Source: Polytrichum commune (taxonomy: Eukaryota; Streptophyta; Polytrichopsida; Polytrichales; Polytrichaceae). Taken from it: a DNA stretch of 64,000 nt. The stretch covers positions 5,830,501 to 5,894,500 of the forward strand of contig OX485808.1 in the NCBI GenBank assembly GCA_950295325.1. The letters are read 5' to 3'. The notes below the pieces were generated by a model. The model was not told the origin of the DNA. It made no database searches and saw only the letters and a list, made by a program, of their open reading frames with translations. The position numbers and the translations under genes are program-made. This document shows positions 1-64,000 of this stretch, one piece after another. Position 1 is the stretch's first letter, and every line of letters starts with the position of its first letter.

Positions 1-1055
1 GTGTTAAGAGATGTATGCCTTTGTTACACAATGATGTACAAGTTGACTAAAATGTACAAAAATGACGCTTGCCATTACTATACTCAAGAATATCTTCCTC
101 TTGCATACCGTACTAAAATGTAGACACATGACACTTGCCATTAGTATGCTCAAAAACATCTACCCCTTGCATACCAAAACGCAAGAAAATCATCTAAAGT
201 ATCCCAATGTGCTACTCTAAATGTCATAATGTAGATAATTTTTCACTTAAAGAACTTACTTATGATGACGGATGGAATCAAATTGGCAATGAGTAGGCAA
301 TGACCTCTAGGCATCTACTTTAGACCCTTCGCAAATAGTGTACGTGACACTAAATACCATAAACGATTTAGTTTTATGGCTTTAAACCCCCAACATAAAG
401 CCAAGCAAGGAGGGGACATGATCATGTCAAACATTAAACTTCACTTTGATTTCACCATTTTGCAATGTGCATGTGAATCCAAATCACTATGCATCCACTT
501 TTCAAAGTAGATAATGTGGGTGGAGGGTCCTTTAATGTTCCAAAACAGTGGCCATATAACAGAAATGATTTAACCCCTTAAAGACCAAGGCAAACATTTC
601 TGTCCAGGCAGTCGATGCTGCCCAACAATACCAGCATACACGTTTATGTTTAATCATCTGATTTGGACACTTGGGTGGCTGATAATTTGTGTGAACAATA
701 CTAACTACACAAACATGCCATCCGCACGATCAGATCTATCATAAGGGGTGCTGACTTTCTTTAATGAGTTGTTGCATTAGACTGAACTGTTTGAGGAGAT
801 TTCGAGAAGATTTTGCTTTAGCCTTGGGTTAATGGCTGTGGGTTGAACATTTAGAAATTACTAACATGTTACACTTCAAAAATCGTAACATGATGCTGTC
901 TTCAAGTATGGGCTGTCGGGCACAGCCTGGTGATCTTATTGGCAAAGCAACCAAGGAAGATGAGACATCTGTGTGATTTCGACTAAATGATAAGTTCAGA
1001 ACATTGCAACATTGGTGCCATTTTGTAGGAAATAGTGTTTCTTGTCAAACCCCAA
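1..1055. other. Intergenic, 3' side of the DHAR gene
   Basis: No open frame or exon could be supported here on either strand. The right end must hold the 3' UTR of the DHAR gene, whose stop codon lies at 1056-1058 on the minus strand. The sequence is AT-rich and single-copy in appearance within this window. Confidence 0.5.
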
Positions 1056-3060
<2,005 letters not shown>

Positions 3061-4265
3061 GATTTGTAATGCACCCCTAGAAGACCTGTAAAAGTTGATG
3101 ACCTGTTACTGCTATCTGCCTTAATCACACTTCCTACTCCAAAGAATCAACTGAAGGCTGGAATTTCTGGCGGGTAGTGCCTTGGAAAGCAGGAATAGTT
3201 GTGAAAGGTCACCATTGGAAAAGAGGATGTGAAAGGGTAGGATGGTTCACCATTTGCCAGAACACATGGAGTATCTGGAGACACTCAACCTCAATCACTT
3301 AAGAGTCCCCCAAGGATCAAGCAATGGCTATATCTCTATTCAACATTTGTTCAACCCTTGCTCATAGATCTTATATCATAGCTGTCATAGGAAGCCTCTA
3401 CCAACTCAAATTGAACATAATACAAAATTTCCCCCATGTCCCGACTTTACAAGTAAATGTTTGTGACATGTACAAATCACCTAGCATCCTACGTGTTAGA
3501 ATGTCGAAGCTAAACATTGAGAAAATTCATAACTCTGTCCTATCACAAGGAAAGGATAATAACAACACAACCTGCAAAACCATCTCATCAGGAAGAACAT
3601 TATGCAATTGGACACAAGGAACTGAAAATAATCCCCACAAGTTTCATTTGAGAAGAGCTGTACAGATTTTGGTTTAGATCCACGGCATTTATACTGGTAA
3701 CAACTAACTAACTAGAGTATTGCAGATTATCTTTTTCTCCTCAACACAGCCACACTGAAAGCACTCCTACCACCAGGAGTGGGAAATGCTTGGACTAGGT
3801 GAGAGGTGAAACCCTAACTGCTATGTAATCAGGATAATTATCCATGAAAGCAAAACCAGAGGCCCTCCTGTTTCCAGAATAATTTGCATGGAGGCTGCAT
3901 ACTGAATGAGTCCTGTCATACATAGGTGACCTAAAATGGGTGGCACAAAGCATGAGCCCATAGCAGTTTCGTAACTTGAGTTAGCCAGGCTGATTGGGAA
4001 CTGGTGGTGCTAACTTAGTTGTCAAGTAGAAACGAGATCTTCATCTTCAGTGTGAAAATACACCACTTTGGGAAATGAAGCGAGTCTTGGTTTGCATGTA
4101 AGTAAGGATTGTGTGACATGACCTAATGACAGTCAAGAGATTCTCTCACTCCTTCACCACTTGTCAAAGTTACTGGTCCCCTAAGTGCCAGAACATGGTC
4201 AATAATCTGACCTGTTGGTGAAGCCAACAAACCTGCAGTAGGAAATATTTGCAAAAACTCTTCAG
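3061..4265. other. Intergenic between DHAR and the coiled-coil gene
   Basis: This holds the DHAR 5' region on its left and the 3' UTR of the coiled-coil gene on its right. A plus-strand open frame at 3324-3677 has no recognisable domain or splice context and is not called. No repeat family of this window was recognised here. Confidence 0.5.
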
Positions 4266-5345
4266 TCAAGAAATTTTCTTTCCATGTTTGTCATGTCGCA
4301 ATGTCTCAATAATGCCCTTCAAGACGTGAATCTCGTCATACTTCTTTTGTAACTGTTCCTGCTTTGTCTGAAGTTCCTCTGCTTGCAGCTTTATGACCTC
4401 TGTATGAGCACATCAGTACATTACTAGACTTGCAATGAGGAACAAAATATTAAAATATTTGTACCAAAATGACAGTACCTTTTCCAGATTCAGCAGTCCA
4501 CTGTGACTGCACCTTTAAGATGTCTTCCAAGTCACAGAAGACTAAACACAAGCTGAAAACTGCCAACCCGTAAACAAACAAGACTTACGAGTTGTATCAT
4601 CAAGTTCCTGTAAAAATTCCTTGGTTCGGGCTTCAGCTGCATGTTGAGCAGCCTCAGCTTGTTTCTTCTCGGCACGTGCATGGGCAGCAGCCGCAACAGC
4701 AGCATCAACTTCCCTCTCCAGTGCCTTTATTCGTCTCTCTTGTGCCTGAAAATCACACAATTTTACAATAAGCCTTCCTCATTGATGACAATAGCTTACA
4801 AATCAATGGCCAACATGCCAACTAAGGAGGGCATGCAGCTACATTCACATGTTATGGTCACCTAATCTTCATAAGATGTCAAGCACTCTTGAAAAACATA
4901 ATGGACACATAGACTGAACTCAAGGTCAGAACAATTACAATGAAGCTCCACAGGAACTGCTAGAACTTGGAGATGTAGCAGAATAAGTCAAACCTCATAG
5001 TAAGAGAGGACTCCAACTCACAAGTTGTCTCACTTTGGAATCAATTTTTCACCAGATGTATGTATATACCTTTGCTTTGCGAGTTTGTTGCGCAATCACA
5101 GATGCATTAGCATAGACCTCCTCATCTACGTACACAGCTTTCCCGAGAACGAGCCGCTCCAAGGAATCCAAGGACTGACCCAGTTCTGTAACATTTGTCA
5201 AGGCCGCGGTAAAGCGCTCCGAGGATCCACTTTCAGCCCTGCTTGGCATGTGCTGAGCAGCTGGAGGACCCATTCTAGTCACCGCATCCGGTCCATCTTT
5301 TCTACCATGAGCTAGATCACCCCTTTCAAGTTGCCCAACTTTCAT
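4266..5345 (-). CDS. Small coiled-coil protein, unidentified, four coding exons
   Basis: Coding exons on the minus strand are 5070-5345 (within exon 5070-5396), 4589-4745, 4479-4541 and 4266-4399. Introns are GT-AG and phases agree, giving 630 nt and 209 residues. I chose the ATG at 5345 because the exon upstream of it is open but has no earlier ATG, and the candidate exon before that (ending at 6131) would join out of frame or through a stop. The first about 45 residues look disordered (Gly/Pro/Arg). Residues about 50-90 are helical and hydrophobic (SLDSLERLVLGKAVYVDEEV). The rest is a long Ala/Glu/Lys/Gln heptad-rich coiled coil (KALEREVDAAVAAAAHARAE, later KLQAEELQTKQEQLQKKYDE), ending HGKKIS. 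It has no membrane segment or catalytic motif. It is probably a structural or scaffold protein, but I do not recognise the family. Splicing consistency and coding bias make the gene itself credible. Confidence 0.75.
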
Positions 5346-6130
5346 CACATTTGATGGCCGATTCTGGTCCTTGATAGAGTCTTCTTTGTAGAGATACTGC
5401 AGGCATCATCCAGGCAGACAAAAAGTGAGTTTACACCACTTTAATTTGGATCAATCAAAATACACAAATAGTAAAACAATCAAAATGCCAAAATCTAAGG
5501 GTCTAGAAATTTGACAATACTAAACGACCATGGATTACTAAGGAGCGCCCTATTACAGAAGGTGTGACGGAGATGAATAGTTTTATGAATATCTATTGCC
5601 CTAACCAACATAAATGATCCACATCATGACAAATTATCAATAATGTACGTTCCATTGGGATTATGCCCTCCACCCAAAGTTTCTTCTGGTGAACCACACA
5701 ATCAAACATTCCCACCTCATTCAAAATATATTCATATGGTCCCAAAGATTGTTTATCAAGTTCATTAATGATGTGCATAATCTCTTCCCGATTGAAATTA
5801 CGTTAGATTATGGCTCAGCCACGTCCACCTAATGGTCATCATCTAGTGATTACTTGCTTACATAAATAATGTATGTCCAAGACTCATCGACAGATTAATT
5901 GGATGTAATAACCTAATTCCCATCGACCAATTCTATGGAATTCCTGGTTTGCCGATGATTAGGGTCTGTGTTTGCAGATCAAGTAGATCCAAATAGAGAG
6001 TATTCCCAGAGCCCCGGCGATGAAGAAGGACTGAAGCTCTCGAGAATGTTCCAGAAATTCCTCTCCATTTTTTAACGTTGCAGCTGTCGTCCTTCGCTGC
6101 TGACAACAATATTCGTGCACAAATACTTAC

Positions 6131-6900
6131 CCCGGCTTCATGATGTCAATGAGAACCACCAAGGATGAACATTCTCTTGTATTATAACACCTTCACATGT
6201 AACACATACAGTTTAACATACAGTTTTAACATTTGTCCACGGTCTACAGCATTCGGTGACGCGCTGACCAACTCGTTCGAAATGCAATCTCAGACACGGT
6301 GAAATCCATTGCCAAAGCTTGCTGGAGGAATTCCATGCAATTGTGATCATGTGAATTTCTAAACGCCAAGTCAAGGGCTATAGAGCTCTCTCGAAGCGAT
6401 TACATATTTCCCAACGCAGTTTTTCGATTTTCTTCCCCGTCCAGATTTAAAGGTCTGGACAGAGGAGTAGCAATTACATATACGTTGCTTCCCAACCGAA
6501 ATTTCTCGTTCTTCAGCAGTATTCATCAACATACACATTCTACATACCACAATTGAAATCCCCCTCGCGATGCAAGGACTTAAGTTATGGCAAACACGAG
6601 CAATGGGTTTGAGCAAGAGACCTTGAGGGCTGGATCCACCCGCGCCATTCATGCCGAATTTGCAGTGGTATTCACTGACATCTTCAATCCCTAGCCACAA
6701 TCCTTGAAGCACAGACTCGGATTGCAGACTATCGCTCCTGAGCTGCAATTGTTGCCATCAATCAATTTCTCGGTTCTCGTAACGTCGATGAACTGCACAC
6801 TGATTGCGAGTTGGAGCAAACCCTAAGCCCTCCCCTGTTCACAGCTTTTAGTGAGCCTCAACCAAGATTCATCCCCGCAGAGCGATCGCGTTTTCATCCA
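6131..6900 (-). other. Probable non-coding first exon and promoter region of the coiled-coil gene
   Basis: A strong minus-strand splice donor (GTAAGTATTT, intron starting at 6130) closes an exon at 6131. It would splice to the acceptor before 5396. The exon has stops in the frame required by exon 2, so it is read as 5' UTR. The upstream limit is unknown. The open frame at 6371-6748 on the minus strand lies in this stretch and looks like UTR or promoter rather than coding DNA. Confidence 0.4.
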
Positions 6901-7098
6901 AGAACAGAAATGCTAATTTACATCCAACGACTATATTGACCAGGGGCAGTACCACTAAGCGAATGGCATCATGACCAAAATAATTATTAGATTTGTGTGG
7001 CTTGAGACTTGTCGGAGCCCATAAATATATAGAAATTCACTTAAATAGCAGCAACCAATGAGAGCAAGGAGTAATGAAGGGTATGAAAGCTAGGGTTC

Positions 7099-7302
7099 AG
7101 TGATGGGGGAGATTTTTGGGCATAATCGGTTGAGATCCTAGTGTTTGCAAGTCCAACCGGTTACATGTTGACATCCTCCGGTTTTTCTTTATTAAATTGG
7201 GGTAGATTCTATAAATTCTTCTAGAATGATCGGTAATTCTCATGTAGTCTTGAACTTCAACCGGTTCATTTTTTACTAAGTGTTGCTTCTCCCCGATCAA
7301 TG
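7099..7302 (+). mobile_element. Mutator-like MITE, copy 1
   Basis: The ends are AGTGATGGGGGAG on the left and CTCCCCGATCAATG on the right, an imperfect terminal inverted repeat. The element is flanked by a perfect 9-bp target duplication CTAGGGTTC (7090-7098 and 7303-7311). The body has the family signature CAAGTCCAACCGGTTACATG and further CCGGTT sites. It has no coding capacity. A 9-bp duplication is the hallmark of Mutator-superfamily transposition. Confidence 0.85.
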
Positions 7303-9054
7303 CTAGGGTTCAGATAGCCAACCCATTCCCGACCACCACCCCATTTTTGCAACTTAGGTCAAGATGTTTTCACGTAGCACAATATGAATCTATGATCAGT
7401 GTTAAACATGTCATAGTTGAAATCCAACTTAATCAAATGTTAGTGGTTGATTAACAACTGAGTTTAGGTTGCAAGCACATTTAGGTTCCACGATTATTGA
7501 TTACGGGAATCAAGCGTTTTCAGTTTTATAATTAATCGGTACTTAGAAAGAGGGTACCCTACATCACAAGTATAGGATGAAGAGAATATCCACTTAGAAA
7601 ATTCATAGTAATTTGGGTGTTACGAAAAACATTCTAAAAAACATTGCCTTCTTATTTTTATTTTCTCTACATGAAGAATTGTTTCTCTCATTCTACCTAA
7701 ACCGCACATATGCTAGATTGCTAAATTGGATGGGAATAGGTCGGCTACCTTGAGGCTATGAGAAATGAGTGGTTAATGCGGAGTGTAGACAATGATAATA
7801 TGTTCAAACAAATATTTGGCTTAAAAAATTCACAGTAATTTTAATTTGAGGAATAAAATTACCAAAAAAAAATTACAATCCTCCCGATTCCTATCATTCT
7901 TCAAATTTGGTGCAAAACCTCTTAAGTGATCAGTTATGGGTGCCTCTACTCTAATAGAAGATCCTCACCCATAATCAGGTTGATTTTGTGGCGATTCTCA
8001 TTTAGCAATTTAACATCAATAAAACCCCCTAATGAGAGTAAAAGGCTCTTTCCTTAAGATGACTTTGCAATTTTCTGTGATTTTGTTTTTTTTTTTTGAA
8101 AAAAATTATAAACTCTTTATTGACTTGCTAATCAATGGAATTTTTTTCCAAGCTATCTAGCTTACCTTTATGTAGTAATAGTTTCTAAAGTGATGCTTTA
8201 AGGCCTCAGTACCTTAGTGGTCAATTTTTGAGGCTATTACCCCTCCGGTTCACATAAGGATGTGAACCATCCCATTCTGAGTGGAGCAACTATGGTATGT
8301 ACTTACAACTTTACACCTTACAGGCATAAAGACAACAAAGCAAAGCTGAAGTGATTTAGAGTCACCTATAATCACAAAGCCAGTACCCAATTTTCTCATG
8401 TATGAATTGCAACCCACACATTACCACATATTGATGATTCAAATTCACTAGATTTCTCAAAACTAAATGTGAAACTCACGAACGATTTGCAGTGGAGATT
8501 TGCACAATTTCCAGACTATTGAACTTGCAAATGTGCATTGAGGCCTGGAACAACCCATAGCAGGATTCACTGTGATGCAGAGAAGTGCGTGTGACAAGTG
8601 CCATATGGTGGCTAGGAACCCATTCAAAGTCCAGGTGGAATTTATAGTTCACAATCGGAAAACATGAACCAGGACATGAACTCAAGGTGCGAAGAACCAT
8701 TGACAAGGTGTGGGAGGATTGATAAGAGGTTGTTTTATCTGCGAGTTTAAGGTCCTCAGGCATCTGTTGCAAAACTCTAAACAGCCTTTCGCAAGCATCC
8801 ATGCCCTGTAGAGCGGGCAAGCTGTCATTACAGATTGACAGGATTGAGGAACAAAATTGTGACAAAACTGAACGATTTCGCACCTTTGTCCGAGTTCACT
8901 GAACTACCGTACCGCAATAAGCATCATGATGTTGTGATGGATGTGAAAAACAGTAGGATGCGCAGTTCCAGAAAAACCTATGTGAGAGAAAAAAAAGTAG
9001 ATGAGCAAAATCAAAGACGTCACCAATCTTATGAAACAGTTGCATGTTATATAT
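7303..9054. other. Intergenic with a degenerate copy of the 480-bp dispersed repeat
   Basis: About 7730-7985 is a degenerate copy of the dispersed repeat seen at 49.5, 50.0, 59.9, 60.2 and 63.7 kb; the shared parts include GGAATAAAATTACC and CTCTTAAGTGATC-type blocks. The minus-strand open stretch 8476-8883 (135 codons, including CERLFRVLQQMPEDLKLADK) lies 170 bp beyond the stop of the 603-codon gene. It could be an additional 3' exon or part of a long 3' UTR. I could not find a splice that joins it in frame, so it is not called as coding. Confidence 0.4.
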
Positions 9055-10866
9055 TTACAAATCCTGTATTCTATTCCACTCGTTCCAAAATTCCTGGTCG
9101 GTAACAACATCCTCCTCGGCGGCTCGAAGACCAACGGGCTCTTGGTCCAGGAATCCAGATAAAGAGAAAGATCCCGGGGAAATCTTCAAGCTTTCATCTA
9201 CGTCCAGCAGCTCGCTGGATATCGAATTGTGAACACTAAGAGCCTCAAACTCTGCCCCCTCAGCAACCATCCACTCTACAGATGCCATGGCTGGCACTGA
9301 AATCATCTCCTTGAACTGAATCTCGTCGCTGAAATCCCCGCTGCCTGAGCTACTTAAGAAGTCTCCCTCTATCGTGAGAATCCCTCGAGGTTTGCACTTG
9401 CGTCTATCCTTCACCGACCCCATCCCCTCGGGTCCCATTAAGGGACCCGCACCGAAACACGCACCGGAGGACGGAGGTACTGAGCCACGCTTCAAAAACT
9501 CGGGAGAGTATGTAGGTTGAGGAGAAGGTGTGTGTAGATTTGATACCTCCTCTTCAGGTTGCTGGGTTTCTACCAGGGTAGAATCTTCCTTGAAACTCCC
9601 TCCCGAACCGGACCCGATTGCTCGCCTTGTCAATTCTGGAGACTTGGACGGTTGAGGTGAAGGTGTTGTGCTTCCGATGCTATATGGATCGTTGAAGTTC
9701 AAATACTCGCGATATTCTCTAGAAGGTTCAGGAGAAGGACTTGCTAGATTGACCTCCTCCTGCTGGCGCCGGTTTAGAGTGTATTCATCCTCCAAGCTTC
9801 CTGCACCTCCTGCACCCTTTCCAGAACTACTAACTGCCCGCCTTGTCAATATTGGTGACTTCGACGGTTGAGGTGAAGGTGTTGTGTCACCAATGCTATA
9901 CGAATCAATGCACGTTAAGTCTCGTGAGTGTAACCACTCATGGACCTCTTCAACCTCTTCGCATTTAACAGGGTCATGTACCTTTGGGATGATGGTAACG
10001 TTTTTCTCGACAGACATCGGGAAGAAGCGAGCAGCATCACACGAGGACATTCCTGACGGAGGTAGGGATGAACAACGCATCAAGAAATCGGGAGAACTTG
10101 TTTGTTGAGGAGGCGGCGTCGCTAGAGTTGATGACGCCTCTTCCTCCTGCTGGTTTCTTTGTTCTATACTAGAGGTCCCTTGCTTGCTTACACTTTCAAA
10201 TGCCCGCCTCGTCAAGGCCGGCGACTTGGATGGTTCAGGCGGAGGTGTTGTTGTATTGTTTCCGATTCGGTATGAATCAATGCAGGCTACTTCTCGAGAG
10301 TGCATCCACTCTTGCGCCTCGAATTCTTTACGTCTCAGTGACTTCACCTTCGTCTCGGAGGAGGACGTGGTGAACGTGATAACTTTCTTCACAGAGTCAT
10401 CGGCTTTTCTCAGCCGTGATGACTTGCTCGCTATGCCGGCCTTCCTATCTCGACCATGGGACACCGAACATTCTTCTCGAATCCGGTCAAGAAGTGGTGT
10501 CCCGCGAGGGCTTTGATGATTCTCCGACGTCGTCCGGTTTGTCGCTAACGAGCAAGGGCCGTGAATGCTATCTGCGAATCTTCGCGTGAGATCAACTCCT
10601 CCTCCAGTTGCCGTCATCGCCTTCTTTGCCCGTGGTGTCGTCTTCATCCCCTTGGTGACGTTAATTTTGTCCCTAATTTGAGAATCGACTACTGCAGGTG
10701 AGTAGATTCTCGATCTGTTATGCTCTCCAAGTGGTTTCACCACCCTCCGCAGTGACTGCGTTGGAGAACCGAGGTGGCCAGTTGACCCTGACATTTTTTT
10801 CTCTTGCATTCTCTCTTTCGCAAGAGAGAAAAGGGACCCGGACGGTATTGATTGATGAGGAGGCAT
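9055..10866 (-). CDS. Ser/Pro-rich protein with internal repeats, function unknown
   Basis: This is an uninterrupted 603-codon frame with good codon structure. The start is the ATG at 10866, the first in frame. The protein is basic at the N terminus and acidic at the C terminus. It lacks membrane segments and any catalytic motif I recognise, and most of it should be disordered. An internal module occurs three times, at residues about 186-222, 310-345 and 390-416. Its core is YSIG-(D/S)-TTPSPQPSKSP followed by LTRRA. A second motif, SPDFLMR or SPEFLKR, follows repeats 1 and 3 (residues about 258 and 454). The many SP/TP sites suggest regulation by proline-directed kinases such as CDKs or MAPKs. 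Other blocks that look constrained are TPLLDRIREECS (about 123-134), KPRGILTIEGDFLSSSGSGD (492-511) and the terminus FWNEWNRI. A regulatory or scaffold role is possible, but I cannot assign one. Confidence 0.75.
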   Translation of the reverse strand: MPPHQSIPSGSLFSLAKERMQEKKMSGSTGHLGSPTQSLRRVVKPLGEHNRSRIYSPAVVDSQIRDKINVTKGMKTTPRAKKAMTATGGGVDLTRRFADSIHGPCSLATNRTTSENHQSPRGTPLLDRIREECSVSHGRDRKAGIASKSSRLRKADDSVKKVITFTTSSSETKVKSLRRKEFEAQEWMHSREVACIDSYRIGNNTTTPPPEPSKSPALTRRAFESVSKQGTSSIEQRNQQEEEASSTLATPPPQQTSSPDFLMRCSSLPPSGMSSCDAARFFPMSVEKNVTIIPKVHDPVKCEEVEEVHEWLHSRDLTCIDSYSIGDTTPSPQPSKSPILTRRAVSSSGKGAGGAGSLEDEYTLNRRQQEEVNLASPSPEPSREYREYLNFNDPYSIGSTTPSPQPSKSPELTRRAIGSGSGGSFKEDSTLVETQQPEEEVSNLHTPSPQPTYSPEFLKRGSVPPSSGACFGAGPLMGPEGMGSVKDRRKCKPRGILTIEGDFLSSSGSGDFSDEIQFKEMISVPAMASVEWMVAEGAEFEALSVHNSISSELLDVDESLKISPGSFSLSGFLDQEPVGLRAAEEDVVTDQEFWNEWNRIQDL

Positions 10867-12480
10867 GTTGTCCCTTGCTCGCTAGCTAGCTCTTTTCCTC
10901 TCCGACCTGCAACAAAGTGCTTTCAAAACTCCTCAATCAGGTCCTGTCTTCTTTGTTATTTTGAGGGACGCAAAGCGTTGCAACTGTCAGGCCGAAAAGC
11001 TTTGACGTCAAGGAGGCCATTCTCTTGGCAACAAGCAGACGGAAAGCATTCACAGACAGAGACGGCAGGGATAGTTAGACCACAAGAAAACTTCCTCCGC
11101 GTTTTCGCCCGTGTTTGCAGAACTAATGCAACACTTTTCTTGCTGTTTGTACTACGCATAACAGTTGTTCACATAGTCGCAACAAAGCATCAACATCAAC
11201 GACTTCAGGGCACACAATGTGCACCTAATACTATTAAAAACCATCAGTTTCTGGATTGTCACAACGAGCTGAGTGCAGAGGTACATAGACGTGCAAAATA
11301 AGGAAGCTCAGATTCCATTTGTTGTTGCGGTTGTTGATGCAGCTACTAAGACAACGCTTCCTTTCGTGTTTACTTGAACTGCTAAGGCATCTCTCTCTCT
11401 CTCTCTCCGCAAACGATATGCAACTCGCATCATGTCCCTTCCAGCCAACTCAAAACTACTCGGAAGCATTTTTTGTTGCGGACGTTAAAGTAGCGACAAA
11501 GTAAAGACACCGCTATACAAATATATATTTTTTGCTTTTTTTCTAGGGGAGGAACAATGAGCTATGACAAATTCGTCTCCGAATACAAGAAGAGCACTGA
11601 CATTTTCTTCCCATGAATCATCAACACTTTTTACTGACAGTTCGTTCTATCTACTGCCATTCAGTCCAGCCACTTCAAGATAACCCTAAACAAACAGAGT
11701 GCCGTGGTAATTACCTCCTCCTCCTCCTCGTGCGATGAAGTGAAGTCAAAGAAGCCTACGCTTCTGGCTCTCCGCAAAGCTCCCGGCCACCACCACCGCA
11801 CTACTGCAATCCCTTCCAACTACCACGACTCTACTACGGCTTAACCTCTGATGAGCAGACACAGAAGCACAAAACAATCTGGTTCCTCCTGCATCTCCAG
11901 AGCCTCCTCCAGCCATCGCCTTCTATGCACCGATAATGTCGCCGCCATGGACACACTCGAGAAAGCCATCACCCATCAACCACCCTCTGCGATGACCGAT
12001 ATCCTCCACCATAAAGATCGGCATAGTCCAAATCAAAAACGTACAACCCCACGACGACACACCAGGAGACCCTTGGAACCACGACGCAAGCTTTCCTACT
12101 ACACCAAATTCAAAAAGACCACAATTCCAAAACCGATCCAACTGGAAACGAAGACGAGGAGGCGAGAGTCGAGGGCTACAGCGCTACCGAAGAATGAGCA
12201 TATTCAAATGTGGCGCTCCAAGGCTGTCTCTTCAAACGGTTCTTTCCTATTTCCTGTGAGCCTTCTTTACGGGATTTCTTTCCACGCCTCGACTTTCTCC
12301 CCGCAGGTCGGCCACTTTAATACAGGCTATCGCCTGCATTCTCTTTCCAGGCTCATCTACCCCATCCTTATCTTTTACCTTCCGTCTTTCCTGTTTCCTT
12401 TGAGGAGTTACAGAGTTCGAGACACCATGCCATCAGTCATGCCATGCACTGCCCGATAATAAAAACATTTAAATAAAAAC
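10867..12480. other. Promoter and 5' UTR region of the 603-codon gene
   Basis: This stretch is richer in GC than the surrounding repeats and holds a (CT)n tract at about 11390-11406, that is (GA)n on the transcribed minus strand, which is common in plant 5' UTRs. Plus-strand open frames at 10852-11301 and 11851-12459 show no domain, no repeat in composition and no conserved-looking block, and run antisense to the likely 5' UTR. They are judged non-coding. Confidence 0.45.
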
Positions 12481-12779
12481 AAAATAAAACTATTGGGTAG
12501 TGCCGCAGGCATGTCTTGCTCTTTGAGGTGGGCCCCGCCAACCTGCCTTTGGTGGAAATAGCAGTCAACTAAATACATGCTTTTCTTCAGCTGATGCTAT
12601 TCCGGAATTAGTAACACATCCTTAACTAGTTTAATGATTAACTATCTTAAATGGGATAGATTAACAATTATCACATGGACAGCTACACTATATATTTGGA
12701 CTAAAGTTTGTGACACCTTCACCCTATGGGGAAGGGTGAAAACATAAGAGAAGCGTTTTTACTTGAATTTAGAACACAG

Positions 12780-12890
12780 GAGCTGCTTGACCACCTGGCT
12801 AGTTTCCGTCAAGTAGAGAGACGATTTCACGGCCAAGATTCGAACCGCCAACCGCTCCATTCGGTTTGGGTACCTTTCCACTATCATCTG
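12780..12890 (-). repeat. Possible tRNA-derived SINE head (pol III A and B boxes)
   Basis: On the minus strand the exact B-box GGTTCGAATC (12837-12846) lies about 40 nt downstream of an A-box-like TGATAGTGG (12878-12886). The sequence after the B box (TTGGCCGTGAAATCGTCTC) resembles the tRNA-unrelated part that follows the B box in plant SINEs. No intact cloverleaf can be folded, so this is not called as a tRNA gene. The end and target duplication were not found. Confidence 0.35.
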
Positions 12891-13253
12891 GCAATTTAGG
12901 ATCATCTTAAACCAACATAAGAGAAACATTGATATAGCTTTGGAATTGTTCTTTCTAGCCGAACTGCCCCTTGAATGGGCCAGGGATACATTGGTTTTGT
13001 CTAATAAATGTGTCTAATTCACAACTACCCACGTTATTTTTTCAACTAAAATTTGAAGTGGCCCACTGTAGTTTCTAGTGTGAAAATTTATTGTGGATCT
13101 TTTTTGGTCTGCATATTTGGATGAAATTTCAAGGCAAGGCAAGGACTATACAGTTACTAATGTTAACCAAAGAAAGCACTATAAAATTAATGTGCGTCAC
13201 ATTAAATTCCAACCACATGAATTCCCACCCACACTAATAATACAAAACAATGT

Positions 13254-13498
13254 AGACACCCACCTCTTTGAGTTGGGCTCCTACTACTATAACCAAGGTA
13301 AAGGAGATCTAGCGAAAACACTGCCCCATAAGTTTGTGGTCAATTTATTTCAAGTGGGTCTTGCTAAATTAATTAGAGTCAGTTGGTGCTAATTTTGGAG
13401 TCAAATTGTCCAAAATTGAAATGCATGTGCTATTATTCGATAGCATATGTTTTCACTTAGGTCATAGTGTTAGGGGCCCAACTCAAAGAGGCGGGTGT
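13254..13498. mobile_element. MITE-like inverted-repeat element (TAGACACCC ends)
   Basis: Two roughly 30-bp arms face each other. The left arm (13254-13284) begins TAGACACCCACCTCTTTGAG and the right arm (about 13468-13498) is its inverted copy with a few mismatches. Between them lie about 185 bp of AT-rich DNA with no open frame that matters. I could not define a target duplication, so the superfamily is open. Confidence 0.5.
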
Positions 13499-14760
13499 CT
13501 AGTCCTAACCCCCTAATTGAGCCCCAATCATAATGAATTAGCAACAAACTTGGGAAGGGCAATATCTACCTCATGGTAGAAGTCGCCATGAACCAAAATC
13601 TATTCATTTGATTTGTGTGGTACTATTCATCATCAATCCATGTTGATGATCTTGTGAACATTGGGGATGGCAACTAAGAAAGGTACCCCCAAAAGAGCAT
13701 TATACCTACATTGCTCTAAAGGTCAATGAAATTGATCAAAAAAATCCGGGAACGTGAAAGGCTTATAAGACCAAAGGCACATCAAGATAGTGACTCCTCG
13801 TGCTAATTGGTGGCTATCAACTTGATGGAGCAATTGAGGGAAAAAAAACTTGAGATTGCCTAGTACTACTATGAAATTTTAGTTGTTGATATGGTTGTGA
13901 ATGATATGCAAGTGTGATGCGGTTGTGTTTTGTTTGAAGTATTAGAATGCTATATTTGCAAACATTTGCCCTCTATATGTCTTAGTTTTAGTAATTGGAA
14001 GTATTGAATATGTAATCTTTAGGGTTAAAAGAATTTATTAGGTATGGTGTGTGAACACACGGGGAGTCAATGTTTATGTTCTAGGATTGTATCATGTGAT
14101 CAAACAATGTTGTGTTTTATGATATGATCCTCAAACATGAGTTTCTTGCAACGGCTTGTATGGAACTATGTTTGCAATAGTATGTATGGGCATGGTTTTT
14201 GTTGGTATGCAATGGTATATATGCACATGGATTACTTTTAATTACTTTAGAGGAATATAGAGTACAATAAATTACATCAGCATTGAAAGTATAAGTAATG
14301 GTAGGGGTGCAAACAAATAGCTCGTTTTGAAGAATCAAGTAATTATAGGATTCCTTTAATTCACGCCTTGAAAGTAAATAGCCCCTAAACAAATACCCCT
14401 TTGCCGCAGCTGGTGCACAAAATCCTATACATAAACCCACCGGTAACCCTCTACCTTGTAAAATTGATGGAGGCCATGTTGGCCAACGGCATAAGTCTGG
14501 CTCTTTGAGTTAGACCCCCACCGTTCTCATGCAAGGTGAAAAAACAACGTAGTGCTACATTATAATGTACACACAAAAAAAAAACACTTTCTTTAGCTCA
14601 TATGAGTCCAGAACGAGGCTCACATCGAAGGCCCATATTCATATAGTGGAACGCAATTACAACGAGCTATATCTAATCAACAACCTCTTGGGAACATGTT
14701 TTTACTAAACCCCCTTTTACCTTTGTAAGCTAGATATAACGCCCACATGCACCCCAAAGC
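13499..14760. other. Repeat-derived intergenic DNA
   Basis: No gene is seen. Around 14330-14440 lies an inverted copy of the sequence at 60607-60706. Both read CAP..(A/V)AKGYLFRG in one frame, which reflects shared repeat DNA rather than proven coding. The minus-strand open frame 14117-14440 arises from it. Confidence 0.45.
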
Positions 14761-14987
14761 AGTGACCGGGGAGATTTTTAAACATAATAAGATGAGATCC
14801 TAGTGTTTACAAGTCCAACCGGTTACATGTCGACATCCTTCGGTTTTCCGTTTATTAAATCGGGGTATATTCTATAGATTCCTCTAAAACAATCCGTAAC
14901 TTTCATGCAGTCTTGAACCTTAACCGGTGATTTCTCAAACTCAACCGGTTCATATGTAACGAACCACCGGTTCTCCCCCCATCATAG
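14761..14987 (+). mobile_element. Mutator-like MITE, copy 2
   Basis: The element is 227 bp, from AGTGACCGGGGAG to CTCCCCCCATCATAG, flanked by a perfect 9-bp target duplication CCCCAAAGC (14752-14760 and 14988-14996). It contains the family core with several CCGGTT sites. Same family and orientation as copy 1. Confidence 0.88.
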
Positions 14988-15429
14988 CCCCAAAGCGCAA
15001 ATGATACTAGGTGACAGGGCCACGTCACCCTCATGAACGCCACGTGGCATGCACGCTTATATTTGAACGGGGATCTGGCACGCAAACAGGGGTTCTCTCT
15101 CACACACACACACCCACACATGTGGATGTACAGACCTGGTAAGTACTGTGGATGTTGAGGGTACAGTAATTTCATCCTAGTTACCATGGGATGAAAGTAA
15201 TTTTACCTGCCATTACAAATTTAAACTTGAAAAGGAGTCACTCGCCTGACACTGCCCTCCCCCCCCCCCTCCTTCTGACCATGTTTGACTGCACCTTTAT
15301 TGAAAGTGTTTATTGCTTTTTAAGTGTACCAACCCTGACAAAATTACTCTAGTGATCCTTTTCGGTGACTTGGGTGGAGAGTACAAGGAGAATTTTAATA
15401 GCAATCGTTGTGTCATTCAATTTCAATCC

Positions 15430-17208
15430 AGTGATGGGGGAGATTTTTGGGCATCATCGGCTGAGGGGCGGTTTACACCAGTGTCCGAAAAGTTTTTGAA
15501 GTTATTGAGGTTAATTGCCTACCTCTTTAAAAGGGCATAGGCTATTTCCCTCATGGCATAGGTTGCATCCTACAGTATCAAATTTTTGTAAGTTGGAAAC
15601 CTTTTGAGTTTTTAAGTTACCCGCCAATTGCCTTCAAAACTAATTTTTAGTAGGTTAAAATCCTTCATATCTTTTAATGTTGTAGGCTTTAAATTCAAAA
15701 TATAATGAAAGGTTGCTAAAATTCAAATGAGTTTAAGGGTGAAAGTCCTCACCATCTTTTGATTCAACCTCTACTCTTCTGCAAGATATTTCTCAGGATT
15801 AGTAAACAAGAATCGAAACTTTCTTGAATCCTTCCACAAAGATATAGCTTCCTCCAAAATAAACTCAAAATTTTGGTTGGTCCTTCAATTGCCGCCCGCA
15901 TCACACTATCCAAGTGTGTTGTTGCCATTCGATTCGAGCGAGCGAGCGAGAGAGAAGCTGATGAGAGAGGAGTTGTGATGAATGGTATTTGTAAAGATTG
16001 GCGGGAAGGGAGTTAGGGCTATTATTGATATCCGTCTATGTGCCACCCAAGAGCCCCGAGTATTAGCCTAAAGATATGTACTTAGGTCAACTAATTTCCC
16101 AATTTGAAGAAGGATGAATGGCTAAAATCCTCTCTTTTAAAAACTTTGTAGGCAAAATTTCCTACATGTTTTTTATCACATAGGTTGATATCCTATGTTT
16201 TTAAATTGTCCATAGGCTCGTTGTCCTACACTTTCAAAATTTTATAGGCTAAGTCACAAATTTTGTAGGTTGCATTTACACTAGCCTTAGGCTCTTGGCG
16301 GACTATGGTTTACACTATGGACCAAGAGCCATGACCATGAAATTCTAAAATCTGTGATTGGAGAGTAAAGTGCTCTTGGTCCCATTTGGCTTTACACTAC
16401 CTTGAAAAAAGGAGAATGACCACTAACTTTGAGGTCCCCAAAAACTACTAAAATCTGCCATTTGGATAATGTGCCATGGTCCAACGGGTTTTCCGTTGAG
16501 GCGAGGCAAAATGCTCGACTCAACGGAAATCAAGGGAGCCGTAAGGCTGAAAATCAGCCATTGGCCGAATTTTGTTTTTAATATTTTTTTTCCCGATTTT
16601 TTTTTGACGTTACTGTATTTATATTAAAAAAATCAGCCCAAAGTTGTCCCGGTCCAAATCCACTTTACACTACAAGAGTGACCAAGCCACTCAAAAATCC
16701 ATTTTTCATTTTTCATGGTCATGGCTCTTGGCCAAGAGCTATGACCATGAAAATGATTTAATTTTCTTGGTCATGGCTCTTGGTCCATAGTGTAAACCGC
16801 CCCTGAGATCCTAGTGTTTGCAAGTCCAACCGGTTACATGTTGACATTTTTTTCGGTTTTCCTTTACTAAATTGGGGTATATTCTATAAATTCCTCTAAA
16901 ATGATCGGTAGTTTTTCTGCAGTTTTGAACTTCAACCGGTTATTTCTCAAACTCAACCGGTTCATCTGTAACTAAGTGCCGGTTCTCCCCGGTCATTGAT
17001 ACTAAGTCAATCGGTTGAGATCCTAGTGTTTGCAAGTCCAACCGGTTACATGTTGACATCTTTCAATTTTCCTTTACTATATTGGGATATATTTAATAAA
17101 TTTCTCTAAAATGATCGGTAATTTTCCTGCAGTTTTGAACTTCAACCGGTTATTTCTCAAACTCAACCGGTTCATCTGTACCCAACTGCCGGTTCTCCAC
17201 AACCATAG
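15430..17208 (+). mobile_element. Mutator-like MITE, copy 3, internally duplicated and interrupted
   Basis: The outer ends (AGTGATGGGGGAG at 15430 and CTCCACAACCATAG ending 17208) are flanked by the 9-bp duplication TTTCAATCC / TTTCAATCT (15421-15429 and 17209-17217). Inside are two head-to-tail MITE bodies (16804-17003 and about 17007-17208), so the element underwent a partial tandem duplication. Its left copy is split 35 bp from the end by a 1.34-kb insertion (15465-16803). Removing the insertion restores the family sequence TCGG(C/T)TGAGATCC. Confidence 0.8.
15465..16803. mobile_element. Harbinger-like TIR element, family GGGGCGG, copy 1 (nested)
   Basis: The 14-bp terminal inverted repeat GGGGCGGTTTACAC / GTGTAAACCGCCCC is perfect, with a 3-bp duplication TGA on each side (15462-15464 and 16804-16806). 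The right 0.5 kb (about 16310-16803) matches the reverse complement of the element at 45053-45615, whereas the left 0.8 kb is unrelated to it, so this copy looks composite. No transposase reading frame is present. TIRs with 3-bp TNA-like duplications suggest the PIF/Harbinger group, with some doubt because TGA is not the usual TWA. Confidence 0.75.
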
Positions 17209-17366
17209 TTTCAATCTGAAGTGGTCTAAGGGTTACTACTCTAGCTTAATTACATGGTTAAATTATACCATTGTTGGATGGGGGTTGAAGTTGATCTACA
17301 GGTAGAAACACCTGGCGTTATTGGTCAGATTTGGTGGTGCCGTTTGATCTTTGACTCGTTACATTA

Positions 17367-17874
17367 GGGCCACTTCACACACGAGACTGAGAGCCCCCGT
17401 GACCATTGCACTTTCAAGCACTCTCGTTGGTGGAAAAGGCGGAGCTGGTCCAAGTTTGCCGCTTCCCACTACGCTTGAGGGACCCAATGGAGTATGGGAA
17501 TGCAAGGTGGATGTAAAGTCTACGTGGATTCCTACGTGGCATCGAATGGACAATGTTTCGTGGTCACTTAGGTTATTTTCGAAAATCATGTCTTGGAGGT
17601 AGGCCTGACATAAAACCGGGAGATCATGGCACTCTGAATGCTCACAACTGTTTGATTTAGTCTAATTTATCATGTGTGAGGACCCGCGTGAGTAGAAATT
17701 TATTGAAATAGCATTTGGTGGAGGGTCCGGTCACATATGGCTTCACATTACACTTGAGGATTCGTGACCATACTACATGATTTTGGACGTGTGTTGGGAC
17801 GGCCTTTGGACACTTTCTTTTGGGGCTCTCACAATTTCATGGTCACGGCTCTTGGCTCGTGTGTGAAGTGGTCC
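17367..17874. mobile_element. Tourist-like (PIF/Harbinger) MITE, 508 bp
   Basis: The ends GGGCCACTTCACACACGAG and CTCGTGTGTGAAGTGGTCC are inverted repeats with one mismatch, and further subterminal pairing includes GTGACCAT against ATGGTCAC. The element is flanked by TTA on both sides (17364-17366 and 17875-17877), the classical Harbinger target duplication. The open frames inside (17351-17602 plus, 17359-17589 minus) are chance frames over the element. Confidence 0.8.
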
Positions 17875-19853
17875 TTAGTCTAGAGGAATTAAGTGTAAAG
17901 TAGAGCTGCTTAATTCCAACACGTCATTAACATGAACACTTATATTGAGTGGTATGTGGTTAGGTCGGGATCTAAGAATGGACATCCCAAAAGACCAATG
18001 TTTATAAATTATATTGGACTACGTGCTCAAAATGGGCTTACCATTTTAGGTTCAATGGTCATTGTGGTTCCTTTCTTTTAAATTTTGTTTCATGTTGTTG
18101 TTGTTTGGGGGGGGGGTGTATGACCACTTAATGAGCACGAGAATCTTCATTTTGATAAAAGAGCTTCAAGAACTGTAAGGCAAATGGTTACGAGTGTTGT
18201 TAGGATTTGCCAATCATCTCGCACTAATTGCATGTTTCATAACCTACAAGAAGTGAGTGCAAGGAGAAAAGTATTTAAGTAACACACATCTACTTTTACA
18301 TAACTATGTGATGGAAGATATTTATGAGCTCACAATCTAACCCTTCATTGTTAAAGGGTGCATTCCAATGAAATTGAAACTTTCATACCACCCTTCAATG
18401 TTGAGGGCAATTCATCGCATTGTCTCCAACATATTTATGATCAACCTCCTATTTGTGAACACCACCTCCTTTATGAAAATACGCAAATACAAATATGTAT
18501 GTTTCCACAAAAGCATAAAGAAGGTCCAAAGGTCATAGAGTTGAAGTTTTAAAGTTGGGGCAACTAGGGAAAAGCTTAACTTTACTAAAATTTGGATGAC
18601 GAGATGGATGAGAACCACAATAAAAGAACTAGAAAATGGTATGTATAACACACACACACATCCATCCAAATTTAAAGTTCATATTCCTATTCTAAAGGTG
18701 GTCAAAGTTTATTGACCCGAATATGATTTTTGAATAGAATAGATAGGATAGATCGGATACATCCAGTAATATAGTGGGGTTTTATGCACTTGGTTTTTGC
18801 ATGAGATCATGGATGGCACATTAATGACCGACATCTAATGTCATTTGGAAAAGTATTTGCCCCATGGTTGATAGATTTCTTTATTCTTGGATGTTGCCAA
18901 CTCAAAATTATCCCTCTGGGAGCAAGTCAGGCAAAAAATTGTGGCAGTAAGAAAATTGAAATGTTGGGACCACTTAAAGCTCTATTCTAAACAGTAAAAA
19001 AAAAGTGGTATAAATATAATTACCATGATATCAAATTACAATATTGTTAAAATCATAATCACACTCTTTTTTACATCTACTGTGGGCTCCAAAATAATCA
19101 TCCCATTTAGTGAGGGTTGGCTAATAGTGTGGTTGGGAAATTAGTGCCACCATAAGATCTAGGATTTGGGAGTCCAAAAGTGTTCTTGTCATTTTTTTTT
19201 GATGCTAGGTTTTGATGAGTATCAATGCTACCGTACCATTTTACAATGCCCAAAGTTGTTGTTGTTGCACCATTGAGAATGGTTCTTGGAGTTGTGACTT
19301 CAAGTTTCAAAGCACCTTAGAGGACACATTGATTTTCTTAAGAGATTATGGTAAATGGGCACGTAATCATGATATTAGTGTCACTCCATTAAAATTCCAA
19401 CACTAACTGATTTTGAGATTTGGCGAAATAATGCGTGGTTTGGGAATTAGAACCACACGCACTAATCAATGTAATCCTTAGGTGAACAATATCTTTCAAA
19501 AATCTTAAGACGACTTGTCATGCCTCGAGGCCGCCCTTGCTTAATGTGAAGGATGTGTATTAGACTTTGTCGGTGGTTAAGTGTGTGCTTGTGAGCTCTG
19601 ACCCATGTCTTATACACTACATTAATCATGTTACTTTGAATACCATGATCAACACAAGGCTAACGGGCTCACATTCATGCCAATACCGAGTCACGGGAGT
19701 TATTATTTATTTATACTTTGAATAATAATTTGGCATTCTACTAGAGTGTGTACCACATTGAATCAAGATATATTTTATGAATGCTAAACTATTGAAATAA
19801 CGAAGCCCACATTACATAGAAGAAAGAGTGTAGCCTTGGTTTAGGGTTTGGTT
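17875..19853. other. AT-rich intergenic DNA
   Basis: No gene, splice structure or recognisable repeat could be supported. Small features are a G-tract at about 18110-18117 and a short (AC)n tract at about 18650-18661. Confidence 0.4.
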
Positions 19854-20081
19854 CAATGCCCGGGAAGTGTTTGGGCATAGTCGGTCAAGATCCTAGTGAT
19901 TCTAAGTCCAACCGGTTACATGTTGACATCCTCTGCTTTTGCTTTCATTCATTTGGGGTATATTCTTCTATAGATTCCTCTAGAATGATCGGTAATTCTC
20001 ATGAAGTCTTGAACTTCAACCGGTTATTTCTCAAACTCAACCAACTCATCTGTAACTAACCACCGGTTCTCCCCAAGCCCT
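19854..20081 (+). mobile_element. Mutator-like MITE, copy 4
   Basis: The element is 228 bp and carries the family core (CAAGTCCAACCGGTTACATG and downstream CCGGTT). It is flanked by GGTTTGGTT / GGTTTGGTA (19845-19853 and 20082-20090), a 9-bp duplication with one change. The termini are more worn than in copies 1 and 2. Confidence 0.75.
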
Positions 20082-20134
20082 GGTTTGGTAATCGGGCTTA
20101 AAGGGAAGGCATTTGATTCACATCCGTTAGGGTC

Positions 20135-20367
20135 AATGATCGGGGAGATTTTTGGGCATACTAATCGGTTGAGATCCTTAGTGTTTGCAAGTCCAACCGG
20201 TTACATGTTGACATCCTTCGGTTTTCCTTTTATTAAATTGGGTTATATTCTCCTATAAATTCCTCTAAAATGATTGGTAATTTTCCTGCAGTCTTGAACT
20301 TCAACCAATTATTTCTCAAACTCAACCGGTTCATTTGTAACTAACTGCCGGTTCTCTTCGATCATAG
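20135..20367 (+). mobile_element. Mutator-like MITE, copy 5
   Basis: The element runs from AATGATCGGGGAGA to TCTCTTCGATCATAG and has the complete family body. The target duplication is weak (about 6 of 9 positions agree between CGTTAGGGT and CCTTAGGTA), which suggests an older insertion. It lies only 53 bp from copy 4. Confidence 0.7.
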
Positions 20368-23300
20368 CCTTAGGTATTTTGGTGTCTAAGGGGCCCAACA
20401 AAGGTCGATTATTACTTTGTCTGTTGTTGTTTCCTTGGAATACACGCATACCAAGATGCGAGCTTCTTTCTAGACCCCTAAGGTATGTGGGTGTAATTCG
20501 GTTAGTTTTCCTTAATCGGACCCTTATATTTGATTGGTGTGTGTGTGGCTAGGTGAGGATCAAAGAACAAGCACTATAATGACACATGTTCAAAAGAGAT
20601 TGGACTCTGTCCTCAAATTTTATAAGTACTTTGCACTCAACAATGACCACAAATTGGAAGAACATGTGTATTCGGTTAGGGAATCAACAAACATGCACTT
20701 TCCGAAAACCATAACTAAATTGGGGGAGGTCTGATTTTTGTTGATACTTCATTGTATATTTGCTAATGTAATATGATTTTTGTTTTGTAAATCTAATCAA
20801 GAGAAGTTGCAGAACCTGAAAACAAAACAAGGGTCATGGACCATGAAGTCAATATGGTAGCAATATTTAATGCTTTCATGATTTGTTTGTAATCGATTTA
20901 GAGTAATTCAAATTCAAAAAATTGTGATGAATTCATACAATTAAAATTTGGTCCAAATTTACAAGATTGTATTATATATATACACACACACACCCGTGAG
21001 GGTAAGAGTCCATATGAAATTTACAATTTTCAATAAAATATGATACTTACTTACTATACGTAGTAATGTATAAACTAAGGGAAAAGTTACACTATATATG
21101 ATATTTAGTGTCATGTGGTCATTTATGTCAGTATGGTAACTTTTTGGATGATACTTCTTATAAATAAGTTTTATAAAGATTGTCATGGATGATGGATGAG
21201 TTCATCCATTGGCCAAAACCCTACCTTCGCCTGTCAGCAACTTGTGATGAAATATTATCATCGATGATTGAAATTTGGATGAATAATCACTTGGTAAGTG
21301 ACAATAATTGCAACACTACAATTCTATAATCCGCCCCAAAAAAATTTACAAGGAATGACAAATAATGTTGGGTTAACATTTAGTGTTGGTGACACTACAC
21401 CGCGGTTTCCAATTAGTATTGAGAAAGGCAATTAGAATTGGTGACACTAAATACCATATTTAGTGTAGTTCATTCTTGACTTTAAAAATATCTCGTGAAC
21501 CATCAACTTTTTAGATTGGAATGAAATCATCGTCATTGACAAGAAAATTTCATGGGGAACATAATGATACCCAATGTGACCTTCCTGGCACCCTTCAAAC
21601 ATGCCTTCAAAGGTCATTCATAAGCCCAAATAATCTTAGAAAGTTAAGGGTTAAAGGCCAAGCTGGAAATTTTTTTTGGGTGCAATCACCGATGCCCTCC
21701 TACACCAATGGACACATTTACGTTAAAATACTGTCGTTTTGGAGATGTGGATGGTCAAAAAACTTGTATAAACACTCTCAACTTAACAAAAATGCCAACC
21801 GTGCGGTCATATTTACTACACTAGACACTATATATATCAAGGCTTCTACATTGATATGTGCAAATAGGTGGCCATGTGCTAATTTGTCGACATTCCACAC
21901 TATTTTGAGTAATTGATACCATAATTTCAAGATATAACATTTACTTTTTTTAATTGTGGTCCTTGTATGGATGAATCAATAAAGTTATAACATGTGATAT
22001 ACTTTTGATAGGCTAGGTAATCTGCATGGGTAAAGAGGCAATTATTTTGCAAAGGGAGCCTAATTCCACATATCATTGTGGTTGAGAATGGACACTACAT
22101 GGGCATGTGTTACAATGAGATTGGACTAAGTGCTCAAATGTAGACTACTCTCTAGGATCAATAGTTAACATGATTAGGATGGTTGCCTATGTTATGAGCA
22201 TTAAAAAAAGAAAGAGAATTTTCCTTGTGCCTCTTACAGCTTTTCTGCACCTTTAATTCTTAAGACTTGAGCTGACCTATATCCCTCTTAGAATAAGTAT
22301 ACATGTGTGACAATGTGGTATTTTTATGAAGGGCTAATTATCTACTAGAATAGATTTTGCTGCATGCTAATTTTCAAAATAATGGTAAATTGTTGTGACT
22401 ATTTCCTATGGGCAACTATAAATTGTTGAATGATTAATTTAATGGTACCCAATATTACTTACATGTAAAAGAAATCCCCAATTTCCCAAGGTCTTTAAAG
22501 TGTATGATGAATTATAAGCCTTGCAAAAAGCACATGTACAAAACAAAGAAAACAAACATCCTTTAGGGTTTATGGTTTATAGATCACTCACTATGACACG
22601 ATATATCCAATCAATACTACAAATAGGGAGAGCCAATGTGATTATGGACCTTTTTTGATCAATGTCTAAGTATGAATTGATTTAAGATGAAAAGACTAAA
22701 GTAATGTCAAAGGCCTCTCAAACTACTACTATCACTGACAACTACAACATCATCTTAAAGAGGCATGCAAGGATCTATGGTATGTAGTACTACTCATGAT
22801 TTCATGCCAAATTATATTGAGTCTCGCTTATTGCATGAGTTGTGATTTCAAAATTTGTGTAGGATAACTGGTCTTAGCTCACAATCATCATCACCATCTT
22901 GGCTTGCAAGAGCCAACACATAAGATATTCAAGCATAATCTCTAGTGATCGACTTCCAAGCTCCACAAACACAACAAGAAATGAACTTGCAATCTCAAAT
23001 AATTAATCCCTTGAGGATGCTAAGTGATCAACCTACCTTCAAGCCATGCTCCAATCTCTCTCACTCACTTGCTCCCAAACTTACTCCTTTATATTTGCAC
23101 ATGAAGAGATCAAGGCTCCTCAAGTAATCCTAACCCAAATCCCTCCCCACACACACTAAAATCCACAAAATATCAATCTCAATCTACACAAGAAGAAAAA
23201 CTAATGTGACAGAGACCACTCGATTTTGGCATTGAAAATCAGGAGAGTGGGGTGACAAGGGCCCAACCCCCCTTGAAATGCTTGGCAACATCTCACAAGT

Positions 23301-23937
23301 GATTTCATTTATCCTTCGATTCTTCACAAAAAATCAACAATCATTCATTCATTTCTCTCAATTGAAGTGCAAGATATATTTTCATATCTAACCCCTTATA
23401 TACATGGTATTTTAGATGTACCAATACAGTAATTTTATGATGTTATGTCAAATGCTATATTACATATGATGTTTGCACACCTAGAACACCCTATATTGTA
23501 TGTAATTATTTTACAATTTCACCCACAATTCATATATGAAACCCTAACTTTTATCACACATAAATCCCATGTCTTTCGCTAGTGCCTCCCCCGAGAGCCC
23601 ATACATGTTTGACCAACGTTTCCTCGATGGTGTCGGAAACTAGCCAAAACTTTTCAAGCATAATGGCTAATGACAATTATTTTTCCAATTGTGTTGGCTA
23701 TTAGTTGTTACTAATTTTTAATGCTATTGGCAATTTGCCAATACTCCCCATTTTATCAACTAACAGCCACTACATTTGCATTTGTGTCGGCTCTTGGCCG
23801 ATACAATACCACATATTATTATTGGCAGATAAAATTGCACTTTGTAACCATTGATTCTTTTTCAAGTCTTATTGACTACCAGATAGTACGCATACATTTG
23901 CTACAAAACATTACATACTAACTTAGATGATTTGCCT
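20368..23937. other. AT-rich intergenic DNA with repeat remnants
   Basis: No gene could be supported. At 21084-21180 is a fragment that recurs at 47074-47130 (around GATATTTAGTGTCATGTGG). The plus-strand open frame 21521-21916 has no domain and no splice support. Short palindromic ACACTAAATAT / ATATTTAGTGT motifs recur here and elsewhere and look like remnants of small DNA transposons. Confidence 0.4.
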
Positions 23938-24116
23938 CATAACATTATTAAGCAGTCTAGGTTTGTTCATGTGGGCGTTGAGAATATAACCATGGGATGC
24001 CCCAACCTAGTGCAAGGAGATTCATGTTCAATATACATGTGCACTAGGTTGGGACATCCCATGATTATATTCTCAAGACCCATGTGAACGAGCGCACACT
24101 ACTTATTAATGTTATG
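23938..24116. repeat. Foldback hairpin element, arms of about 70 bp
   Basis: The left arm (about 23938-24010) and right arm (about 24040-24116) are inverted copies. The inner about 49 bp, ending CCAACCTAGTGCA, pair with only a few mismatches, and the outer part starting CATAACATTA pairs less well. The loop is about 30 nt. The CATAACATTATT-type end is shared with the element at 24923-25062. It is either a MITE-like foldback or a source of hairpin small RNA. Confidence 0.7.
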
Positions 24117-24922
24117 CTAATCTCCATGTTCTACATATTTGTAAATACTTAGGTAAATATATTTAGGGTTTTCCATATTTTGGTATTGGTGTTTGATTAT
24201 ATATATAAATAATTCTATGTACCATGCAAGACCCTTCCTATGTAAATAAAGGTACCCTAGTATTGTCACTATGATACTAGAATGGTATCAACCCAAATAA
24301 TGACTCATGTTGAGAAGATTCTTTCATCATCCTATGCCAATATTTGACTACTGTAACAATCCGATGTTGGTAAGGCAAGTTATTTGAAACGACAACGAAT
24401 TCACATATCTCACATTTTAATTGTTACCTTCCTTTTTCTTTATGAAATATATCATGTAAATCCGGGATGGGACGTAAATCCTTTGCCGTTTTTTGTCTCG
24501 TCCAAATTTAATGCGACGGGCGGGATGTAGATGGAAAAATTTGTAAGAAAATTGTTCACTAACTTGTCCACCTAAAAAATCAGGTTGAAGGTCCTAGGTG
24601 ACCGCTTGGCGTGGAATTTCAGGTCATCCAATCACCCTCATTTAATTTAATTTAATTTTTATTTTGAGGTCGAGTGGCTGAGCTAACATGGAATGAAAAT
24701 TCAAGTCAACTTGACAGTTGATTGGTTGGTCAACAAAGTTTTTTTTAAAGCTAACGGAATGGTCTATTAACATGGACTATTTCAATTGGCAAAAAATACC
24801 CCAACGATGGACATGATAACGACAAGATATTTGTGGAAGGATTAGCACATGTCAGTGATAAGACTCAATCTACAAGACCCGACCTTTTGTGTAGTACACT
24901 TGGTTCATTTTTATCGTGATAC

Positions 24923-25062
24923 TTAACATCATTCATATCCATAACAATGTTTTGTGGGACTGACAATATTCCATGGAATATTCCCACATTCAATTCGACA
25001 GAAAATATCCGTGAAATACTCTCGGTCCCACAAAACATTGTTATGGATCTGAATAATGTTAT
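24923..25062. repeat. Foldback element of the CATAACAATGTTTTGTGGGAC family
   Basis: The left arm contains ATCCATAACAATGTTTTGTG and the right arm its inverted copy, and pairing continues through the GGGAC sequence. Related single arms lie at about 39085-39140 and 48796-48880. The element is about 140 bp with no coding capacity. Confidence 0.65.
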
Positions 25063-25700
25063 ATAGAGGCCTATTAGCCAAATAGCATTACCACATTCTC
25101 AGTGGTCTTTATATTGGGAAGAGGCTTGCTGAACAACCTGTCACTGGCCAATTAGAAACCCTTCAGAAAAGGGACTAGTATAAGATCAAAACAATGTCAT
25201 CCAGTCAAAGCCAATGTCTTATTGCGACTTGATGTGTTTGCCTTACTTTAGGACATCAAAATTGCTCTTGGATTTGATATATCAAATGGAATGTGATATG
25301 ATATACAGTGGATTCAATCACAACTCTAACTAGCTTATGTCTTCAGCGCACGAAGAATGAATGTGAATATTTGCAAACTGTCACACAGTTTGAATACAAT
25401 GTGCGTTGGAAGTTGCAGCTGAAGGGTGATTGTTCAACTTCAAAGCTTAGTTGGAAGACAAAAATGGAAAATTTTCATTGAGTTAGTTCAACCCATAAGA
25501 TGTATGATCAGACTTTTCCATGGGAAGACGCGCAACAGATTTGCCAAAAATATCACCATGCTTCCTTTGTGACGTAGAGGGAACAATGCAACACGACACG
25601 TCTTTAAAACCTACAGTTTCTTCCTTCAGGAGTTCCTCTTACTCCACCTGCCACCACTACTCGCGCTTAGATACACACAAGCCTACGTAAGAAGAAGCCC
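25063..25700. other. Intergenic DNA
   Basis: No gene or repeat could be supported in this stretch. Confidence 0.4.
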
Positions 25701-25707
25701 ACCACCT

Positions 25708-25985
25708 CGGTCTCACAAAGAAGGACTGAGTAGACTCGCTATTTTTGAGCTCGAATGTCCACCGAAGTGCAAGCACAAAGTCTTGAAGCGTCGTCCTCTT
25801 CCACTGCAACGTCAATTTCGTGTTACTTTAAAACACGCCTTGCAAAGAAGGACTAAGCAAACTCGCAATTTTTGAGCTCGAATGTCCACCGAAGTGCAAG
25901 CAGAAAGTCTTGAAGCGGCGTCCACTGCCTCTGCATGCTACCAACTTCCACTGCAACTTCAATTTCGTGTTACTTCTAAACACTG
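25708..25985. repeat. Two-copy tandem duplication, 127-bp offset
   Basis: The block around AAAGAAGGACT and TTTTTGAGCTCGAATGTCC is present twice, 127 bp apart (GAGCTC at 25747 and 25874). The second copy has about 27 extra bp before the shared segment TTCGTGTTACTT. It is GC-richer than the surrounding DNA and lies just beyond the distal end of the LRR array. Confidence 0.7.
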
Positions 25986-26222
25986 CTTGCGAAACTCCTT
26001 TCTAATCTGCCTCGTCAACTTCAAGACACCCTGACGACTCCTTCTTCTACCACCGCCTCCTCCTCTTATTGCTAGACCAAACGCATCCGCTTCCAATTTT
26101 TCCATCCGCCTTCTAGTGCATCTTGGAGCACCAACGACGAACTTCCAGTGGCAGTCTCGATCCGCAACCTCCCACAAACTCTTCTCAAACTCGTACACTG
26201 TGCACGCCGCAAGGATCAGCTT

Positions 26223-29115
26223 CTACGGTAATGTTGTCAGGCTCGAGCAATGGGGCAAACGGAGGGTTGTCAAAGAAGTCAAGTTAGCGAATCCCTCTGG
26301 TGTTGTTGTCAGGCTCGAACACCATGATAAATCTAGGGTTGTCAAAGAAGTCATGTTCACCAATCCCTCGGGTAATGTTATCAGGCTCGAACATGATGCT
26401 AAATCAAGGGTTGTCAAAGAAATCAAGTTCCCCAATGCCTCCGGTAATGTTGTTAGGCTCGAGCAATAGGACAAACGGAGAGTTGTCAAAGACATCAAGT
26501 TCCCCAATCCCTCTGGTAATGCTATCAAGCTCGAACAATGGGACAAATCCAAGGTTGTCAAAGAAGTCAACTTCCCCAATGCATTCGGTAATGTTCTTAG
26601 GCTCAAGCAATGGGACAAACGAAGGGCTATCAAAGAGGTCAAGTTCCCCAATCCCTTCAATATTGTTGTCAGGCTCGAACAATGGGACAAATCAAGGATT
26701 GTCAAAGAGGCCAAGTTCCCCAATCCCTTCGGTAATGTTGTTAGACTACAACAATTGGACAAATTGAGGGTTGCCAAAGAAGTCAAATTGCCCAATCCAT
26801 CCGGTAATATTGTCAGGCGCCAACAGTTGGACAAATCGAGGATTCTCAAAGAAGTCAAATTGCCGCATTCCTCCGATAACTTTGTCAAGCACCAACAATT
26901 TGACAAATTGAGGGTTCTCAAAGTGGTTAGGTTTGCCAATCCCCCCGGTGATGGTGTAAGGCTTAAACAATGGGACAAATTGAGGTTTGCCAAAGAAATC
27001 AAGTTCCCAAATCCCTCCGATATTGTTGTCAGGCTTGAACACTGGGATAAATCAAGGTTCGTCAAAGAAGTCAAGTTCCGCAATCCCTTTGGTAATGTTG
27101 TCAGGCTCCAACACTGGGACATATGGAGGGATCTTAAAGATATCAACTTCCCCAATGCCTCCGGCACTGCAGTCATGCTCGAACAATGGACCAAATCTAG
27201 GGTTGTCAAATAAGTCAAGCTCCCCAATGCCTCCGGTAATGTAGTGAGGCTTGAGCAATGGGACAAACGGAGGGTTGTCAAAGAAGTCAAGTTCCCCAAT
27301 CCTTCTGGTAAAATTATCAAGCTTGAACAATGGGACAAATCCAGGGTTGTCAAAGAAATCAACTTCCCCAATGCATTAGGTGATGTTGTGAGGCTCGAGT
27401 AATGGGACAAAGGGAGGGTTGTCAAAGAGGTCAAGCTCCCCAATCCCTCTAGTAATATTGTCACGCTCAAACTATTGGACAAATCAAGAGTTGTCAAACA
27501 AGTCAACTTCCCCAATGCCTCTGGTAATATTGTTAGGCTCCAACACTTGGACAAACGGAGGGTTGTCAAAGAAGTCAAGTTCCCCAATCCCTCCGGTAAA
27601 GTTATCAAGCTTGAACAATGGGACAAATCCAAGGTTGTCAAAGAAGTCAACTTCCCCAATGCATTAGGTAATGTTGTCAGGCTCGAGCAATGAGACAAAC
27701 GGAGGGTTGTCAAAGAGGTCAAGCTTCCCAATCCCTCTAATAATGTTGTCACGTTCACACAATGCGACAAATCCAGGGTTGTCAAAGAAGTCAACTTCCC
27801 CAATCCCTCTGGTAAAGTTATCAAGCTGGAACAATGGGACAAATCCAGGTTTGTCAAAGAAATCAAGTTCCCCAATCCCTCTGGTAAAGTTATCAAGCTT
27901 GCAATATGGGACAAATCCAAGGTTGTCAAAGAAATCAACCTCCCCAATGCATGAGGTAATGATGTCAGGCTCGAGCAATGGGACAAACGGAGGGTTGTCA
28001 AAGAGGTCAAGCTCCCCAATCCCTCTAGTATTATTGTCACGCTCAAACAATGGGACAAATCAAGGGTTGTCAAAGAAGTTAAGTTCACCAATCCCTTGGG
28101 TAATGTTATCAAGCTCGAACAATGAGACAAATCAAGGATTGTCAAAGAAATCAAGTTCCCCAATCCCTCTGGTAATGTTGTTAGGCTCGAGCAATGTGAC
28201 AAACGGAGGGTTGCCATAGAAGTCAAGTTACTAAAATCCTCCGGTAATGTTATTAGGCTTGAACAATGGGACAAATCCAGGGTTGTCCAAGAAGTCAAGT
28301 TCTTTAAACCCTCCGGTATTGTTGTCATGCTTGAACAATGGGACAAACATAGGGTTGTCAAAGAGGTCAAGTTCTCCAATCCCTTTGGTAAAGATGTTAG
28401 TTTCGTACAGTTGGACAACTTGAGGGTTGACAAAGAAGTCAAATTGGCCAATCTCTCCGGTAACATTGTCAGGCGCCAACAGTTGGACAAAACGAGGTCT
28501 CTCAAAGAAATCAAATTGGCCAATCCCACCGGTAACTTCATCAGGAACCAACAATTGGACAAATTGAGGATTCTCAAAGTGGTTAGGTTTGCCAATCCCC
28601 CCGGCAGAGGTGTCAAGCTTATACAATATGATAAATCCAGGGTTTTCAAAGAAGTCAAGTTCCCCAATCCCTCCGGTAATGTTGTCATGCTCCAACACCA
28701 TGATAAATCCAGGGTTGTCAAAGAAGTCAAGTTCCCCAATCCCTCCCATAATGTTGTCATCCTCGAACAGCTTGATAAATCCAGGGTTGTCAAAGAAGTC
28801 AAGTTCCCCAATCCCTCCGGTAATGTTGTCATCCTCGAACACCTTGATAAATCTAGGGTTGTTAAAGAAGTCAAGTTCCCCAATCCCTCCGGTAATGTTG
28901 CATCCTCGAACACATTGATAAATTTAGGCGTGTCAAAGAAGTCAAGTTCCCCAATGTCTCCGGTAATGTTGTCATGCTCGAACACCCAGATAAATACACG
29001 TTTTTCAAAGAAATCAAGTTTCCCAATCCCTCCGGTAATGTTGTCATGCTCGAACAACTTGATAAATCCAGGGTTGTCAAAGAAGTCAAGTTCCCCAATC
29101 CCTCCGGTAATGTTG
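26223..29115 (-). pseudogene. Distal LRR block, out of frame with the PNL gene
   Basis: The LRR pattern continues past the stop at 29116 but in other frames. Between about 29110 and 28905 it reads in a second frame (TTLPEGLGNLTSLTTLDLSS and two more units). From about 28905 to the TAG at 26223 it reads in a third, uninterrupted for nearly 900 codons, about 37 LRRs. The two shifts coincide with two 71-bp units, each missing one base. That so long a frame stayed open suggests the breaks are recent, or are sequence errors, although the 72-bp unit also tolerates other frames. After the TAG the same frame stays open for 87 more codons to 25959 and reads non-LRR sequence (YEFEKSLWEVADRDCHWKF), possibly the former C terminus. 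Confidence 0.7.
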
Positions 29116-32100
29116 TCATGGCGAACAACTTGATAAATCCAGGGTTGTCAAAGAAGTCAAGTTCCCCAATCCCTCCGGTAATGTTGCCATGCTCGAACAC
29201 CCTGATAAATATAAGTTTTTCAAAGAAGTCAAGTTTCCCAATCCCTCCGGTAATGTTGTCATGCTCGAACAGCTTGATAAATTTAGGCATGTCAAAGAAG
29301 TCAAGTTCCCCAATCCCTCTGGTAATGTTGTCATCCTCTTACAATATGATAAATCCAGGGTTGTCAAAGAAGTCAAGTTCCCCAATCCCTCCGGTAATGT
29401 TGTCATGCTCGAACACCCTGATAAATACAAGTTTTTCAAAGAAGTCAAGTTCTCCAATCCCTCCGGTAATGTTGTCATGCTGGAACACTCTCTTAAATTC
29501 AGGATTGTCAAAGAAGTCAAGTTCCCCAATCCCTTCGGTAATGTTGTCATGCTCGAACACCCTGATAAATACACGTTTTTCAAAGAAGTCAAGTTCCCCA
29601 ATCCCTCCGGTAATGTTGTCATCCTCGAACACCCTGATAAATTCAGGGTTGTCAAAGAAGTCAAGTTCCCCAATCCCTCCGGTAATGTTGTCATGCTCGA
29701 ACAGCTTGATAAATCCAGGGTTGTCAAAGAAGTCAAGTTTCCCAATCCCTCTGGTAATGCTGTCATGCTCGAACAGCTTGATAAATCTTGGGTTGTCAAA
29801 GAAGTCAAGTTCCCCAATCCCTCCGGTAATGTTGTCATGCTCGAACACCTTGATAAATACAAGTTTTTCAAAGAAGTCAAGTTCCCCAATCCCTCCGGTA
29901 ATGTTGTCATGCTCGAACACCTTGATAAATTTAGGCATGTCAAAGAAGTCAAGTTCCCCAATCCCTCCGGTAATGTTGTCATCCTCTTACAATATGATAA
30001 ATCCAGGGTTGTCAAAGAAGTCAAGTTCCCCAATCCCTCCGGTAATGTTGTCATGCTCGAACACCCTGATAAATACAAGTTTTTCAAAGAAGTCAAGTTC
30101 TCCAATCCCTCCGGTAATGTTGTCATGCTGGAACACTCTCTTAAATTCAGGATTGTCAAAGAAATCAAGTTCCCCAATCCCTCCGGTAATGTTGTCATGC
30201 TCAAACACCGTGATAAATTAAGGGTTGTCAAAGAAGTCAAGTTTCCCAATCCCTCCGGTAATGTTGTCATGCTCGAACACCCTGATAAAGCCAAGGTTAT
30301 CAAAGAACTCAAGTTTCCCAATCCCTCCGGTAATGTTGTCATGCTCGAACAGCTTGATAAATCCAGGGTTGTCAAAGAAGTCAAATTTCCCAATCCCTCC
30401 GGTAATGTTGTCATGCTCGAACACCTTGATAAATTTAGGCATGTCAAAGAAGTCAAGTTCCCCAATCCCTCCGGTAATGTTGTCATCCTCTTACAATATG
30501 ATAAATCCAGGGTTGTCAAAGAAGTCAAGTTCCCCAATCCCTCCGGTAATGTTGTCATCCTCTTACAATATGATAAATCCAGGGTTGTCAAAGAAGTCAA
30601 GTTCCCCAATCCCTCCGGTAATGTTGTCATCCTCTTACAATATGATAAATCCAGGGTTGTCAAAGAAGTCAAGTTCCCCAATCCCTCCGGTAATGTTGTC
30701 ATGCTCGAACACCCTAATAAATACAAGTTTTTCAAAGTAGTCAAGTTCTCCAATCCCTCCGGTACTGTTGTCATGCTGGAACAGTCTCTTAAATCCAGGA
30801 TTGTCAAAGAAATCAAGTTCCTTAATCCCTCCGGTAATGTTGTCATGCTCAAACACCGTGATAAATTAAGGGTTGTCAAAGAAGTCAAGTTTCCCAATCC
30901 CTCCGGTAATGTTGTCATGCTCGAACACCCTGATAAAGCCAAGGTTATCAAAGAAGTCAAGTTCCCCAATCCCTCCGGTAATATTGTCATGCTCGAACAG
31001 CTTGATAAAGCCAAGGTTCTCAAAGAACTCAAGTTCCCCAATCCCTCCGGTAATGTTGTCATGCTGGAACACTCTCTTAAATCCAGGATTGTCAAAGAAA
31101 TCAAGTTCCCCAATCCCTCCGGTAATGTTGTCATGTTCAAACAGCTTGATAAATCCAGGGTTGGCAAAGAAGTCAAGTTCCCCAATCCCTCCGGTAATGT
31201 TGTCATGCTCCAACACCTTGATAAATCCAGGGTTGTCAAAGAAGTCAAGTTCCCCAATCCCTCTGGTAATGTTGTCATGCTCGAACAGCTTGATAAATCC
31301 AGGGTCGTCAAAGAAGTTAAGTTCCCCAATCCCTCCGGTAATGTTCTCATGCTCGAACACTCTCTTAAATTCAGGGTTGTCAAAGAAGTCAAGTTCCCCA
31401 ATCCCTCCGGTAATGTTCTCATGCTCGAACACTCTCTTAAATTCAGGGTTGTCAAAGAAGTCAAGTTTTCCAATCGCTCCGGTAATGTTGTCATGCTCGA
31501 ACAACCTGATAAGTCCAGGGTTGTCAAAGAAGTGAAGTTCCCCAATCCCTCCGGTAATGTTGTCATGCTCGAACAACCTGATAAGTCCAGGGTTGTCAAA
31601 GAAGTGAAGTTCCCCAATCCCTCCGGTAATGTTGTCATCCTCGAACAACTTGATAAATTCAAGGTTGTCAAAGCAGTGAAGTTCCCCAATCCCTCCGGTA
31701 ATGTTGTCATGCTCTTACAGCCTGATAAATATAAGTTTTTCAAAGAAGTCAAGTTCCCCAATACCTCCGGTAATGTTGTCATGCTCGAACAGCTTGATAA
31801 ATCCAGGGTTGTCAAAGAAGTCAAGTTCCCCAATCCCTCCGGTAATGTTGTCATGCTCGAACACCCTGATAAATATAAGTTTTTCAAAGAAGTCAAGTTC
31901 CCCAATACCTCCGGTAATGTTGTCATGCTCCAACAACTTGATAAATCCAGGGTTGTCAAAGAAGTCAAGTTTCCCAATCCCTCCGGTAATGTTGTTATGC
32001 TCCAACACCTTGATAAATCCAGGGTTGTCAAAGAAGTCAAGTTTCCCAATCCCTCCGGTAATGTTGTCATGCTCGAACAGCTTGATAAATCCATGGTTGT

Positions 32101-32150
32101 CAACAAAGTCAAGTTCTCCAATCCCTCGGGTAATGTTGTGAGTGACCTAC
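26223..32150 (-). repeat. Tandem array of about 80 units of 72 bp encoding 24-residue LRRs
   Basis: The repeat unit is 72 bp and, on the minus strand, encodes the 24-residue LRR consensus LTTLDLSSCSSMTTLPEGLG followed by NLTS. The proximal half (about 29.0-32.1 kb) is nearly homogeneous. The distal half (26.2-28.8 kb) is a diverged subfamily with SHCSSLTTLPEALGKLTSL. Higher-order structure is visible: a marker unit recurs at 29285, 29933 and 30437 (648 and 504 bp, that is 9 and 7 units), one unit is tripled at about 30475-30690, and the distal half shows a four-unit (288-bp) period. Two units are 71 bp (29103-29173 and 28888-28958). Such structure points to repeated unequal crossing-over or gene conversion. 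Confidence 0.95.
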
Positions 32151-35100
32151 AAATCAATAAATGTAGGGAGTTGAATTGGTGGTGTACAATGCCCATGCGA
32201 ATGCTAAAAAGGCTTGGAAAATTTTCTCCATCTATTAAAATGCCTTCAATTTTTTGGTATATCTGTTTTGAAAATATGAAAAATGTCAAAACCACATCTC
32301 TCGAGATGAATTGCTCATAGTAATCAAATGTTGTCCTCAACAAACATAGAAAAACATAAACCATTGTAATGCATATTACATGATTATCTAGCATATGTTT
32401 GAACAACTTAGTTATGAACCCTTTGACCAACAACTTTGCAACTCAATTTGGCTACAAACAACCTAATTCAAATTGTGAACATATAGAATACCTTGTTTGC
32501 TTGTTCATTTGCTAAAGGAATCATGATTTTATCCCAAATTCGAGTACCCTTGTACACCTCCTCCTTCTCAACCATCAATCGTCCCATGTCACGTAGTTGG
32601 TCATGCATCTCTATGCTGTCGAAGAATGGATCTATCTTGACCAAGGACCGCTCCACCAACACATCAAGCACATCACTTGGAGATGCACATGTACGCAAAA
32701 CTCTTTTTTTCCGATGTCCCATGGGAAAGAAGCATGCTATGTCTAGGAACAACTTTTTCTCTTCGTCTTTTAATGCATCAAAACTAACCCTCAAGGTACT
32801 CCAAAGCCCTTCATCACCATCCAAACATCTGCCTCTTTTCATCCTTTGGAAAGCCCTTTCCCAACTTCGAATCCTCTCCTTTCCTTGCAAGAATGCACCC
32901 ATGACTTTCAAGCTTAAAGGCAAGCCCTTGCAAGCTTCCACAATTTTGTCACGTATATCAAATAACTCTGGTGACAATTGTCCTTCATCCGAATAAGCAT
33001 AAGAATTAAACAGTTGTATTGATGCACTTCCAGCTAACTCCCTGACATCTATCCTACCATTCTCCTCCACAAAAACCTTTAGTAGGCCCCAATCACGGGT
33101 TGTTATGATAATATTGGTGCCTTTGTTGACAAACTGAGCATTTGTTGGAATTATATCACGCACTTGATCTTGATCTAGTGGATCATCCAATATAAGAATG
33201 ACTTTCTTGTTGGCCAACAACTCCCTCACCTTTTCTTGAGCATCCACCATATTAGGCTTGTTTTCTTTGTCCAAGCTTTCAAGTTTTTCTATAATCTCCC
33301 ATAGGACTTCATGTGAAGTTTTGTTTTTCAATTGTTCAATAAAGCATGATGCATTGTATGTGGATTTCACATCATCAAATATAGCCTTAGCCAAGGTGGT
33401 CTTCCCTATTCCACCCATACCGGTGAGACCCAACACATTCACTTGTTTAAGCTGATTTTTCACTTGAGGACGTTTGGTTTCAAGACCCACCAATTTTTCA
33501 TTTTGTGTTGATAATTCATCCGCCTAAACAAAGAACACACACGTTAGGATCCTCTATGAAGAGTTCAATAATCAAAATCCAATTTCAAGCAAATTAAATT
33601 AATAACAATAAAAACATGACATCTCATAGGTAAGCAATAAGCACATTGTAGTAAACTTAAGTTCATACCTTCTTTGTAGCAAGGAAGTTTTTGACATGCT
33701 TCAAGGCTTCCGATTTCCTTTCCATATGTTGGGTCATAGACCGGTGTTTATCAAACCTTGGTATATCATTCGAATACGTTCCAATCGTGAACTCCTTCAA
33801 GGTTGTGAGTCGTTTACAAATGTTAGAAAATGTTGGCCTTTGTGAAGGATCTTCAACCCAACATTCTTCGAGCAACACGGTAAGGTCCTTACAATTGATA
33901 GGTAGGTCTGGCCTGACATTATCTTTTATGTCTTGTAAGATGTCTTTTGTGTCCCAAAATGGTTGCTTAAGAGAAAGAATCTCTGAACATGTCATTGCAA
34001 ATGACCATACATCAGCTTGGAAAGGACATGCCGCACAAGGTGGGTCTTCTTTGTTTTTGTTCCCCATCTCAGGTGCCATATACTTTCGTGTACCAATAGT
34101 GTGTCTTTGTAATTCTGGTTTGCTTTGAACCTCCATTTTGGAAGTATCATAATCCATCAATTTGACAAAACCATGGCCACAATTTCCCTCTACTCCTGCA
34201 ATTCTCATGGAGCTTAGAAGCACATTGTCTGGCTTTAGATCAAGATGGGCAACATACATGTCATGAAGATAACACATGCCCTTTGCAATTTGATACATTA
34301 TATCGATTGCAACAATATATGATAAGGGTTTCTTTTGCTTTTTCAAGAAACTACCCAAGCTCATCTCCATGAGCTCCATTACTAAATATAGTTCTTTTGC
34401 TTCATCAGGACTGTCCTCAAGGTTTTCATTAGTTCCACAACCAATGAATTTGATGATGTTCGGATGGCTCAAGCCTGCTAAGAGTTTGGCTTCTTTGAGA
34501 GAGTTTGGAGAACCTTTCATTACTTTTGTTGCACTTTGAAGTCCCATCCAACTTGATTTGTACACTTCACCTGTTGCTCCCGAACCTATTTCTTTCAAGA
34601 ACTCCGGTTTCATAAAATCCTTTGAAATCTCCGAAGCATCCAATTCTGCACCTTTCACTTGTTGCAAGTCGTGTTGCACTCTCTTCAACAAATATTTTGC
34701 TAACTTGTGATTGGGCGTTCTTTGAAGGCATTCTAAAAGCCGTTTTTTCAAGTCTTCTTCATCACCTTGAATTTCGTCATAAGTGGCCACTTTAAAATCA
34801 ATGCATGGGATGTCATGTTGTGACTCCACGCACCAAAGTGAATTTGCTATGCATATTGCATCCCAAAAACATCTCAAATCGTACACAAGTTCTCGAAAGG
34901 CCTCCCTATTGTTCATTTGGAATGCAGCTGCATGGCACCATTCTTGCTTCCCACAATCTTCCACCAATACTCGTACTCTTTGAATAATTCGACATAACTC
35001 CTCTAGCACAAGCCCGATATTGGAGGTCTCATTTGTAGATGTGATCATCCCATTGAGATGATACACAACTCGGTCGAGTTTGTTGAGAAGATTTTCACAT

Positions 35101-35285
35101 TGTCTCTTATTAAGCACTTGCTTTGTCTTAAGAACCTCATGAAGTTTGCTTACTTCTTTGCTTTGCCACTCCAAAATATCTCCAGGCTTACTTTGTTCTT
35201 GTCCTTTTCGCACATATGTCCAAAACTTTAAAGAGATAATACTTATGAAACCCCAAATCAAAATCCGCTGCAAGATCTTGGCCAT
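29116..35285 (-). CDS. Kinase-NB-ARC-LRR immune receptor (moss PNL class), three exons
   Basis: Exons on the minus strand are 33669-35285, 32492-33523 and 29116-32262, with GT-AG introns in phase 0, giving about 1931 residues. Residues 4-25 are a hydrophobic N-terminal helix, followed by a helical region to about 225. The kinase domain spans about 229-495, with glycine loop GSGATGEV (234-241), Lys254, Glu265, catalytic loop HLDLKPDN (347-354), DYD instead of DFG (378-380) and APE (404-406). NB-ARC motifs are P-loop GMGGIGKTT (574-582), kinase-2 ILDD (650-653), TTRD (680-683), GLPLSLK (739-745) and MHD (845-847). Exon 3 gives about 42 LRRs of 24 residues and ends at a frameshift-generated stop. 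NB-ARC ATPases switch on ADP/ATP exchange, the LRRs usually sense, and the N-terminal kinase presumably signals. I chose the ATG at 35285; an ATG 36 codons upstream would precede the TATA box. Family assignment is firm, but the intact length is uncertain. Confidence 0.9.
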
Positions 35286-35320
35286 GATGGAACACCTATT
35301 ATTTAACCCAACATGAGGAC

Positions 35321-35329
35321 CTTTATATA
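35321..35329 (-). promoter_or_regulatory. TATA box candidate of the PNL gene
   Basis: TATATAAAG on the minus strand lies 36-44 nt upstream of the chosen ATG at 35285. Usual TATA-to-start spacing would leave a 5' UTR of only about 10 nt. Either the leader is very short or transcription starts elsewhere. A three-codon upstream ORF (ATG TTG GGT TAA) lies between them. Confidence 0.35.
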
Positions 35330-35393
35330 GCCGCCTGTTTTGCACACCATAACCTTGTAAGTACAAAATAAATGTTTTGATGTACCATGACAC

Positions 35394-38300
35394 AACTTTT
35401 AAATTTAATTTTAAATGCTATAATTCTCAACAAGCAAATTAATATGTAATTTGCTAGTAATATGCAAGAATGGACATGGTAAAAATTTCCATTCGCAATA
35501 AAGAATTATAGCAATGTGACAATCGAGCGCATCTTGCTAATTAATGTTACAACTCATGGTTTTATGCCTTAAAAGAGGCCTAATCTAGTATTTTCTTGGT
35601 CAACTACCCGAAACACCTAGAAGGTTCTTGAATTTTAAGTTCCATCCAACTACAAGGTGGAAACTAACTAAGGTTTCTACACTATATTAGACAAACCAAC
35701 AAAATAAGTAGATGACAATTTTGAATCTTGGTGCCACCAACGTGATCTCTTTGCCCCAACTATGACTCCATGTATTGAACTAATGCATGGCAAACCTTCA
35801 ATTCTTCCAAGAAACAAGTCACAAACAAACTTTGCATCAAGTGGACCATACAATGAGTAAAAACGTGTGCATCTTCATGGCCCTCTTAATTCAAGTAAGA
35901 AACTCTCACATAAAGATTTTGAACTTTGTCCAAGTGGCGATTGATGCGATTCAACAATACCATTGTTCCACCTTTTAATAATCCTTTCTTCATTCCTTTG
36001 TGGAGTAAACTTCAATCTTTATGCTTGCCATAATCTAACATTTGACAAGTTGGAGGAAGATAAAATTCATTGGATCAATGTTGTTGTTATCAATCCTTCA
36101 AAAAAATGCCAAACAAGCATACAAATATCAACCAACTACTCACTCTAAGTTGGTGGATGCTTACATAAGCTCCACCAACTAGGAACGATGTATACATAGG
36201 TAATGAACTTCCAACTCTCATAGATAAACCCTAAATATCATTTCCCCCTCTTCCCTCGAAGCACTCAATCAAATTCAAAAGTGTGTACTTCAAACCCATT
36301 GCAATTGGAACGCCAAAGAACCAAACACTCCCAAAATAACACATCAAGATTCCCAAAACTTCCATACAAGCAACCTTGGACAACAAGATATGCAAAAAAT
36401 AATTTGAACACTAACAATCCATGTGCATTCCAGTCATTGAAATACAACCAATCCAAATGACTTATCAACATCCCCTTCATAACATGTGACTGTGGAGTAA
36501 ATAAACTTCATACTCCTCAAAAACAAACGTTTTCACTCAAGAACATCTACCAATTGTGCTTCTATGTTCACTTGGATAACCACACCCACATGTGCTCATC
36601 CAATGACATCATGGTAGTCCGGTAGGTAGACCATGTGTATAGACAAACACAAATAGCCATACCATGTCAATGGTTTTTTATTGAAATAAATGAGTTTCAC
36701 ACATCAACATTGAGAGACGGTCGATGGCACTATTGAATCTATGAATAACATGTGTCTACTTCTTTGACAAATATTGGCTCATAGCATCCGCTTTTGAGAA
36801 GGTCCAAAGGCTAGTCCTACATTGTAGCTTTCATAGGATAGGAGATGATATATATATATGTATATTCATTCCATGCAAAGAGGTCATACACCTAGAGATA
36901 TAGAACTTGCCAACTTGCCTAGAGTTGATTATGCTCCCTAACTATGAACATCATAGAGAAAGGAACGAATTTATCATAACCTACATAAGGTTATTATGAA
37001 GCCACGAGAAAAATGTCACCACACAAAAATGGCAAACAAACATGTTTCCACGTGTCGGTTGGAGATGGATAGCACTTTGACAAGAACCAAAGTCTTAAAA
37101 AGAATCCTCATAAACAAACATTCACGCCCATTCTGAAAGACAACACAACCATGAAACTTGAAACCTACAAGATAAGTCTATCACTGCAAAAGCTTCACGC
37201 AAAAGCCTTTTCTTGAGCCCTTCAACCAAATTGCCTCTTCGTGTGTACACTTCATTCATCATTCATCATGTGCATCCTCCCATTTGTGTTGGCAAGACTA
37301 TATAGGAATAGGAATTAGATATCCACTTTACACTGATATGGGCTAAGTTGGAGAGGTGAAATGTTGGACTGTACAAACACATAACTTACAAATTAGGAGA
37401 TTCCTTCCTTCTCCCAAGATCCACGAGAACAACCGCTTCTAATTACCAACTAAGATGAAATCTATTGATGCGTAGCCCACCTTAATCTTCTCCAACTAGG
37501 TTGCAACATGTTTCAAACAAACTTGGTAATTATTGACGAGGAAAGGACGGGTTTTACCAACACAAACAACAATTATCGCCGAGAAAAGGTTACATATTTA
37601 AAAAGATGGTGCAAGTGGTGTTCAAGTAGGTGATGATGAACAAGTAACTATCAAAAATTTGTTTGAAATATGATAAAATAACATTAAATTGATGGTTTTT
37701 TTTTATAAAGTTTTGTGATGATGCCCTCAAAACTACAATGAACTCAAGGAATTTGAAAAAAACATCTAACTTCCAAGTAATTAAGGTCATGAAATTTATG
37801 TCGAAAACTAGATTCAACCACTTGCTTTTGAACATGACTTTTGATACTAAGTGTTGAAAATCTCAAGTTTGTATCCTACATTTGTGTATTCAACACAAAT
37901 GTAGAGGTCATCGTGAAAACAACTCCAATTTAAACAACAATTTGCTATTATTTTCAAGCCCTTGATCCGAAAAAAGAAAAGGGTATTAGTATACCAAAGC
38001 ATTTCTCGGTCCACTTTACCATGCTTGCACCTTTCTACTAAACCGGTCGTTGATGTGATCCATAATCTCTCTTGTCATTTTAATTTAGGTGATAATGAAT
38101 CAATCTTAGATCTCTAATTCATCAAGAATGTCTACTCCAAGTTGAAAAAACCGAGTTGCATACTAATGCACCAACGCCTCTAGATCACAACTGAATGGAA
38201 ATGAACTTATAAGGGGATCCTTGCATGCTCAAATACAGAAGCAAAATGTAGGAGCCAATATTTTTCACATATAATGCCCAATTTGGGTGGGGTTATTTCT

Positions 38301-38920
38301 TCCATAGGACAAGGTGATAGTTGTGCACAACTTGACTGCATGAATTTGGAAAAATCTTAGTGCACAAGTTGTTTGTTCTATGAAAGAAGGGAAATCTCCC
38401 AAAATGACCTCATGTGACCCCTCCTAACTTTGAGGGTGACATACTTTATCTAAGTTTGCTCAAAAACACCCAATTGTTTTGGGAGTAGCTCATTTGCCAT
38501 TCACATAACGTATTATGGCAAACTTGCTAACTTTCTAAAATTCATGGCATGACTGTAATGGTCACAAGGCAAAAACAAATCAGAGTTTTCTCTAGCTGCC
38601 CCCTGGATGAAGGATATGTTCAATATGTCGAGTTGACCTAGCAAATGTGGTCCGATTGACTTCAAATTTTTAGATTGCATATATGGATCTGAAGAAAACA
38701 AAGCCTATTTTGCTACATAACAAAAAAATTCAGCACCGGTGCTTGAGGTGCCCGAAAATGGAATGTGAAGCCTTGAGCATTTGGGGGCTAAGAGGCTTCC
38801 CAAATACTCACCCTCAACTTTGGATGATGATGCTTTGGGGGCAAATCAAATCTCAGTAAATTATGCATGCAGGCTCGCTCAAATTCTAGCACCTAGTACA
38901 CAGTTCGTTAAACCCCGTAT
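35394..38920. other. AT-rich intergenic DNA
   Basis: This is the upstream side of the PNL gene. I saw no gene, intron-exon pattern or recognisable repeat family. The short open frames here lack domains. Confidence 0.4.
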
Positions 38921-39084
38921 TTCACCATGCCCATAAACGGACATGCACCAACAAACAAGGTGAAATAATTTGAAGCAATATGATCTTGATGACTGTGCAA
39001 GTGAAATATGGGGGGATGAATTTTGCCACAATTCTCATAAGATAATCAATAAACTTTCGAGGCACAAAGTTTAAATGTGGGGAA

Positions 39085-39140
39085 TATTCTACAAAATATT
39101 GACAGTCCCACATAACCGTGTTATGAATCTGAATAATGTT
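39085..39140. repeat. Single arm of the CATAACAATG foldback family
   Basis: The segment around GACAGTCCCACATAACCGTG and GAATCTGAATAATGTTATG matches one arm of the element at 24923-25062. The partner arm was not found nearby. Confidence 0.45.
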
Positions 39141-39419
39141 ATGACCATCGTATCAATAGAGTTAGTATTATCATAATGTACATGATCGATGTATGCATGT
39201 ATAGGGCCCTGCAGCTCATCGCCTTTATCATGATATCTAGGATTTTGGTAGATGTCGCACTTTCGCAAGTGGGATCATCTACCTTAAGGCTAGATATTGA
39301 CAAATGGTTAAGAAGTCAAAGGGCTAAGAATGGGGAGATCTGACTGCTAGTTACAGATGGGCCAGTGGTGTTTAAAAAATAGCCAGTTCATGGTGAATAC
39401 TTTATGCACGTTGCCAATC

Positions 39420-39735
39420 ATTTTAGGTCAATCTATAATTAAATGGAAATACATTGATAAAGCAAAACTGAAATATATCAGCATGTAACCGCTTGGACTT
39501 AAAACAATGAACAGAGAGAATCGGTTGCTAGTTCTGAGTTTAATGATTGAGTATGAGAAATAACCTATTAAAGTTCAAAACTTCACATTATTTATCGATC
39601 ATTTAAAGAAATCTATAGAATGTACCTCAAATCGATAAAGGAAAACCAAAAGATTACAACATACAACCATTGGAATAGGGAAACACCGGGATTTTAACCA
39701 ATCATGCCTAAAAATCTCCCTGGATATTAACCTAG
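39420..39735 (-). mobile_element. Degenerate Mutator-like MITE sequence (two fragments)
   Basis: Read on the minus strand, 39515-39735 follows the MITE consensus through CAGGGAGATTTTTAGGCATG and TTTTGGTTTTCCTTTATCGA but with many changes and lost CCGGTT sites. 39420-39510 carries a second fragment including AAGTCCAAGCGGTTACATG. These are the oldest copies in the window. Confidence 0.6.
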
Positions 39736-40289
39736 AAACACTTGGATCTCAACTCGTTTAATGACGAAAACATATGTCGGTGTTTTCGTCATTAAAATAT
39801 CATCAATGTATGTAGTTATATGGTGTTTAGGGTGCTCTCATAATTGGAAATAGGCGGTGGTGAACTTGATGAGGCTACTTAAACTTGTGTATTTGGCCGT
39901 ACGTTGAGACCTTATGTTTTTTAAGGGTTAGGCTTAAGTGGAAGATCAGTACCATGCCGGTGGATTTATGTAAATGTGACTCTTGATGTGACGTATGTAA
40001 ATGTGACTCATCGAATGACATTTTCATACTATGAGCTAGCATGACATGACAAATTTGAAATAACCTCTTCAATTCCTTTCGGTTTCTCAAATGTTTGAAC
40101 TTTGATGTTCGAAGGAGCTCACAAAGACAATCACATAATTTTGTTCAAAGCCATCAATAAGATGCACCATTGAAGATACATAACAAACCTACTTTCTGAG
40201 TTTCTGTAGAATATTGTTGATGACAAATCCTATTATTTAGCTATCAAAGTTGTTAATCATACCACCAACACACTCCATCCTTAACTTCC

Positions 40290-40355
40290 TCAACCAACCA
40301 ATGACCCTTGGGTTGTCCCAAGAGCAACCCTTTCTTCCTCTTAAGGTATGTGGGT
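40290..40355. repeat. 66-bp direct repeat, copy 1
   Basis: This is a 66-bp sequence beginning TCAACCAACCAATGACCC and ending AGGTATGTGGGT, repeated without visible change at 40527-40592. The offset is 237 bp. No inverted termini are seen, so it is probably a recent local duplication. Confidence 0.85.
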
Positions 40356-40526
40356 GTTAATTGCTTCGTTTTCATGTTTTCCAACTTCGAACCAAATAAC
40401 AACTAACAAATTTTCGATGATCATAAGCAAATAACACATTTTAGAATTGAATGCTTGTCAATTCCTTAAATGAAACATAGGTCCTCCCGACTGTATTCCC
40501 TATTCATTGTGCAGTAATGACTACCA

Positions 40527-40592
40527 TCAACCAACCAATGACCCTTGGGTTGTCCCAAGAGCAACCCTTTCTTCCTCTTAAGGTATGTGGGT
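40527..40592. repeat. 66-bp direct repeat, copy 2
   Basis: Second copy of the sequence at 40290-40355. The intervening 171 bp are not part of the repeat. The minus-strand open frame 40466-40666 overlaps this copy. Confidence 0.85.
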
Positions 40593-40789
40593 ATGTGGCA
40601 TGTCACTGTCATACAACCTAAAGCCTGACTTTTGTCATGAACACAATGTCTGCAGCATCTTCTCATTCAACAGAATAAGTAGAAGAGACTGATCCAAAGT
40701 AAGGGGGATGCTGAAAACTCAGCATTGCAGTGTTAAGTTCTTAGTAAGTATGATTAAAGCCATATCCACAAATCTGCAGATGTTGCTTT

Positions 40790-43400
40790 CTATACATCCA
40801 GCTGTTGGTCTCCACAAAAACTAAATTGCATATGCAGAGCGAGCATTTCCACATTTGCACTTGCATTTCCAATATCATCAGTAACAATCTGCAAAGAACA
40901 GTCTGCCATGGCCCAAAGTACTTTTCTGTAGTGGAGTACGGGAGGTAGGTCTGGAAGGGGGAAATCTAATGACAAACACCATCACAGACATTTCCTCAGG
41001 ACAAGTAAAAGGATCAAGGACAATCCACGAAATACACACTTCCAAACTACAAGGCTCCACAAAACATTGTCAAATTCTTCAGAATATATTTTTTAATCAC
41101 AACAATTGTCTAAGTGATCACTTTGTCATACTGACCACACGCATTGGACCTTCACCAATGAAATTGAAGTAGAGGAAAGCACAATCTCTCAAATCCATGT
41201 TCAGTGCAATTTTTATACATACTGTTACATGATAAATTTAACAAAATGCCATTTCAAGCAGGAGACATTCACTCTCCACGTTCTCTGTGCACTGTAACTG
41301 GCCCAGTAGCAATAAAACCCAGATTATCTGGACTACCCCATGTTCTTCTGCTAATTGATTCTCAGAGATTTTAGACTAGATCTTTAACATTAACAAAATC
41401 ATGTAAAGGCCGAAACAACTAGCAGCATAGTTCCGTACCAAAAGTCAGAAATCCAGAACCCCAGAAACCATTCTAGACGAAGTTCAAGCTTCTGACTTAT
41501 GATAATTCTATGTAAACAACTTAACTCCCCAAAATGTGGAACCTTTGGTACCATAAAAAGAGGTAGATACCTAATATCAAACCCAAGAAGGTCAAAAAGG
41601 GACTTCTAACACACTAAACACTGCTTCAGCTTTCGCAGATAGCGTAGAGCGATGCCCACTTGAAAAAAATAGCGAAACCCCATAACCCAAAACATTCCAA
41701 GCAAATAGATACCATCTTCATGACATGATACCAGCTCACTGGTGAGAACTCAAGTATCTCAGAGTGAATAGTTTCCGAGCCTAGCTTTAAGACGATGGGC
41801 ACGGGTCACAGACAAAGCAATCAATAGTTTTTTAAGAAGTTCAAAACGAGATTCGGTCCAACTTACGCTATTCCATTTTAGTTCTTTGCTGATGAACAAG
41901 GACACAGGACTTTAGACGCAGAAACCATTTTAATACCGAAATTCAACCTTTCGTCTGATAATAATTTCATGTAAAAACTAATTCCCCCAAATGTGAAACC
42001 TTGGTAACACAAAAAGTGGTACATACTTAACATCAAACCAACGAAGGTCAAAAAGGGACTCTTGGAACACTAAACACTAATCTCTGCTACAGCTCTTGCA
42101 GATAGCGTACAGAGATGGCCATTCGGAGAAAATAGCAAAACTTGATAAATCAAAAAAACCTCCAAGCTAATGGATACCGTCTTCATGACATGATGCTGAG
42201 AAGTCGGGTATCGCAACGACAATAGTTTCCAGCCTCGCTTTAAGGCCGCGGGCAGGGGTCACAGACAACACACCGTTCACCATTTTTTTTGAAGTTGGAA
42301 GAATGAAATTCTGTCGAACTTACGCCATTCCATATTGCACACACATGATTCTATTCTTCCGGTGAAAATAAAACCAGAAGGTGAAGAGACAAGAAACTCG
42401 ACAAGCTGCAGCTTGTATCATAAGATATACATGCAGACCGGGGGGGAGAGAGTGACTAAGCTACTGCCCGTATCGAAAACTTACCGGAGAAGTGGTCGAT
42501 AAGCCAGCTACTCGCCAGAACATTTTTTTCAGAAAGCCTTCTATCTCTGTTGATTCTTGCTACCCACACCAAAGGCTCTTGTGACCAGAGGAGCTCTCTC
42601 TCTCTCTCTCCACAACAGATCTGTCCGTGCTCCTCAAATGACCGCGCAAGCTTCTCTGCCAGCCACGAAGAACCCTACCAGAAGGAATCTTCCGGCTCCT
42701 CCACCTCCTGAGAACTTCCACAAACCAAACCTGTCTCTAGATCCTCGTGCTGCCCTGCTCCAAAAAAACCCGCTCCTCCACCGAGCTGTTTGCCCTGTGA
42801 TCTCGGTCATACCATCTCAATGCCAACCAATGTTCCTCCCGCACTCTGTACCGACACTCCTCCGCAGACCTGGATGCCTCCACACCTTCATTCCCTTCCT
42901 TTCCTTCCTGCCCGCTTTGCAAACCCTCCCCTGACCGTCAACCTGTTCTGCTTGTCACCACTGAAACCAAATCTCCCAACTCCACAACACCACAAAACCT
43001 TCCGCCGCAGCTCCAGCTCTCTCTCTCGAACTCTCGAACTCTTTGTCTCGCGCACCGACTCCCACCTTCGAACCCTAGTACTCTTGCCACACGCTCCACA
43101 GAGCACGATTTTGCAGACGGCGAAGACCAGTCGGTCGGTGGAGCTCAAGCCGTTGCGGGGACGCAATTCGGAGGAGCTATGGGGCTCGTCGGTGGATGCT
43201 GGGATGGGAGGAAAACATGCAGCCACCGAGAGGGGAGCAGGAGCGGAGCAGGCAAGCGAAGAGAACTTCAACGTTAGACGGCTTTCGCATGCCGATTCTA
43301 GCCTCGTAGAGTGGGCCCCATGCTTCGTGGGCCTCACCTCTCCACGTAGGCCCAGACGGGGGAAGTCGGGACCCCGTCAAACCCGCTCTCCCCGCACGGC
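40790..43400 (-). other. Probable spliced minus-strand gene, product unresolved
   Basis: Three consensus donors lie on the minus strand: introns starting at 42484 (CCG|GTAAGTTTT), 42323 (GGC|GTAAGTTCG) and 41866 (AGC|GTAAGTTGG). Upstream is a GC-rich block (about 42540-43620) typical of a first exon and promoter. Downstream, the minus strand from about 41350 to the TGA at 41269-41271 is open and reads GSPDNLGFIATGPVTVHRER after a plausible acceptor (TTAGCAG), which looks like a C-terminal exon. A further open stretch lies at 40790-41060. I could not join these into one consistent frame and do not recognise the product. It may be a coding gene with 5' UTR introns or a long non-coding RNA. Confidence 0.4.
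41457..42325. repeat. Diverged tandem duplication of about 400 bp, including a splice donor
   Basis: 41457-41870 and 41928-42325 align along most of their length. Shared blocks include AAGGTCAAAAAGGGACT, ACTAAACACT, CAGATAGCGTA, ATACC(A/G)TCTTCATGACATGAT and GGGTCACAGACAA. Each copy ends at the same exon-intron junction on the minus strand (GGAAT(A/G)GC|GTAAGTT). A transcribed exon-intron unit was therefore duplicated. Confidence 0.7.
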
Positions 43401-43620
43401 CGAGATGACGAAAGTGGTATGGGGATCTGGATTTTGGAGTTTAGCGCCAGGTGGAGGGTGGCAGGTTGCGGACGTGGGTTAAAGTACGGGCGGGCACCAA
43501 ATGACCTAGCGACCTGGCTTTGGGGACATGGATTTTGACCGGATCGGCCTTCGTTAATTTTGGCAATCTGGGGGGAAAGAGGAGGGAAAGAGAACTGGAG
43601 CCTCATTGGAGGACCCTATG
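42540..43620. promoter_or_regulatory. GC-rich island, likely promoter and first exon region
   Basis: GC content is clearly above that of the surrounding DNA, with many CpG and a (CT)n tract at about 42596-42611, which is (GA)n on the minus strand. Open frames in several frames of both strands (for example plus 42790-43482 and minus 42888-43337) follow from the base composition. None has a domain or balanced composition. Confidence 0.4.
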
Positions 43621-43783
43621 GTAGGGGAGCTCAACCAAGACCATTACCAAGTTTGGGCCCTCTTGTTTATGATTATTCCTCAACGGTTTTTGTTTTGAGT
43701 CAAGCCTTCCCACGCTCGTTATAGAGGATGGGGTCCCGCATGCTAGGGGAGGCTCCTTCTATTTCCAACTTTCGGTTCACTAA

Positions 43784-44915
43784 GGGGCGGTTTACACTAT
43801 GGACCATGAAGTCGTCCCACGTAAGAGGCCTATTTTGCGTGGGACGACTTCATGGGACGACTTCCATGGTCCGAGTTATTAAAATATTAGTTTTCATGGT
43901 TCATGGGCCCTTCACTAGGTGTAAACCGAATGTGGACCAAGAGGAATGACCACACACCAAAAAGTGAAGGTGCTGATTTTTTTAATACATGCCCAAAAAG
44001 GGCAATTTTGAAAAAAAATTAAGTTTGATCATTCCTTGTCTTCTCTTGGGCTTCACTTGTCTTCACTTCTTGTTAAATGTGTCGAAGATGTGGCTTGCAA
44101 ATCTTCTCACAACAATTTTTTTAAAATAAAATAAAACGAGAAATTTAATTTGTACATGCTCAATGTAATTTACATGTGACATGTACCTTGTGTTGTCACT
44201 ACACTAAATAGGATATTTAGTGTTTGATTATATTTATTGTTGTTACCACCCTACCTTGCTCAACACTAATTTTCAATTCTTTGATAATTAATGTTAGAAG
44301 ATTTCCCATTGCACTTCTTTTGACTACCCTGATCTACAATCACTAAACCACTACAGATTTTGTTTTTGTTTTGCAACTGAATTTTGTAAGCATATTGGGG
44401 TGTGTAATATACCATTGGAAAGGTATTTTCAAGACCTTTCCAACGGTATATTATAAGCCCCAAAATTCCAAACATTACATTTGGTAGACCAAAAAACCAA
44501 ATCTGCACTTGAATTCTTGAGTTCTAGATGTCCCGCGTTGTTTGGTGAAACATGTGTGAGCCGGTTTAAGGGGTAGGGCAAGGTAGTGCTGGTATGTCTC
44601 ATGGGCTATGGTATAATTAAGGCGCTTAAAAGGTAGATTCATTAAAAATTTATTGAAATGGTATTTCTCTGACATGGGCCATTGCTTTTTCCTACCAGAC
44701 CACCTCTCTTGCCTCTCTCAACGCAAAACCCGTTGGACCATGTCAGTGCATTTATTAGGCCTTAAAAATTATATTTTGGGGACCTCGACCTCCATGGTCC
44801 CTCTGCCATTTTTTCCTTAGTGTAAACCGAAGTTGTCCCGGGAGAACTTCAACAGCCAATCAGCTGCCTTGCAGAGCCCTGGTCCAACTTCATGGTCCAT
44901 AGTGTAAACCGCCCC
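43784..44915. mobile_element. Harbinger-like TIR element, family GGGGCGG, copy 2
   Basis: The ends GGGGCGGTTTACACTATGGA and its inverted copy are perfect over about 22 bp, with TAA duplications at 43781-43783 and 44916-44918. Inside are two hairpins: 43804-43821 against 43838-43855, a perfect 18-bp stem CCATGAAGTCGTCCCACG; and 44406-44424 against 44434-44452, a 19-bp stem with one mismatch. No transposase frame exists. Confidence 0.82.
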
Positions 44916-45052
44916 TAACTAACATAAAAGATGTTATTTAGTTGGGAAAAAGGAGGGCGGGGGGGGGGGGGCGCATATGCGGAACATCGCAACATTATTT
45001 AAACTTCATTCTTAAAGCATGATCACACGTTGTAGTGTACACCAAACACTAA

Positions 45053-45615
45053 GGGGCGGTTTACACTATGGACCAAGAGCCATGACCAAGAAAATTAAAT
45101 CATTTTCATGGTCAGAGCTCTTGGCCAAGAGCCGTGACCAAGAAAATTAAATCATTTTCATGGTCAGAGCTCTTGGCCAAGAGCCGTGACCATGAAAAAT
45201 CAAAAATGGATTTTTGAGTGGCTTGGTCACTCTTGTAGTGTAAAGTGGATTTGGACCAGGACAACTTTGGGCTGATTTTTTAATATTTCTATCCCAACGA
45301 TCTATAGTAACGTCAAAAAAAATCGGGAAAAAAAATATTAAAAAAAAATCGGCCAATGGCTGATTTTCAGCCTTACGGCTCCCTTGATTTCCGTTGAGTC
45401 AAGCATTTTGCCTCACCTCAACGGAAAACCCGTTGGACCATGGCACATTATCCAAATGGCAGATTTTAGTAGTTTTTGGGGACCTCAAAGTTAGTGGTCA
45501 TTCTCCTTTTTTCAAGGTAGTGTAAAGCCAAATGGGACCAAGAGCACTTTACTCTCCAATCACATATTTTAGAATTAAATGGTCATGGCTCTTGGTCCAT
45601 AGTGTAAACCGCCCC
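45053..45615. mobile_element. Harbinger-like TIR element, family GGGGCGG, copy 3
   Basis: This is a 563-bp element with perfect TIRs beginning GGGGCGGTTTACACTATGGA, flanked by TAA on both sides (45050-45052 and 45616-45618). The left end contains a tandem pair of a segment with CATGGTCAGAGCTCTTGGCC. Its reverse complement matches the right half of copy 1. No coding capacity. Confidence 0.85.
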
Positions 45616-45618
45616 TAA

Positions 45619-46693
45619 CACAAAGGGTGCTAAATCATGTAACATCATTTAAGACGGGAGTCATCTCCTTATATGTATTACACGTTCACTAGATATGAGT
45701 TTCATAAGTTGCGGGTCCCATCATCAAAACTAGTATCTTACAATACACAAGGCTTTACAATGAAGGAGTTGAAGCTAAGATTCTATTTGGTCAAACAATA
45801 CGAGGTATTGATAGTTGATTCTCTCATAAAGGAGTTGAAAGTTGGGCCATAATGTACCGAAGCTATTCTAGCATGGGAGGCCCAACTTTTAATGTTGGCA
45901 ACAAATTGAGTTCAAATCTAACTTCCATATGAAGCGGAAAAAAAGGAACACGGCTGCTATTCCATGCCCCATCAATGATGTAATAGTGGTTGAGCCTAAC
46001 TTGTGCGTCCAACGTGTGGACTAAACCTGACACTATTTTGTTGCAGAGTATCATATGGAGAACCAGTGAACATGCTCTTATGCCCTTGCCCCATAATCCT
46101 TTGCAAGCTTATGAGCCCTTACATAGTGGAGCTTTGGCTCAAGATTGTCCCTTGATTCCTTCTTTTTTTGAATTGGTTCTTGAGTTTAAGCCCTAGCAAG
46201 TTTCGATGTGGAGGATCTTCAAAATCCATATCTACAAGTTCAAGTTTGGGCTTCAACTTTGAGAAGAAAAAATCAAATGCATGATGATACAGAGCTCCAT
46301 CGTTTTAAGCACACGTAAGGGTTCGAATCATTTCGCTTTGGCCCATCAAAGATATAAACTCGAGCTCAAAAGTTTGTGTGGTTGGGCCTTTGTACCATAG
46401 AACGTACCTCTATTGAATAAGCCAGCTGGCTTGCCAAAATCAAATTTTGGTTCCATGCTGTGTCGTTTTTCACATGTTTCAACCAACCAATGCGCGACAC
46501 GTGGCACCTTCATTTGATAGAATATAATATGTGTGCTAAAATTGGTAAGTCTTACATTTGTACGACTCATACTACTTGCAGATCTGTTGTACTTGCATTT
46601 TCATTTGACATACTTCTTACAAGTTCAATCGTTTATTAGTGTGGAATATCACACTATTTCCGAAGGCCCAATTTCATACACACAAAGCATATT
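45619..46693. other. Intergenic DNA
   Basis: No gene could be supported. The sequence GGGTTCGAATCAT at 46319-46331 resembles a B box, but no A box or cloverleaf goes with it. Confidence 0.4.
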
Positions 46694-46884
46694 ATTAGTG
46701 TCACTTACTTTTTGGAGTTACACAGTGCTATATATATTTTACTATTGATGCAACTTTTTACCAAGTAAAGCTATCAATGTTCTATAATGTCCAAACACCC
46801 AATTTGACATTTGTTGGCAAAAATACGAGATATACAATAAATAGATATAACATTGTGTAGTTCCAAATAGTAAGTGACACTAAT
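46694..46884. mobile_element. 190-bp MITE, family (A)TTAGTGT, copy 1
   Basis: The terminal inverted repeats start ATTAGTGTCACTTACT on both sides, and pairing continues with mismatches for about 40 bp (TTTGGA and TACACA blocks). A possible target duplication is ATTAT, but it is uncertain. Related copies are at 47778-47973 and, truncated, at about 59712-59860. Confidence 0.7.
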
Positions 46885-46920
46885 TATATGCTATTAAGTG
46901 TAGTGCTTATTGTGAAAGAG

Positions 46921-47777
46921 GGGGGGGGGGGTAAATACATTGCATGTTGACATGTTGGGTCATTGCCAAGAGCCACGTGTCAAGCTCGAGAAGTGGATCG
47001 GTAAATGATATGCTTGACATATGACCCTATATGATAACACACTGTGCACATTGTTTGAAATCAAGTATGGTAACTACACTAAATATGATAGTTAGTGACA
47101 TGTGGTAGTTTATGTCAGATGACACCTCTTATGAATAAGTGAATCCATGGTATCATTAATTATATGATAGAACCGATCTAACCGGAAGAAATTCTTGTAT
47201 TACTTTAAGTGTTCAAGTTTGATGGGCCTGGTATGAACAAACAAAAGACTGCAATACTTATGCCCCCTCCCCACTTGACTTTACCAAATAACCAAAGTCT
47301 TTCCTAAAAACCGGGTAAAGCTCCCTCAATTATAGCGGAGGCGTCCGGCTATCCCAATGCACCTTACTACTCATCTATCTTACCATCGGTTTTTGTTAAT
47401 GGAGTTCCTAGTGCCCTCATAGCTAGGACTAAAAAGCAACCAATCACAAGGGTGGGAGGCGACACTTTTAAAGCTCCTACCTTCTTGCCTCATGTTTAGG
47501 TACCGATGGGAGGGTCGGTGCTTGAGGCTTAAAACCTCCACTTGTAAGCCATGCCACATCATTTGCCAACTAGGTTGGGCACTAGATAATGTCGATGTTG
47601 TGAAGGCCGTGTTTTTAGAACTAACTTTTAGACTTAGCTAAAGTCGGGTGGGGAGGGGGCATTACTTGCACAACCAGAAGGGCCTACACCACCTAACTTT
47701 ATCCGGGGTTTTTAGGGTGGTTTAGGGTTTTTTATTTACTCCTTGCACCCACCACCGTATGCAACTACACTGAATAT
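46921..47777. other. Intergenic DNA with fragments of other repeats
   Basis: A G-tract lies at about 46919-46931. 47100-47260 is a fragment of the repeat that forms part of the tandem duplication at 55.4-58.9 kb (for example GTGAATCCATGGTATCATTA and GATGGGCCTGGTAT). No gene is seen. Confidence 0.45.
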
Positions 47778-47973
47778 GATATTTAGTGTGGCTTACTATG
47801 TGGAATTACGCAATGCTATACCTAAATATTGTACATCTCGTACTTTACCAACAATTGTTAAATTGGCAATTTGGACATTATAGAACATTGACAACTTTAC
47901 TTTAAAAAAATTATTTCAATAGGAAAACAATATTGCACCGTGCAAATCCGAATAGTAAGCCACACTAAATATC
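47778..47973. mobile_element. 190-bp MITE, family (A)TTAGTGT, copy 2
   Basis: The first 22 bp (47778-47799, starting GATATTTAGTGTGGCTTAC) are a perfect inverted copy of the last 22 bp (47952-47973). Length and inner sequence (for example TTTACCAACAATTG and GGACATTATAGAACATTGA) match copy 1, including the inner blocks TTTACC and TTCTATAATG read on either strand. Confidence 0.75.
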
Positions 47974-48664
47974 GTATTTGGTGTACCACTTGAATCGAGC
48001 TAGCACACCATGTGGCAGGTATAAAACACCAAGCCTACCTCCGGCACCTCGCACCCAACTACTTTCGGCAATTCTTCCGGAAAGCTAAAGCTGCTAACAC
48101 CTAGCCATATGATTAGCCATTGCCCAGTTTTAGGTAACGGCAATACACCCTAAACTCCGTAATATTAACCTCCATAATGTCACACACTCTCTAATATCCC
48201 GAAACCCTAGGAAACGGATGTTCGTGGTTCAAATCTCACTCTTTAGTGTCACATTTCTCTCCCTTATATCAAGAAATTTGTCATTAATGCAAATCACCCA
48301 AGAACTCAACCCACCCCCTCGCATTGCGCCATGTATCAACATGTGGGTGTCACCTTCTCAATCTTTATTCTTCTTCTTCCTCTTATGCCACTTGTTGAAT
48401 GTTGGTGCATGCATCTGTCACATCGCCCAGGGAAGGCCAAGTGGAGTGGACCACACTAGTGTAGGTGATGGGAGTACAAATTCAAGTTGTCCTCACATCT
48501 CCTTTGTGTTGTTCCATATATCACATACTACCGCTAACTCTCTAGCATCACGCATCCATGTTAACACTACAAAACTCTGTAATATGATGTGCACTATGGT
48601 TGCCATAGGCGTGATACTACGGAGTTTAGAGTGTACTTCGGGTGCGCCTTAAATTTTTTAAACC

Positions 48665-48757
48665 ACGGAGGTTGCCAGAAGTTCACAACATGTGACCAAT
48701 GGGACTTGGAAACACTAGGATTTTGATTGATCATGCCCATAAATCTCCTGGACACTG
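48665..48757 (-). mobile_element. Truncated Mutator-like MITE
   Basis: Read on the minus strand it follows the first 90 bp of the family: GGAGATTTATGGGCATG, AATCCTAGTGTTTCCAAGTC and CACATGTTG. The rest is missing. It is followed at 48796-48880 by an arm of the CATAACAATG foldback family. Confidence 0.6.
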
Positions 48758-49001
48758 CATCTCTAGCTTTTGTCACCTTGATTTGCCTGGTTGTTCATAA
48801 CATTATTCATCTCCATAACAATCTTATGTCGGACTGACAATGTTCCATGAAATATTCCCCACATTCAAACTGTTATGTTGCCCCAACAAGCATCTCTGCA
48901 TTCTTGAAAGCCAAATTCGGTCACCTGGATCCAAGGACGTTGAAGGTTGTACAGTCTCATAGATGTGACGATTTTGGGGCGACCATTGCGATTTTTGGGA
49001 C

Positions 49002-49231
49002 GTGATCGGGGGAGATTTTTGGGCATACTAAGCGGTTGAGATCCTTAGTGTTTGCAAGTCCAACCGGTTACATTTTGACATCCTTCGGTTTTCCTTTTAC
49101 TAAATCGGGGTATATTCTATAGGTTCCTCTAAAACGATCCCTAATTCTCGTGCAGTCTTGAACTTCAACCGGTTATTTCTCAAACTCAACTGGTTCGTCT
49201 GTAACCAACTGCCGGTTCTCCCTGATCAAAG
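49002..49231 (+). mobile_element. Mutator-like MITE, copy 6
   Basis: This is a 230-bp element from GTGATCGGGGGAG to CTCCCTGATCAAAG, flanked by TTTTGGGAC / TTTTGGGGC (48993-49001 and 49232-49240), a 9-bp duplication with one change. It has the full family body with CCGGTT sites. Confidence 0.82.
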
Positions 49232-49532
49232 TTTTGGGGCGGTTTTCAAGTTCCACAAAACGTGAGTTACCCTTACTACTACCACTCCAACAATTGATGA
49301 CACAGTGGGGTGAGAAAGGACCCGAGGGCGTCCCTTGTGACACATCCACGACTGAAGTCACTCGAAACCCGGGACACTCAAAATCCCTTATGGAGGGGTC
49401 ACAAAGAAGCCGAATTCGTCAATGCTTTCCTTCGAGAGTGAACAGGTGAAAACAATTAGCACAAGCTTGACTCTAAACCCCTCACACTAAAATTCCCTGA
49501 CCCTCACACTAATTATGACGGACACATAACTA

Positions 49533-50330
49533 GAGGCGCTTATTCCCGATCAGGACCCCATCGGCATTTTATAGGGTAGTGGAATTTCGATCGTGCTGGG
49601 ATTGGAATTTTGTTTAGGCCAGGACCAATAGTTTCATGACACATGTCTTGGTTTTGAGTCCTAAAGTGAGGAGGAATGAGCGGTTATGCTAGACTCTAGA
49701 CATTGGTTTATGTGATCATGCCAACTTTTGGTTTCAATAATTCGCAATAATCTCTATTCTAGGAATAAAATTACCAAAAAAATTGGAGTTCTCTTGACTC
49801 CTATCTTCCAACACGGTTGCAATTTGCACCGCCTTGTACTTCTCCACATCTAGCGCAAAAGCTCTTAAGTGATCGGTTATGGGCGCCTCTACTCCATAAC
49901 ATATAAACTAAGAGAGTATGCATTTGTTTAAGAGGGGTATAACAAATAAAATACTAGAGTTTCCATAATAATGAGACGTATAAACTCTAACTTTGTTTGC
50001 CTTAAGAAATATAGTAGGGGTGCCTATTCCCGACCAACACCCCATCAACAATCCATAGGGTCTTGCAATTTTTATCATGATTGGATTGAATTTTTCTTAT
50101 CATGCTCAGATTGAATTACAATCGGACCAGGACCAATAGTGCCAAGACACATGGCATGGTCTTGAGTGCTAAAGTGAGTAGGAATGAGCGGTTATGGCAT
50201 ACTCTATACATTGGTAATATGTGTGGGCCATTTTTTGTTGAAAATTTTGCGGTCTTCTTGATTTCTATCTTCATACACGGGAAAAAATTGCATCGCCTTA
50301 TCACGGGCGAGGGGTTATTTAGTGCATTTT
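49533..50330 (+). repeat. 480-bp dispersed repeat, two tandem copies
   Basis: The unit begins near TATTCCCGATCAGGACCCCA (about 49540) and again at about 50022, an offset of about 485 bp. Shared blocks include AGGACCAATAGT, AGTGAGGAGGAATGAGCGGT, ACTCTA.ACATTGG and CTCTTAAGTGATCGGTTATG. The same unit recurs at 59868-60215, 60216-60660 and 63710 to the window end, and as a degenerate copy at 7730-7985. Its mobile class is not known. Confidence 0.65.
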
Positions 50331-51072
50331 AAAAACGACGTGCGGCTTAATATAGGGAGGAATACATTCGTTCGATATAAAGTTCATAAAAGAATTTCAA
50401 ATAATGAAGGGTCCATTGAAAGTAGACAATCCCAATACAAGTGTGGAACCAATTTTTTTCTTTTTCCGCAGCTAAATAGAAAAAGAATGTAAATAGAGGT
50501 AAAACATAGCTAGTTATTTCACTTTGTTGTGTCAGGAAAGGCCATAGTCTAGGAGATATGGAGAAGGGTGAATTGGAAAGACTATGGTCTGATAGGAGGA
50601 GTCGCATCTCCTAAGATTGGTGCTATAAGAGGCTAGGAAGAGGAAGAAATGGAGGTTGGGATAACCCATAAGCAAAACCATATACTTTTGAAGCAAGACT
50701 CTAAGAATTGATATATACCTTTGTATATGTGAGAGATTGGAGAGTAATTTGATTGACTCCATGGTGAATGTACTGGAGGATCTTTTATTTGTTAATAAGT
50801 GTGCATGACTTCCCGTGAATGGAATTATTAAGTAAAATTTATAAGATTGGGATTTTCTGTGATTGCAGTTAAATTAAGGTGCAGTTAGTTTTTTGGCTAC
50901 AAATAAAACCCAGGGAAACACTTAGGGAAGACTTAAAGGTGATTGTGATGATATCTAGGTGTCTCAAATAGGATTGACTAGGTAAATTACCGGTTTATTA
51001 CACTTCATTTCTTGTTTGGAGTTCATATTTAGGTTGTGAATACATAATAAAAGTTAATGAATCTCTCAATAA
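50331..51072. other. Intergenic, repeat-derived
   Basis: The segment around 50340-50445 (GAATTTCAAATAATGAAGGG, GTAGACAATCCCA) is an inverted relative of 61045-61110. No gene is seen. Confidence 0.4.
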
Positions 51073-53966
51073 CAATACATGCAATGGTAACAATCACTCA
51101 CCTCACTCTAATTTCCCCATACAATAATCTGGCAGTGAGTTCATTTTTTGTTGGATGACAGTGCGGTGCAAAAGCATAGGCACAACCATAGTCAATTGTC
51201 ATGTATTAAGGTACCACATTGTAGTCTAATTCCAGAGGCGAGGGCCCTCTAGAGAAACCCATGGTCTTTTCCTTCATTAATCCTTTTAATGTAAAATGAA
51301 ATGGCAGTCAGTAATCCTTACAAGGTTTTCCAGTATTCATTCATTAAATAATTCTTTTAATGTGGCAGTCCGGCAATTGTCTTTTTGATTCGTACCTTGC
51401 CACCACAGAGTATAATGCCATTTCACCTGTTGCTTTTACATTCTTCCTCACAGAATTCTTGACTTCAAGTAGATAATTTTATAATGGAATTCAATAATCA
51501 AACACTCAATTATTCTTACAAGAGTTATGTGATTAATCTTAGTTTTATTTGCCAATTGATTCGACACATAAATTACCACCCTGTAAATGTTGAGTCTATT
51601 GAAGTTCGGCTGGGTCACACCCGACCCCAGAAGTCTATGCAGGCCATGGACTGTTTCTCCTGACCTTTCGACTCCACAGCGATCCGTCAAATGTCGCCCA
51701 GTGGCTGCTACAGTAGCCTCTTCCTCTTCCAAGGTTAGTTTCACTGAGGTAGTTTCCGCCAGGCCTATAGACTTCTCCAAATTACTCCATTCTTCCTCCG
51801 CACTCGAGGGATCAGCACTTGCTATTCCTTTGTCAATCACCAGGAAATGAAATCTCACAGGCTATGGATTCAGATTTAATTACTCGGAAATCACCAAGTG
51901 AAAAGGGTCACAGATATGCTCAAGACTGCTTCCTCTATCGGCACAAACCCTCCGAAGATGAGACAACTACATAAGTCCTTCAATAATCATCCTTACCAGG
52001 CTATGGCAGATACGACAACATCCTCTTTCAATTGCCACTCTTATATGTAAGGTAATATTCTCCAGAGACAAATTCCAATGCAAAGAAAGCCAGGTACGAT
52101 AAGGCCTGGATTCTACTTCGAGCAAGGTAAACCCAACACCCTTTATTCTCAGTACCCAGGCGATGGCCAGACTTGTATTTTACCCCAAATTTAACTTTAC
52201 AACTTCTCACTCAGGACTCACGATGACCGACCATTATGGTCACACAACATTCAGAAAATAGACAACGAGATTATCTCTTATAAATTGTACTCAGGAATCC
52301 CTCCTGTGCAACTTTGTAACTTCCTTCCTTGACTAATTACCCAAACAGTCGATAGAATCTCCAAATTCAATTATTTCAGATACACAGTGGAATGACAGAC
52401 AATTTGGAAACTCTCTTGAGTACAAACAACAAGGATGCAGCGCTCTTTAATAATCACTGATCTCACATCAGACGATTGACACTGCAAAGCAAATCCAAAA
52501 GACTATATAAAGGTATGATCACTCAAGAATCCAAACAATGGCACAATGGCCATATAACTTATATTCAGCAACAACAATAGTATTTTAATTCGCCAAAGAG
52601 GATAGTGGTGACTCTCACAAATAAAATCCAGGCTATATACTTTTACTACGAGAATCCAGGGACTACCTTCCCCGGAGTCAAACTATAGCCCTTACAATCC
52701 CGAGTTTCTGAAATCTCGAGACAATAGCCCTTTACTTTGCATTCTAGTTTGATAAAATCAGGCTATTGTCCTACCCCGTTCACACCTATTCCTGAAATGA
52801 CTATTCAAAACCAAAAAAGTTGGACGACATAAGGTCTCTCCCTTGCAAGTCTATAGTCTCTGAGTTGTCAGTCAGTGGTGTGACTGAGTGTTCCAAAAAG
52901 CAGAGCTCATGTAGTTCTCAATTCTGAGAGAATTATTATGGCAATTACCAAGTGTGATGTGTAATTCATGTTGGCGTGATTGAGAATTAGTAAATGATCC
53001 AACAAGGAATTTGGGGAAGAACATATTTTTTAATAAATTGATGATTATCAGTATGAATGGAGCACCGGGTGCAAACAGATGAATTTCTCCGAGAGGGAGA
53101 ATGAGGAATTATTCTTTATTATGAGTCTGCCATAATTGTAAAGCTTGAAATTATTGTCGTAGTCAATGCAAGTGATTTGTAAGGCTATGGCCTGAGAGAA
53201 ATATGATTCCCCAAAAGATAGTGAATTTCTTGTAATCTTGTCGAGAGGTAAATCGCCAGATTATTGCTGGCAAGTCCATGACCTTGTGAGCTCTCTGAGT
53301 GATTCTTAGGCGTAGGTGATTAACCCATGAGTCTTATGATTGGATAAGAGAACACCAAATTACAAGAAGAGATGAAATCATTAAAAGTGAGAGAGAAATC
53401 ACAATTGATTATCCCGTGTTCAAACTTGAGATGATAACCCTTACCAAAATATATTCGAGGGAATGTCATTGATTGTATAAGATGAATTACTTGATCACGT
53501 AACATGTGTGTTATGTTAAACCAAAGAAGTTTGGAGAGTCCAGAGTCTTCTTCATAAAAGAATATTTGTTGTCCATCATCTTAACCTTTGGCAGGAAAGG
53601 ACCCGGTGCTATAATCCAAACCATTGACTACGAAAGGGTGAAGGTTGATCAACAGTTTCAACCCGTGACGTCATGGTAAGTAGCCTGGAACGTATAACCT
53701 TCCAATGAGATTTAATTGTAAAGAATGACAACGCCAACCTTTTAAGTTACACTAAAAGGGAATTAATTAGCAAGAGACTATTGACCACACCAAAGTGCCC
53801 GAGGCTTTGGTAATGAGACCAAAATGGGTTACTCATGCAAGGCTATTGTCTATGGCTGCGCCTATAATTGTGCACCGCACTTGGTCCAAATTAAGATGAA
53901 CTCACTGCCAGAAAATTCACCGAGTTCTTAGAGTGAGGTGAGAGACTGTCATAATTGCATGTACTG
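51073..53966. mobile_element. Long terminal-inverted-repeat element, 2.9 kb
   Basis: The outer about 225 bp on each side (51073-51297 and about 53740-53966) are inverted copies with scattered mismatches and gaps. Paired blocks include CACCTCACTCTA / TAGAGTGAGGTG, GGCAGTGAGTTCAT / ATGAACTCACTGCC and TGCATGTA ends. The interior has no transposase frame. The minus-strand open frame 51448-51858 lies inside and has no domain. It could be a defective Mutator-like or foldback element. Confidence 0.55.
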
Positions 53967-55399
53967 AAGGTTGAGATGAGATCATAGAAGCTAAGATGAG
54001 GTGAGAATAGTTGCATTACAAAGTTGGTGAGTGGAGTTGGGTACTTTAGACACATTAAGGAAAAGTAAAGAATATTGGAATGAGAATGTATAAGGTTGCA
54101 TGCAATGACGCTTGATAATTGAACGCATGTATCTTCCTAAATCAACGTCGCTATGAGTCTAGAGTTGTCAAATGCTCAACATGAACCAAATCATAATTAA
54201 TTCCATACATATCTATTTCATTACGCTATCATTCTTCATTCTATAATGATACTTGAACCTACATTATTTAAGACTCAAAATTGTGATTGATTGCCTTGGG
54301 AATTTAAATACAACAAGTCGTATGAACATAAAAGGAGTTATGACATGATTTTTATTATGATCAAATTGAGTATACGATTATATTGACAAAACTATTTATT
54401 GTATTTTATCCTTCTAAAAATAGACTGTACCTATTACATTCGAACTTTCATAGAATTAAGATATGTACTAGAATAGAATGTAATGAATATAGATTATGTC
54501 TATTTATAAATTAACTATCATAAATTAAGGTATCATATTAAAGATAGAGTGTAATCCATTTACAGCTGAGAATGTAATACAAGTGTTGTGCTTGTGCTAA
54601 AAATAAACCGTATCACATATAGTGGTGATTATAGAATACTAAATGTGAATAAAATGAGAAGGAGGCTATCTTATAAGGAGGATTGATAAAATAAGAGAAA
54701 TTATTAAGTTCAAGAGAATGACTGAAGGATATGACCACATGTGGGGTGGGCTATCCAAAGCATGACTACAATAATTCTCCAATAAGCGTATCTTAGTTTT
54801 ATAAATTGGAAGTATTCAAATTAGTTCTTCTCTTTCTACTACCTTTAATGAGCATAAATACATTTCTCTCATGATACTTAAAATAAAATGTTGTGGTTTT
54901 AGAAAAATCTAGTAACGAATAGATATTTTGGTCATATATGTTGATTCTCATGGTTGTATATACATACCTCCACCTTATTGTCACCAATACTACTTGTCTT
55001 GCTCACAACTAATTGCAAACTACTTCAGGGCTTCATGTTGGATGAATGAGAGGTACACTATTATGAAATAATTTGCTCTCACCTTTGGTTTCCAAGCAAT
55101 ACGTCATGCAAAGAAAGAAAGAAAGAAAGAAATTTTTATTTTTATTTATTTATTTATTTGAATGATGTAGTCAACAAGTCGATGTCTAGCGCAGGCCATC
55201 GCTATTGTTTACATGGGATGGGGGTTGCCCTGTCTAGTTGTGTTGTGTGCCCCAATGACACTAAATACTAGGTAGGTTAACAAATCGTATGGTAACACGT
55301 CACCAAACAGATGGCAATCTAGGTTAGGTAATTTTGTGAGGTTACACACCTCGATCTCATCTCCATGTACTCCGTGTATCCGTGACCTTTCTCTCTCCA
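53967..55399. other. AT-rich intergenic DNA with microsatellites
   Basis: (AAAG)n at about 55110-55132 is followed by (TTTA)n to about 55159. No gene could be supported. Confidence 0.45.
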
Positions 55400-58300
55400 C
55401 CTCTAGCTTCTCCGTCTACTCTTACGTGCAACTAGGATCCTTGCTCTTGGCCTTGGCTATCGGATGCTTGAGCCGGTTGGCATGCACTCCGATGCACGAG
55501 ACAAGGCAAGGAAGAGCACTCATTGTGGACGCAAGGACAAGGTGAGGTGGCCATCATATAATACACAAAGCTCGAGCCTCTCGGCTGACAATGTCCTCGC
55601 CTCATCATCCATCCCCTCATCCTCCCTTTCATTCATCCATGATTACGTGTTCTCCACGACAGAAACTCGTCCATGGAGCTCATCCATTGGTCTATCCTGC
55701 CGCCTGGGCGAATAGTTATTCAAAAGACCTTATGTAACCGGAGATTGTTATTATAATACTAGCTGAAGTATTGGTTAGTATGTGTGGTGGGTATCATCAG
55801 ACACGAGATGTTTGTGCACCCCAAGTCAATTATCTTAGCACCTACTTACGTTAGGTGTCCCCACTTGCATAACCAAAGAGTGAAGGTTAGAAATTTGGTA
55901 CGTAGGTGAATCCATGGTGCCATTTAGTATATGATAGAACCTATCTAACCAGAAGCAATTCTTGTATCACTTAAGGTATACAGGTTGGTGGACCTGGTAT
56001 CACCATACAAAAGAGTGCAGCACTTGTAAACCCTGAGTCAATTATCAGTCAGGACTTATGCTAAGGTTGAGGCATCTGTAACTGATGAAAATTACAGATT
56101 TTTCATTTGATTAGGAGGAGTAATTGCGGGGAATTATTCTTCTTGCGAAGAGAATCATATTCTAAGTTTCTAAGGAGAACGATTTTGTTTTTTTTTTAAA
56201 TCATGAATATGGAAATTACTACAAATTTCGAAATGGTAAAGTGAGGGTAAACACATAGTCGATTTATGGGTTAACCCCTCATAGCTCATCTAAATGTTAA
56301 TGCTTGGCTACACGATAATTTTCAAAAGTATTATGAGGGTAAGGTTGAGGCATCTATAACCAATAAAATAAGGGAGTTTGCATTAAATTACACACTCTCA
56401 AAGTTGGAAACCACATGTCAACCACTGACATTACTACAAATTTTGGCAAACAATTGTAGTGAGTAGCTGATAACATTCATACTCATCCCGCCATCTATTT
56501 TGGTTTCTCAATAACCACAAAGTTGCCACCACATAAACCTTAACTCCGTTTGCATGAACCTTAATAAATCTCATCTAAGCTAGAATTGTAGGTAGTCTAG
56601 TGAGCGGTTAAATGGACATGGTCAACTATGGATGCCTCAACCTTAGGTTTCTCCACTTGCATATGCTATTGAATTGGTCTACAAGTGAATGCATGGTATG
56701 ATTAGTTGTAGAAAAGAACTTAAGTGACCATATAAGACCTTAAGTTTCATACAAACTTGTGGTTTGTATGATTAATCCATCCAAAATGGCACAAATAATT
56801 TAGGTCAAACGTCACATATGATAATAAAGCATTCTATCTTGAAAAGCATTTTGAAGAAGAAATAAAAAAAAGGCAATGAGTGGTCTAGTATCATGTGACA
56901 CAAGATTTTTGTGCACCCAAGTTAATTATCCTTGCCATCCTATGTTAGGTTTCCCCATTTGCACATGCAAGAGTCAACAGTAGAATTTGGTATGCAAGTG
57001 TATCCATGGTATCATTAATGGTATCGCCTTGATATAATACACAGAGCTCGAGCCTCGGCTAACAATGTCCTTGCCCCTTCATTCATGCCCCCCATCCCAC
57101 CTTCATTCATCCATAATTACTTGTTCTCCACTACAGAAACTCGTCCATGGAGCTCATCCATTGGTCTATCCTACCGCCTGGGCGAATAATTATTCAAAAG
57201 ACCTTATGTAACCGGAAATTGTTAATATAATCCTAGCTGAATTATTGGTTTGTGTCATCTTAGCACCTACTTATGTTAGGTTTACGTTAGGTTCCACTTG
57301 CACACACAAAGAGTGAAGTTTAGAAGTTTGGTATGTAGGTGAATCCATGGTATCGTTAATTATATGATAGAACCCAAATAACCATAAGATATTTTTGTAT
57401 TATTTACGGTATTCAGGTTTGGTGGGCCTGGTATCATCATACAAAAGACTACAATACTTGTACAACCTAAGTCAATTATGACTAAGGACTTACGCTAAGG
57501 TTGAGGCATCTGTAACTGACAAAAATTAGAGATTTTGCATCTGATTAGGACGAGTAATTGCAAGGAATTATTTTTCTTGCGAAGAGAAACATATTCAAAG
57601 TCTCTAAGGATAACATATTTGTTTTTCAAATCATGAAAATGAAAATTGCTACAAATTTGAAATTGGTAGAGTCATGTTAGACACATTATAGTCGATTTAT
57701 GAGTTAACCCATAATTGCTCATCTAAATGCTACTGCTTTGCTACAACACTTTTCAAAACTAATATAAGGGTAAGGTTGAGGCACCTATATCCAATAAAAT
57801 AGGGGAGTTTGCATTAAATTACACACGTTCAAAGTTGGGAACCACATGTCAAACACTCACAATACTGCAAATTTTGGCAAACAATTGTAGTTAGCAAACG
57901 TTAACATTCATACTCACCCCGCCATCTATTTTGGTTTCTTAGTGAACATGAAGTCGCCACCACATAAACCTTAACTCTGTGTGCATGAACCTTAATAAGT
58001 CTCATCCATGTTGGAATTGTAGGTAGTCTAGTGAGCGGTCAAATGGACATGGTCAACCTTAGGTTTCTCCACTTGCATATGCTATTAACTTGGTCTACAA
58101 GTGAATGTATGGTATGACGAATTGTAGAAAACAACATAGCCCCTAAATGCATGTGGGGCCATGTAAGACCTTAAGTTTCATACAAACTTGTGGTTGGTAT
58201 GATTAATCCATCCAAAATGGTACAAATGACTTTGGTCAAAAGTCGCATATGGTGATAAAACATCTTGTCTTGAAAACAATTTTGAAGGAAAAAAATGAAT

Positions 58301-58870
58301 GAGTGGTCTAGTATCACAGACACAAGATTTTTGTGCACCCAAGTCCATTATCCTAGCACCTATGTCAGGTTCCCCCACATGCACACACAAGATTCAAGAC
58401 AAAAAATTAGGCCCACTTTACACTAGAAGTCGAGGCCAAGGGCTGAGGGAAATCTCGTGACCCTATTGGTTGAGAGCTCAAGGCCAACCCGAAGAGCTTT
58501 AGACTAGGAGCCAAGGCCAACAAATTAATTTAATATTTTAATTTATAAAATGTTGGCCTTGAGATGGCCCCCGAGGCAGAAAAGGAACCCTCATGGATTG
58601 GGGGCCAACAAATACACAAACTTGTTGTTGGCCTTGGCTATCGGATGCTTGAGCAGATTGGCATGCACTCCAATGGACGAGACAAAGCTCATTGTGGAAG
58701 CAAGGACAAGGTGAGGTGGCCATCATATAATACACAAATCTCGAGCCTCTCGGCTGACAATGTCCTCGCCCCATCATCCATCCCCCCATCCTCCCTTTCA
58801 TTCATCCATGATTACTTGTTCTCCACGACAAAAACTCATCCATGCGGCTCATCCATTCCTCTATCCCACC
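55400..58870. repeat. Tandem segmental duplication, two long copies and one partial
   Basis: The landmark CTCGAGCCT occurs at 55571, 57047 and 58740, each time followed by GGCT(G/A)ACAATGTCCT and the C-rich TCATCC tract. The sequence between landmarks 1 and 2 (1.48 kb) is repeated between 2 and 3 (1.69 kb). Shared blocks include GGTTGAGGCATCTGTAACTG and TAGGTAGTCTAGTGAGCGGT. The extra length in unit 2 includes an insertion at about 58410-58600. No gene is seen in the unit; the open frames at 55464-55715 and 58564-58983 are shared by duplication. Confidence 0.75.
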
Positions 58871-59711
58871 ACGTGGGCACACAAAACACTGGCACCCTGG
58901 CCCGATGTAACAAGCCCGGGGACTTCAGTCTGGCACATTTCACAAGGTATGTGTGGGGCAAGGCATGCTGGGGCCACAGATGAAGAAGTCCCTCGCATAC
59001 AAGCGATTTCTCATCCATCCAAGTTTCCAATTTACAGGTTTGTGACGATTCATTTCAAATGACTTTGACTAGACTAATCCGGGTTCTTCAAGGGTAATTC
59101 TCGTCTCAAATAGATTAAAATGCGATTTCACGATGGATGGATGAACGGATGGATGCACGGTGAGGGGAACGGAAGGGAGCTATGGAGTGTGAATGATTTC
59201 CTCATTCATGCTAGATGGATGAGACACTTGCATTTGTTTGTGGTAATTCCCTCTTGCCAAGAAAAGGCACACTTGTATGAGAAGCTTTTCTCTCGCCTCT
59301 GTCCATAGCCCCCCACAAGGCTTGCCCCGCACATCAACATGCATGAGGGGATTATCGTAGAGGGCTCTCTATTGCAACACAAAATCAATTCCCCCCCCCC
59401 CCCCCCTCATAACTTGTCACGTGTCATGCTCACATTCACCAAGACCCACTTGTATTACATGTGGAAACTAGTACGTTCTCATCCATGTGAATTTGAAATA
59501 GAGAGCCCTTTACAGTAACCTTTCGACACAAAGAGGGCTCGAGGGGCATGATGTTGGAGTGGTCTTTAGGTATACAACGGACAACGTGGTGGTGGTGGTG
59601 GGGATGGGTGGCGTTTCCCAACATTCCCCATGGTCTGTGAAAGGTGGGGGGACCAATAGTAGAATGATGTGTGTCATATGCACATATGGAATGGGTCAAG
59701 ATGGCATGGGC
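58871..59711. other. Intergenic DNA with a long C-tract
   Basis: A run of 16 or more C lies at about 59391-59406, and a (GGT)n-like tract at about 59587-59600. No gene could be supported. Confidence 0.45.
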
Positions 59712-59860
59712 CCATACTACGCTAAATATTGTATGTAGTGTCACTTGCTAGATGGAGTTACAAAATGCCATATCTTTTTGCTCTTAATGTAATATTTAAC
59801 CAAGTAAAGTTATTGATGTTCTATTATGTTCAAACAAACAATTTGACCTTTATTGAACAA
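59712..59860. mobile_element. 190-bp MITE, family (A)TTAGTGT, truncated copy
   Basis: Left-end similarity to 46694-46884: AGTGTCACTTGCTAGATGGA, then AACCAAGTAAAGTTATTGAT, GTTCTATTATGTTCAAACA and AATTTGACCTTTATTG. The right terminus is missing. Confidence 0.55.
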
Positions 59861-59867
59861 TTTTGAG

Positions 59868-60706
59868 GCATAAAGCGAGGAGGAATGAGCGCTTATGCAA
59901 GACTCTAGACATTGGTATTATGGATGGGCCAACTTTGGGCTTTAAAAATTCGCAATAATTTCAATTGAAGAAATAAAGTTACCAAAAAAATTGCAGGCCT
60001 CTGGATTCCTATCTTCTTACACGGGAAAAATCTGCACAGCCTCGTACTTCTCCACATCCAACGCATAAGCTCTTAATTGATAGGTTATGGGCGCCTCTAC
60101 TCTATAGCCAATGAAATAAGTGAGTATGCATTTGTTTAGGAGAAGTATGACTGGTACAATAAGAGAGATTGCATAATAATACATACAAACTTTAACTTTG
60201 TTTGCCAAAAAAATATTGTAGAGGTGACCATTTCCCAATCATCACCCCACCAACAATCTATAGGGTACTACAATTTCGATCATGCTAGGATTGAATTTTT
60301 TATCACGTTGGGACTAAATTTCAATTGGGCCAGGACCAATAGTGCCATGACACATGCCATGGTCTTGAGTGCTAAAGTGAAGAGGAATGAGCAGTTATGG
60401 CATACTCTAGACATTGGTGGTATGTGTGGGCCAATTTTTGGCTTCAAAAATTCAAAATGTTTTCAATTCAAGGAATAAAATTATTGAAAATGTTGCAATC
60501 CTCCTGATTTTTATCTTCCTACATGGGAAAAATCGCACCATATACTTCCCCAAATTTGGCATAGAATCTCTTAAGTTATTGATTATGGGTGCCTCTACTC
60601 CACGGTTAGGTCACTCTATAAGATTTTGTGCACCACGTGTGGCGAAGGGGTATTTGTTTAGGGGCTTCTTACCTCCGAGGCACAAATTAGATTCTTTGTA
60701 TAATTA
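59868..60706 (+). repeat. 480-bp dispersed repeat, two tandem copies
   Basis: Units run from about 59868 to 60215 (5' part missing) and from 60216 to about 60660, matching those at 49.5-50.3 kb. The tail 60607-60706 matches the reverse complement of 14330-14440. Confidence 0.65.
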
Positions 60707-61360
60707 GTTAATTTTCTAAAATGGTCCAATTTTTTTGCAGCCTACCATTATCTTATAATGCCCATATCATTGTAGTTTTTTGTATTCTTTATTATTTTTA
60801 GTCAATTATTTTTAATTCAAAGACATATGCAATGCAAAAGTGGTGGAGAAAATCATGGATAAAAAAGGGAGAGAAGCCACCAAGAGAAGTATGGAAGAGA
60901 GTTAGGCTTACAATTTCATCCATCCCACGTGAGGCATGCGTACAACATTGATCCTACTAAACATACATCCTAGGATCCTTATTTTGAGCCCCTATATTAT
61001 TTTTACAAAAAAAATGCTCCACAATTTATACCAATCTACTTTACTTGTAATGGGATTGTCTACTTTTAATGGACCCTTCATTATTTGAAATTCTTTTATA
61101 ATTTTTATGTCAAACAAATTTTATTAACACGGGTTTTGTTAAAAGTGCAATTCAATATGTGAAAGTGCACATGAACAAATTATTGCAAACACATTAATTT
61201 CAATGAAACTATGACCATATTATATTTATCTTGATTATAAATAATGAAATTATAAATTTTAGTATATTTATTTCAATGTGCTTGGTCATTAATCAAATTA
61301 TAATGAGGTAAGACTCAATTGACAATCCATTTGATAAAGTTATTGCGTGTAGTTGGAGGT

Positions 61361-61810
61361 ATGAAATGTGCCTCACTCCCTTAGACTTAGAGAAAGTTAC
61401 TTATTGATTCAAAGAATGTGACATGTGCCTCACCCTCTCAAACCCGAACAAAACTAATTACTAATATAGAGGGTATGACATGTGCCTCACCCCCTCGAAC
61501 CTGAACAAAAGTAATTACCCTTATAGAGGTTGTAACATGTACCTCACCCTTTCAAACCTGCGCAAAACCAATTACCGTTAAAGATGACGTAGCATGTGCA
61601 TCACCCCCACAAAGATAATTACATATATTGAGGGTGTGGCATGTGCCCCACCCCCTCAAACTTGAGCAAAATTAATTACGGCTACCCAAGTTGTGGCATG
61701 TGCATCATCCCCTCAAACCCTAGCAAAGCTAATTATTATTATAAAGGGTGTGGCATGTGCCTCACCCCTACATAGCCGAACAAAGCTAATCACTATTACA
61801 GAGTATGTTT
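61361..61810 (+). repeat. 57-bp minisatellite, eight units
   Basis: The core CATGTGCCTCACCCCCTCAA recurs at 61365, 61422, 61479, 61536, 61593, 61640, 61697 and 61754. The spacing is 57 bp except for one 47-bp unit. Units differ by several substitutions, so the array is not very young. 57 bp is a multiple of three, and one plus frame is open across the last units (61693-61884), but nothing else suggests coding. Confidence 0.85.
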
Positions 61811-63709
61811 CTAATTACCATTATAAAGGATTTAAGTACAAGTGGAATGGCGCCACCAGTGCACTAAAAAAAGTTCAAGTCTAAATTCCTAAATATGTGC
61901 ATAGTAGAACAATACAAACTTGGTCAACACATATAAGATTTAAAATTGCACATTCAAACTTACCTAAAACGCCTCTTAAGGTTTAGGTCAAGTTCTCTTT
62001 GCCTTTGTCTACCCGCTTCTCTTTTATGCTCTTGTTCTTCTCCGACACATGTCTACTCCGGCGCTTGCTTTCTCTCGCTTTAATGATTTACGACGTCAAC
62101 ATTGTTTTCCTTGGTACCCACTCATTCCTTGATGTGATTGTTGTGTACTATAAAGTTATGGGTGTATCACTAGTACTAATCATCTAACTTGTTGCCATAG
62201 ATTCTCGTTACTTCAGCTCTATCATCTAGTTGCGCGTTCTCACATAAATGCATTTCAACAAACAACTCCAATGTCTTCATTTGTTGCTCATCTAACTTTC
62301 GATTCTACCTTCAACTTCTATAGACACCTGAGTTCCAAATCTCATATCAAGATCTTATTAGCATTGCATTTCACGCTTACTCTCAATCAAACTCAAAGTA
62401 TACTTCAATTGAACACTTTCATTGAAAAAAATACCTAGTTCTTGATAGTCCTTCAGTTTCAGATCTGAATCTGAATTAGTTTCTCTAAAAATAACACAAT
62501 TTATTAATTACTAAAAAACATCGTATACTTATTATATGTAGTTTACAATATCAACTCTGAGTTATATATAACTTATTCTCATTTTGAAAACTTTGAAATA
62601 TGTGATCCTCACCTTCATTTTTTAAACCTTCGATATCAGTATCCCTCATCTCCAATTTTAAAACTCTGAACATCTTTTTCCCATCTACAGTTAAAAGAAA
62701 TGGGAAAAACTATAGATAGGATACCAAGTTTTAAAATATATCCATTTTGAACTTGTGATATTAAACTAAGACACCTGCAATTTGAATACCAAATTATTTT
62801 CATTAATTGTATGAATTTGTTAAGTTTACCACCATGTCTATGAGAATCTCAACTTAATATGTTTCTACTAATGTTTGTCTCAATTTAAAAATTTAAAAAT
62901 TATATTTATGGAGAATGAGGCACATGCCTTGCTCCTTTGTTTGATTTTATTGATTTTGGATTTTAAATATAAGGTGATACAAGTATGTCGTTGTTTTCTT
63001 TGGAATCATCAACTTTAATGTTATTGCTTTTATGGTGTAGTATGTGTTGTGCCACTTAGTTCCAATTTATGTTCATGTGTTTAGCCACAAGGTAAGGTGT
63101 ATGTGTCGCACTTCTCATGCAATTCACAAACAATAAAATTTAAGCTATGCACAAAGGGATGTATTTTTAACTCTTTTGATTTTGTTTTAATTTATTAATT
63201 TTTTTGACTAAAATGGTGAATCACAATATAAACATGACGGTCATATAGTGTACAAGGCTTGTTTTGGAATTATTTGAAACTAATAATATTCAAAAGTATT
63301 TATGCCAAAGTATGAATTTATTGCATATTCATTTCAAAATGTGAGAATCAAATATTTGAAATTAGATCCAAAAAAGTGCACATGCTTATGTGCACTTTTA
63401 ACAAAACCGGTGTGTTAATCCTTCCTATATTGTGGCACACATCGTTTTTGAAATGCACTAAGTGAACTACCCATGCTGTACTCTAGATCTCATCTATGTC
63501 GGTATTACATAACCCTAGTGAGTAGTTAAATGGACTTGGTCAACTTTGGATCCCTCAACCTTACATACAATATTTAGTGTAGTGTTGCTTTTGCATGTTT
63601 CACCCTCCCCCATAAGCAGGTGTCACGAAACTTTACCCCTTGAGACTTTGGTGGGGTTTCCCCAATCAACCAAAAGACCATCCTTGCTTTTCATCCAATC
63701 TTTGTATAG
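61811..63709. other. AT-rich intergenic DNA
   Basis: No gene is supported. 63395-63470 is related to the inverse of 50320-50370 (ACATCGTTTTTGAAATGCACT against its counterpart), part of the same dispersed family. Confidence 0.4.
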
Positions 63710-64000
63710 TAAAGGTACCTATTCCCGATCACGACCCCATCGGCAATCTATAGGATCTTGTAATTCCAATCATGTTGGGACTCAATTTCGATCAGGCCAT
63801 TACCAATAGTGCCATGACCCATGTCTTGGTTTTGAGTGCTAAAGTGAGGAGGAATTAGTGGCTTGAATTAATGGTTATGGTAAACTCTAGACATTGGTAA
63901 TATGTTTGAGCCAAATTTTGGTTTCAAAAATCCATAGTAATTTCAATTTTAAGGAAAAAATTTGTAGTCCTCATGATTTCTATCTTCCTACATGGAAAGT
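63710..64000 (+). repeat. 480-bp dispersed repeat, copy cut by the window end
   Basis: The sequence follows the family from TATTCCCGATCACGACCCCA through CCATGACCCATGTCTTGGT and CTCTAGACATTGGTAATATG. It continues beyond the window. Confidence 0.65.

Follow-up and report, generated by a model that had tools for sequence, protein, structure and literature searches.

The window, meaning the whole 64,000-nucleotide stretch of Polytrichum commune DNA that was analysed (C6:5830501-5894500), contains a 72-bp tandem array at 26226-32139 with 82.2 copies and 83% matches (TRF). Genome comparisons covered the 407.8-Mb assembly in 64 contigs. Judged from its sequence, the array is the LRR exon (exon 3) of a PNL (protein kinase-NB-ARC-LRR) gene with the following predicted parts.

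35700..37700, minus strand: 5' flank, 98-99% common to four other gene copies
33669..35285, minus strand: exon 1, N-terminal region and protein kinase domain, 539 aa (Pfam Pkinase 1.4e-40)
33524..33668, minus strand: intron 1, phase 0, at the kinase/NB-ARC boundary, predicted GT-AG with whole codons on both sides
32492..33523, minus strand: exon 2, NB-ARC and ROQ1-type winged helix, 344 aa (Pfam NB-ARC 1.2e-36, WHD_ROQ1 3.4e-12)
32263..32491, minus strand: intron 2, phase 0, predicted
29116..32262, minus strand: exon 3 as assembled, leader and 41 full LRRs, 1,048 aa, ending with TGA at 29118-29116 (Pfam LRR_14 1.3e-134)
25300..26222, minus strand: 3' flank, 98-99% common to five other places on C6

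The predicted protein of the window copy has 1,931 aa (539 + 344 + 1,048). Exon 1 contains what we take to be the kinase motifs, namely the K in ATKVMK, HLDLKPDN, DYD in place of DFG, and a retained APE, while the P-loop GMGGIGKTT, LDD, GLPL and MHD of exon 2 are presumably the motifs of the NB-ARC domain. Plant receptor kinases are among the sequence-closest solved LRR structures, as are the NLRs RPP1 (entry 7crb, so named after the available text of PMC8813719) and ROQ1. The order of an N-terminal kinase, NB-ARC and C-terminal LRR is that of the PNL or Pkn-NLR class, as far as the class is characterized in the sections of PMC3352924 and PMC11218826 available. In the PK-NBS-LRR genes of the moss Physcomitrella, an intron of phase 0 separates PK from NBS (Xue et al. 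2012, PMC3352924, available sections), and the predicted phase-0 intron at 33668/33524 matches it. The WHD_ROQ1 match is compatible with the PNL grouping.

An antisense open reading frame at 29111-32320 (plus strand, 1,069 aa) was rejected as a gene, since it is open because the repeat period is a multiple of 3, and its viral and other Pfam matches are repeat artefacts. Elsewhere in the window, a 608-aa open frame without a Pfam match lies at 9055-10881 on the minus strand, and serine/proline-rich blocks recur in its translation. Other tandem repeats are a 210-bp repeat at 16804-17198 (1.9 copies), a 57-bp repeat at 61417-61803 (7 copies) and a 52-bp unit at 45073-45198 (2.4 copies) with ends that form an inverted repeat.

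Architecture of the repeat array and its reading frame

Circular-profile decomposition, counting units of at least 65 columns, divides the array into 82 full units running from 32127 to 26226 on the minus strand, and the assembled array is free of any sequence gap. Exactly 72 bp is the length of 80 of the 82 units; the exceptions are units 42 and 45 (71 bp each), which were omitted from the codon counts in the window array. The landmarks within the array are as follows.

28674..32127, minus strand: units 1-48, the proximal (dynamic) compartment, with a 9-unit higher-order repeat and a mean pairwise identity of 0.884
30472..30687, minus strand: units 21-23, one 72-bp unit present three times in identical form
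29105..29175, minus strand: unit 42, 71 bp, first frame break, which brings a TGA in frame
28890..28960, minus strand: unit 45, 71 bp, second frame break
26226..28673, minus strand: units 49-82, the distal (frozen) compartment, with a mean identity of 0.757; its units correspond 1:1 and collinearly to those of L001, L003, L004 and L024 (relatives described below)
27234..28169, minus strand: units 56-68, local four-unit period: for 11 of the 13 units the nearest distal relative lies a multiple of 4 away
26223..26225, minus strand: TAG that immediately follows unit 82 and shares the frame of the distal units, not that of exon 3 as assembled

The original prediction of about 80 near-identical units was right as to number, but near-identity holds only for units 1-48. 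Between the two halves the mean pairwise identity is 0.760, and over all units it is 0.801; the nearest relative within the array differs by a median of 2 bases in units 1-48 and by 9 in units 49-82. The view that the distal half is a separate subfamily agrees with our decomposition, in which the best split falls after unit 49; unit 49 itself already pairs with the distal block in paralogues.

The predicted recurrence of blocks at a 9-unit offset is borne out in units 1-48 (z -5.35; 0 of 2,000 shuffles as low). A 7-unit offset, proposed alongside it, fails to reach significance as a period (units 13-42, z -1.07) and probably comes from the two extra copies of the tripled unit inside one 9-unit block, as unit 24 equals unit 31. 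The tripled unit itself was correctly recognized: units 21, 22 and 23 are mutually identical, and identical to unit 30 too. The other identical proximal pairs are 8/9, 18/27, 24/31 and 29/38. The four-unit period ascribed to the distal half exists locally, in units 56-68, but is weak over the half as a whole (12 of 34 units; binomial P 0.12, permutation P 0.014), where offset 4 has a z of -3.06 and a family-wise P of 0.069. The nearest distal relatives of units 50-53 are units 73-76, at an offset of 23.

As assembled, exon 3 of the window copy stops after 41 LRRs, so the expected single protein with about 80 LRRs is not encoded. The two 1-bp deletions in units 42 and 45 leave the assembled gene with 41 LRRs and the distal block untranslated. 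A frame restored by a 1-bp and a 2-bp deletion was considered and rejected: both deletions are of 1 bp, and the stretch between unit 46 and the TAG at 26225-26223 is open in a third frame.

Window unit 45 and unit 32 of the relative L001 are both 71 bp long, with the gap at neighbouring bases. Their flanking units are equivalent (44/31 differ by 1 base, 46/33 by 2), and the two units themselves differ at 5 aligned positions. A common origin of these two breaks is likely on this comparison. Window unit 42 has no counterpart among the gapped units compared in relatives. In L004, one shortened unit is present as two identical copies (units 42 and 56), which indicates that a frame break was multiplied when its unit was duplicated. 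This speaks for the L004 break, at least, being real and for the copying of such units by exchange. Of the 20 loci, 14 have one or more gapped units, some of the gaps being 3 bp long or lying beyond a stop; this frequency fits decay as well as dynamism. The window copy may still be a 41-LRR receptor, or may be on its way to becoming a pseudogene.

A clade of relatives with a reordered core and a conserved distal block

A search with the NB-ARC exon gave 19 other matches of at least 79% identity among 116 scored matches: 13 on C6 (4.5-6.7 Mb) and 2 each on C5, C7 and C1. Grouped by this exon, at least 20 loci form a clade that includes the window gene; 14 lie on C6 between 4.5 and 6.7 Mb. The numbers of full units, for which only units without missing columns were counted in the relatives (thus L002 55, L011 24, L015 41), are as follows.

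Window, then L001-L009: 82, 73, 55 (L002, cut by gap), 90, 93, 60, 46, 40, 31, 24
L010-L019: 30, 24, 68, 86, 87, 41, 21, 29, 59, 51

Over these 20 paralogous loci, the window included, the unit number spans 21-93. L003 is intact, with exons of 543 + 343 + 2,205 aa from the first in-frame ATG and 90 units without internal stop; its whole array is one open exon, and the predicted protein has 3,091 aa and 90 LRRs. When the genome was searched with the leader of exon 3, at least 44 leader-containing matches were found (150 best of 4,749 candidates scored). The open frames around these 44 listed matches have a median of 755.5 aa; at least 13 are 984 aa or longer, and one is cut by a gap. On these counts the long array is a feature of the gene clade and not of the window locus alone. 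The expansion, initially called extreme, does exceed the numbers given for flowering plants in the available part of PMC8813719 (8-25 LRRs in Arabidopsis NLRs, 47 in one from lettuce), but within this gene clade such long arrays are nothing unusual. Two further places, C3:1451345 and C4:11944484, hold very long open frames: one of 2,355 aa with an LRR match, close to an NB-ARC 57% identical to that of the window gene, and one of 2,924 aa that encloses an NB-ARC.

The pair L001 and L003 bears on how the arrays change. The two are identical over the 3,569 bp that precede unit 6 on its upstream side, and again over 3,492 bp from L001 unit 34 and L003 unit 51 onward. The core between these tracts comprises 27 units in L001 and 44 in L003, and their order is not the same. 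Of the 27 in L001, 7 recur unchanged in L003, and 12 are 3-8 bases distant from all units of L003. Farther upstream the identity is 0.988-0.996, and the 3' flanks are 99.3% identical. The gene bodies are thus more alike than their surroundings, which fits gene conversion. For a 1,727-bp part of the L001 core no close donor was found: the best other match in the genome is 91% identical (best 33 of 242 candidates scored, common words skipped).

Other pairs with near-identical NB-ARC ends differ in unit number as well: L017/L018 (29 and 59 units; 100% over 665 bp), L011/L012 (24 and 68; 99.1%), L005/L006 (60 and 46; 98.5%) and L007/L009 (40 and 24; 97.5%). Counter-examples are L013/L014 with 86 and 87 units and L008/L010 with 31 and 30, both at 96.0%.

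The distal block behaves differently. In each of L001, L003 and L004, the collinear window unit is the nearest for 34 of 34 units, with a median of 0-0.5 differences, and the block agrees in five places, the window included; several copies have the 3' flank in common along with it. Matches to a partial unit 0 in the comparison of the window with L004 were discarded as spurious, and partial units do not enter the collinearity comparison. The claim that the locus grows and shrinks is hence supported, together with reshuffling, for the proximal half, by the 27 and 44 units of L001 and L003, and does not hold for the distal half with its 34 collinear units in three relatives. These dynamics are read from recent paralogues, not alleles, and unequal exchange and gene conversion are taken together. 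Against L001 and L003, the window gene has an identity of 0.988-1.000 in the first half of exon 2 and 0.941-0.952 in the second half; identity drops again near the start of exon 1 (0.956-0.960), and the proximal array is highly diverged.

At C6:6109327-6111160, a 99% copy of the 3' flank lies within 75 bp of a match to the far 5' flank (window about 39480-39802). The site was checked as a possible orphan array, and no array lies between the flank copies; it looks like a place where a whole gene copy of about 13 kb was lost.

We take codons 10, 11, 13, 15 and 16 of the unit to be outward-facing by the LxxLxLxx(N/C) consensus. The LRR consensus is given in the available text of PMC8813719. Because units exchange sequence, values between them are not independent, and with few synonymous sites they are indicative only: in units 1-41 the predicted exposed codons have pN 0.344 and pS 0.116 (ratio 2.97), and the remaining codons pN 0.059 and pS 0.122 (ratio 0.48). 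The corresponding ratios are 11.4 and 0.72 in the proximal half of L003 (exposed pS only 0.024), 1.32 and 0.50 in L013, 1.58 and 0.70 in L007, and 1.42 and 0.49 in the distal half of the window. A rank test on pN gave P 0.0005 for the window, 0.0013 for L003, 0.0020 for L013, 0.0024 for L007 and 0.044 for the distal block. Replacement variation thus seems to concentrate at predicted exposed residues, an indicative result. Between gene copies, pN/pS of the distal block is 0.53-0.82 on 14-24 changes, with no changes between L001 and L003, which points to only mild constraint.

Competing explanations and the proposed receptor

Assembly errors in the form of collapsed repeats, chimeric joins or haplotypes kept as duplicate contigs might have produced the numbers of units, the scrambling of the cores and the breaks in frame. 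The array of L002 stops inside unit 56 at a 200-N gap (C6 about 6395017-6395216), and an orphan array, L024, begins at a 200-N gap (locus bases 2623-2822) and continues with the next unit of the L003 order. L002 is also an inverted near-copy of L003, in which all 55 of its full units have exact counterparts, with one unit 3 bases off in position. From this arrangement L002 and L024 are probably one L003-like array that the assembler split and misplaced, the scaffold being misordered there, and given the two gaps at sister arrays the unit numbers may be assembly-dependent. Short-read assemblies of comparable fungal NLRs omit or create repeats and are unreliable for highly alike repeats, while long-read assemblies are consistent (PMC12222747, available text). 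An artefact is nevertheless unlikely to account for the window array, which is gap-free with 80 of 82 units exactly 72 bp long. The same distal block is found at five places, a similar break occurs at the equivalent L001 unit, and the break of L004 is duplicated within its array. Nor are L001 and L003 one sequence assembled twice, since they differ by 0.4-1.2% upstream of the identical tract.

Ordinary pseudogene decay, with the window copy and many sisters dead and their arrays drifting by slippage without selection, is a more serious candidate that we still consider doubtful. The two frame breaks and the stop in the window copy speak for it, as do the gapped units in 14 of 20 loci and the duplication of a frame-broken unit in L004. 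It is at odds with the kinase exon, the NB-ARC exon and 41 LRRs being all open, with the fully intact L003, and with the proximal codons, of which the non-exposed are constrained (0.48) and the exposed are not (2.97). An unannotated intron that removes the frame breaks, so that the full 82-unit array is translated, would suit the single open frame from unit 46 to the TAG at the array end, and GT and AG are present within units. As L003 needs no such intron, its whole array being one open exon, this reading is very improbable.

The explanation that we favour, and hold to be probable, is that of a PNL receptor gene in which the proximal LRR core evolves by exchange, the distal block is fixed and the window copy is a 41-LRR version as assembled. 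Unequal exchange and gene conversion, acting between units shifted in register and between members of the cluster, would alter the proximal core. In-register exchanges would preserve the reading frame because the unit is 72 bp, a multiple of 3. The LRR solenoid would be the sensor, since replacement changes concentrate at the predicted exposed beta-strand positions, and ligand binding to it would trigger NB-ARC switching and then kinase output. The array might in this way act as the generator of recognition diversity that the original prediction suggested.

Relation to known systems and significance

Within the PNL class, the highly alike arrays of up to 90-93 units found here are not described in the Results of PMC3352924, and the open-access literature searched yielded no account of moss PNL genes with arrays of this kind. 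The nearest plant precedent found is soybean Rps11, a giant NLR cluster with tandem duplication of the LRR domain, unequal recombination and proteins of 2,315-2,463 aa (PMC8571336). Rps11 resembles the window clade as an NLR cluster enlarged by LRR duplication; it differs in being from a flowering plant, in duplicating LRR domains and in that no kinase is mentioned in the available text of that paper. The window gene, in contrast to what that text gives for Rps11, has single-unit and 9-unit repeats of near-identical 72-bp units together with a frozen distal block.

A functional analogy is offered by fungal NLRs with high internal conservation such as het-d and het-e of Podospora. According to the available parts of PMC12222747 and PMC4986451, their sensor repeats are more than 80% alike, evolve in concert and vary in unit number, with diversifying codons at the binding face and divergent repeats at the C-terminal end. 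A likeness above 80% is found here in units 1-48 (0.884 at the nucleotide level) and not in the distal half (0.757). Fungal variation in repeat number may have a parallel in the 21-93 units among 20 paralogous loci, not alleles, and diversification of the ligand face may have one in the ratios of 2.97 and 0.48 (P 0.0005, with units not independent). The fungal type, as described in those parts, has WD40, ANK or TPR repeats, fungal effector domains and usually 11 alike repeats (het-d/het-e), whereas the window clade has LRRs, 41-90 repeats and a kinase, in a plant. By analogy, then, the window clade works like the fungal NLRs and is not a member of their group. A sea urchin NLR also has highly alike LRR repeats (PMC12222747, citing Hibino 2006, available text), but it is an animal NLR.

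We tentatively propose that the clade could be a plant LRR version of the fungal fast repeat sensor, with about 40-60 near-interchangeable cassettes between a conserved receptor body and a conserved distal LRR cap, the core of this stretch being rewritten by exchange and its surroundings remaining identical, as in L001 and L003. The components are known; what is new is their combination in a plant, of LRR type and of this length, as far as the available text of the sources goes. Intact 90-LRR genes would have about twice the largest LRR number quoted for a plant NLR in the accessible part of PMC8813719 (47, lettuce). If the proposal is true, each gene copy, and perhaps each individual, would present a new binding surface of 40-90 LRRs, and exchange could lengthen or shorten the translated sensor by means of frame breaks carried along in duplicated units. 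This bears on the old question of how new receptor specificities originate in plants, which have no adaptive immunity. With a core that differs between letter-identical 3.5-kb flanks, the rate and mechanism of sensor change would be measurable by sequencing spores or siblings.
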